From Spirochaetota bacterium (lineage in GTDB: Bacteria; Spirochaetota; JAHITG01; JAFGFC01), in contig JAFGFC010000172.1 in the NCBI GenBank assembly GCA_016931325.1, forward strand, positions 1 to 36,895: 36,895 nucleotides of DNA, given 5' to 3'. The position numbers and the translations under genes are program-made. Positions 1-36,895 of this stretch are shown one piece after another. Below the pieces are notes generated by a model, which was given only the letters and a program-made list of their open reading frames with translations, made no database searches and was not told where the DNA came from. Every line of letters begins with the position of its first letter. Position 1 is the first letter of the stretch.

Positions 1-1
1 A

Positions 2-238
2 GGAAAGGCTCAGAGCTTTTATTCTCTGGCCAGAGCCACTTTTCAGGCCATGGGAAAACCGGTCAGGGTAAAATATATTCCCATGCCTGTCAACCTGCGA
101 GACCGCTATCAGTATTTTACACAGGCTGATCTGGTTCGATTGAGAAAGATCGGATATAAAAATGAGTTTTCACCTCTGGATGACGCGGTAAAGGACTATG
201 TCCGGAATTATCTTATGAAAGAAGACCCTTATCTATGA
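2..238 (+). CDS. hldD: ADP-L-glycero-D-manno-heptose 6-epimerase, C-terminal part (5' end outside window)
   Basis: The reading frame is open from the first bases and ends with TGA at 236-238; the start lies upstream of the window. The visible 78 residues match the C-terminus of HldD/RfaD: a GKAQSFYSLARATFQAMGKP block (substrate-binding region of the extended SDR fold), then YIPMPVNLRDRYQYFTQADL and a final DAVKDYVRNYL. The family epimerises ADP-heptose at C6 in the cytoplasm to make the inner-core LPS heptose donor, which implies an outer membrane with heptose-containing LPS. An internal ATG at 50 is not the start, because the homology runs through it. The stop overlaps the miaB start (ATGA), so the two are probably cotranscribed. 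Confidence 0.88.
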   Translation, partial: GKAQSFYSLARATFQAMGKPVRVKYIPMPVNLRDRYQYFTQADLVRLRKIGYKNEFSPLDDAVKDYVRNYLMKEDPYL

Positions 239-1515
239 AAAAGTACTTTATTGAAACGTATGGCTGCCAGATGAATGTTTCTCTTTCAGATCAGCTGGAT
301 GAGAAGATGAAACAGAAAGGATTCAAGCCTTCTGCCTCCCCGGAAAAGGCTGATTTTATTATTGTTAATGCCTGTTCAGTCAGGGAGCATGCGGAAAACC
401 GGGTTTTTCAAAGACTTCTCTATCTTCATTCATTAAAAAAGAAAAAGGATATAAAGATCGTGGCAACCAGCTGTTTTGCCCAGAATCAGAAAGAAAATAT
501 ACATTCTGCTGATTATATCCTGGGCACGTACCAGATCTCTTCTATCCCGGATATTCTGAGCAATGGGCATCGTCATTTTTTAAAGGTCGAGTTTGATGAA
601 TATGAATTTTTGAAACCTGTCAGGAACAGGGAGAATCCGTTCCAGTCATTGATCGATATTACAGTAGGATGCAATAATTTCTGCAGTTACTGTATTGTTC
701 CCTATTTACGGGGACCCCAGATAAGCCGACCTTCAAAACAGATCATTGAAGAGGTCAAACGTCTGGGTGACGAAGGGGTGATAGAGATATTTTTGCTGGG
801 ACAGAATGTTAACTCGTATGGCAAAGACTCGTCTGATATCAGTTTTGCCGGTCTTTTATATAAGATTCATGAAATTGATAACATTAAACGCATAAAATTT
901 TTAACATCCCACCCCAAAGATTTTGATAAAGAGTTAATTCAAGCTGTCATGACTCTGCCAAAATTGAGCCGCTGGCTTCATCTGCCTCTGCAATCCGGTT
1001 CTGACAGAGTCCTGCAATTAATGAACAGAAAATACAGTATGGCCCATTACTATGATATTGTCGATCGATTGCGTTCTTATAAAAAAGATTTTGCCCAGAG
1101 TACAGATATTCTGGTGGGATTTCCCGGTGAGACTGAAAAGGACTATCAGGAAACACTAACGGCTATAAATAATATTGGTTTTGATGAAGCCTTCACCTTC
1201 AAATACTCCCCGAGGAAGGGGACCCGGTCTTATGCTCTGACTGACAGTGTCCCGGAAAAAGAAAAAAGAGCCAGATTGGAAAACCTGGTCAGGGTTCAGA
1301 GAAAGACAGAAAAGGAAAAGATAATCAGACATATAGGTCAAGGATGTACTGTGCTGGTAGAAGGGCAGAGTAAAAAAGAGAAAAACGATGCTTTCGGCAG
1401 AGATGATTGTAACAGGGTGGTCATTATAAAAGGACAAAAACTGAAAAAAGGGGAATTTTATCCTGTCAGGATCACGGGTGTTAAAGGTCTGACTCTTTTA
1501 GGAGAACGGCAATGA
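235..1515 (+). CDS. miaB: tRNA-2-methylthio-N6-dimethylallyladenosine synthase MiaB
   Basis: This 426-residue protein has the MiaB layout. The N-terminal UPF0004 domain carries three cluster cysteines (C11 in YGCQMN, C47 in NACSVRE, C80). The radical-SAM domain has CxxxCxxC at C146, C150 and C153 (GCNNFCSYC). A TRAM-like domain is at the C-terminus (about 360-426, ending GLTLLGE). The YGCQMN signature favours MiaB over its relatives RimO and MtaB. The family adds a methylthio group to i6A37 of tRNAs reading UNN codons, using two 4Fe-4S clusters. The start overlaps the hldD stop by ATGA, and its own stop overlaps the next start in the same way, so translational coupling is likely. Confidence 0.95.
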   Translation: MKKYFIETYGCQMNVSLSDQLDEKMKQKGFKPSASPEKADFIIVNACSVREHAENRVFQRLLYLHSLKKKKDIKIVATSCFAQNQKENIHSADYILGTYQISSIPDILSNGHRHFLKVEFDEYEFLKPVRNRENPFQSLIDITVGCNNFCSYCIVPYLRGPQISRPSKQIIEEVKRLGDEGVIEIFLLGQNVNSYGKDSSDISFAGLLYKIHEIDNIKRIKFLTSHPKDFDKELIQAVMTLPKLSRWLHLPLQSGSDRVLQLMNRKYSMAHYYDIVDRLRSYKKDFAQSTDILVGFPGETEKDYQETLTAINNIGFDEAFTFKYSPRKGTRSYALTDSVPEKEKRARLENLVRVQRKTEKEKIIRHIGQGCTVLVEGQSKKEKNDAFGRDDCNRVVIIKGQKLKKGEFYPVRITGVKGLTLLGERQ

Positions 1516-1757
1516 GTTTCAAGTTATTATTTTTTCTGACGTTTCTGATCCTTTTTGCTATCTTTATTGTAAAGAATAACAGGATCATCAGTATCGATTT
1601 TGTCTTTTTTGAGAGAGACGTATCCTTTGTTGTGATCCTGATCGTCACGTTCCTGTTTGGATTTGTGCTGAGCTTTTTCGCCTGGCTGGGTCGATTTTTT
1701 AAAAAAGGGAAAAAAACGCCGGGTAACGCTTCAGGTTTGCATGAAAATAAAAAATAG
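1512..1757 (+). CDS. LapA-domain (DUF1049) inner-membrane protein
   Basis: The protein is 81 residues with two hydrophobic segments (about 3-20 and 38-62) split by a short polar stretch, NNRIISIDFVFFERDV, and a basic tail (FFKKGKK). This is the typical architecture of LapA/DUF1049 (E. coli YciS), which in enterobacteria works with LapB to control LpxC turnover and LPS assembly. No LapB is adjacent, although the next gene also carries TPRs. The start overlaps the miaB stop (ATGA) and the 3' end overlaps the next gene by 17 bases. Family membership is well supported by topology and length; a role in LPS control is inferred from the family and from hldD upstream. Confidence 0.7.
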   Translation: MSFKLLFFLTFLILFAIFIVKNNRIISIDFVFFERDVSFVVILIVTFLFGFVLSFFAWLGRFFKKGKKTPGNASGLHENKK

Positions 1758-2811
1758 TATTTTTATTCTTATTATCTTTTTCTTAACACTGGACATAGCA
1801 CGATCTCAGACCTATCTGGAGAAGAAAGAATTCAATTCTATACTGCAACTCTATCAACAGAAAAAATATAAAAAAGCGTTGGGGAACCTGGCCAAGTTCA
1901 AAGACAAATATCCTTCCAGTTATTATCTGCCGGAAGTCTATTACTATATGGCTATTTTAGAAGAAGATTATTATTCTTCGATCCTTATGTTCAAGGAACT
2001 GGTCGTAAAATTCCCGGATTACGGAAGAGTGGATGAAGCGTTGTACCGGCTGGGTAAGATCTATTTTCTTCATAATAATTATTCACAGGCTATCAGAACC
2101 TTTGAACTGCTTTTTGAAAAATATCCCAGGAGTGATTTTTTGTACGGGTCCACTTATTGGCTGGGGATCGTTTACCTGGTCAAAGGGAATTTTATGGAAG
2201 CGGATGATTTTTTTAATCGGGTGATCGAATATAAGAAAAAGGATAAATTTCATGTTCTGGCCCTTATTGGCAGAGGCAATGTGCAATTTGAAAAGCAGAA
2301 ATATAAAAAAAGCGTAGATCTCTATAAAGAGGCCCTTGAATTAAAGCAGAAGAATTATTTTCCTCAGATCTATCTGGGATTGGGGAATGCGAATTTGAAA
2401 TTAAAACAATATGATAAGGCTCATTATTATTTTAAAAAAATAATGAAAGAGTTCACAGGGACACCGGAATACGAGATCGCATGGAGCAAAATTGAATTCC
2501 TGGAATCCAACAAAACGATTTTTGACCAGATAAAATCCGAACGGGTATTGCCACACAAGGAAAAGGAAAAGCGGACTTTTTATTCGGTCCAGGTGGCCAG
2601 TGTAAAAAACAAGCGGTATGCGAATGATCTCAGGATCAAACTCAAAGTCCAGGGTTTTGAATCTTTCATGGATGACATTGAAACAGACAAGGGAAAATTC
2701 TACAGAACCCTGGTGGGGAAATGTAAAAGTAAACTAAAAGCCCAGGGAATAATGGATCAGATCAATCATAAATTGAAGATCAAAGGGATCATTATAAAGA
2801 TAGAGTTATGA
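1741..2811 (+). CDS. Periplasmic TPR protein with C-terminal SPOR domain
   Basis: A signal peptide is visible (MKIKNSIFILIIFFLTLDIA, probable cleavage near RSQ). It is followed by about six TPR-like repeats (residues 28-255) with the usual spaced Y/A/G/P pattern, for example YSQAIRTFELLFEKYPRSDF. A C-terminal SPOR domain (about 278-356) begins YSVQVASVKNKRYA. SPOR domains bind denuded glycan strands at division sites, so the protein probably acts in the periplasm in septal peptidoglycan metabolism. That role is inferred from domain families. The start lies inside the end of the LapA gene, and the last 20 bases overlap nagA on the opposite strand. YbgF/CpoB-like proteins are a related alternative but lack SPOR. 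Confidence 0.8.
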   Translation: MKIKNSIFILIIFFLTLDIARSQTYLEKKEFNSILQLYQQKKYKKALGNLAKFKDKYPSSYYLPEVYYYMAILEEDYYSSILMFKELVVKFPDYGRVDEALYRLGKIYFLHNNYSQAIRTFELLFEKYPRSDFLYGSTYWLGIVYLVKGNFMEADDFFNRVIEYKKKDKFHVLALIGRGNVQFEKQKYKKSVDLYKEALELKQKNYFPQIYLGLGNANLKLKQYDKAHYYFKKIMKEFTGTPEYEIAWSKIEFLESNKTIFDQIKSERVLPHKEKEKRTFYSVQVASVKNKRYANDLRIKLKVQGFESFMDDIETDKGKFYRTLVGKCKSKLKAQGIMDQINHKLKIKGIIIKIEL

Positions 2812-3952
2812 TCTTGCCGTTTTTTATAATACCCCTGATCTGTAGTTTGTCATTTAAAAAAATCAGGTCAGCGTCTTTTCCTTTTGTCAGGCTCCCCTTT
2901 CTTCGGTCAAATCCGATGGAACGGGCAGGGGTCAGGGTGGCCATTTTGATGGCCTCTGCAAGCGAGACATGAGTGAATTTCAGCATGTTCTTTACAGCAC
3001 CCAGTAATGAGAGAGCACTCCCTGAGAGTATTCCCCTTTTGGAAACAACCTTTCCTTTTTTTAAACAAATGGTCTGGCCGGACATTTTATAATATCCGTC
3101 CTTCAGGCCGGCTGCTTTCACTGCGTCTGTGATCAAAATCACGTTATCAGAAGATTTTAATTCCAGCACAAGCTGCAATACCGCAGGATGGATATGATGA
3201 CCGTCAACGATGATCTGCACAGAAATACCGGGATTGAGCAGAGCGGCCATAATACCACCCGGTTTACGGTGATGGATCGGTTCCATGGCATTGAAAAGAT
3301 GCGTGATCTGACTGACCCCCTGTTTAAAGCTTTGATTGGCCTGTTCGAAATCAGCCTTTGTGTGTCCTGCGGCAATGACAATCCTTTTTTTCTTTAACTG
3401 TTTGATCAATTCAGCGCTGTTTGGCATCTCCGGGGCTATCGTCATGAGGATCAATTGATCCTGAGTTAATTTCAAGATGTTATCCAATAATCTCGGATTA
3501 TATCTTTGAATCGAAGACAGAGGGATCATTCCTTTCTTTAGCGGATTGATGAAAGGACCTTCCAGATGGATCCCTAAAATTTCTGAAACCGGGGTGTCTT
3601 CTTCTAATCTGGCACGGGCCTGTATTATATCTCTGATCGTCTGTTCATGGAAATGTGTGGTGGGAACAAAGGACGTTGTTCCCGAAGAGAGAAGGGATCT
3701 TGAGAGTCTAAAAACGGACTCCGGACCGCTCCATACATCCTCACCTTTAAATCCCTGAATGTGAATATCGACCAGCCCGGGGGATACATAAAGCCCTCCG
3801 GCATCAATTGTTTTAACTGTTCTTTTTAATTGGGAATAATAAGGCTTTTTCAAAAGAATATCCTTGATCTTTCCCCTGCTGATGCATAACAGATGGTCAG
3901 TAAGAATTTTGTCAGGTGTAATGATCCTGGCGTTTTTTATCAAAAGGTCCAT
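2792..3952 (-). CDS. nagA: N-acetylglucosamine-6-phosphate deacetylase NagA
   Basis: This 386-residue amidohydrolase has the full set of NagA motifs: PGLVDIHIQG (H64, Q66), HLEGPFINPLKKG with the metal-binding Glu, AGHTKADF, THLFNAMEPIHHRKPG, DGHHIHP and the catalytic Asp in ILITDAVKAAG, then LSGSAL. The family hydrolyses GlcNAc-6-P to GlcN-6-P and acetate in the cytoplasm, feeding amino-sugar catabolism or cell-wall recycling. The second His of the usual HxH is Gln here; changes in this metal site are known in the family and affect metal number. No nagB or PTS gene is nearby. It is the last gene of the cheX operon, 3 bases after ftsY, and its 3' end overlaps the convergent TPR/SPOR gene. Confidence 0.93.
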   Translation of the reverse strand: MDLLIKNARIITPDKILTDHLLCISRGKIKDILLKKPYYSQLKRTVKTIDAGGLYVSPGLVDIHIQGFKGEDVWSGPESVFRLSRSLLSSGTTSFVPTTHFHEQTIRDIIQARARLEEDTPVSEILGIHLEGPFINPLKKGMIPLSSIQRYNPRLLDNILKLTQDQLILMTIAPEMPNSAELIKQLKKKRIVIAAGHTKADFEQANQSFKQGVSQITHLFNAMEPIHHRKPGGIMAALLNPGISVQIIVDGHHIHPAVLQLVLELKSSDNVILITDAVKAAGLKDGYYKMSGQTICLKKGKVVSKRGILSGSALSLLGAVKNMLKFTHVSLAEAIKMATLTPARSIGFDRRKGSLTKGKDADLIFLNDKLQIRGIIKNGKIITLSL

Positions 3953-3955
3953 GGT

Positions 3956-4795
3956 TTAAAAGATATTTGTGATATAATCCTTTTTTCGGAAGGTATCCAT
4001 ATCTTCGATCTTTTCTCCTGTCCCTACGAACTTGATGGGAATATTCAGCTCTTTTGAGATCCTGATAATGATCCCGGCTTTAAAACTGGAATCGTATTTG
4101 GCCAGAAAAGCGCCTTGTACAGGCAGATATTTTTTAAATTCCACAGCCTGGTTAAAACCGTTCTGACCGGTCGTGGCATCCAGCACGACCAGGACCTCTA
4201 TATGATCTTCTGGGATCTTTTTTAAAACAACATTATATACTTTCACAATTTCACGCATGAGGTCTTCGCGTGTATGCATCCTGCCGGCTGTATCCACCAG
4301 AAGATAATCATCGCGATCAGACAGACCGGAATTAATGGCATCAAAAACAACAGCCCCCGGATCAGAACCCTGAAACTGTTTGATGACAGGGATTTTTAAT
4401 TTTTCTGCCCAGACTTCCAGCTGTTCTATCCCTGCCGCCCTGTAAGTATCAGCCGCCACCAGCTTGCATTTTTTACCTTTTTTTTTCAAATAATGGGCTA
4501 TTTTTGCCAGGGAGGTGGTTTTTCCCACACCATTAACACCGCAGAACAGGATGACTCCAAGACCATTTTTCTGGCAGAGTTCACCTTCCTGAATGATGCC
4601 GGCCATGATTTCGCTGATCAATTCTTTTGTCTCATCACGGCTTTTCGGATTCTTCCTCTGGATCTTTTCCAGGATCTCTTCTGTTGTGATTAATCCGACA
4701 TCGGCCTGGATAAGGGTCTGCTCCATTTCCTCCAGGAATAGCCTGTCCATTTTATTGAATTTCCGGATGACTTTTTTTAAAAATCCCAGTGGCAT
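3956..4795 (-). CDS. ftsY: Signal recognition particle receptor FtsY
   Basis: The gene encodes the SRP receptor GTPase that docks ribosome-SRP complexes at the membrane. Visible features are an N domain (residues 1-75), G1 GVNGVGKTTS (87-95), the DTYRAAG insertion-box motif (116-122), G3 DTAGRMH (168-174), and a C-terminal VGTGEKIEDMDTF. I chose the ATG at 4795: it gives 279 residues, begins MPLGFLKK like a standard N domain, lies one base after the upstream stop, and has AGGAG 8 bases ahead. An in-frame ATG at 4843 would overlap the upstream gene by 47 bases. There is no long acidic A domain. G4 is odd: AKYDSSFKAG stands where TKLDGTAKGG is usual. The matching SRP RNA is at 33248-33522. Confidence 0.93.
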   Translation of the reverse strand: MPLGFLKKVIRKFNKMDRLFLEEMEQTLIQADVGLITTEEILEKIQRKNPKSRDETKELISEIMAGIIQEGELCQKNGLGVILFCGVNGVGKTTSLAKIAHYLKKKGKKCKLVAADTYRAAGIEQLEVWAEKLKIPVIKQFQGSDPGAVVFDAINSGLSDRDDYLLVDTAGRMHTREDLMREIVKVYNVVLKKIPEDHIEVLVVLDATTGQNGFNQAVEFKKYLPVQGAFLAKYDSSFKAGIIIRISKELNIPIKFVGTGEKIEDMDTFRKKDYITNIF

Positions 4796-4796
4796 C

Positions 4797-6188
4797 TTAA
4801 AATCTCCTGAAATAGACAAGTGAAAAATTTTTATTTGAAACAAAACCGGGTGTAATGTGGTTCATCCCGATGTTCAGGTCATCATAGCTTATCACTTTTA
4901 AGAAATAGATGAACGATACGGCCAAACAGCCTATTCCTGTTGTCCCGAGGATCAATGAAACGATCCGGTCATCTCTGTATTTTTCCCAGGTCTGCCTCTT
5001 CCCCGTGAAAAGATATTCATCATACTCATCTTCACTTTTTGCAAAAAAATAGTATGTACCCAGCATGGAAAGGCTTCCCAGCCCAAGCGTGGAATACATG
5101 ATCAGTTTGTTCCGTTTATGTTGGTCCGCTCTCTGGTCAGGGGTGCTTTCTTCTTCCAGATCGATGGAGATCTCGTTCATCCCTTCCTCCACAAAGATAT
5201 TTTTAAAGACACGCCGGTACCCTTCTTTTTCAATGGTCAATCTGTACCCTTTTATTATGAGATTTGATACAACAACGGGTGAAAGACCGGCTTGCCTTAC
5301 ATCTAAAAAAATGTTAGCATTGGTCGGATCTGTATTGACAGCCAGACACGCTCGCTTGCCTAAAAGTGTTTGGTTGGTGATAAAAAGAATGGTTTTTTCT
5401 CCTGCCTTGATACTGAAATCTCGTTCGATCACGTCATTATTTTCAAACTTGAGTTTGAGGTTATGAGGCCCGCGGGGGATCTTATCAATGAAAAGGCTCT
5501 CTCCAATAATATTATCATCGATGAAAATATAAAAGTTTGAATAAGATGTGATGATCTCCAGCTGACCTAATTGCGCCGGAGAAAAAAATTCAAAAATCTT
5601 CTGACTGACCTGGCTGATGTCCTTTTCAATATTCTTTTTCGATAGGGAGGACTGTCCCAGGTAATAGTTGGTTTTACGTATCGCATTATAGATCCAGGTT
5701 TTGAGTGTAAATCTTTCTTTATCCTTTTTCACAAAATTATAATCACCGTATATGAGATAATCCGCGTTGAACTGATCCGCTACATAATTTTTATCCTCCG
5801 GGTACGGGAGGCTATAATACACTTTATCAATTTTATCAGGCTCTAACATGACCGCTTTACGCTGAAAATTAGTGCCATAATTAAAGATCACATTTTGATT
5901 GGTTCGCATATCCCGGGGCACAGGGATATCATTTGTTGTTATGATGATCTCATTGAGATTCACGAGGTAATGATTGATAAATTTCTGGATACTCATACCC
6001 AGGTAAGCATAGTCATCGTTTTTGGTGTTATTGTCATAGGGCAAAACCGCTATGATCCTGTAATTGACATCATCAACATGGACCTGTTTAATCTTTTTTA
6101 AGGCTTCGCTATCCCCTTTACTGAAAGGGAAAAGGTGATGGGGAAGGATAAAACAAAAGAAAAGAAAAATACCTGTGAGTTTTTTCAT
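4797..6188 (-). CDS. PEGA-domain envelope protein with two C-terminal membrane segments
   Basis: The protein has 463 residues. A signal peptide covers 1-21. An N-terminal domain (about 42-150, RIIAVLPYDNN...YAYLGMSIQKFI) resembles the TolB-N/CsgG-like fold that opens many spirochaete PEGA proteins. Two PEGA-like beta units follow (about 208-265 and 282-346; the second has VNTDPTNANIFLDVRQAGLSP and the GYR...KEGYRR ending). Hydrophobic segments are at about 363-382 and 408-431. PEGA domains are surface or periplasmic scaffolds of uncertain binding role. The gene lies between cheY (2 bases) and ftsY (1 base), so it is operonic, but a link to chemotaxis is not shown. Function is unknown beyond a probable envelope location. 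Confidence 0.72.
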   Translation of the reverse strand: MKKLTGIFLFFCFILPHHLFPFSKGDSEALKKIKQVHVDDVNYRIIAVLPYDNNTKNDDYAYLGMSIQKFINHYLVNLNEIIITTNDIPVPRDMRTNQNVIFNYGTNFQRKAVMLEPDKIDKVYYSLPYPEDKNYVADQFNADYLIYGDYNFVKKDKERFTLKTWIYNAIRKTNYYLGQSSLSKKNIEKDISQVSQKIFEFFSPAQLGQLEIITSYSNFYIFIDDNIIGESLFIDKIPRGPHNLKLKFENNDVIERDFSIKAGEKTILFITNQTLLGKRACLAVNTDPTNANIFLDVRQAGLSPVVVSNLIIKGYRLTIEKEGYRRVFKNIFVEEGMNEISIDLEEESTPDQRADQHKRNKLIMYSTLGLGSLSMLGTYYFFAKSEDEYDEYLFTGKRQTWEKYRDDRIVSLILGTTGIGCLAVSFIYFLKVISYDDLNIGMNHITPGFVSNKNFSLVYFRRF

Positions 6189-6190
6189 TT

Positions 6191-6550
6191 TTACTTTAAT
6201 GCTTTTTGAATCGCAAGATTAAGACGCCCCGGATCAAAAGGCTTGACAATAAAATCCCTGGCTCCTGCTTTTATGGCCTCTATGATCAACTGCTGCTGAC
6301 CGAGGGCGGAACATATGATGATCCTGGCATTAGAATCCATGCGGAGGATCGCCCTCATCGCATTAAGCCCATCCATCCTGGGCATCGTGATGTCCATGAT
6401 AACAACATCAGGTTTCAGTTTTTTATACATTTCTACAACTTCAATACCATCTGAGGCTTCACCAATAACGGTAAAACCGCCTTTTTCCAGAACTTCTTTC
6501 TGCACCAATTTGATAAAAGAAATATCATCAGCCAGCAGTATACTTGCCAT
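6191..6550 (-). CDS. cheY: CheY-family single-domain response regulator
   Basis: This is a receiver domain with nothing else, 119 residues. It has the acidic pair D8-D9, the phospho-acceptor D53 in VVIMDITMPRMDG, the switch residue S81 (ICSALGQ) and the invariant K103 in FIVKPF. The family is phosphorylated by CheA-type kinases and its single-domain members usually act on the flagellar motor. It lies 23 bases downstream of cheX, a CheY-P phosphatase-family gene, which supports a signalling pair. No CheA, CheW or receptor is in the window, so the kinase is elsewhere. SPRXX-type regulators not involved in motility are an alternative. Confidence 0.87.
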   Translation of the reverse strand: MASILLADDISFIKLVQKEVLEKGGFTVIGEASDGIEVVEMYKKLKPDVVIMDITMPRMDGLNAMRAILRMDSNARIIICSALGQQQLIIEAIKAGARDFIVKPFDPGRLNLAIQKALK

Positions 6551-6573
6551 AATAAATTAAACTCCCCCTTGTC

Positions 6574-7038
6574 TCATTTGGGTCTAATGGCCACGTTGAT
6601 CTGCAGAGTTCCAAAACGGGACGTGAATTCAGTTGAAAGAGTCGGAATATCACTATACTTCATTTCTGTCTTAGCACTGATAGCCACGGTTGGCGGTGTG
6701 ATATAGATGATTTTTTCTTTACCGGCAAGGAGGATAGTAGCCCGTCCTGTGATCATATTAGCCATAGAGCTGATGGCGCTTTCCATATACGCCATCTGTT
6801 TATCAGCAGAAGCATTGGGCATCATACAGGACACAACACGCTGAGCCGTATGCCTTTTAAAACTGTATACGACTTGACCCATGAAATCCCCGGAAAGACC
6901 AATAACGATCGAGATCTCATTCTCGGGTGTGGTCCCTTTTTTCACCGTGAGATTGCTTTTTTTCAGTTCAATTTTTGCTACTTTTTCAAAAATTTCAATC
7001 GCGCTAATGATAAATGGGTTAATGTATTCGACCTGCAT
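6574..7038 (-). CDS. cheX: CheX-like protein of the CheC/CheX/FliY phosphatase family
   Basis: At 154 residues this is a typical CheX length. It opens MQVEYINPFI and has the duplicated alpha-beta layout, with GLSGDFMGQVVYSF and ESAISSMANMITGRA. CheX dephosphorylates CheY-P using a Glu and an Asn spaced ExxN. Here N94 is present but the Glu position is S91 (SMAN), so activity through the known mechanism is doubtful. The gene heads the operon cheX-cheY-PEGA-ftsY-nagA and has a candidate sigma-70 promoter at 7059-7086. It may still bind CheY or act as a sink or scaffold; this is inference. Confidence 0.82.
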   Translation of the reverse strand: MQVEYINPFIISAIEIFEKVAKIELKKSNLTVKKGTTPENEISIVIGLSGDFMGQVVYSFKRHTAQRVVSCMMPNASADKQMAYMESAISSMANMITGRATILLAGKEKIIYITPPTVAISAKTEMKYSDIPTLSTEFTSRFGTLQINVAIRPK

Positions 7039-7058
7039 AGTAATTCAACTCTGTCGTT

Positions 7059-7086
7059 AATTTAATCGATTCAAAATATTAGTCAA
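7059..7086 (-). promoter_or_regulatory. Candidate sigma-70 promoter of the cheX operon
   Basis: On the minus strand, TTGACT (7086-7081) is followed after 16 bases by TAAATT (7064-7059). The predicted start near 7052 leaves about 14 bases of leader before the cheX ATG. It is the only promoter-like pair in the 66-base gap upstream of cheX. Confidence 0.5.
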
Positions 7087-7104
7087 GAATTTTTATAAGC
7101 CATT

Positions 7105-7938
7105 TTATTTCTGTGCCAGAATGAACATAACATCACCGATGTTGAACAATTTTACGGCTTTATCAGCGATAAACTTGATAACATCGTTTGTAGAACCCTT
7201 GGCTATCCCCCCCCATGAGATGAACCGCTTGATGTTAAACTTGGCTTTTTTGATCATTGTTGTAAGGGTATCCTTCGTGAAGATCGTGAGATGGTCGCGA
7301 TGAAAGGAACGCCAATCGCTTTGAAAGATCCTGGCCTGAAAGCTGTCCTGCCGGGGTGTCGTAACGAGAATGTATCCCCCTTTTTTTAGCACCCTGTAAA
7401 TAGACCGCAATGTGGATAAGGGATCCGGAAGATGCTCGATCAGATGAGAGAAATGGATAACATCGAATGTATTACCCTTGAACCTGGCCTGTTCAAATGA
7501 CCCATGAAAAATATCGAGATGAAAATTTTTTCTGGCATAATCAACTGATTCCCGGCAGATCTCAACACCCTGAACCTTCCAGTTGAAAGGACGTATATAA
7601 TTTAATAAAAGACCAGTGGCGCAGCCGATATCAAGAAATGTCCTGTCTCTTATCTGCTGAAATTCCTTCCTTTTTAAAAAATTAATATCCTTAAGAGTAT
7701 GTTTCATCAGGAGGAAGAAATTGTAGTGATTGCGGAATTCATACTGGAAATATTTTTTAGAATATCTGAATTTCAGATCCTGAAAAACAGGCCGGGGGTT
7801 CTGATAGATAAGGCCGCAGTGATGGCAGCGGACATATTTGTAATCTTTCAATAATAAAAAATCATCCGTATTATCCTGACCACAGAGATTACAGTTCACC
7901 AGTTCGATTTTTTCCTGCCTGATATTTTTAAATGTCAC
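7105..7938 (-). CDS. Zinc-ribbon class I SAM-dependent methyltransferase
   Basis: The 277-residue protein begins with a CxxC...CxxC knuckle (C16, C19, C38, C41; CNLCG and CHHCG) followed by YQNPRP. This N-terminal arrangement is common in Methyltransf_23-type proteins found near envelope sugar genes. The Rossmann core has motif I FLDIGCATGLLL (about 102-113), an acidic motif II (VEICRES) and the HFSHLIEHLPDP motif, then RVLKKGGYILVTTP. The substrate cannot be told. It lies 6 bases downstream of a 45-codon gene and probably forms a unit with two micro-genes. UbiG/COQ3-type enzymes are related by fold but lack the ribbon. Confidence 0.8.
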   Translation of the reverse strand: MTFKNIRQEKIELVNCNLCGQDNTDDFLLLKDYKYVRCHHCGLIYQNPRPVFQDLKFRYSKKYFQYEFRNHYNFFLLMKHTLKDINFLKRKEFQQIRDRTFLDIGCATGLLLNYIRPFNWKVQGVEICRESVDYARKNFHLDIFHGSFEQARFKGNTFDVIHFSHLIEHLPDPLSTLRSIYRVLKKGGYILVTTPRQDSFQARIFQSDWRSFHRDHLTIFTKDTLTTMIKKAKFNIKRFISWGGIAKGSTNDVIKFIADKAVKLFNIGDVMFILAQK

Positions 7939-7944
7939 TTTGAG

Positions 7945-8082
7945 TTATTTAAGGGAAGATTTTAATTTTGAAAAAGCATCTCTCAGCATTTCATCACGAA
8001 CGAGTTCGGGTTTGGATTCAATAAATCTAACGAAATTTTCAAGGATTCTTTTCTTTAATTCTTGTCTTTTTACTTTATTCAT
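7945..8082 (-). CDS. Small hypothetical protein, 45 aa
   Basis: Reading the minus strand from ATG at 8082 gives a 45-residue basic, helix-prone protein starting MNKVKRQELKKRILENF, continuing VRFIESKPELVRDEMLRDAF and ending SKLKSSLK, with TAA at 7945-7947. A strong Shine-Dalgarno (AAAAGGAG) lies 7 bases before the ATG, and the stop is only 6 bases from the methyltransferase start. This support makes it a plausible real gene. I recognise no family. The charge pattern and heptad-like hydrophobics suggest an alpha-helical regulator or partner protein, but no function can be assigned. Confidence 0.55.
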   Translation of the reverse strand: MNKVKRQELKKRILENFVRFIESKPELVRDEMLRDAFSKLKSSLK

Positions 8083-8110
8083 TTTGCTTTTCTCCTTTTA
8101 AGCTTCTTGT

Positions 8111-8224
8111 TTAACCATCCTGTTTAATAAATTCCATTATTCTTTCTATATCCTTTCTGTGGCTGGAATGAGGATAAAGTTTTAATGACCTGTCCCACAA
8201 TTTCAAGAGACGTATTTTTTCCAT
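8111..8224 (-). CDS. Small hypothetical protein, 37 aa
   Basis: The minus strand from ATG at 8224 encodes 37 residues, starting MEKIRLLKLWDRSLKLYPHS and ending SHRKDIERIMEFIKQDG, with TAA at 8111-8113. A near-perfect GGAGG sits 5 bases before the ATG. It precedes the 45-codon gene by 28 bases, so the two and the methyltransferase could be one transcript. I recognise no family. The Trp/Tyr/His-rich centre and helical ends argue against random sequence only weakly; the ribosome-binding site is the main support. Confidence 0.5.
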   Translation of the reverse strand: MEKIRLLKLWDRSLKLYPHSSHRKDIERIMEFIKQDG

Positions 8225-8237
8225 AAAATCCTCCCAA

Positions 8238-8325
8238 CATTTAGTTTTTAGATTTTAGTGTTTAGAATTTAGTTTGATTTGTCAGAGTTCCTAAACTAAA
8301 AACTAAAACCTAATTACCAAAACCT
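8238..8325. repeat. Degenerate heptanucleotide tract with inverted arms
   Basis: On the left, 8238-8272 divides into five consecutive 7-mers all ending TTAG (CATTTAG, TTTTTAG, ATTTTAG, TGTTTAG, AATTTAG). On the right, 8291-8325 divides into five 7-mers of the complementary type (CTAAACT, AAAAACT, AAAACCT, AATTACC, AAAACCT). The arms include a perfect 12-bp inverted repeat (8240-8251 with 8296-8307). The tract fills the gap between the 37-aa gene and der. Confidence 0.7.
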
Positions 8326-8344
8326 AATAAAAGTATCGGTAAAA

Positions 8345-9661
8345 TTATTTTTTCTTGAATTTCAAATTAACGGGAGAGCCTTCAAAGTTAAAACGTTCAC
8401 GGAGTTTATTTATAAGAAATCGTTCATAATTACTTTTTATCTTGTTTGGTTTATTTGTGAAAAAAACAAATAAAGGCGGTCTTTCCTTTACCTGTGTCCC
8501 GTAGAAGATCTTGATCATACCCCCGGCCCCCGGAGGAGAATACTTGTTCAGGATATTATGGATAAACAGATTTAATTCGTTGGTTGGGACGCGCAAAGAA
8601 TAATTAGTGTAAACCTCCAGAGCCTTTGGCAGGATCCTGGCTATTCTTATTCCCGTTTTCGCTGAGGCAAAGATAAAAGGCAGATGAGAAATGACAGGCA
8701 GACGAAGTTTCATGCTCTTTTCATAATCGGACGGGGATGCCTTGGGTGACATCAGGTCCCATTTATTAATGATGACCACTGCGCTTTTTCGGGATTCATA
8801 AATAAGATATAGTATTTTCTTATCCTGTATGCTGATTCCCTCGTCAGCTGATATGATCACCAGGACAACATCAGCCCTTTTTATGCTTTTAATAGCGCGG
8901 TTTACACTGTAATACTCGACATCCTGGCTGACCTTGGATTTTCTCCTGATACCGGCTGTATCGATCAGGGTGATCGATTTTCCATCATGCTCCATGGTGA
9001 CATCCAGGCTATCGCGGGTTGTCCCCGGGATTTCTGTGACAAGACTGCGGTCAGCATTTAAAATTTTGTTGAGGATGGAAGATTTTCCAACATTGGGTTT
9101 ACCCACGATGGCCATTTTGATCGTTTCCTCTGTTTCTTCTTCAAGAATGGTCTCTTTGCAATTATCTAAAATAGCCTCAAAAAGAGCGTTGAAATTTTTT
9201 CTGTGAGTGGCTGAGACAGGAATAATAGTATCAAATCCAAGTTGATAGAATTCCGCAAAAAATTCCGTTTTTATGATATTTTCGGACTGATCGACCTTAT
9301 TGATCACCACGAGACATTTTTTATTTCTTTTTCGGATAATGCGGGAAATTTCTTCATCCATGGGCGTGATCCCAGACGTGTCGACAATAAAAAGAACAAG
9401 CGAAGCTTTATCGATTATATTCATGCTTCTCAGAGAGACAATATACTCCATATCATTTTTATTTTTATCCTGAGTTATCCCGCCTGTATCAATAAGATTA
9501 AACAACTTGCCATCAATAGGGATCTCCTTTTCTATATAATCTCTCGTAACCCCCGGCTGGCTTGAGACAATGGCTATTTTTTTTCTGACAAGGGCATTGA
9601 ATAAGGTTGATTTACCGACGTTCTGTCTTCCTATGATCATAATATTGGGCGGTTTCTTCAT
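8345..9661 (-). CDS. der: Ribosome-assembly GTPase Der (EngA)
   Basis: The protein has two tandem GTPase domains and a C-terminal KH-like domain. GD1 has G1 GRQNVGKSTLFN, G3 DTGGIT and G4 NKVD. GD2 has G1 GKPNVGKSSILN, G3 DTAGIRRKSKV and G4 NKWD. Der binds the 50S subunit precursor and is needed for large-subunit maturation. I chose the ATG at 9661 (438 residues, beginning MKKPPNIMIIGR), which is the family length. An in-frame extension to 9775 would add 38 residues without homology and run into the palindrome array. The -10 box of a TTGACT/TAATCT promoter ends 8 bases before this ATG and no Shine-Dalgarno is seen, suggesting leaderless translation. Confidence 0.95.
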   Translation of the reverse strand: MKKPPNIMIIGRQNVGKSTLFNALVRKKIAIVSSQPGVTRDYIEKEIPIDGKLFNLIDTGGITQDKNKNDMEYIVSLRSMNIIDKASLVLFIVDTSGITPMDEEISRIIRKRNKKCLVVINKVDQSENIIKTEFFAEFYQLGFDTIIPVSATHRKNFNALFEAILDNCKETILEEETEETIKMAIVGKPNVGKSSILNKILNADRSLVTEIPGTTRDSLDVTMEHDGKSITLIDTAGIRRKSKVSQDVEYYSVNRAIKSIKRADVVLVIISADEGISIQDKKILYLIYESRKSAVVIINKWDLMSPKASPSDYEKSMKLRLPVISHLPFIFASAKTGIRIARILPKALEVYTNYSLRVPTNELNLFIHNILNKYSPPGAGGMIKIFYGTQVKERPPLFVFFTNKPNKIKSNYERFLINKLRERFNFEGSPVNLKFKKK

Positions 9662-9669
9662 AACCCTAA

Positions 9670-9697
9670 AGATTACATTATTCGGGTTCGAAGTCAA
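9670..9697 (-). promoter_or_regulatory. Candidate sigma-70 promoter of der (leaderless)
   Basis: On the minus strand, TTGACT (9697-9692) and TAATCT (9675-9670) are 16 bases apart. The expected start near 9663 is 2 bases before the der ATG. Confidence 0.5.
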
Positions 9698-9718
9698 ACA
9701 CAATTTACGTTCGATGTT

Positions 9719-10072
9719 CAACACACAGGAAGCGTGTTGGGTCAAATCCAACATGGAATGTAAGGATTTGACCACGGTGGTTGAATCCTATCCATCTTTG
9801 TCCCGTGAAATCGTTAAACGATTTCCGGCCCTGAGAAAATCACCCTTAGGAATCGCTAAAGCGATTCCAAGGGCAAAGTCCTGGGAATTTCTCTTTAGAG
9901 AAATTCCACAGGGAAGATTTTCCAGGACAAAGTCTCCCTAGAAATTTTCTGCAGGACAATTTCAGGGACTAAATCCCGGGGATTTTTTAAAAATCCCACG
10001 GGGCCTGAAATCCCTTTGGGATTTCTAGGGAGATTAAATCTCCCTAGGAATTGTCAAGGACAATTCCTAGGG
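9719..10072. repeat. Array of clustered short palindromes (largest copy)
   Basis: This non-coding stretch between der and tRNA-Cys is packed with dyads. Perfect arms are at 9741-9749/9764-9772 (9 bp), 9807-9825 (9 bp, 1-nt loop), 9849-9868 (9 bp, 2-nt loop, plus outer CCCTT/AAGGG), 9884-9907 (11 bp, 2-nt loop), 9979-9997 (9 bp), 10007-10025 (8 bp), 10026-10046 (10 bp) and 10042-10072 (14 bp, 3-nt loop). Stem sequences differ from one to the next while pairing is kept. The segment at 10018-10052 recurs with one mismatch at 21829-21863, which marks it as a dispersed repeat. No credible gene is present on either strand. Confidence 0.85.
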
Positions 10073-10121
10073 ATGGGTCGTCGAACGAAAGACTTACAGA
10101 AAGTCGGTGATTTTGTTTTTA

Positions 10122-10150
10122 TTGACATTTTTGTCTCTTAATATTATATT
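10122..10150 (+). promoter_or_regulatory. Sigma-70 promoter of tRNA-Cys
   Basis: A consensus TTGACA at 10122-10127 and TATATT at 10145-10150 are separated by exactly 17 bases. The predicted start near 10157 is 7 bases before the mature tRNA. Confidence 0.8.
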
Positions 10151-10163
10151 ACGCATTGATATC

Positions 10164-10236
10164 GGCGGTGTACCCAAATGGCTAAGGGAGCGGTCTGCAA
10201 AACCGCGATTTGCCGGTTCGATTCCGGCCGCCGCCT
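10164..10236 (+). tRNA. tRNA-Cys (anticodon GCA)
   Basis: The cloverleaf folds fully. The acceptor GGCGGTG (10164-10170) pairs with CGCCGCC (10229-10235) with one G-U. The anticodon stem GCGGT/ACCGC frames the loop CTGCAAA with anticodon GCA. The T arm is GCCGG-TTCGATT-CCGGC (10212-10228). The discriminator is U (10236), as expected for tRNA-Cys. CCA is not encoded. Confidence 0.96.
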
Positions 10237-10239
10237 ATA

Positions 10240-10264
10240 GGATGCCCTCCCTGAGAGGGCATCC
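10240..10264 (+). terminator. Strong hairpin after tRNA-Cys
   Basis: A perfect 10-bp stem GGATGCCCTC (10240-10249) / GAGGGCATCC (10255-10264) with a 5-base loop begins 3 bases after the tRNA. It lacks a T-run, so it may be a processing or attenuating hairpin and not a full intrinsic terminator. The direct repeat GTTAGTAAT follows at 10278 and 10289, and a CGAGC/GCTCG dyad lies near 10298-10313, before birA. Confidence 0.5.
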
Positions 10265-10348
10265 CGGCTTATTGGCAGTTAGTAATTGGTTAGTAATCGA
10301 GCTTTACGGCTCGGTTGCTTCGCAAAAAGTCCCAGGCTCGGAAAAAAT

Positions 10349-11116
10349 ATGCCTCAGCCATTGAATTATAAATTTCTTAAAAAATTTATCAAAGAAAATT
10401 CACATCTTTTCAAAGAACTTGTCTATTATCCGATAATCGATTCCACCAACTCTGAGGCTTTTCGGATCGCGGATAAACACAATGATAATTTTATTATTAT
10501 TACGGATTCACAAAGCCGGGGAAGAGGACGTTTCCAAAGAAAATGGGTATCCCCTGAGAATGAAAATCTTTATTTTTCACTTGTCATGAAAAATGACCGT
10601 CTTTTTTCTGATGGACTGATGATAATGGCCGTAAGCAATGCTGTTATAAAAACATTAAATAAATATAAAATTCAATCACTGATTAAATGGCCCAATGATA
10701 TCATCATCAAGGATAGAAAGGTCTGTGGAATATTATTCGAGCAAAAAGTAAAAGGAAATCAAAAGGAATATGCGGTAATAGGGATAGGGCTCAATGTTTT
10801 TACGGATTTTAGCCGGGTAAAGGCATTGCATGAAATTGCCACCAGTATGATATTGTATCATAACGATCTAAGACGGGAAGAGATTTTTATTGATCTTGTC
10901 AAAAAGATAGAAGACGAGTTCAATGATCTGATCGTTTCACAGGGTACTGTAACTTTTTATCTGGATCATCTATACAAATTCGGTAAGAAAATAAAATTTA
11001 AAACAAAGCGGCAGATCATCCAGGGTGTTTTGCACAGTATCGACGAGAACGGACATATCCTTATAAAGACAGAGACAGGAGTAAAAGAATTTCCCAGCGG
11101 AGAAATTATCGAATAA
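10349..11116 (+). CDS. birA: Biotin--[acetyl-CoA-carboxylase] ligase BirA (monofunctional, no repressor domain)
   Basis: This 255-residue protein has the catalytic core of biotin protein ligase: DSTNSEAF (from D31), the adenylate-binding loop SRGRGRFQRKW, ENLYFSLV, KWPNDIIIKDRKVCGILFE, and GIGLNV, then an SH3-like C-terminal domain ending VKEFPSGEI. The enzyme makes biotinyl-AMP and attaches biotin to the carboxylase carrier protein. It lacks the N-terminal helix-turn-helix of E. coli BirA, so it is the class I, non-regulatory form. The start at 10349 (MPQPLNYKFLK) is preferred. An upstream in-frame ATG at 10286 would add residues encoded by the post-tRNA hairpin region. Transcription probably comes through tRNA-Cys. 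The 3' end is 9 bases from the convergent xseA. Confidence 0.92.
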   Translation: MPQPLNYKFLKKFIKENSHLFKELVYYPIIDSTNSEAFRIADKHNDNFIIITDSQSRGRGRFQRKWVSPENENLYFSLVMKNDRLFSDGLMIMAVSNAVIKTLNKYKIQSLIKWPNDIIIKDRKVCGILFEQKVKGNQKEYAVIGIGLNVFTDFSRVKALHEIATSMILYHNDLRREEIFIDLVKKIEDEFNDLIVSQGTVTFYLDHLYKFGKKIKFKTKRQIIQGVLHSIDENGHILIKTETGVKEFPSGEIIE

Positions 11117-11125
11117 TTCGAATTG

Positions 11126-12319
11126 TTATCCCTCTTTTATAACCCGGCAGAAGATCTCTCCGTTGGCGAGTTTGATCTTCAAGCGGTCTTCCGGCTCTAC
11201 ATCGCGCGTATTCTTAACGATCAGGTTTTCCGGCAACTTGTAAGTAATGCTGTAACCCCGGCTTAAGATTGAAAAAGGATTTAAAAGGTTCAACTTGTTC
11301 AATATCCCTGAAAATCTGTTCTTTTCTGCGGTAATGGCGTTAAAGGCCATATGTTTGAAATCCTTTAACAGATGTTCCAATTGATTCTTTCTGGTTATGA
11401 TCATTCCGGAAGCATTGTTTCTGAAGCGTTCCAGTATATAATCGAATCCCATCTGATGCTGGTTCAGGGTATTTCTCAGAGATTCTTTGATCTTTCTGGA
11501 CGCCTCCTCGATCGAGTTTATGACATCCTCTTTTTTCTTGATGACCAGTTCAGCAGCAGCCGAGGGAGTGGGAGCGCGGAGGTCAGAGACAAAATCAGCA
11601 ATGGTAAAATCAACTTCATGCCCGACAGCCGAGATGACAGGGATCTTTGATTGAAAAATAGCCCGGGCCACTGATTCCTCATTAAAAGGCCAGAGGTCCT
11701 CGATACTGCCTCCGCCTCTGCCTGCAATGATCACGTCAACAGGAAAAAGAGTATTGAACAATTCGATTCCTTTCACAATGGTCGGAGCCGCTTCCTCTCC
11801 CTGTACTACAGCCGGATAGACAAGTATATAAACGGTGGCAAACCGGCGGTTAATCACATTCAGGATATCCTTTAAAGCCGCTCCTGTCGGAGAGGTAATA
11901 ATACCGATACGCTGAGGATAGGCAGGTATGGGTTTTTTATATTTTGCATCGAACAGCCCTTCTTTCTGCAGTTTGGCTTTCAACTGCTCAAAAGCCAGCT
12001 GCAGGGCCCCTTTCCCTTCTGGTTCAATAGATTCAACTACTAGCTGGTATTGGCCTCCTTTTACATAAACATCTAATTTTCCGAAGGCAACAACTTTCGT
12101 ACCATTTTCCAGTTTGAATTTTATTGTTTGAAATTGTCCTTTATAGATAATACCACTGAGAAGAGCCTTTTCATCCTTGAGTGAAAAGTAACAATGCCCC
12201 TGTGAGGAGATCTTAACATTGGAAAGTTCTCCCTGTACAAAAATATCCCCATAGCGGTTCTTGATCAGATTTTTTATTTCTGCGTTTATTTCGCTGACTG
12301 AATATATTTTCTTATCCAT
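11126..12319 (-). CDS. xseA: Exodeoxyribonuclease VII large subunit XseA
   Basis: The protein begins with an OB-fold (about 5-100, YSVSEINAEIKNLI...VQGELSNVKISSQGHCYFSLKD). It continues with the conserved catalytic region (RIGIITSPTGAALKDI, AGRGGGSIEDLWPFNEE, SAVGHEVDFTIADFVSD, RAPTPSAAAEL), a long coiled coil, and a C-terminal YSI tail. With the small subunit XseB it degrades single-stranded DNA from both ends. I chose ATG at 12319 (397 residues); a GTG at 12334 would add five residues. Neither has a clear Shine-Dalgarno. xseB is not adjacent. Length matches the shorter Gram-positive/spirochaete forms and not the 456-residue E. coli form. Confidence 0.93.
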   Translation of the reverse strand: MDKKIYSVSEINAEIKNLIKNRYGDIFVQGELSNVKISSQGHCYFSLKDEKALLSGIIYKGQFQTIKFKLENGTKVVAFGKLDVYVKGGQYQLVVESIEPEGKGALQLAFEQLKAKLQKEGLFDAKYKKPIPAYPQRIGIITSPTGAALKDILNVINRRFATVYILVYPAVVQGEEAAPTIVKGIELFNTLFPVDVIIAGRGGGSIEDLWPFNEESVARAIFQSKIPVISAVGHEVDFTIADFVSDLRAPTPSAAAELVIKKKEDVINSIEEASRKIKESLRNTLNQHQMGFDYILERFRNNASGMIITRKNQLEHLLKDFKHMAFNAITAEKNRFSGILNKLNLLNPFSILSRGYSITYKLPENLIVKNTRDVEPEDRLKIKLANGEIFCRVIKEG

Positions 12320-12354
12320 TGTTATATTTAACACTGATTGATTATCAATTATCC

Positions 12355-12382
12355 TTGGAACTTGGAACGTAGTACCTAGTAC
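12355..12382. repeat. Degenerate heptanucleotide tract between argS and xseA
   Basis: Four consecutive 7-mers, TTGGAAC, TTGGAAC, GTAGTAC and CTAGTAC, all end in AC and fill much of the 66-base gap. The organisation is like that at 8238-8325 and 33211-33238, though the unit differs. Confidence 0.6.
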
Positions 12383-12385
12383 TTT

Positions 12386-14071
12386 TTACATCTTCTCCGG
12401 GGCTTTTATTCCGATAAGGTCCAGGGCTATCTTCAGGATGATCTTTATGCATTCAACGAGATAAAGCCTGGCCAGGGTGAGCGATTTATTCTTGGTCAGA
12501 ACTCGATGTTCTGTATAGAATTTATGAAACAACTGGGCAATAGTCAAAAGGTAACCGGTTATAAGACCGGGTTGAAATTTTAAAGCGGCCTCTCTAATTG
12601 TATCTGGAAAGTCTATCAATTTTTTTATCAGATCGATCTCTTCTTTGTTCTCGGCTAAGAGATCGAGTTTTATCTTTGACCTGTCTTTTGGTAATTTGGC
12701 TTTCTGAGATTCAGCCTGTTTGAAAATACTGCAGATGCGGGCATGAGCATACTGGACATAAAAAACAGGATTTTCGTCACTTTGCTTGCGGGCCAGTTCC
12801 ATATCAAAATCAAGATGGCTGTTGAGTGTGCGGTGAAGAAAGAAAAACCTGGCCGCATCCTTGCCGATATCCTTTAAAAGGTCTCGCATGAGAACGAAAT
12901 TTCCCGCTCGCTTGGACATCTGGATCTTTTCATTCTTTTCCAGCAGATTGACCTGCTGGACAATAAAGACCTGAAAAGAGTCTTCTGTGAATCCCATGGA
13001 TTGAAGCACACCTTTCATGCGCGGGATATAGCCATGATGGTCCGGTCCCCAGAGATCAATGACCTGTGTGAACCCACGGCGGAATTTATCAAGATGATAG
13101 GCGCTGTCAACACAAAAATAAGTCGGTGTCCCGTCTTCTCTGACCATCACCCTGTCTTTTTCATCTCCAAATGAGGTTGAACGGAAATAGACCTTGCCTT
13201 CATTATCGTAAAGGGCACCTTTCTTTTTTAAAAGGTCCAGAACTTCATCAATGGCCTTGCTTTTCCTCAGCCTGTTTTCACTGTACCAGTTATCAAATTC
13301 AACCTGAAACGCTTTCAGGTCCTTTTTCTGGGATTTCACTATGCTTTTCACCGTGTAATCACGTATCATTTCAATCGATTCTTTTTCATTAAGATTTTTT
13401 ATTTTTTTATAAAAGGATTTGTCTTTCATGATCTCGGTGGCCACATCGATAAGATATTCGCCCTGATAACAGTCTTCAGGTAATTTTACCCTTTTCCCTG
13501 ATCGTTGTTTCATGCGGTAAAGCACGGATTTACCCAGCAGATCAACCTGACCGCCGGCATCGTTGATATAATACTCTTTAAAGACGTTCTTTCCCCTGAA
13601 TTGCAGAATATTTCCCAGAGCATCTCCCACGGAAGCCGCTCGGGCCGAGACAACGTTGAGAGGGCCCGTCGGATTGGCTGAAACAAATTCCAGAATGATC
13701 TTATCTTCCCTGTCTTTATCCGCCTTGCCGTAATTTCCTTTTTGAGATGATATTTCTTGCAGTTCTTTTAAAAGGAATTTCCTGGAAAGAAAGAAATTGA
13801 TAAAACCCGGAGGGACCAGGTCAATTTTTTTAAAGAAAAATCTGTTAATCTTGTTAAGGGTTTCTAATAGATCCCGGGCCACGTGGAAGGGATTGATATT
13901 CATGCTCCTGGCCAGATTGAAGGCAACAGGCGTGGAGTAGTCACCATATTTTTCTTCTTTTGGGATCTCGATCTCTATATCGAGACCATCCAGGGAGAAA
14001 TTATACTTGGATGAGATCTTTTTTAGACCGCTTTTCGTGATCTCTTTGATTCTTTCAATAACTGTTTTCAT
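12386..14071 (-). CDS. argS: Arginyl-tRNA synthetase
   Basis: This 561-residue class I synthetase charges tRNA-Arg. It has the N-terminal Add-1 tRNA-recognition domain (about 1-100), the catalytic core with ANPTGPLNVVSARAASVGD (about 132-150), the KYGDY block near 41-45, HHGYIPRMKG, the KMSKS-equivalent IQMSKRAGNF and a C-terminal DALR anticodon-binding domain ending ALDLIGIKAPEKM, where the terminal Met is typical. The HIGH motif is replaced by NVVS, a change I associate with spirochaete-type ArgS; the surrounding residues are conserved, so it is probably active. A TATAAT at 14092-14097 next to a long inverted repeat is a likely promoter. Confidence 0.94.
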   Translation of the reverse strand: MKTVIERIKEITKSGLKKISSKYNFSLDGLDIEIEIPKEEKYGDYSTPVAFNLARSMNINPFHVARDLLETLNKINRFFFKKIDLVPPGFINFFLSRKFLLKELQEISSQKGNYGKADKDREDKIILEFVSANPTGPLNVVSARAASVGDALGNILQFRGKNVFKEYYINDAGGQVDLLGKSVLYRMKQRSGKRVKLPEDCYQGEYLIDVATEIMKDKSFYKKIKNLNEKESIEMIRDYTVKSIVKSQKKDLKAFQVEFDNWYSENRLRKSKAIDEVLDLLKKKGALYDNEGKVYFRSTSFGDEKDRVMVREDGTPTYFCVDSAYHLDKFRRGFTQVIDLWGPDHHGYIPRMKGVLQSMGFTEDSFQVFIVQQVNLLEKNEKIQMSKRAGNFVLMRDLLKDIGKDAARFFFLHRTLNSHLDFDMELARKQSDENPVFYVQYAHARICSIFKQAESQKAKLPKDRSKIKLDLLAENKEEIDLIKKLIDFPDTIREAALKFQPGLITGYLLTIAQLFHKFYTEHRVLTKNKSLTLARLYLVECIKIILKIALDLIGIKAPEKM

Positions 14072-14091
14072 TTTTTGACGCTATCTTCAAT

Positions 14092-14120
14092 ATTATATTT
14101 TCCTGACGGTAAGTTCTTAA
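14092..14120 (-). promoter_or_regulatory. Candidate argS promoter overlapping a dyad
   Basis: On the minus strand a perfect TATAAT (14097-14092) has TTAAGA 17 bases upstream (14120-14115). The -35 lies inside an arm of the inverted repeat at 14098-14178. The predicted leader is about 13-14 bases. Confidence 0.45.
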
Positions 14121-14178
14121 CGTATATGGCCTCATTCGAATCCATGGGGGCCATACCCGTTAAGGGTAAACAGGAAAA
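14098..14178. repeat. 81-bp interrupted inverted repeat upstream of argS
   Basis: Three blocks pair in order: TTTTCCTG (14098-14105) with CAGGAAAA (14171-14178), TTAACG (14117-14122) with CGTTAA (14158-14163), and TATGGCC (14125-14131) with GGCCATA (14149-14155). The central loop is 17 bases. There is no T-run at either end, so a simple terminator is unlikely. An operator or mobile-repeat remnant is possible. Confidence 0.65.
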
Positions 14179-14183
14179 CTATT

Positions 14184-15134
14184 TTATTTCTCTTTAATAA
14201 GAGGTATAAAGATCTTCTGTCCGGGATAGATCAGATTAGGGTCTTTTATCTTTTTCCCGTTTGTCTGGTATAATCCGACCCAATTATAAGGATTTTTCAT
14301 ATATTTTTCCGATAGAGCCCAGAGCGTATCATTTTTCTTTATCGTATAAAGGATCAATTGCACCTCGGCTGTTTTATTCCTTTTTTTCAACGAAGGGGCG
14401 ATCATTTTTTCGATCCGTTTTTTAAGGATCCCCTCCATGGTTTGAAGTTTTTTTAATGACTTTTCCTGAGATTTCTTCATGGTTAATAACTGGTCTTTTA
14501 ATGATGAGACAACTTCCTTGTTGTATTCCTCTGTCCTGTCGAGAACCTGCTGAAATTTCGTATCAACGATCTCTGTAATGCCCTCATGGGTCAGCCCTTT
14601 TTCATTAAGATATTTTTGAGTGGTGTTGTTAAAGTAATGTTTTACGTATTTACTTTTCATGAATTGTATACCTATGATGCTGAATAAAGCGAGATTCAGA
14701 ATGGTAAATACAATAAACAGGATAATGATCTTTTTAAAAACTAATCCTTCCTTTAATTCTGGTGTTTCCACTTTGGCCTCTTTAATATCTAATATTTTTA
14801 TATGGTCTGATGATGGCTGGGTTTTTTTACCTGTCACGGCCGGTTTTACAATTGACGGTTTGGGCCGATTAATACTTTTGGAAGGCCTTGAGGAAGTAAA
14901 ATGGGGAGTGATGGTTTGAGGAACAGTTTCCATCTCGCCTGTTGTCTTGTTTTTCATTAATCTGGATTTGATCACAGCCCCTTCAAAAGATCCGAACTTG
15001 GGGAGGCTGACCTTTTCATTCCGGGAAAGACCCAGTTTGAGGGTAGAAAAAAAGGATTCAATGAATTGAGCGGCCATTTCAGGTTCAAGATTTTCATTTT
15101 TAGCAAATTTTAATACAAGCTGTTCTCTGATCAT
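14184..15134 (-). CDS. Membrane-anchored HU-like / LysM fusion protein
   Basis: The 316 residues carry four parts. Residues 1-86 match the HU/IHF fold (MIREQLVLKFAKNENLEPEM..., LPKFGSFEGAVIKSR, KNKTTGEMETVPQTI as beta arm, HFTSSRPSK end). A linker follows (87-130). A single membrane segment spans about 136-158 (IIILFIVFTILNLALFSIIG). Then come a coiled-coil-prone stretch (about 185-250) and a C-terminal LysM domain (about 261-312, YTIKKNDTLWALSEKYMKNP...LIYPGQKIFIPL). HU binds DNA and LysM binds peptidoglycan, so the protein could link nucleoid and wall across the inner membrane. This is inference. Its start overlaps the stop of the small HU gene (ATGA). Confidence 0.78.
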   Translation of the reverse strand: MIREQLVLKFAKNENLEPEMAAQFIESFFSTLKLGLSRNEKVSLPKFGSFEGAVIKSRLMKNKTTGEMETVPQTITPHFTSSRPSKSINRPKPSIVKPAVTGKKTQPSSDHIKILDIKEAKVETPELKEGLVFKKIIILFIVFTILNLALFSIIGIQFMKSKYVKHYFNNTTQKYLNEKGLTHEGITEIVDTKFQQVLDRTEEYNKEVVSSLKDQLLTMKKSQEKSLKKLQTMEGILKKRIEKMIAPSLKKRNKTAEVQLILYTIKKNDTLWALSEKYMKNPYNWVGLYQTNGKKIKDPNLIYPGQKIFIPLIKEK

Positions 15135-15349
15135 TTCTGATTGATCTCTTCTAATAATTCAGGACTGGGATTAAATTTGATCTTGTTCTTGTCCTTTTTC
15201 AGGAACGTGCCGAATGCGGGTATTTCCAGATCTTCTTTGGCCAGGGTCTTATTTAAAAGTTCGATTAAATCAGCTGTATATTTTCTTGCCTCTTTCTTGT
15301 TCATTTTACTCTGCTCACTGATGAGGGATATAAATTCCTGATAATTCAA
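15131..15349 (-). CDS. Short, armless HU/IHF-like protein
   Basis: This 72-residue protein starts MNYQEFISLISEQSKMNKKE and has the two N-terminal helices of HU and the turn IPAFGTFLKK. It then goes directly to KIKFNPSPELLEEINQK. The beta-arm segment that HU uses to clasp DNA (normally around RNPQTG) is missing, accounting for the roughly 20 residues it lacks compared with the usual 90. It should dimerise; DNA binding is doubtful. A natural partner is the HU half of the LysM fusion, whose start overlaps this stop by ATGA. It lies 4 bases downstream of the cyclase. Function is inferred. Confidence 0.7.
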   Translation of the reverse strand: MNYQEFISLISEQSKMNKKEARKYTADLIELLNKTLAKEDLEIPAFGTFLKKDKNKIKFNPSPELLEEINQK

Positions 15350-15353
15350 AGGT

Positions 15354-16919
15354 TTACGTTTCCTTTATATCATATAATTCATAGATCTGGATCGGTTTTT
15401 CTTTTCCTTTTACATAGATCGGCTCTACTTTTTTTGCAATAACAAAGTTTTTAACAAGGTTATAAGTTGATTCGGTCACAATGATATTATGCAATCCCTT
15501 TTTCCCGGCGGTATCACATAACCGGGACGCCAGATTGACATTATCGCCAATAACCGTATAATCGACCCGCTTTTCCGAACCCATATTCCCGGCGATCACC
15601 TGACCGGAATTGATCCCGATCCCGCATTGAAGTTCGAGCAACCCCTGTTCCTTGCGTTTGGCATTCCACGCTTCCAGTACTTTCATCATCTCAACGGCTG
15701 TTCGAACTGCCAGTTCAGGGTCATTCTCGTGTTCAAAAGGAGCGCCATAGACGGCCATGATCTCATCACCGACATACTTGTCAATGACACCTTTATATTT
15801 AATAATAATATCAGACATTAAAGTGAGATATTCATTAAGCATGGCTACAACTTCATGAGCCGCCATGCTCTCTGAAATTGTGGTAAAATTCCTTATGTCA
15901 GAGAATAGCATGGTCACTTCTTTATAGGCTCCTCCCAGTTTCATGGCATCCGGATTAGCCAGCACCGCTGTGGCCACATCTTCTGATACGAATTTATTAA
16001 ATGTATTTTTTATTTTTTCTTTTTCTCTCAGGCCTTCGGTCATTTCATTAAAACTCCAGGCTAAAAGACCTATCTCATCATGACTTTTAATGTTAACCGA
16101 TTGATTGAGATCTCCTTTGGCTACCTGGAGCATGGCGCCCACCAGCCGTTTAATAGGCCGGGTAATAAAAAGAGCCAAGAGAAACGCTCCCCCCAGACCA
16201 AGGAAAACAGAGAAAAAAGCGACATTTAACAGTTTCCCTTTGGCTTCCTGAATGGTCTTCAAGATCCCTTCTTCTGACATCCCGATATGCACTTCACCCT
16301 GGTAAGTCTTAAGGGATGATTCTTCCTGTTCTTCTTTGAGCGGAAAAGCGACATCCAGGATACGACCTGATCGTTCTTCAGAAGAAACAGGATCCATGTA
16401 TTTCCCTTCATACATCTGAACCTGAGGCTCCACTTTGCCTTTTTTATATAAATTTTTATATAACCCGACATCAGAAGGGAGCTTTAATTCAGACAGGGTC
16501 TGGATGTTTTTATCAGAATGAGCAATGATCTGTTCAAAGGGATTGGCAATAAAGGCATAAATTACATCTTCCTGCTTTAGCATCTTGGAGGTATTTTCCG
16601 AAAGTCCCAGTTCAAAATAATCGATCCGGTTGTAGTCTTTTCGGGTCACTTCTCTGGCCCCGGCAATTTCACTGAGCTTGGCCGCGAGGGCTCCCTGAGC
16701 GTTGTTAGCCAGGTTGATGGCCAGAGCCCCGCCTCGAAGCTGCATCTGACGTGTCAAGGCGTCTCTTTCATCTTTTAATGTGGTGCGGTAAACGACAATA
16801 ACTACGAGTAAGACAAGAATAATGACCAGCCAGATGATCTTGGTGCGAAGGCTGAATCTTATTTTTATATGGTGAGGATGACCTTTTTGTGGTTCTTTTT
16901 TTTCAGTATCACCGCTCAT
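15354..16919 (-). CDS. Membrane class III adenylate/guanylate cyclase with extracytoplasmic sensor and HAMP
   Basis: The 521 residues run: cytoplasmic tail, membrane segment (about 28-44), periplasmic sensor of about 185 residues (Cache-like by size and position), second membrane segment (about 232-253), HAMP (254-306, ITRPIKRLVGAML...HDEIGLLAWSFNEM), then a cyclase homology domain (about 330-500). Metal-binding D341 (LFSDIRNFT) and D385 (DKYVGDEIMAVYG) are present, as are N462 and R466 (VNLASRL). The residues around VDYTVIGD fit ATP use, so cAMP is the likely product. It probably heads the operon with the two HU-like genes. A consensus promoter ends 9 bases before the ATG and no Shine-Dalgarno is seen. 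Confidence 0.88.
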   Translation of the reverse strand: MSGDTEKKEPQKGHPHHIKIRFSLRTKIIWLVIILVLLVVIVVYRTTLKDERDALTRQMQLRGGALAINLANNAQGALAAKLSEIAGAREVTRKDYNRIDYFELGLSENTSKMLKQEDVIYAFIANPFEQIIAHSDKNIQTLSELKLPSDVGLYKNLYKKGKVEPQVQMYEGKYMDPVSSEERSGRILDVAFPLKEEQEESSLKTYQGEVHIGMSEEGILKTIQEAKGKLLNVAFFSVFLGLGGAFLLALFITRPIKRLVGAMLQVAKGDLNQSVNIKSHDEIGLLAWSFNEMTEGLREKEKIKNTFNKFVSEDVATAVLANPDAMKLGGAYKEVTMLFSDIRNFTTISESMAAHEVVAMLNEYLTLMSDIIIKYKGVIDKYVGDEIMAVYGAPFEHENDPELAVRTAVEMMKVLEAWNAKRKEQGLLELQCGIGINSGQVIAGNMGSEKRVDYTVIGDNVNLASRLCDTAGKKGLHNIIVTESTYNLVKNFVIAKKVEPIYVKGKEKPIQIYELYDIKET

Positions 16920-16928
16920 TCTGTACCA

Positions 16929-16957
16929 ATGATAGTATTATTTTAATTATTTGTCAA
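16929..16957 (-). promoter_or_regulatory. Sigma-70 promoter of the cyclase gene (leaderless)
   Basis: TTGACA (16957-16952) and TATCAT (16934-16929) on the minus strand are 17 bases apart. The predicted start near 16922 leaves a 3-base leader. Confidence 0.65.
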
Positions 16958-17038
16958 GAAAAAAATTTAGGTGCCAGGTATCTCTTAATTTATTATAAAT
17001 TTACATTAAATAATAGAGTAAGAAGCATCGGGTGCCAT

Positions 17039-17068
17039 AAAAAGGGGCAGGATGTTTTTTCTCCTGCC
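17039..17068 (-). terminator. Intrinsic terminator after the UPF0164 gene
   Basis: On the minus strand the stem GGCAGGA (17068-17062) / TCCTGCC (17052-17046), with a 9-base A-rich loop, is followed by CC and TTTTT (17043-17039). Confidence 0.6.
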
Positions 17069-17080
17069 TCCTGAAAATAT

Positions 17081-17144
17081 ATAATGGTGCCTGCTACTTT
17101 TTCTTATGTTTAATTCAAACACAGATAGAGCAAGGCACCATTAT
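17081..17144. repeat. Inverted repeat with 11-bp arms
   Basis: ATAATGGTGCC (17081-17091) and GGCACCATTAT (17134-17144) pair perfectly across 42 bases. The core GGTGCC also appears near 16970 and 17030, so the gap holds three direct and one inverted copy. No gene is visible in 16958-17168. Confidence 0.6.
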
Positions 17145-17168
17145 TACGGGCAGAGATTATAATTTATT

Positions 17169-18128
17169 TTAATGCCTTAAAGGACCGCCAAATTTATAAG
17201 ATATGGAAAATTGATGGACAACACCCAGATCAAAATTATAGTTCAAAGCGTAATCAAAGAGAAAATCTCTTAAAATGATACCGATGCCTCCGGTCAGGCC
17301 ATTTTTATAACCCACTCTCAGGGGAATTATTCTCATGGCTATATATTCTATTCCCACATTTAATTCCAGAGTACTTTTTCTAAAGAGGATCTGGGTCAGA
17401 TCAAGATTGATCAAAAGAGTATCATATAATGTTTTAAAACAAGTTCCGAATTTCAGGGTCAAAGGATACCATTCTCTGATATCATCAAATTTATGAGTGG
17501 GAGGGAGTATGTTCTGGACCAAAAGCCCGAAAGTAAAGTTATGAAGAAATCCGGTTGTTTTCGAAGGCACATATTTTGCCCCCAGGTCCAGGGCAATACC
17601 ATAACTGGTATAGTGAGACATGCTGTGCTTGACAAATTTAAGTCCCGCTCCCACATCGAGAAATCTCAAATGCCGGGAGCGGAACTTTTTTATATTATAG
17701 AGGGGTGCTCCGTATGCTAAAATAAGCATCATCTGCGAATCTGAATAGACTCCCAGATCTTCCAGATTTTCACCAACGCCCACGATATCACTGGTCCCCA
17801 GGTAGATCAAGCCGGCAGAAAAGGTGCCAACGCCATATACCGGCAGGGCATATCCTAAAAACCAGAAGGTTGTTCCTTCATAAAGTTTTTCATAGAGGCA
17901 GCTGACTTCCTGCCTGATCATTGTTCCTAATCCGGCCGGATTCCAGAACAAAGCGCTGACATCATCGGAAAGAGCGGTATAGGCTGCTCCCAGGCCCATG
18001 GCGCGTGTTCCCGGAATATAATTAAGGACAGGCAGAGTGACTCCGCCATCACCTTCAGCAAAAATGTGTCCTGTTAGCAGAACAAAGCATATTAATAATA
18101 ATAAGATGTTAAATTTCAGCATATCCAT
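17169..18128 (-). CDS. UPF0164 / PorV-like outer-membrane beta-barrel protein
   Basis: The 319 residues begin with a signal peptide (LKFNILLLLICFVLLTGHIFA, probable cleavage after FA). They continue with the conserved opening of the UPF0164/PorV family: PGTRAMGLGAAYTALSDDVSALFWNPAGLG. The rest alternates short hydrophobic beta strands ending in YKFGGP. The family forms FadL-like barrels and is abundant in spirochaetes; substrates are unknown in most cases. Two in-frame ATGs exist (18128 and 18122), neither with a Shine-Dalgarno. A consensus sigma-54 promoter at 18138-18153 predicts transcription from about 18127, which would favour the ATG at 18122. An intrinsic terminator follows at 17039-17068. 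Confidence 0.75.
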   Translation of the reverse strand: MDMLKFNILLLLICFVLLTGHIFAEGDGGVTLPVLNYIPGTRAMGLGAAYTALSDDVSALFWNPAGLGTMIRQEVSCLYEKLYEGTTFWFLGYALPVYGVGTFSAGLIYLGTSDIVGVGENLEDLGVYSDSQMMLILAYGAPLYNIKKFRSRHLRFLDVGAGLKFVKHSMSHYTSYGIALDLGAKYVPSKTTGFLHNFTFGLLVQNILPPTHKFDDIREWYPLTLKFGTCFKTLYDTLLINLDLTQILFRKSTLELNVGIEYIAMRIIPLRVGYKNGLTGGIGIILRDFLFDYALNYNFDLGVVHQFSISYKFGGPLRH

Positions 18129-18137
18129 TATTAATTC

Positions 18138-18153
18138 TGCAAATATCGTGCCA
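18138..18153 (-). promoter_or_regulatory. Consensus sigma-54 (RpoN) promoter
   Basis: On the minus strand the sequence TGGCACG-ATAT-TTGCA (18153-18138) matches the -24/-12 consensus TGGCACG-N4-TTGCW at every specified base. The predicted start is near 18127, at or just inside the annotated start of the UPF0164 gene. No upstream activator site was identified in 18154-18327. Confidence 0.55.
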
Positions 18154-18327
18154 ATAGTTTAATAATCGGCTGTAAGAATACCCGATTGAAGTTGTTTATT
18201 AAAGGATTTTATGAAAAATCAAGTCTAAATATGGAAGGATTTACTGCAAAATGATCAAAATGTATAAAAATTACACACTATAAAGGTATATTTTCACATT
18301 TAATCAGAATAAGAAAAAACAGATATT

Positions 18328-20091
18328 TTATAATTTGGCTGCCTCCTGGAATCTGATATCAAATTCCAGTATCCCCAGAATGTGTTCCTCTTTTTTATCA
18401 AAAACAGGAGTGGATACAGTAATGCATAGCGCATTTGTGATCTTGGAGACATAAAAATCAGTCACACTGGTTTTGCCGGTTTTCATGGGATTGATGAACC
18501 ATTCGCAGTCAGTAAAATCACCTTTCGTGAATTGGTCATATTTGCTTTTATCGATAACCCGGGATATATTATCAGTGACACGTCTGCCATCCTTGTCCGT
18601 AACGGCTATCAGCTGAATAAAAGGATTTTGACTGATCACCTTTTTCAGGTATTTTTCCATTTCTGCCTTTTTAAAGGAATGCATAACAGGATTTTGAGCC
18701 ACGTCTTCAATAAGATGCTGGACACCGGAGCGTACATTCTCTTTGATCTGATCAAATTCTGATTTAAATAGTTCAGGAATGTGTCTCCGTACCATTTTAA
18801 GCATCTCTTCATCAGAGATAGCCGTTGTCCTTTTTCTGGTATATTCTTCCATAACCCATTCGTATATTTTCAAAACACCCGGATGATGCTTGTCTACTTT
18901 GTCCTTTTCAGGTAATCGTAAATGCATGTTGATCCATAAGGCGATTCCGGCGACTCCCGATTTATCAGTGATGCCGATCGTGATGGGTCTTTTTAAGATC
19001 CTGGCCGTATCAAAGATAGTATAGATCTCCGGATTCTTGATAACCCCGTCAGCATGAATACCGGCCCTTGTCATATTAAAGTCCTCACCGACAAAAGGGA
19101 AATTATGCGGTATAGGCACGCCCATTTCCCGGTAATAGTCAGCCGCTTCATTGATCGCCGTTGTATCGATGCCGTCAAGGCCCCCTTTTATACCAATATA
19201 TTCAAAGATCAGAGCTTCGATAGGGGAATTGCCCGTTCTTTCTCCGATCCCGAAAAGGGACGCATTAGCGGCTGAAGCGCCGTACAACCAGGCTGTGGCT
19301 GTATTAATGTGGACCTTGTGAAAGTCATTATGACCGTGCCATTCTAGATATTCTGAAGGGACGCCGGCATCGTGCCTCAGGGCCATGATCAATTTGGGGA
19401 TACTTCTGGGAAGGGCAATGCCGGGATACGAAAGACCTAATCCGAGGGTATCACACAGACGTATCTTCACAGGCATCTTGCTCTCTTTTGAGAGTTTCAT
19501 CAGCTCGATGGCAAACGGCACGACAAATCCATAAACATCCGCTCTTGTCACATCTTCAAAATGACATCTGGGAATAACTCCGTGATTTAACGCTTCTTTG
19601 ATCGTATCAAGGTAAATGTCCATGGCCTGTTTCCGTGTTTTATTCAGCTTGAGGAATATATGATAATCAGAACAGGATACCAGTATTCCTGTTTCCTTCA
19701 AACCCATATTTTTTACCAGTTCAAAATCCTTTTTCACGGCCCTGATCCACCCGGTCACTTCAGGGTATTTATATCCCTTAGCGAGACAGGCCTCGACGGC
19801 TTTCTTGTCTTTTTCACTGTAAAGAAAAAATTCACTGAACCGGATGACGCCTTTCTCTCCCCCGATCCTTTGCAAGAAATCAAATAATTTTGAGATCTGC
19901 TCAACCGTAAAGGGGGGGCGTGATTGCTGGCCATCCCTGAATGTTGTGTCAGTGATCCATATATCTTCAGGGATATCAAATGGTTCCATCAGATGATCGA
20001 ATATTATTCTGGGTGGCTTGCTGTAAGGAAAAATATCTCTGTAAAGGTTGGGATATTTGACATCCTGTAATTTATATTTCGAACCGGTCAA
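18328..20091 (-). CDS. HMGL-family acyltransferase (isopropylmalate/homocitrate/Re-citrate synthase-like) fused to a Cache-like domain
   Basis: Residues 45-350 form an HMGL-like TIM barrel. DTTFRDGQQ (48-56) supplies the metal Asp and catalytic Arg, WHGHND (251-256) the metal HxH, GIGERTGNSP the glycine loop, and AGIHADG (343-349) the His of the homocitrate/Re-citrate branch. These enzymes condense acetyl-CoA with a 2-oxo acid. The C-terminus, about 475-587 (QNPFIQLIAVTDKDGRRV...ILGILEFDIRF), resembles a PDC/Cache sensor and not the LeuA regulatory domain. No membrane segment is seen, so a cytoplasmic ligand sensor is implied. The exact oxo acid cannot be told. AGGAGG precedes the ATG, overlapping the end of the gene before it. 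Confidence 0.7.
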   Translation of the reverse strand: MTGSKYKLQDVKYPNLYRDIFPYSKPPRIIFDHLMEPFDIPEDIWITDTTFRDGQQSRPPFTVEQISKLFDFLQRIGGEKGVIRFSEFFLYSEKDKKAVEACLAKGYKYPEVTGWIRAVKKDFELVKNMGLKETGILVSCSDYHIFLKLNKTRKQAMDIYLDTIKEALNHGVIPRCHFEDVTRADVYGFVVPFAIELMKLSKESKMPVKIRLCDTLGLGLSYPGIALPRSIPKLIMALRHDAGVPSEYLEWHGHNDFHKVHINTATAWLYGASAANASLFGIGERTGNSPIEALIFEYIGIKGGLDGIDTTAINEAADYYREMGVPIPHNFPFVGEDFNMTRAGIHADGVIKNPEIYTIFDTARILKRPITIGITDKSGVAGIALWINMHLRLPEKDKVDKHHPGVLKIYEWVMEEYTRKRTTAISDEEMLKMVRRHIPELFKSEFDQIKENVRSGVQHLIEDVAQNPVMHSFKKAEMEKYLKKVISQNPFIQLIAVTDKDGRRVTDNISRVIDKSKYDQFTKGDFTDCEWFINPMKTGKTSVTDFYVSKITNALCITVSTPVFDKKEEHILGILEFDIRFQEAAKL

Positions 20092-20106
20092 TGTTGATTT
20101 GCCTCC

Positions 20107-21024
20107 TCAGGATTCCATTTCTTGCTTGCTTTTCTTTAAATAATCCAGAATTCTCTCTATATCTTTAAAACAGACATCCAGTAAGAATTTAGCGTCCTCG
20201 AATTTCTGTCTTTCATGATAAGACCGGGCGCTGATCTTATCAGCGGAGATGGTCGAGATCTTGTAATTGATATCATTGAACGCCTTTTTTATGGATAGAA
20301 AAATGTTGTAAAAAATATCTTCCATTTCCATCTCTCTTAAAAACAAGATCTGGGATTCTTTTGGTTTTGTCGCCAGTTTGGCTTTGATCTCATCGCTGAG
20401 TTTCTTTTGACTTAATCGGCCGTCGTCATAGCCTTTGAGAATATCTTCATACCGCTCCTTCCCGTTCTTGAATTCTCCCATAATATCAGCATTGAACATC
20501 CTGAAAAGATCATCAAGCAGGATCTTGTCTTCATAACTGTATCTTTCACTGAGGATCTGTGAATCAAAAATATTTTTTTCAATGATCTTGAAACGTTCTC
20601 CCATATGTTCCATAATGCCAAAAATATCTTTTAAACAGGTGATCATTTCTTCTTTTTCTTCTTTAGGAACAGGAGTCTGGGCGGGTTTGGCAGGCATGGG
20701 GGCCGGTTTTTTTAATTGTTCCGGTTTAGATCCCATAACTTCTTTTGTCATTTCCGCCATCCGATACTTGACATGGGTCTGGATCTGTTTGTCTTTGGAT
20801 ATTTCATCATACTTTGTTTTAACGTACTTTCCATTTAAGACACCTTTGACGAGCTTGACTATATCAACCTTTTTTTTCTGCGGGTTGTAACGTAACTTGT
20901 ATTTCTGACCGTTTTGATCTTCATAAATCTTGTTCAGATCAGATGGCCTTATCTTGTGCAGTTTCAGATCATATATACTTTTAATTTTAACCACACCATC
21001 TTTTTCTTCTCTTTTCCCAAACAT
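20107..21024 (-). CDS. Hypothetical protein, 305 aa
   Basis: I recognise no family. The N-terminal part (about 10-90) is basic and strand-rich (KYKLRYNPQKKKVDIVKL). A Pro/Ala/Lys linker (about 104-126, KKPAPMPAKPAQTPVPKE) follows, and the rest (127-305) is strongly helical with many charged residues and likely coiled coil (DAKFLLDVCFKDIERILDYL). There is no signal peptide or membrane segment. AAGGAG lies 6 bases before the ATG. It is 15 bases upstream of the HMGL-Cache gene and probably cotranscribed. The helical C-terminal half suggests an oligomerising or adaptor protein, but this is only shape. Confidence 0.65.
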   Translation of the reverse strand: MFGKREEKDGVVKIKSIYDLKLHKIRPSDLNKIYEDQNGQKYKLRYNPQKKKVDIVKLVKGVLNGKYVKTKYDEISKDKQIQTHVKYRMAEMTKEVMGSKPEQLKKPAPMPAKPAQTPVPKEEKEEMITCLKDIFGIMEHMGERFKIIEKNIFDSQILSERYSYEDKILLDDLFRMFNADIMGEFKNGKERYEDILKGYDDGRLSQKKLSDEIKAKLATKPKESQILFLREMEMEDIFYNIFLSIKKAFNDINYKISTISADKISARSYHERQKFEDAKFLLDVCFKDIERILDYLKKSKQEMES

Positions 21025-21061
21025 AATGATCTCCTTAATGTTCCCTCACGGTTTCAATATA

Positions 21062-21637
21062 TCATATATCAAATCGCATCGCCAGATCAAAGGTATAAGT
21101 GGTAAAGCTGGTTACCGGGAGACCCAGCTCAATGACGAGTCCCTGCTGGCCGGAAAAAGGTTTGATTTTTACTCCCAGTATAAAATGTCCGGGATAGGTT
21201 ATTTCATCAAAAAAATTAATGTCAAAATCCAATCCCACATAGTTATCAAAGTTCTGAAAAAAATTGCCAATTACAAGACCGGTATCCAGACCGGCTTTTT
21301 CACAATAATGCGCACCTAAAAGAAGCGAAAAATAATCTGTTCCGCCGAACCTTTCTGCAATAATAATCTTACCCTCCAGGCCGGCATAAAATCCTTTTCC
21401 ACTCTGCTCGGTATGTTGATATCCAACTCTCAAAACAGGACTGATAGAAGAAGACAGAGAATATTCCCCCATTACCAGGACCTGGTAATCTCCATTGATA
21501 GCGACTGAACCACCGATACCAAGATCCAGAGCCCCCTGTTCCGGTAATTTTGGGGTCGTATAGGTCATTGGGGATATTACACCTGTAAGGCACAGGACCA
21601 ATCCGGATAAAATAAGCCATTTAGAAAAAATTTTCAT
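21062..21637 (-). CDS. Small probable outer-membrane beta-barrel protein
   Basis: From ATG at 21637 the product is 191 residues: a signal peptide (MKIFSKWLILSGLVLCLTGV), then about eight amphipathic strands with Gly/aromatic turns (LDLGIGGSVAING, GFYAGLEGKIII, HFILGVKIKPF) and a C-terminal FDLAMRFDI with a terminal hydrophobic residue. It looks like an OmpW/OmpA-sized barrel, but I recognise no family. An in-frame extension up to 21730 is rejected because a consensus-like promoter (21648-21676) lies between the two starts and the extension has no homology. No Shine-Dalgarno is seen. It lies upstream of the 305-aa gene and could be cotranscribed with it. Confidence 0.65.
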   Translation of the reverse strand: MKIFSKWLILSGLVLCLTGVISPMTYTTPKLPEQGALDLGIGGSVAINGDYQVLVMGEYSLSSSISPVLRVGYQHTEQSGKGFYAGLEGKIIIAERFGGTDYFSLLLGAHYCEKAGLDTGLVIGNFFQNFDNYVGLDFDINFFDEITYPGHFILGVKIKPFSGQQGLVIELGLPVTSFTTYTFDLAMRFDI

Positions 21638-21647
21638 GTTAAAAGGT

Positions 21648-21676
21648 AAATTATCGAGAAATAAGTTAAAAGTCAA
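21648..21676 (-). promoter_or_regulatory. Sigma-70 promoter of the small barrel gene (leaderless)
   Basis: TTGACT (21676-21671) and TAATTT (21653-21648) on the minus strand are 17 bases apart. The expected start is near 21641, 4 bases before the ATG at 21637. Confidence 0.55.
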
Positions 21677-21734
21677 GGAGTTCGGATAATTAAATTTTAT
21701 ATTTGATTTCTGCATTTTTATTTTCCTCATTCTC

Positions 21735-21942
21735 GGGAGCGAATCATTTCGCTCCCTCCGAGGGCGGCTAGCCTATTTTTAGGCTGCTAAGGCAGCCATC
21801 CCTGTTAAAATAACGGCTTTCGTCCCGAGGGATTTCTAGGGAGATTAAATCTCCTTAGGAATTATCCTGTGGATAATTCCAAGGACTTTATCCTGGAAAT
21901 TTATCTATGATACCCCTAGAAATTGCGCAGCAATTTCAGGGG
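21735..21942. repeat. Palindrome array, second copy
   Basis: Perfect dyads are at 21735-21743/21748-21756 (9 bp), 21782-21787/21792-21797 (6 bp), 21858-21867/21871-21880 (10 bp, outer CCTT/AAGG) and 21919-21926/21930-21937 (8 bp, outer CCCCT/AGGGG). The segment 21829-21863 repeats 10018-10052 with one mismatch. The module CCCCTAGAAATTG at 21913 is also present at 22871 and 36789. No gene is visible in 21638-22089. Confidence 0.8.
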
Positions 21943-21944
21943 AA

Positions 21945-22089
21945 ATCCGGAAAATTTCAAATGCAGAAATCATAATATTAATAAAATGAAGTGTCCTCAT
22001 ATGGATAGGGATGGCTATCAGATCCGGAAAATTCCGAAGGAATCTTCGCCTTTTATATATTAAAAATAAGTGTCCTCACAGTGAAGGGA
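21945..22089. repeat. Degenerate direct duplication of about 78 bp
   Basis: ATCCGGAAAATT occurs at 21945 and 22022 (offset 77), and GTGTCCTCA at 21991 and 22070 (offset 79). The same two words in the same order indicate an old tandem duplication with intervening drift. It lies just downstream of the DUF1573 stop. Confidence 0.5.
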
Positions 22090-22767
22090 TTAGTCGAAAT
22101 GGTAGATGCGCAGGGGGATTATTTTTTGGGAAGGGATATCCGTATAAATAAGGATCTTTTCACTGGAAGAAGAGGATTTTTTCTCCAGGAAAATGGTGAC
22201 ATCAAGAAGATAACCCAAAGTATTATTCTCTTTTAATTTTGATGGCGCGATCTGTAAATACTCAGAGTCATATTCCATCTCCTGGATCTGAAAATTTGTA
22301 TATCGCTCGGATAAAAGCTTTACCTTGATATTGAATGTTTCCTTGTCAAAATCACGAGGTATGAAAATATTAGGAGGGTCTAAATAGACATCAGGAATGA
22401 TATTGGCCTGCACATTGACCTTGGGGGGAGGAGTGAGCATGGGTTGGGTTTCAAAATAGATGCTTTTTGTCACCGTGCCGCGATATTTCCCTGTATTGAA
22501 TACGACTTCCATCTTGCCTCGCTGACCCGGTTTTAGTTCCCGTTTACTGATATCGGGAACTGTGCAGCCACAGGTTGAATGTACTTTTTTGATCTTGATG
22601 GTTTGACCCGTCTTATTGGTATAATAAAATGTGGTTGATAATTTCTCATTTTGTGAGGCATTCCCGAAATTATGTGTTACTTTATTAAAAGCAAGACCCT
22701 TCCCGTTCTTGGCGCTTACATGATAAGTGAACAAGATTGTGAATATTAATAATACCATCCTTTTCAT
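22090..22767 (-). CDS. DUF1573 periplasmic/secreted protein
   Basis: The 225 residues have a signal peptide (MKRMVLLIFTILFTYHVSA) and then the DUF1573 immunoglobulin-like domain: FNKVTHNFGNASQNEKLSTT, FYYTNKTGQTIKI, the signature HSTCGCTVPD, and LKPGQRGKMEVVFNTGKYRG. A second, weaker beta domain covers about 130-225. The family is widespread in Bacteroidota and spirochaetes and its function is unknown. A TTGACA/TATATT promoter ends 7 bases before the ATG and there is no Shine-Dalgarno, so a leaderless message is likely. A second ATG (Met4, 22758) is an alternative start. Confidence 0.8.
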   Translation of the reverse strand: MKRMVLLIFTILFTYHVSAKNGKGLAFNKVTHNFGNASQNEKLSTTFYYTNKTGQTIKIKKVHSTCGCTVPDISKRELKPGQRGKMEVVFNTGKYRGTVTKSIYFETQPMLTPPPKVNVQANIIPDVYLDPPNIFIPRDFDKETFNIKVKLLSERYTNFQIQEMEYDSEYLQIAPSKLKENNTLGYLLDVTIFLEKKSSSSSEKILIYTDIPSQKIIPLRIYHFD

Positions 22768-22774
22768 CGCCCTT

Positions 22775-22803
22775 AATATAATTTCTCATAATTTTATTGT
22801 CAA
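22775..22803 (-). promoter_or_regulatory. Sigma-70 promoter of the DUF1573 gene (leaderless)
   Basis: Consensus TTGACA (22803-22798) and TATATT (22780-22775) on the minus strand are 17 bases apart. The expected start is near 22768, one base before the ATG. Confidence 0.7.
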
Positions 22804-22858
22804 TCTATTTATCCGGGACTTTTGAGGGAATCTATAATTACGAACCTAAAGGCTTCCC

Positions 22859-22948
22859 GAGAAATTTTGCCCCTAGAAATTGTCTTTGGAAAATTTCTCA
22901 GGGCCTGGAATTGCCTGGCAATTTCTAAGGACGCCTGCTATCAGCAGG
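22859..22948. repeat. Palindrome array, third copy
   Basis: Dyads are GAGAAATTTT (22859-22868) with AAAATTTCTC (22890-22899), GGAATTGC (22907-22914) with GCAATTTC (22918-22925, one G-T), and CCTGCT (22934-22939) with AGCAGG (22943-22948). It contains the CCCCTAGAAATTG module at 22871. It lies between the divergent promoters of the DUF1573 gene and slt. Confidence 0.7.
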
Positions 22949-22949
22949 G

Positions 22950-22978
22950 TTGACTTTTACTTTCTTTATTTGTAAATT
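22950..22978 (+). promoter_or_regulatory. Sigma-70 promoter of slt
   Basis: TTGACT (22950-22955) and TAAATT (22973-22978) are 17 bases apart. The predicted leader is about 24 bases and includes AAAGGA before the ATG at 23009. Confidence 0.55.
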
Positions 22979-23008
22979 TTTATTCGCTTGAAAGGATAAA
23001 TACGTTTT

Positions 23009-25237
23009 ATGAAATTTAACAAATATTTTATACTGTTGTTCCTGATCTTTTTATCCTGCCGGGAAGATATCGTGGACACGTCGCGGTTTGACCACAAAGA
23101 TGAAAAATTTAACAAAGCCAGACAATACTATATTGAAAGAAATTTTGTTCAATCCGCCAGGTGGCTTGAAAAGGTTGAACTGAAAACAGATGTTATTCAG
23201 TATCTCAGGGCTAAAAATTATTTTTACTTGAAAGAGTATGAAAAAGCCGTCCATTTTTTTACCAATATCAACGATCCTGTCCTGACCCCTTATAAAGATA
23301 TTTATCTTGGACAGTCTTATTCCTATCTCCAAATGACCAATAGAGCGCTGGACTCTTTCCTGAAGGCGTATCGGTCCGAGTACCTTATTCACCGGATCAA
23401 GTCGGCCTTTTTGTTAGCAGACCTGTACAGGAATATGGATAATGACAGTGCCATCCCTTATTTTGAATTTATCATAGCCAATTACCGGAACCTCCGGTAT
23501 AACTGGAAAGTAAAAAGCTTTTTTCTGGGACGCCGGATCGTAGAAGAGAGCTTTACCAATCTGGCTGTCATTTATGAGAAGAAGAAAGATTATAATCGTG
23601 TCCTCTCTGTTTCGACCAGGATCCTGCAGGGTCCTTATTCTGCCAGGGGGAAGAAATGGGTGGCGATCAAATTAAAAGAACTTTTTAACGCTCAGAAAAT
23701 TCAAACACATAACAGGCACTATTTATTTATTATTGCCAGAGAGTTCTATTACCGGGGTTGGAAACAGAGCGCAAAAAAATATTTCGAGCAGATCGTTCAG
23801 TATGATAAAAACATTAATTCCTCATACAAGTTAAAATCTTTATATTTCCTTGGTATTATCGAAAAGGATAATTATAGTCTGGCCAGATCATATCTGGATA
23901 AAGCCAGGACGGAATATAGATCTTCTCCGCTGTCCCTGTATTATACAGCGAAGTTTTATCAGGTCTCAGGGAAGATGGATGAGGCCATAGCGATCCTGAA
24001 TGATCTGGTCAAGTCGGATAAAAAGATCCGCATTATATCATTTTTAACGCTTATTGATATATATAACAGCCTGAAACAGAAAGAAAAAGAAACAGAGATA
24101 ATAAAAAAGTTTTTTAACACCTTCCCTTCCGTTAAAGAGGCATGTGAAAAACTTTATTACATGGCTCTGGAGACATATATCCAAGGAGAGACGGATGAGG
24201 CTGAAAAATGTTTTAAAATGCTTTTAAAGGGGAAATTTTACAGGAACAGAGCCCGGTTTTTCCTGGGAGACATCGCCTTTAAAAGGAAAGATTTTAAAGG
24301 CAGTTTTACTTATCTATCAAAATACCTGGAACAGTCCCGTTTAAATTATTTTTACATCGAAGCAGAAAAAATGATCGCCCGGATGCCTGATAAAAAGGAA
24401 GAGCTGGAACGACGGCACAGGTATTTTTTTAACAGAGTAAAAGAGAAATTTTCCCGTAAAGAAGTCGAGCATCTGATCTTTGGGGAATCAAATGGGAAAT
24501 ATGAAAAGGACAAAGAGTTCCAGCGCATGGAACTGTTTATGAAAAACGGTTTAACCCTGGAAGGGGATATTCACTTACAGAATTTAGAGGAATCATGCAG
24601 GGAAGAACGGATCGATCTCTATAAATTTTTATTAAACTGGTTTATTGACAATAAGATACCCTACTATGTGCTGAATTATCGGTTAAGACTTATAAACAGC
24701 TTGAAACTGGCCAAAGCCCTTTTGCAGGTACCTTTGAGGGTCAGGGAGTTTATTTTCCCATGGTATTATGAAGATCATATTAATAGTATACTTAAAAAAT
24801 ATAATATTGAGAAGGCCTTGATCTTTGCTTTGATGCGGGAAGAAAGCGTATTTAATATCGAGGCCCTGTCACCGGCCAACGCCCAGGGCGTGTTTCAGGT
24901 CATTCCTTCCACAGCGGAATTGATCATTAAAAAATCAAACATACGGTTAGGGGATGATACCATATTTAATATTACAAAGAATGCCGAGATAGGAATATGG
25001 TATCTGGATACTCTGTTAAAAAAATACAAAGATGATTATATTCTTCCTCTGGCCGCTTATAATGCGGGATCCAGAAGGGTCGATCAATGGGTAAAAAAAT
25101 TCAATTATGATGAAAATACAAAGTATGCGTTTATTGAATTGATCCCTTTCCGGGAGACTAAATATTATGTCAAAAAGGTGATGTTCTCATTCCATTTTTA
25201 TAAAAGAACCACCGGGGAGAGCGATGGCGTTAACTGA
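23009..25237 (+). CDS. slt: Lipoprotein soluble-lytic-transglycosylase-type murein hydrolase with TPR superhelix
   Basis: The 742 residues begin with a lipoprotein signal (FLIFLSC, acylated C17). Residues about 30-480 form a TPR-like superhelix, as in Slt70. The C-terminal goose-lysozyme-type domain (about 600-735) has the catalytic E612 in MREESVFN, ALSPANAQGVFQVIPSTA and LPLAAYNAGSRRVDQW. The family cleaves MurNAc-GlcNAc bonds with formation of 1,6-anhydroMurNAc. The lipid anchor would place it on the inner face of the outer membrane. Its 3' end overlaps the M23 peptidase start by 14 bases, so a glycan-cleaving and a peptide-cleaving enzyme are translationally linked. Confidence 0.92.
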   Translation: MKFNKYFILLFLIFLSCREDIVDTSRFDHKDEKFNKARQYYIERNFVQSARWLEKVELKTDVIQYLRAKNYFYLKEYEKAVHFFTNINDPVLTPYKDIYLGQSYSYLQMTNRALDSFLKAYRSEYLIHRIKSAFLLADLYRNMDNDSAIPYFEFIIANYRNLRYNWKVKSFFLGRRIVEESFTNLAVIYEKKKDYNRVLSVSTRILQGPYSARGKKWVAIKLKELFNAQKIQTHNRHYLFIIAREFYYRGWKQSAKKYFEQIVQYDKNINSSYKLKSLYFLGIIEKDNYSLARSYLDKARTEYRSSPLSLYYTAKFYQVSGKMDEAIAILNDLVKSDKKIRIISFLTLIDIYNSLKQKEKETEIIKKFFNTFPSVKEACEKLYYMALETYIQGETDEAEKCFKMLLKGKFYRNRARFFLGDIAFKRKDFKGSFTYLSKYLEQSRLNYFYIEAEKMIARMPDKKEELERRHRYFFNRVKEKFSRKEVEHLIFGESNGKYEKDKEFQRMELFMKNGLTLEGDIHLQNLEESCREERIDLYKFLLNWFIDNKIPYYVLNYRLRLINSLKLAKALLQVPLRVREFIFPWYYEDHINSILKKYNIEKALIFALMREESVFNIEALSPANAQGVFQVIPSTAELIIKKSNIRLGDDTIFNITKNAEIGIWYLDTLLKKYKDDYILPLAAYNAGSRRVDQWVKKFNYDENTKYAFIELIPFRETKYYVKKVMFSFHFYKRTTGESDGVN

Positions 25238-26102
25238 TAGTAAACAACTTTTTATTATTCTGTTCCTTCTGCTTATAGGATGGTCGGGTGTATTGAATGC
25301 TCCTTCGCTTTTTTCCGTATATTTAAAACCGCCAAAGGTCTATAAAGGCGAACTGTTGATCATCAATCTGGAAAACCTGAATGAAGATAACCGGTATCAA
25401 TTAAAGGTATACGCGGATAAAGTGTATGAATATGTGATCCCGGTGGAGGGGCGGTTCACCACTTTTTTTATCGGTATCCCCCTGTTCTCTCCTTCAAAAA
25501 TAAAACTCGAGTTAACAGAGAATAACGAGGTAATTTGGGAAGAACAGGTCAGTCTGCTTGAAAAAAAAAGCGAAGTTTCAAGGATAACCGTGGATCAAAA
25601 ATATATTGAGCCACCCAAAACACTGACAGACAGGTTAAATAAAGAGTACCGTCTGGTACAGAAGGCCAAGGCCACATGGACCGATGAGAGTTTTTTCAGC
25701 GGTAAGCCCTTTTTCCCGGTGTCCAGAGGTGAAATGGGGACACCATTCGGTTTTAAAAGAATTCTTAATGGTTGGAAAAAAAGTGTTCACTGGGGTGTTG
25801 ATATCTCTGTGCCTTCCGGAACACCTGTGAGATCTATTTTCCCCGGTGAGGTTATCCTGACCGGAGATTTTTATTTTGCCGGAAGAACAGTTTTTATTGA
25901 TCATGGCAAAGGTATCATATCCATGTATATTCATCTGTCCGAGATCGTCGTGGACAAGGATGAAGAGGTGGAAAAAGGCCAGATCATTGGCAAAGTGGGA
26001 AGCACGGGCCGGTCGACAGGGCCTCACCTTCATTTGAGTGTCTATGTGAACCAGACCCCCGTGGATCCCATGTGCTTATTTAAGACGTTGGATGAGAAAT
26101 AA
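25224..26102 (+). CDS. M23-family (LytM-type) metallopeptidase
   Basis: The 292 residues have an N-terminal hydrophobic signal or anchor (8-24), a beta-rich middle domain (about 30-120) and a C-terminal peptidase domain (about 165-285). The zinc ligands are visible: H189 and D193 in HWGVD, and H270 in PHLHL; H237 (MYIHLS) and H268 are the usual catalytic histidines. The SRGEMGTPFGFKR lead-in is typical of active members. M23 enzymes cut peptidoglycan cross-bridges. As both zinc and catalytic residues are kept, this is probably a true endopeptidase and not an EnvC-type activator. It follows slt with a 14-base overlap. Confidence 0.9.
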   Translation: MALTDSKQLFIILFLLLIGWSGVLNAPSLFSVYLKPPKVYKGELLIINLENLNEDNRYQLKVYADKVYEYVIPVEGRFTTFFIGIPLFSPSKIKLELTENNEVIWEEQVSLLEKKSEVSRITVDQKYIEPPKTLTDRLNKEYRLVQKAKATWTDESFFSGKPFFPVSRGEMGTPFGFKRILNGWKKSVHWGVDISVPSGTPVRSIFPGEVILTGDFYFAGRTVFIDHGKGIISMYIHLSEIVVDKDEEVEKGQIIGKVGSTGRSTGPHLHLSVYVNQTPVDPMCLFKTLDEK

Positions 26103-26116
26103 CCACAATTAAATAC

Positions 26117-26158
26117 ATTACAGATTTCAGATTTTAAGAATTTTTTATAATCTGTAAT
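26117..26158. terminator. Hairpin between convergent genes
   Basis: ATTACAGATT (26117-26126) and AATCTGTAAT (26149-26158) pair perfectly over 10 bp, with a T-rich 22-base loop. It sits between the ends of the M23 peptidase and the minus-strand methyltransferase and could stop transcription from both sides. The left arm also shows two 7-mers, TACAGAT and TTCAGAT. Confidence 0.45.
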
Positions 26159-26200
26159 ACCACAAGGGCACTTCGTCTGCAATTTGTAATCATAATCATT

Positions 26201-26902
26201 TTATCTTTGGTTTCGTTTAAATACATACAATTTCGAATGCCGCTGATATTCTTTTCCGTATTTAATACTTTTAAAAGAGAAAGATTTTTGCATGAGTAAA
26301 GAAAAATCATTTTGAAACAGGGAAAGGACCTCTGTTTCTGAGTAGATCTTAAATTGTATCTGATTATAAGGATCGATGACAATGGTTTCATCCTTATCAG
26401 TGCTTTGCAACCGGCTGTAATAACCGTCATCCCGGGTAAAGGTTTCCAGGATCAACAGTCCCTTATCATGAAGAACACGTATACTTTCTTTAATAAAATG
26501 TATCCTCTGTTCATGAGAGATAAGATTGTTGATCATTGTTATGGCAAAAATAATATCAAACTTGTTGTCAGGGACGCCCCATTTGTTATTGATGTCCTGC
26601 TTTACCAGTGTTATATGATGTGATAATCGTGATCTTCTGGCAAATTCTTTGAACTCTCTAAGAGCCGAAGACGCAAAGTCCAAACCTGTCACAGAAAAAC
26701 CCATGCGAACAAGATGAAGGCCGATCCTTCCTTTTCCGCAGCCGAGATCGAGTATATTTTTTTTATCAGCTAAATAATCTTTTACCTCAGAAATAACAGG
26801 AGGAATTTCATCCGAGTATGTAAGGTTGATCCCCTTGAGAAGGCGATACTCTTTTTCCCATAATCTTTTTCTTGTTTTATCCTGCTTTTTTTTTATCATC
26901 AT
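26201..26902 (-). CDS. Class I SAM-dependent methyltransferase
   Basis: The 233-residue protein has motif I ILDLGCGKGRIGLHLVRMG (about 50-68), the motif II acidic residue in GLDFASSALRE, DIIFAITMINNL and VLHDKGLLILETFTRDDG. The order and length resemble TehB-type or small Methyltransf_25/41 enzymes. The substrate is unknown. Its start overlaps the folK stop by ATGA, so it is the last gene of the folate cluster and is probably translationally coupled. That position does not prove a role in pterin metabolism. Confidence 0.75.
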   Translation of the reverse strand: MMIKKKQDKTRKRLWEKEYRLLKGINLTYSDEIPPVISEVKDYLADKKNILDLGCGKGRIGLHLVRMGFSVTGLDFASSALREFKEFARRSRLSHHITLVKQDINNKWGVPDNKFDIIFAITMINNLISHEQRIHFIKESIRVLHDKGLLILETFTRDDGYYSRLQSTDKDETIVIDPYNQIQFKIYSETEVLSLFQNDFSLLMQKSFSFKSIKYGKEYQRHSKLYVFKRNQR

Positions 26903-27426
26903 GTATTCTGAGGGTCGTTTAATCTTTTTCTTAATAGCCGGGTGAACCGGACATCTCTTCGCAGCGGAGCAAGGTCCATATGTTTCACAATAAAGGACAA
27001 TGGTTTGCCGGTATCAGGCAGCACGAGTTCCGGGGCCAGTTCAAAAAGCGGGACAGCGATAAAAGCTCGCTTATATATATCAGGATCAGGAAGGACCAGA
27101 TTGTTCTCTTTCATTACCCTGTCGCCATAGAGCAGAAGATCAAGATCAATGACCCGGGGAGCGTTTTTGTTCTGTTTTTTTACCCGGCCTATCTTTTTTT
27201 CTATTCCCTTTAGTATATTGAATTTCAGATCTGCCGGCGGATCATTCACCATGATCTCCCAGACCCCGTTATAGTAATCATTCTGATCCGGGTCGAAAAG
27301 CGGCCTGGTTCTATAAAAATTAGATATGGATTTAACAGAAACGGTTTGTTTTAAGATCAGAAGGGCTTTTAAAATATTGTTCTCAGGATCAATATTACTC
27401 CCTACCCCGATATACGCTATGTTCAT
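26899..27426 (-). CDS. folK: 2-amino-4-hydroxy-6-hydroxymethyldihydropteridine pyrophosphokinase FolK
   Basis: At 175 residues it matches HPPK. It shows YIGVGSNIDPENN at the start, NFYRTRPLFDPDQNDYYNGV (substrate-binding YxTxP loop), IEKKIGR, and the metal/ATP motif PRVIDLDLLLYGD, then LVLPDPDIYKRAFIAVPLFELAPE. It transfers pyrophosphate from ATP to the pterin before condensation with pABA. It lies 4 bases downstream of folB, and its stop overlaps the methyltransferase start. The pair folB-folK is a common arrangement; folP is not in view. Confidence 0.94.
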   Translation of the reverse strand: MNIAYIGVGSNIDPENNILKALLILKQTVSVKSISNFYRTRPLFDPDQNDYYNGVWEIMVNDPPADLKFNILKGIEKKIGRVKKQNKNAPRVIDLDLLLYGDRVMKENNLVLPDPDIYKRAFIAVPLFELAPELVLPDTGKPLSFIVKHMDLAPLRRDVRFTRLLRKRLNDPQNT

Positions 27427-27430
27427 AACC

Positions 27431-27784
27431 CTACCTGCTTCTGGTGATTTCTACAGCCACAGACCGGGCAAAACGCAGGGCATGGGGTTTGTCCACCGTT
27501 ACCTGCACCTGATTGATTTTCTTATTGGCCAGGCATTTTGTGGCGATCTCTTCAGCCAGTTTCTCTATTAACAAGAAGGAAGAATTTTCAACCAGCGTCA
27601 TGATCTCCTTCTTTAAGGTTTTATAGTTTACAGAATCCTCGATCTTGTCTGTTTTGCCAGATTTTATCAAATCTGTCCAAATAACAATATTGATAAGAAT
27701 ATCCTGCTTTTTGATCCTTTCCTCATCATTGATACCGATGATACACCGTAAATGCAGATCTCTGATATAGATCTTATCTTTCAT
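27431..27784 (-). CDS. folB: Dihydroneopterin aldolase FolB
   Basis: The 117-residue protein has the T-fold signature of DHNA: KIYIRDLHLRCIIGINDEER at the start (catalytic Glu region), DSVNYKTLKKEI, the substrate-anchoring FLLIEKLAEEIA, and VTVDKPHALRFARSVAVEI. It converts dihydroneopterin to 6-hydroxymethyldihydropterin, the substrate of FolK. It starts 3 bases after the stop of the FolM-like reductase and ends 4 bases before folK. An ATP-independent alternative, epimerase-only FolX, is less likely given the folK partner. Confidence 0.92.
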   Translation of the reverse strand: MKDKIYIRDLHLRCIIGINDEERIKKQDILINIVIWTDLIKSGKTDKIEDSVNYKTLKKEIMTLVENSSFLLIEKLAEEIATKCLANKKINQVQVTVDKPHALRFARSVAVEITRSR

Positions 27785-27787
27785 GCC

Positions 27788-28540
27788 TTACCTCATAAAT
27801 TCAAGTTGTTTTAAAGTCTCACCGCCATCTATCACTATTACTTCACCGGTAATAAAAGGGCTTGTGATCAAGAATTCTACCGCTTTAGTGATGTCCTCTG
27901 CTTTGCCCGAGCGTTTTAAAAGATTACGCAGGGCCATTTTTTTAAGGAAAGAATGCCCTTTCCCGGCGGGGGGCAGTATCAGGCCGGGAGCAATTCCATT
28001 GACCCTTATCCCGGGGGCCATTTGGATAGCCATCATACGGGTAAGAGAATAAAGTATATTCTTGCTCAGCTGATATGCCGCATGGGTTAGATCATATCCT
28101 TTTATCCTGTTATCGAGCAGATTAACGATGCAGCCATTCTCTGTTTGACCCGCAAAGTTTCTGGCCAGGACCAGGGGGGAAAGAGAATTGATGTCAAGAA
28201 AAGTGCCAAGGTTTTTTTCCAGTTTATTCAGGGAAGAAGGAAAAAAGATAGAGGCGTTATTGATCAGGATATCAATTCTTCCTGTCTTCTGTCTGATTCC
28301 GGTGAACCATTCGGTTATGCCATCAGGAGAGGCAAGATCTCCTTTTACGGCCCATGCTTTCACCCCGCTTTGTTTGGCCTGTTGTACCAGTTTTAAAGCC
28401 TGCTTTTCAGATTGATGATAGTGAATAATGACATTGGCTTTTGATCGGGCCATAGCCAGAGTAATATTTTTGCCGATCCGTCTGGTCGCTCCGGTTATCA
28501 GTATTGTCTTTCCTTTTAATTCTGCAGGGGACATCCTCAT
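27788..28540 (-). CDS. FolM/pteridine-reductase-like short-chain dehydrogenase
   Basis: This 250-residue SDR has the cofactor motif ILITGATRRIGKNI (TGATxRIG, the Arg favouring NADPH), NNASIFFPSSL in place of NNAG, a YQLSKNIL active-site YxxxK, and the C-terminal IDGGETL. The RRIG variant with NNAS-F is characteristic of pteridine reductase and FolM (dihydromonapterin reductase). It sits 3 bases upstream of folB. The likely role is reduction of dihydropterin or dihydrofolate. Two start codons, 28540 and 28534, are both served by AAGGACAAGG. FabG-like SDRs are the main alternative, but context supports the pterin role. Confidence 0.78.
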   Translation of the reverse strand: MRMSPAELKGKTILITGATRRIGKNITLAMARSKANVIIHYHQSEKQALKLVQQAKQSGVKAWAVKGDLASPDGITEWFTGIRQKTGRIDILINNASIFFPSSLNKLEKNLGTFLDINSLSPLVLARNFAGQTENGCIVNLLDNRIKGYDLTHAAYQLSKNILYSLTRMMAIQMAPGIRVNGIAPGLILPPAGKGHSFLKKMALRNLLKRSGKAEDITKAVEFLITSPFITGEVIVIDGGETLKQLEFMR

Positions 28541-28584
28541 CCTTGTCCTTGAAAATAAGCATTATGCCTGTTTTTTCAAGTATT

Positions 28585-29592
28585 TTATCTTTTCCATCGG
28601 GGTATATATTGTGAGTAGAATTGAATGGCCTGTTTGATGGATACATCGAATCTCTTTTCAGGTTCCCATCCCAGATCCCGTCTGGCCTTGGTCGAGTCAA
28701 AGTAACGGAAAGCGTAAGAAATTTTCATCAACTCGGATGTAATGGGGAGGCTGATCTTTAGTATATTTGAGAAGAATTCCAGAATAAAACTCACGGGATA
28801 GATTAGATAATAAGTGAAAAAGGGCAATATGGTTTTGATCGGTTCCCTTTTCAGATAGGAATTGATATAATTAAAAAATTGAAGAAAAGGTATATTAAAA
28901 GAGGAAATGATATACCTTTCGCCGGAACGCCCCCGCTTCAGGGCCAGAGCGATGGAACTGACCACATCTTCCACATCAACAAACGCATTTCCGCCGGGGG
29001 TTGCCTGTTTCAGGCGGCCCTGTTTCAGATTGATGAATACTTCTGCGGTATTCAGATGATTATCTCCTTTTCCAATGATAGTCGAAGGATTGAGAATAAT
29101 AACTTTCATACGGTTTTTAAATCCAAGGACATACTGTTCAGCCAGGTACTTGGTATACATATATCCTATGCCTTGATAAGACTTTTTAAAGACCGCCTTT
29201 TCTGTCAATGGTTCGTAAGGATTACGCGTCAGGCCAATAGCCGCCGTACTGCTGATATGAACAAAGACCCTTACCCTGTTTTTAAAAGCCGCGTCAATGA
29301 CATTCTTTGTGCCCTTATAATTTATCTCCCGGAGCTTTTTATGATCTTTCTTTTTGTAGGAGACAAAACCCGCGCAATGGATCACTGTGTTACAACCCCG
29401 CATGCCCTTCATGAGAGAATCTTCATCTAACAGATCTCCTTCCACTTTTTCAAATTTTAATTTATTTAAAAAGGGATGATTAGAGTTTTTACGAAAGAGA
29501 AGTTTTATCCTGGTTTTTTTTCTGGCCAGAAAAGATACCAGATTGGACCCCAGATGACCGGTGGCTCCTGTTATAAAGATCGTTTCTTTCAT
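28585..29592 (-). CDS. NAD(P)-dependent epimerase/dehydratase (extended SDR), copy 2
   Basis: The 335 residues show the nucleotide motif IFITGATGHLGSNLV (TGxxGxxG), VIHCAGFVSY, HISSTAAIG and the catalytic YMYTKYLAEQ (YxxxK). The C-terminal half is hydrophobic around YYLIYPVSFILEFFSNILKI and ends with RRDLGWEPEKRFDVSIKQAI. These features point to the dihydroflavonol-4-reductase/3-beta-HSD-like branch. The substrate is unknown. It overlaps its upstream paralogue by 4 bases, and the two share motifs and length, which suggests tandem duplication. A role in lipid or sugar modification is possible. Confidence 0.75.
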   Translation of the reverse strand: MKETIFITGATGHLGSNLVSFLARKKTRIKLLFRKNSNHPFLNKLKFEKVEGDLLDEDSLMKGMRGCNTVIHCAGFVSYKKKDHKKLREINYKGTKNVIDAAFKNRVRVFVHISSTAAIGLTRNPYEPLTEKAVFKKSYQGIGYMYTKYLAEQYVLGFKNRMKVIILNPSTIIGKGDNHLNTAEVFINLKQGRLKQATPGGNAFVDVEDVVSSIALALKRGRSGERYIISSFNIPFLQFFNYINSYLKREPIKTILPFFTYYLIYPVSFILEFFSNILKISLPITSELMKISYAFRYFDSTKARRDLGWEPEKRFDVSIKQAIQFYSQYIPRWKR

Positions 29593-30599
29593 AATAGATC
29601 ATACCCCTTTAAATATTTAATAGTATCAGCTATTGTCTTGGAGAAAGAAAAACGTGGTTTAAAACCCAGTTCGTTTTGTGCTTTGGCCGATGTAAAATAT
29701 CTGAATTTGAATCCCGAGTCTACAAGATCTTTTGTGACAGGCAGCCTGATCGGCAAAACCGTTTCCAGGAACGAGATCAAAGGAACCAGTATGGTCCTGT
29801 ACCTGTGAGACAGAACAGGCACAGTGTAATTTTTAATTTTTAAAATGGTAATGATCGTATCGGTGATCTGGCGAAAGGTCAGGTTCTCTCCTCCCAGAAT
29901 ATAACGTTCGCCGGGTTTCCCTTTCTCCATCATGACAAGTCCCCGGGCCACATCTCTGACATCTACCACATTCGTTCCACCGGGAAGGAGAAAGGGAAGT
30001 TTTCTTTTTTTGATGTTTCGGATCAATGTCACGCTGTTAAAATAATCGCCCGGGCCATACATTAACCCCGGATTGGCAATGGTGACATCCAACCCCTTTT
30101 TAAAAAAGGAAAGAGCCATCTTTTCTGAGGCGTGTTTGGATAGCATATAGTACTTGTCTTTGATCCCGGCCCAGGGAAAAGAGATATTTTCGTCAGCCAG
30201 ATGATCGACCCGGTCAAGATATCCGATCCCTGCGACAGAACTGATATGGACCACTTTTTTCACTCGGTTTTTCAGACAGGCTTCAAAAACTCTTTTTGAC
30301 CCCTGTTCATTGACAAGGAACAGGGGTTTCCTGTCTTTTTTTGAAAAAGAGACCAGTCCGGCCAGATGATAGACCAGATCGGTCTGTTTAAAATATTCAT
30401 CCAGAGGATCCAAACAGATATTAACGGGAAACATAACAGTCACATCATTGATCTTTTTAACATCATGGACAGGATACGGATTAACTTTCAGATCAATAAC
30501 GGTAATAAGAGAAGAAGGATATTTTTTACGGAGCAAAAAGATCAGATGCTGCCCCAGAAATCCAGTTCCGCCTGTGATCAAAATGCGTTTGTATGTCAT
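29589..30599 (-). CDS. NAD(P)-dependent epimerase/dehydratase (extended SDR), copy 1
   Basis: The 336 residues have RILITGGTGFLGQHLIFLLR at the N-terminus, an acidic residue after beta-2 (VIDLKVNP, favouring NAD), LVYHLAGLVSFSK, VVHISSVAGIGYL, and the catalytic YYMLSKHASEK. The C-terminus ends FRYFTSAKAQNELGFKPRFS, similar in pattern to its neighbour, from which it is separated by a 4-base overlap. It belongs to the same DFR/3-beta-HSD-like group. No Shine-Dalgarno precedes the ATG; a GACGGT/ACCGTC hairpin (30619-30642) across the recR stop lies just upstream. The substrate is not known. Confidence 0.75.
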   Translation of the reverse strand: MTYKRILITGGTGFLGQHLIFLLRKKYPSSLITVIDLKVNPYPVHDVKKINDVTVMFPVNICLDPLDEYFKQTDLVYHLAGLVSFSKKDRKPLFLVNEQGSKRVFEACLKNRVKKVVHISSVAGIGYLDRVDHLADENISFPWAGIKDKYYMLSKHASEKMALSFFKKGLDVTIANPGLMYGPGDYFNSVTLIRNIKKRKLPFLLPGGTNVVDVRDVARGLVMMEKGKPGERYILGGENLTFRQITDTIITILKIKNYTVPVLSHRYRTILVPLISFLETVLPIRLPVTKDLVDSGFKFRYFTSAKAQNELGFKPRFSFSKTIADTIKYLKGYDLL

Positions 30600-30630
30600 T
30601 GGCCACGAAATAGAAGAAGACGGTTTTTAA

Positions 30631-31242
30631 TCAAGGACCGTCCCCTTTCAAGTCCTCACGTCTTAAAAAAGATTTGGCTAATGTTACCAGATCAGCGTAA
30701 CGTATATTACTGCCAACAGGCAGACCATAGGCCAGCTTTGTGATCTTTGCGGGATAAGGGGCTAACAGTTTTGATATATACATGATCGTGGTTTCACCTT
30801 CAGCCGTAGGGGAAAGAGCAAAAATGATCTCCTTTATTGAATCTTTTTTAATTCTTTCGATCAAGGGTTCAATATTCAAGTCCTCTGATGATATCCCGTC
30901 AAGCGGAGAGATAATACCGAAAAGAATATGATAAAGACCATCAAACAATTTCAAACTTTCTATAATAAAAACATCCCGCGGATCTTCAACCACGCATATC
31001 CTGGACCTGTCCCTTTTCGTACTCGAACAGATGGCACAGATGTCATCCTCTGTGTAATTGCCGCAGATGCGACAGTTCTTGATCTGTGATTTTATCTGTT
31101 TAAGGGTGCTGGCCAGTGATAAGGCGAACTCGTCGGGAGCAGAGAGGATATAAAATCCAAGGCGTTCTGCGCTTTTTTTCCCAATGCCGGGGAGTTTAGA
31201 GAGAAGATTGATCAACTGCTGAATACTATCAGGGTAATTCAT
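30631..31242 (-). CDS. recR: Recombination mediator RecR
   Basis: At 203 residues it is the family length. It has the N-terminal helix-hairpin-helix LINLLSKLPGIGKKSAERLGFYIL, the C4 zinc finger CRICGNYTEDDICAIC, the Toprim segment RICVVEDPRDVFIIE, YHILFGIISPLDGI and a C-terminal TKLAYGLPVGSNIRYADLVTL. With RecO (and RecF) it loads RecA at gaps. It lies one base after ybaB, in the widely conserved order dnaX-ybaB-recR. A small GACGGT/ACCGTC hairpin (30619-30642) spans its stop codon. Confidence 0.96.
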   Translation of the reverse strand: MNYPDSIQQLINLLSKLPGIGKKSAERLGFYILSAPDEFALSLASTLKQIKSQIKNCRICGNYTEDDICAICSSTKRDRSRICVVEDPRDVFIIESLKLFDGLYHILFGIISPLDGISSEDLNIEPLIERIKKDSIKEIIFALSPTAEGETTIMYISKLLAPYPAKITKLAYGLPVGSNIRYADLVTLAKSFLRREDLKGDGP

Positions 31243-31243
31243 T

Positions 31244-31573
31244 TTACATTAAATTAGACAGATCGGGCATACCGGGAATATTCAGCCCGCCGGTGATCTG
31301 AGAGAATTCCTGGGTGATCATCTCCTGAACTTTGCGCTGGGCTTCACTGACAGCGGCAACGATCAGATCCTCCAGCATCTCCACATCATCAGGATCCACC
31401 ACTTCTTTATTTATTTTAAGACTTACGATCTCCTTTTTCCCGTTCATTCTTACTGTCACCATATCCCCTCCGGATGAGGCTTCTATTTCTTTGCTTTCCA
31501 GATCTTTCTGCACTTCTTTCATCTTTTCCTGCATTTTCTGGATCTGGGAAAAAATACCACCAAGACCTTTCAT
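31244..31573 (-). CDS. ybaB: YbaB/EbfC nucleoid-associated protein
   Basis: The 109-residue protein has the YbaB pattern: N-terminal helix GGIFSQIQKMQEKMKEVQKD, a three-stranded centre (SGGDMVTVRMNGKKEIVSLKI) and a C-terminal helix DPDDVEMLEDLIVAAVSEAQRK. It ends GGLNIPGMPDLSNLM, typical of the family tail. Members are dimers that bind DNA without strong sequence demand. The gene is between dnaX (18 bases) and recR (1 base). Confidence 0.94.
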   Translation of the reverse strand: MKGLGGIFSQIQKMQEKMKEVQKDLESKEIEASSGGDMVTVRMNGKKEIVSLKINKEVVDPDDVEMLEDLIVAAVSEAQRKVQEMITQEFSQITGGLNIPGMPDLSNLM

Positions 31574-31591
31574 GTTTTACTCCTTTATCTT

Positions 31592-33181
31592 TTAAGTATT
31601 GATAATTCTGCCTTTAAAAATTTCCCGGGCTTTTTGTATAACAGGCTCGGACTCTAATTTTTTATTATTTTCCGGCTGTGAGTTCTTTTCATAAAGGAAT
31701 TTTAGATCCATATCTTTATGAAAGAACTCTTTCACTATTTCTTTTATTTTTAAAAGGTTATCTTCATTGCTTAAATTATTGTAATTAAATTTTTTGTCAA
31801 ATGAAATATAAATGGTCTTTTCTTTCACGCCTTTGAAATGTCCCTGTTTTAAAAGGGAGCCTACAAATTTACTCTTCTCTTCCAGTTTGTTTATGACCTT
31901 GACCCATGTTTCTTTATCAGAGCCGCTGGTTGTTTCTTTGGCTGGTTTGGAACGGACAGAGGGTATTGTCTGGTTTGTTTGAGTTGAGGTATTTTCCTTC
32001 ATGGGTTCCGCGGGGGAATGAATATTCATTTTTTTTATTTCTTCTTCTCCAAATTCTTTTATATAATCATAAATAAATTTTAATGTAATCTTTTTATTAA
32101 TATTATGAAGGTTTAAAAGACCGATTTCCAGCAGGGTCTTGAATTGCGTGGTATAGCGGAAATGGTTCAAAAGTCCTGTGAGGTAGCGTACCATTTCATC
32201 CAGTACTTCTGTTTCAAAATGATCTGCCAGATTTCTGAACGATTCGATCTTATCCTGACTTTCTTCAAGGATAGAGGGTTCGGTTATTCCTATTTTAACA
32301 AACAGGATATTTCTTAAAAACTCCACCAGCAGGATGACAAATTGTCTCAGGTCTATCCCTTCATTATATATTTTATTAATGATCTCAAGACCTGAGGGTA
32401 TATCATTTTTGGTGATAGACCGGGTGAATTGAGAGAATATCTCTGTATCAGAAAGGCCAAAGAGTTGTCTCACTTTATCTTCCGTGATCTCGCCTTCGGA
32501 AAAAGCGATCAATTGGTCCAAGGCTCCCTGGGCATCCCTGAGACTTCCATCAGAATTTTTAGCTATAAGAAAAAGGGAATCCCCCTGAAACTTTACAGTC
32601 TCTTTTTTGGCGATCTTTTTCAAATGATTGACGATCTCGGGTATGGTTATTCTTCGAAAGTTATATCGTTGACAGCGGGACAATACGGTTATCGGTATCT
32701 TATAAGGTTCTGTGGTGGCAAAGATAAAGATAATATGGGGAGGAGGCTCTTCCAGGGTTTTTAACAGAGCATTAAAGGCTGATTCAGTCAGCATATGTAC
32801 TTCATCGATGATGTATATTTTGTATTTTGCTTTGACCGGAGCAAAGTTCACCTTTTCTTTTAGATCACGGATCTCATTGACCCCGTTATTGGAAGCCCCA
32901 TCGATCTCAATGACATCAAGTGAATTGCCTTCTGTAATTTCCAGACAATTATTACATTTCCCGCATGGCTCGGCAGAAGTGCCTTTCTGACAATTTAACG
33001 CTTTGGATAGGATACGGGCTGTGGAAGTTTTGCCAACACCCCGGGGACCGGCAAACAGGTACGCATGTGAGATCTTGTCATTTTTTATGGCATTGGATAA
33101 GGTCTCAGCAATAGGCTCCTGACCGACAAGTTCCTCGAATTTCTGTGGTCTGTACTTTCTGGCTATGACTGTATAACTCAT
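31592..33181 (-). CDS. dnaX: DNA polymerase III subunit gamma/tau
   Basis: The 529 residues start YTVIARKYRPQKFEELVGQE. They have Walker A GPRGVGKTSTAR (45-56), a four-Cys zinc module ending CGKCNNC, Walker B IIDEVHML, the sensor ATTEPYKIPITVLSRCQRY, and SLRDAQGALDQ. Domain III follows to about 365, then a Lys/Thr-rich linker (about 390-425) and a C-terminal alpha-beta domain (about 425-529). DnaX is the clamp-loader ATPase. The C-terminal part is tau-like but short. It is downstream of tRNA-Ser and the SRP RNA and may receive readthrough. The ATG is preceded by ATACTATATT, not a Shine-Dalgarno. Confidence 0.95.
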   Translation of the reverse strand: MSYTVIARKYRPQKFEELVGQEPIAETLSNAIKNDKISHAYLFAGPRGVGKTSTARILSKALNCQKGTSAEPCGKCNNCLEITEGNSLDVIEIDGASNNGVNEIRDLKEKVNFAPVKAKYKIYIIDEVHMLTESAFNALLKTLEEPPPHIIFIFATTEPYKIPITVLSRCQRYNFRRITIPEIVNHLKKIAKKETVKFQGDSLFLIAKNSDGSLRDAQGALDQLIAFSEGEITEDKVRQLFGLSDTEIFSQFTRSITKNDIPSGLEIINKIYNEGIDLRQFVILLVEFLRNILFVKIGITEPSILEESQDKIESFRNLADHFETEVLDEMVRYLTGLLNHFRYTTQFKTLLEIGLLNLHNINKKITLKFIYDYIKEFGEEEIKKMNIHSPAEPMKENTSTQTNQTIPSVRSKPAKETTSGSDKETWVKVINKLEEKSKFVGSLLKQGHFKGVKEKTIYISFDKKFNYNNLSNEDNLLKIKEIVKEFFHKDMDLKFLYEKNSQPENNKKLESEPVIQKAREIFKGRIINT

Positions 33182-33210
33182 AATATAGTATCTTTTTTCT
33201 TCTTCCCGCT

Positions 33211-33238
33211 AATTACTCAAAACTAAAAACTACATACT
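33211..33238. repeat. Degenerate heptanucleotide tract between the SRP RNA and dnaX
   Basis: Four consecutive 7-mers, AATTACT, CAAAACT, AAAAACT and ACATACT, all end in ACT. The word AAAAACT is also in the right arm of the tract at 8291-8325. Confidence 0.6.
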
Positions 33239-33247
33239 AATAAAAGA

Positions 33248-33522
33248 GGGCCGTGCACCCGGCATTGATATTTATTAGCAGGCTTGATAGAAACACAAGA
33301 CTCCACACAGGTGACTTGCCCACACTGAAGAAAAAATATCTACCGTTGCTCCCTTCCGGGCCTGGCGGGCTTTGATACCCCTCTTCCTGTGCAAGACCTG
33401 TGCTTCAACATCTGAAGCTTTTATCAGTTTCTGCTGATAAAATACCTCAGCCAGGGAATTCAGCCTCGCTATAGCGGATTGCGAGAAACAGGGCACCGCT
33501 GGCTCCCCGCCTAGCACGACCC
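33248..33522 (-). ncRNA. ffs: Signal recognition particle RNA, large bacterial type with Alu domain
   Basis: On the minus strand the 5' end carries the Alu-domain core GTGCTAGGCGGGGAGCCAGC, the block CGGTGCCCTGT and CAATCCGCTATAGCGAGG, all close to Bacillus scRNA. The S domain has the SRP54-binding hairpin CCAGGCCCGGAAGGGAGCA with a GGAA tetraloop (33357-33354). The ends close: GGGTCGTGC (33522-33514) pairs with GCACGGCCC (33256-33248), one G-U. Length is about 275 nt against about 270 in Bacillus and 114 in E. coli. It starts 9 bases after tRNA-Ser and probably shares its promoter. With Ffh and FtsY it targets membrane proteins. Confidence 0.93.
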
Positions 33523-33531
33523 ATTTAAATA

Positions 33532-33619
33532 CGGAGAGGGTGGGATTTGAACCCACGGGAGGCGTAACCTCCACGCGCTCTCCAGGCGCGCGCACTAGAC
33601 CGGGCTATGCGACCTCTCC
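33532..33619 (-). tRNA. tRNA-Ser (anticodon GGA)
   Basis: The minus strand folds as a class II tRNA of 88 nt. The acceptor GGAGAGG (33619-33613) pairs with CCTCTCC (33539-33533). The anticodon stem GCGCG/CGCGC frames the loop CCTGGAGAG with GGA. A long variable arm (GGAGG...CCTCC) follows, then the T arm GTGGG-TTCAAAT-CCCAC. The discriminator is G. CCA is not encoded. Confidence 0.95.
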
Positions 33620-33631
33620 AGATCGAGTAAT

Positions 33632-33659
33632 AATATAACAACCTGAAACTCAATAGCAA
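33632..33659 (-). promoter_or_regulatory. Sigma-70 promoter of tRNA-Ser and the SRP RNA
   Basis: On the minus strand TTGCTA (33659-33654) and TATATT (33637-33632) are 16 bases apart. The predicted start near 33625 is 6 bases before the tRNA. Confidence 0.6.
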
Positions 33660-33720
33660 GTATTTTTTAGACCACTTTTTTCTTTTAATAAAGGAAAATT
33701 TTCTGGTATCGATAATAGTA

Positions 33721-33750
33721 TTGCATATTCTGGATATTAAATCTTATAAG
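33721..33750 (+). promoter_or_regulatory. Possible promoter of the BMC locus
   Basis: TTGCAT (33721-33726) and TATAAG (33745-33750) are 18 bases apart. The predicted start near 33757 would overlap the AAAGAGG ribosome-binding site at 33751-33757, which makes the assignment uncertain. No riboswitch or operator dyad is evident in 33660-33766. Confidence 0.3.
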
Positions 33751-33766
33751 AAAGAGGTACAAACTT

Positions 33767-34075
33767 ATGGCATTTGAAGCATTGGGAATGGTAGAAACAA
33801 AGGGTTTAATCGGTTTAGTTGAAGCTTCTGATCAAATGGCAAAAGCCGCCAAAGTAAGGCTGGTGGCTTATGAAAAGATCGGAGGTGGATTTGTCACCAT
33901 CCTCTGCAGAGGTGATGTGGCGGCTGTCAAGGCCTCAGTGGATGCGGGAGCTTCGGCGGCTCAGAAAGTGGGAGAACTGGTTTCTGTTCATGTGATCCCA
34001 AGACCTCACAGACAGCTGGAGGATGTCCTCCCTATCGGCAGAGTAGCCGAACTTGAAAAAATAGGTGATAAGTAA
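33767..34075 (+). CDS. BMC-H shell hexamer protein (PduA/EutM-like)
   Basis: The 102 residues form a single BMC domain: [20 protein letters not shown] at the start, [39 protein letters not shown], and [16 protein letters not shown]. It is the canonical hexameric tile of bacterial microcompartments. The IGGG stretch at about 38-41 supplies the pore loop, so small polar metabolites could pass. It is the first gene of the locus, with AAAGAGG 9 bases before the ATG, 29 bases before the aldehyde dehydrogenase. The short acidic/basic tail ([11 protein letters not shown]) is modest compared with relatives. Confidence 0.95.
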
Positions 34076-34104
34076 GAAATATTTTTTTACCGGGGAGAAG
34101 GGCT

Positions 34105-35523
34105 TTGAACGGCATTGATAATGAGACTTTAAAACAGATCGTTACTGAAGTTGTTGCCAGTGTTATAGATAAAGAACATCATCAGGGTTTCAGTTCCTCT
34201 GATTCCTATGGTGTTTTTTCTGATATTGACACAGCTGTTAAAGAGGCCTCACTCTCCCAGGCAGAGCTGCTTAAATTGAGTTTGGAAAAAAGGGCCAGGA
34301 TCATCGAGGCCATACGTCAATGCGCTCTCTCCCATGATGAAGAATTCGCCCGAGTGACTTTTGAAGAAACAGGAATGGGCCGGTATGAAGATAAGATAAC
34401 CAAGGTCCATATTGCGGCCACACGTACCCCGGGTTTAGAAGATCTGAAAACAGATTCTTTCAGCGGTGATCATGGATTGACCATAGAAGAACGTTCCCCG
34501 TATGGTGTCATCGGATCCGTCACTCCATCCACCCATCCTGTGCCCACTCTTATAAACAATGCTATCAGCATGATCTCAGCGGGAAACAGTGTGGTCTTTA
34601 ATCCTCATCCCGCCTCAAAAAAGGTATTTCAGTATGCGGTGGTACTCTTTAACAGGGCTGTTGAAAAATGCGGGGGTCCGGTAAATCTTATGACCTGTGT
34701 GACCGAACCCACTATCCAGACGGCTCAAGCCATGTTCGCTCATCCTGATATTGATCTGTTAGTGATCACAGGCGGTCCCGGCGTTGTCAAAGAGGCTATG
34801 AAATATGAAAAACGGGTGATCGGTGCCGGGCCGGGCAATCCCCCTGTTATTGTTGATGAAAGCGCTGATATGAAGAAAGCCGCAAAATCCATTGTCGACG
34901 GAGCTACCTTTGATAATAATATTTTCTGTACTTCAGAAAAAGAGATCTTTGTGCTGGAATGCGTATATGAAAAATTAAAACAGGAGCTTTTGCATTATCA
35001 TAGCTATGAATTGAGCCCGAGCCAGATAGATCAATTAACCCGGGTGGCTATTACCGATAACACCGGTGAACATCCTGTTATGAATCGCGAGCTTGTCGGG
35101 CGAAATGCTTCTGTGCTGGCCAATGCCATTAACCTTAAAATAGATGATTCTATCAGACTTTTAACGGGAGAAGTGGAAGAAAACCATATCTTTGTCAGAG
35201 CCGAGCAGTTAATGCCTTTTATGCCCATCGTCAGAGTGAAGGATATAGATCAGGCTATTGATCTGGCCATTAAACATGAACATGGATTTCATCATACGGC
35301 CGTTATGCATTCTTTGAATCTGGATCATCTTGATCAAATGGCCAAACGTTCAAAAGTGACAATATTTGTAAAAAACGGTCCTTCTATTGCTGGACTGGGT
35401 GTGGGGGGGCAGGGAACCACCACATTCACCATAGCCGGAACCACAGGAGAAGGGATAACCACAGCCAGAACCTTCACCCGTATGAGGCGATGTGTTCTGG
35501 TCGATCATTTCAGGATAGTATAA
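34105..35523 (+). CDS. BMC-associated CoA-acylating aldehyde dehydrogenase (PduP/EutE-like)
   Basis: The 472 residues match PduP/EutE: SPYGVIGSVTPSTHPVPT, VVFNPHPASKKV, ITGGPGVVKEAM, GAGPGNPPVIVDESAD, and the catalytic C275 in DNNIFCTSEKE. The family oxidises an aldehyde to acyl-CoA with NAD+ inside the shell. Residues 1-22 (IDNETLKQIVTEVVASVI) form an amphipathic helix followed by a Ser/Gly linker, the usual form of an encapsulation peptide. The start is TTG at 34105, supported by GGGGAG 6 bases upstream. Which aldehyde is made cannot be told, as the upstream enzyme is not in the window. Confidence 0.92.
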   Translation: MNGIDNETLKQIVTEVVASVIDKEHHQGFSSSDSYGVFSDIDTAVKEASLSQAELLKLSLEKRARIIEAIRQCALSHDEEFARVTFEETGMGRYEDKITKVHIAATRTPGLEDLKTDSFSGDHGLTIEERSPYGVIGSVTPSTHPVPTLINNAISMISAGNSVVFNPHPASKKVFQYAVVLFNRAVEKCGGPVNLMTCVTEPTIQTAQAMFAHPDIDLLVITGGPGVVKEAMKYEKRVIGAGPGNPPVIVDESADMKKAAKSIVDGATFDNNIFCTSEKEIFVLECVYEKLKQELLHYHSYELSPSQIDQLTRVAITDNTGEHPVMNRELVGRNASVLANAINLKIDDSIRLLTGEVEENHIFVRAEQLMPFMPIVRVKDIDQAIDLAIKHEHGFHHTAVMHSLNLDHLDQMAKRSKVTIFVKNGPSIAGLGVGGQGTTTFTIAGTTGEGITTARTFTRMRRCVLVDHFRIV

Positions 35524-35525
35524 TT

Positions 35526-35813
35526 ATGCAGTTAGGAAAAGTAGTAGGAACATTAGTGGCAACCATGAAAGATCCTAAAATAAAGGGAAATACGATAAAG
35601 ATCGTTCAAATGATCGATCTGAAAGGCAAGGCATTGAAAGATTTCGAAGTGGCTGTGGATACCGTGGGAGCCAAAGCAGGTGATTGGGTGATTACGGTCA
35701 AAAGCAGCTCAGCCCGTATGACACGCCTGACAGAAGATAAACCGGTGGATGATGCCATCGTGGCTATTATTGATGTTATTGAAGATAACGGTAAAATAAT
35801 ATATCAGGTATAA
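35526..35813 (+). CDS. BMC-P pentamer vertex protein 1 (EutN/CcmL family)
   Basis: From ATG at 35526 the product is 95 residues: MQLGKVVGTLVATMKDPKIK, KIVQMIDLKG, VAVDTVGAKAGDWVITV, the pore motif KSSSARMT and PVDDAIVAIIDVIE. Pentamers cap the vertices of the icosahedral shell. An in-frame ATG at 35490 lies inside the dehydrogenase and is rejected; the chosen start is 2 bases after its stop. It keeps the SSSAR pore motif of classical EutN and is probably the main vertex form. Confidence 0.93.
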   Translation: MQLGKVVGTLVATMKDPKIKGNTIKIVQMIDLKGKALKDFEVAVDTVGAKAGDWVITVKSSSARMTRLTEDKPVDDAIVAIIDVIEDNGKIIYQV

Positions 35814-35826
35814 GGGGTAAAATGAA

Positions 35827-36129
35827 GTGGTTATCGGAAAGATCACAGGCACGATAGTGGCTACAAGAAAAGACGAGAATCTTCTTGGCGGGAAATTTTA
35901 TATCGTTCGTTTAATGACCATGGATACTAAAATGACAGACAAATTTATTGTGGCTTATGACACGGTAGGTTCCGGAGAGGGAGAAGTGGTGGTTGTGGTT
36001 CAGGGCTCCTCCTCACGTATGACAGAGCAGACTCAGAGCGCTCCGGTTGATGCTTCGATTGTGGCTGTTGTGGACCTGCTGGAAGTAAACGACAAGATCG
36101 TATTTAAAAAATTCGAGACCAAGGTATAG
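35827..36129 (+). CDS. BMC-P pentamer vertex protein 2 (EutN/CcmL family)
   Basis: The 100-residue product opens MVIGKITGTIVATRKDENLL and keeps the family core: YIVRLMTMDTK, VAYDTVGSGEGEVVVVV, QGSSSRMTEQT as pore motif and PVDASIVAVVDLLEV. The start is GTG at 35827, with GGGG about 9 bases upstream; an ATG at 35822 is in another frame. It is 13 bases after vertex gene 1. A C-terminal extension (FKKFETKV) distinguishes it from its neighbours. Confidence 0.92.
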   Translation: MVIGKITGTIVATRKDENLLGGKFYIVRLMTMDTKMTDKFIVAYDTVGSGEGEVVVVVQGSSSRMTEQTQSAPVDASIVAVVDLLEVNDKIVFKKFETKV

Positions 36130-36139
36130 GGTATAAACA

Positions 36140-36409
36140 ATGCTTTTAGGCAGGGTGATAGGAACCGTTGTGGCGTCTAAAAAAGTACCTTCCTATAACA
36201 GTGTAAAATTGAATGTTATTCAACCTCTTGATGAAAATGAAAAACCTTATGGCCAGCCTATCATTGCAGCGGATGCCATCAAACAGGCCGGACGAGGGGA
36301 ATTGGTCTTTTATGTCCGGAGCCGTGACGCGACAGAAGCCTTTGATTCTTCTTTCATTCCGGTCGACGCCTCGATTGTGGCTATTGTTGACGAGATCAAT
36401 AAGGATTAA
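36140..36409 (+). CDS. BMC-P pentamer vertex protein 3 (EutN/CcmL family, diverged pore)
   Basis: The 89 residues keep the strands of the family (MLLGRVIGTVVASKKVPSYN, KLNVIQPLDENEKPYG, PVDASIVAIVDEIN), but the pore loop is YVRSRDATEAF and not SSSAR-M, and IIAADAIKQAGRG replaces VAxDTVGxG. It is the shortest of the four and is 10 bases after gene 2. It is likely a variant vertex with different pore chemistry. Confidence 0.9.
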   Translation: MLLGRVIGTVVASKKVPSYNSVKLNVIQPLDENEKPYGQPIIAADAIKQAGRGELVFYVRSRDATEAFDSSFIPVDASIVAIVDEINKD

Positions 36410-36414
36410 AGATT

Positions 36415-36705
36415 ATGATGATCGGTAAAATTGTAGCCAGTGTAGTGTCCACCATTAAACATCCTGCTTACAATAAAAAACCTGTCTATCTGGTCCAGCC
36501 TCTGGATGCCAATCTGAAACCAACCGGGATGGCAGAGGTGGCTGTTGATTATGTCTCAGCCGGAATAGGAGATCTGGTTCTTTTTGGCGGAGCGCCGGGA
36601 GTAGCCAAAGAAGTCTTCAAACTGGAGATGGCCCCTATCCGCAATCTTATCATCGCTATCATCGATACGATCGAAAACGAAGGTAAAACCGTCTACACTA
36701 AATGA
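36415..36705 (+). CDS. BMC-P pentamer vertex protein 4 (EutN/CcmL family, most diverged)
   Basis: The 96 residues begin MMIGKIVASVVSTIKHPAYN and have YLVQPLDANLKPTG and VAVDYVSAGIGDLVLFG. The pore region is GGAPGVAKEVF, and PIRNLIIAIIDTIE replaces the PVDASIVAIVD seen in copies 2 and 3. It resembles copy 3 more than copies 1 and 2 in PAYN and QPLD. It is 5 bases after gene 3. Family membership is clear; its place in the shell is not. Later genes of the locus may lie beyond the window. Confidence 0.9.
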   Translation: MMIGKIVASVVSTIKHPAYNKKPVYLVQPLDANLKPTGMAEVAVDYVSAGIGDLVLFGGAPGVAKEVFKLEMAPIRNLIIAIIDTIENEGKTVYTK

Positions 36706-36749
36706 TGGCCTCATTAACTTCGAACTTCGCACTGGTCAAATCCCAGCCA

Positions 36750-36890
36750 TCCTGTCCCGTGAAAATCGGCCCTCTGGAATTTCTTGGACCCCTAGAAATT
36801 GCGTAGCAATTTCCGGGACCAAAGCCCTGGAAATTCTGTGAATTTCTCAGGGAATTCCGAGGATTAAGTCCTGGGAATGCTCCGCATTCC
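36750..36890. repeat. Palindrome array, fourth copy (runs to the window edge)
   Basis: Perfect dyads are GAAATTGC (36795-36802) / GCAATTTC (36806-36813), GAAATTC (36830-36836) / GAATTTC (36840-36846) and GGAATGC (36874-36880) / GCATTCC (36884-36890), each with a 3-nt loop. The first has the same arms as 21919-21937 with a different loop, and the same CCCCTA lead. The word CCTGTCCCGTGAAA resembles 9796-9810. No gene is visible in 36706-36895. Confidence 0.75.
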
Positions 36891-36895
36891 TCAGG

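Follow-up and report, generated by a model that had tools for sequence, protein, structure and literature searches.

Paired HU-fold proteins and a single-span LysM fusion in Spirochaetota: a candidate link between nucleoid and peptidoglycan

Gene content of the locus

The window (the whole stretch of 36,895 nucleotides analyzed here, from a spirochaete genome of 2.88 Mb) carries on its minus strand three neighboring genes, which are spaced by +4 and -4 bases, with an ATGA overlap at the second junction. The first codes for a 521-aa membrane HAMP-class III nucleotide cyclase (15354..16919), identified by its Pfam domains, its relatives in the PDB, and its invariant catalytic residues. The next specifies a 72-aa armless HU protein with a TTG start (15131..15349), the probable dimer partner of the third product, a 316-aa fusion of HU, a transmembrane (TM) span, a long helix, and LysM (14184..15134) that was delineated from its open reading frame, Pfam matches, orthologue alignment, and a structural model. 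The initial annotation had proposed both this arrangement and these identities; the open reading frames lie where it placed them, and Pfam and AlphaFold/Foldseek agree on the products. Random adjacency of the genes was rejected, as three further genomes carry the operon and many more carry the HU pair. Upstream of the cyclase lies a minus-strand gene for a UPF0164/PorV-like outer-membrane protein (17169-18128; weak Pfam matches), and the intergenic region between the two holds an inverted repeat, TAATGGTGCCT...AGGCACCATTA (17080-17140), that looks terminator-like by eye. The minus-strand gene at 18328-20091 shows, by Pfam, an unusual pairing of an HMGL-like aldolase domain with a C-terminal MCP-like PDC/Cache sensor and has no obvious TM segment.

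The 72-aa protein matches Pfam Bac_DNA_binding (PF00216) over residues 1-55 (E 1e-8; 35.7 bits against a cut-off of 22.4), and its AF2 model (pLDDT 72) shows the helices and strands of the HU core with the arm absent. Its best Foldseek/VIA-align matches are all HU/IHF structures, E. coli HU (2o97) being aligned with a VIA Z of 8.7 and an rmsd of 3.5 over 69 residues. The arm columns are missing from this protein and from its two order-level orthologues in the alignment, bearing out its earlier description as armless, and it is near neutral, with a net charge of about +1. Five HU-type matches are found in its own genome, two of them canonical and located elsewhere (contigs C118 and C174); therefore, the small HU and the fusion constitute a specialized pair, and their interpretation as the ordinary chromosomal HU was rejected.

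The N-terminal HU domain of the fusion (residues 1-84; 14883..15134, minus strand) is recovered by Pfam (PF00216, E 3.9e-14; 53.1 bits against 22.4), by alignment, and by Foldseek/VIA matches to HU (1p71 and 3rhi). The HU-like fold expected at this end is thus seen, with residues 1-89 matching HU/IHF structures. The domain is basic (pI about 10) and has an arm with lysines in which the tip proline is replaced (KNKT/KNSK/KNET); hence, neither HU of the window has the DNA-wrapping beta-arm with its tip proline, which the alignment shows to be kept in genome G004 and in the Treponema-like members. A hydrophobicity scan places the single membrane span at residues 136-156 (14667..14729, minus strand). 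It is followed by a long amphipathic, hendecad-like helix predicted to be periplasmic (residues 183-251; 14382..14588, minus strand) and by the C-terminal LysM (residues 263-311; 14202..14348, minus strand; Pfam E 1.7e-9, 37.9 bits against a cut-off of 20.9), the best-conserved stretch of the fusion across orthologues. The AlphaFold model, with a mean pLDDT of 61 from an alignment of four sequences, shows the HU pattern at 3-72, a TM helix at 130-179, the long helix at 183-251, and the LysM region, block pLDDT along the long helix rising from about 48 to 88. The hydrophobic repeat of this helix is 3.66-3.68 residues in three orthologues that are not independent of one another, each value being matched by 2 in 1000 shuffles. 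This period, about 11/3 and not 3.5, is consistent with a hendecad bundle and does not support a classic heptad coiled coil; of the coiled coil initially annotated here, the long helix is seen in the model. In the Treponema-like fusions, a Pro/acidic linker replaces the long helix.

The cyclase has an N-terminal-side TM, an extracytoplasmic sensor region, a second TM, a HAMP domain (residues 247-299; 16023-16181, minus strand), and a Guanylate_cyc domain (residues 332-510; 15390-15926, minus strand; E 4e-29), the latter two scoring over the curated Pfam cut-offs; its extracellular part gives a weak, below-cut-off match to sCache (E 0.014). Six residues, D341, K381, D385, D453, N462, and R466, are invariant across four cyclase orthologues and constitute what we take to be the class III set of metal-binding Asp pair, substrate Lys, and transition-state Asn/Arg. 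The protein thus combines the domain and the catalytic residue set of class III adenylate cyclases, and its closest solved relatives are adenylate cyclases (6fht, 3r5g, and 2w01). Given these relatives and the invariant catalytic positions, the enzyme is probably active.

Distribution of the operon and of the HU pair

A scan of contigs with single proteins found no relatives, and a scan with alignments found three. The order cyclase, small HU, HU-TM-LysM is repeated in two genomes of the window's order (G001 and G002), with 63-66% identity in the cyclase and 43-44% in the fusion, and in G004 of another class, with 44% and 25%, respectively. The gene argS comes next after the operon in the window and in G001. 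G004 has a small HU of 100 aa that contains an insert as long as the arm, and a fused HU with a complete RNP arm; accordingly, the absence of the arm in the window's order is probably a derived state. Cyclase and HU genes adjoin in exactly four of the 12 best cyclase homologues, and no HU gene was found in the flanks examined of the full-length homologues from G013, G018, G043, and G047.

We then surveyed long open reading frames with an HU domain, flanks included, from 60 relatives. They reveal a two-gene module in which a free HU is followed by an HU-linker-TM protein ending in a LysM or LysM-like domain, the two genes usually overlapping, by 4 to 62 bases where measured, and being separated in one pair by a gap of +12. 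A profile (A4) recovered 20 full-length fusions (E<=1e-60) from nine families among 393 Spirochaetota genomes, and a free HU gene lies directly upstream in 20/20, a figure subject to selection bias, as some profile seeds were chosen because the pair was visible. Fifteen of these fusions are in the profile itself, and five are new (G355, G110, G069, G227, and G208). The count is a lower bound, because divergent members (G003, G162, and the AT-rich family f11) fall under the threshold. In G043, the match to A4 comes in two pieces, and the upstream region lies beyond the contig end. Free HU proteins are mostly 72-107 aa long, G045 having an extended form of 207 aa.

As anticipated in the initial annotation, full-length homologues retain a single span together with LysM or a LysM-like domain, the LysM of several relatives being below Pfam detection and recognized through the alignment. 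The architecture of the HU pair is real and conserved across the phylum. The module neighbors vary, including purB, KARI, ligA, IGPS, an MCP, and glgB; this makes the HU pair the core of the module and the cyclase a lineage-specific addition to it. The initial annotation had treated the cyclase as part of the module, and as a core component it was rejected: it adjoins the pair in only four genomes, and most HU-TM-LysM pairs lack a cyclase neighbor. A tblastn search of plasmids gave only ordinary HU among the matches listed. Separately, spirochaete proteins of ~285 aa without a TM segment have a C-terminal HU (L076:4350-5201, L077:4515-5390, and L079:4771-5631); their ~180-aa N-terminal region yielded no convincing Pfam match.

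Topology, pairing, and DNA binding

Every fusion member has one clear hydrophobic span. The initial annotation had cautioned that charge does not settle the topology, and indeed the K+R count within 15 residues of the span, summed over members, is nearly even (69 on the N-side versus 54 on the C-side), making charge alone a weak guide, even with the strong N-side excess of some members (7:1, 6:1, 5:1, and 8:3). We infer an N-in/C-out orientation, since HU is a cytoplasmic fold, no signal sequence precedes this soluble N-terminal part, and HU-less relatives are TM-first LysM proteins. With one span, the N- and C-termini lie across the membrane from each other, as the tether initially suggested would need, and with this topology, the LysM would bind peptidoglycan in the periplasm. 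The HU-less TM-LysM proteins, which have the same C-terminal extension (L134:3146-3862, L135:3134-3883, L136:2832-3479, and L137:3164-3817), may be where the membrane part of the fusions came from. The genomes of L136 (G349:C1:3761843) and L137 (G361:C87:24681) hold the HU-TM-LysM pair in addition to the HU-less paralogue.

The chains from G011 and G023 (AT-rich family f11, probably Brachyspira) and from G162 hold two to four HU-like repeats followed by a TM and a LysM-like end; of these repeats, the profile used included the first and not the later ones. The occurrence of tandem HU domains within a single chain supports two HUs acting as one dimer, and translational coupling together with the 20/20 co-occurrence suggests that the free and fused HUs are a pair. 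The small HU had earlier been put forward as the dimer partner, and this idea gains support from both lines of evidence; we infer that the two form a heterodimer.

In most members (G004, G016, G201, and Treponema-like forms), the two HUs are basic, with the RNP-type arm, a known DNA-contacting element of HU, on at least one of them. The HU domains of f11 and G162 lack the arm and are acidic (pI 4.3-4.7), pointing to protein binding over DNA binding. The f11 genomes show at most one weak PF00216 match, with no canonical HU seen among the matches listed, and in the two that were read this match is the acidic tandem-HU TM LysM-like protein itself (L087:5059-6885 and L088:4388-6310). In the window's order, DNA bending of the classic HU type is unlikely, because the arm is gone from the small HU and the tip proline from the fused HU. 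Taking these features together, DNA binding appears likely for most family members, doubtful for f11, and uncertain for the proteins of the window. The DNA-to-wall tether of the initial annotation remains plausible by its domains and span, while its DNA-binding end is weaker in the window than first supposed.

Proposed function and comparison with known systems

We propose that the free HU, in the window the armless 72-aa protein, would pair in the cytoplasm with the N-terminal HU domain of the membrane protein, which would span the inner membrane once, continue into the periplasm (as a long helix in the window's order), and end in a peptidoglycan-binding LysM. Such a wall-anchored dimer might keep DNA of the chromosome, or else a partner bound to the nucleoid, at the inner membrane, with degenerate versions binding protein instead of DNA. 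In the window lineage, the adenylate cyclase co-transcribed with the pair, itself a membrane protein, is presumably an envelope sensor that produces cAMP in this setting. The peptidoglycan binding, DNA binding, and tethering, as well as any role of the cyclase in the module, are thus predicted functions. An HU heterodimer tethered to peptidoglycan at the inner membrane, binding DNA or, in degenerate forms, protein, is in our view the best explanation, to which we give an even chance.

The strongest rival is that DNA binding has been lost from the HU-derived domains, which instead form a protein-protein dimer of the kind predicted for CCDC81-type HU, the whole being a wall-anchored membrane scaffold for clients such as envelope, polar, or flagellar proteins or the neighboring cyclase. 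The loss of the arm in the small HU and of the arm proline in the fused HU would fit this, as would the acidic armless HUs of G011, G023, and G162, and the small HU of the window is the top match to HU-CCDC81_bac_2 among 41 spirochaete genomes, yet below the cut-off. However, the basic HUs with an RNP arm in most members are hard to explain without DNA binding, and even the fused HU of the window is still basic with lysines in its arm, leaving the scaffold on balance unlikely. Another reading makes the locus a cyclase signaling unit in which the LysM protein senses the state of peptidoglycan and controls the cyclase, the HUs being a regulatory or DNA-binding output. The identical three-gene order in two classes, the intact catalytic residues, and the four adjoining pairs among the 12 cyclase homologues speak for it, but most HU-TM-LysM pairs lack the cyclase and have unrelated neighbors (purB, KARI, ligA, and IGPS), and four full-length cyclase homologues lack an HU gene in their examined flanks; we regard it as improbable. 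There would be no trans-membrane tether if the LysM lay inside, as in soluble Kbp, with the HU outside, or if there were no true TM. To the nearly even flanking charges can be added one Kbp-based Foldseek match of the LysM part, but with an HU-first order lacking a signal peptide, a clear span in every member, and an N-terminal span that places the LysM of the HU-less relatives outside, this reading is very hard to credit.

The positioning and segregation of chromosomes in the very long, thin cells of spirochaetes are poorly known. For both, a conserved gene pair in which one span connects a DNA-packaging fold with a fold that binds the wall is a direct candidate, and its occurrence in Treponema-like genomes brings it into groups in which cultivable relatives are expected for some members. 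If the heterodimeric HU/TM-LysM proteins form a nucleoid-peptidoglycan link throughout the phylum, with cAMP control in some lineages, a proposition we hold only tentatively, the tether from DNA to wall would be direct, with no ParA or Noc go-between.

A search of the available literature on HU-LysM fusions found no paper; the comparisons here are with systems that share parts of this architecture. The window cyclase has the catalytic residues and domain order of CyaB-type class III adenylate cyclases with HAMP but sits in an operon with an HU pair. The window pair has the fold and the proposed dimer type of the HU/IHF nucleoid proteins, whose structures both window proteins match, but differs in its membrane-anchored partner and its lost or altered arm. 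HubP, a polar landmark protein like FimV, has a single TM and a periplasmic LysM and modulates, through ParA1, where the origin of chromosome 1 lies in Vibrio cholerae (PMC8789113); it is a precedent for a peptidoglycan-anchored chromosome tether, in which a TM-LysM protein places an origin at the pole. The LysM of FimV binds sacculi (PMC12918733). These proteins share with the fusion one TM and a periplasmic LysM (a predicted location in the fusion), but their order is opposite, running from signal peptide through LysM and TM to a cytoplasmic C-terminus, with no HU, and HubP contacts the chromosome indirectly, by way of ParA1. The fusion has neither the N-terminal LysM nor, by Pfam, the TPR/FimV C-terminus of these proteins. 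Burroughs et al. are said to have described, in 2017, CCDC81-type HU-TM-SPOR proteins of Bacteroidota, for which a role in chromosome partition was only predicted. They resemble the window proteins in combining cytoplasmic HU-type domains, one TM, and a periplasmic peptidoglycan-binding domain. In contrast, the spirochaete proteins have LysM, Pfam having detected no SPOR in the window fusion or its relatives, and are mostly encoded by two overlapping genes rather than as one chain; with the HU-CCDC81_bac profile, the window proteins score 20.8 and 26.3 bits against a cut-off of 35, which 0/41 spirochaete genomes exceed. The Bacteroidota proteins are the nearest known architecture, with HubP/FimV as the apparent functional analogue. 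The spirochaete gene pair suggests that HU fusions linked to membrane and wall extend beyond Bacteroidota and can take the form of a split, translationally coupled dimer.
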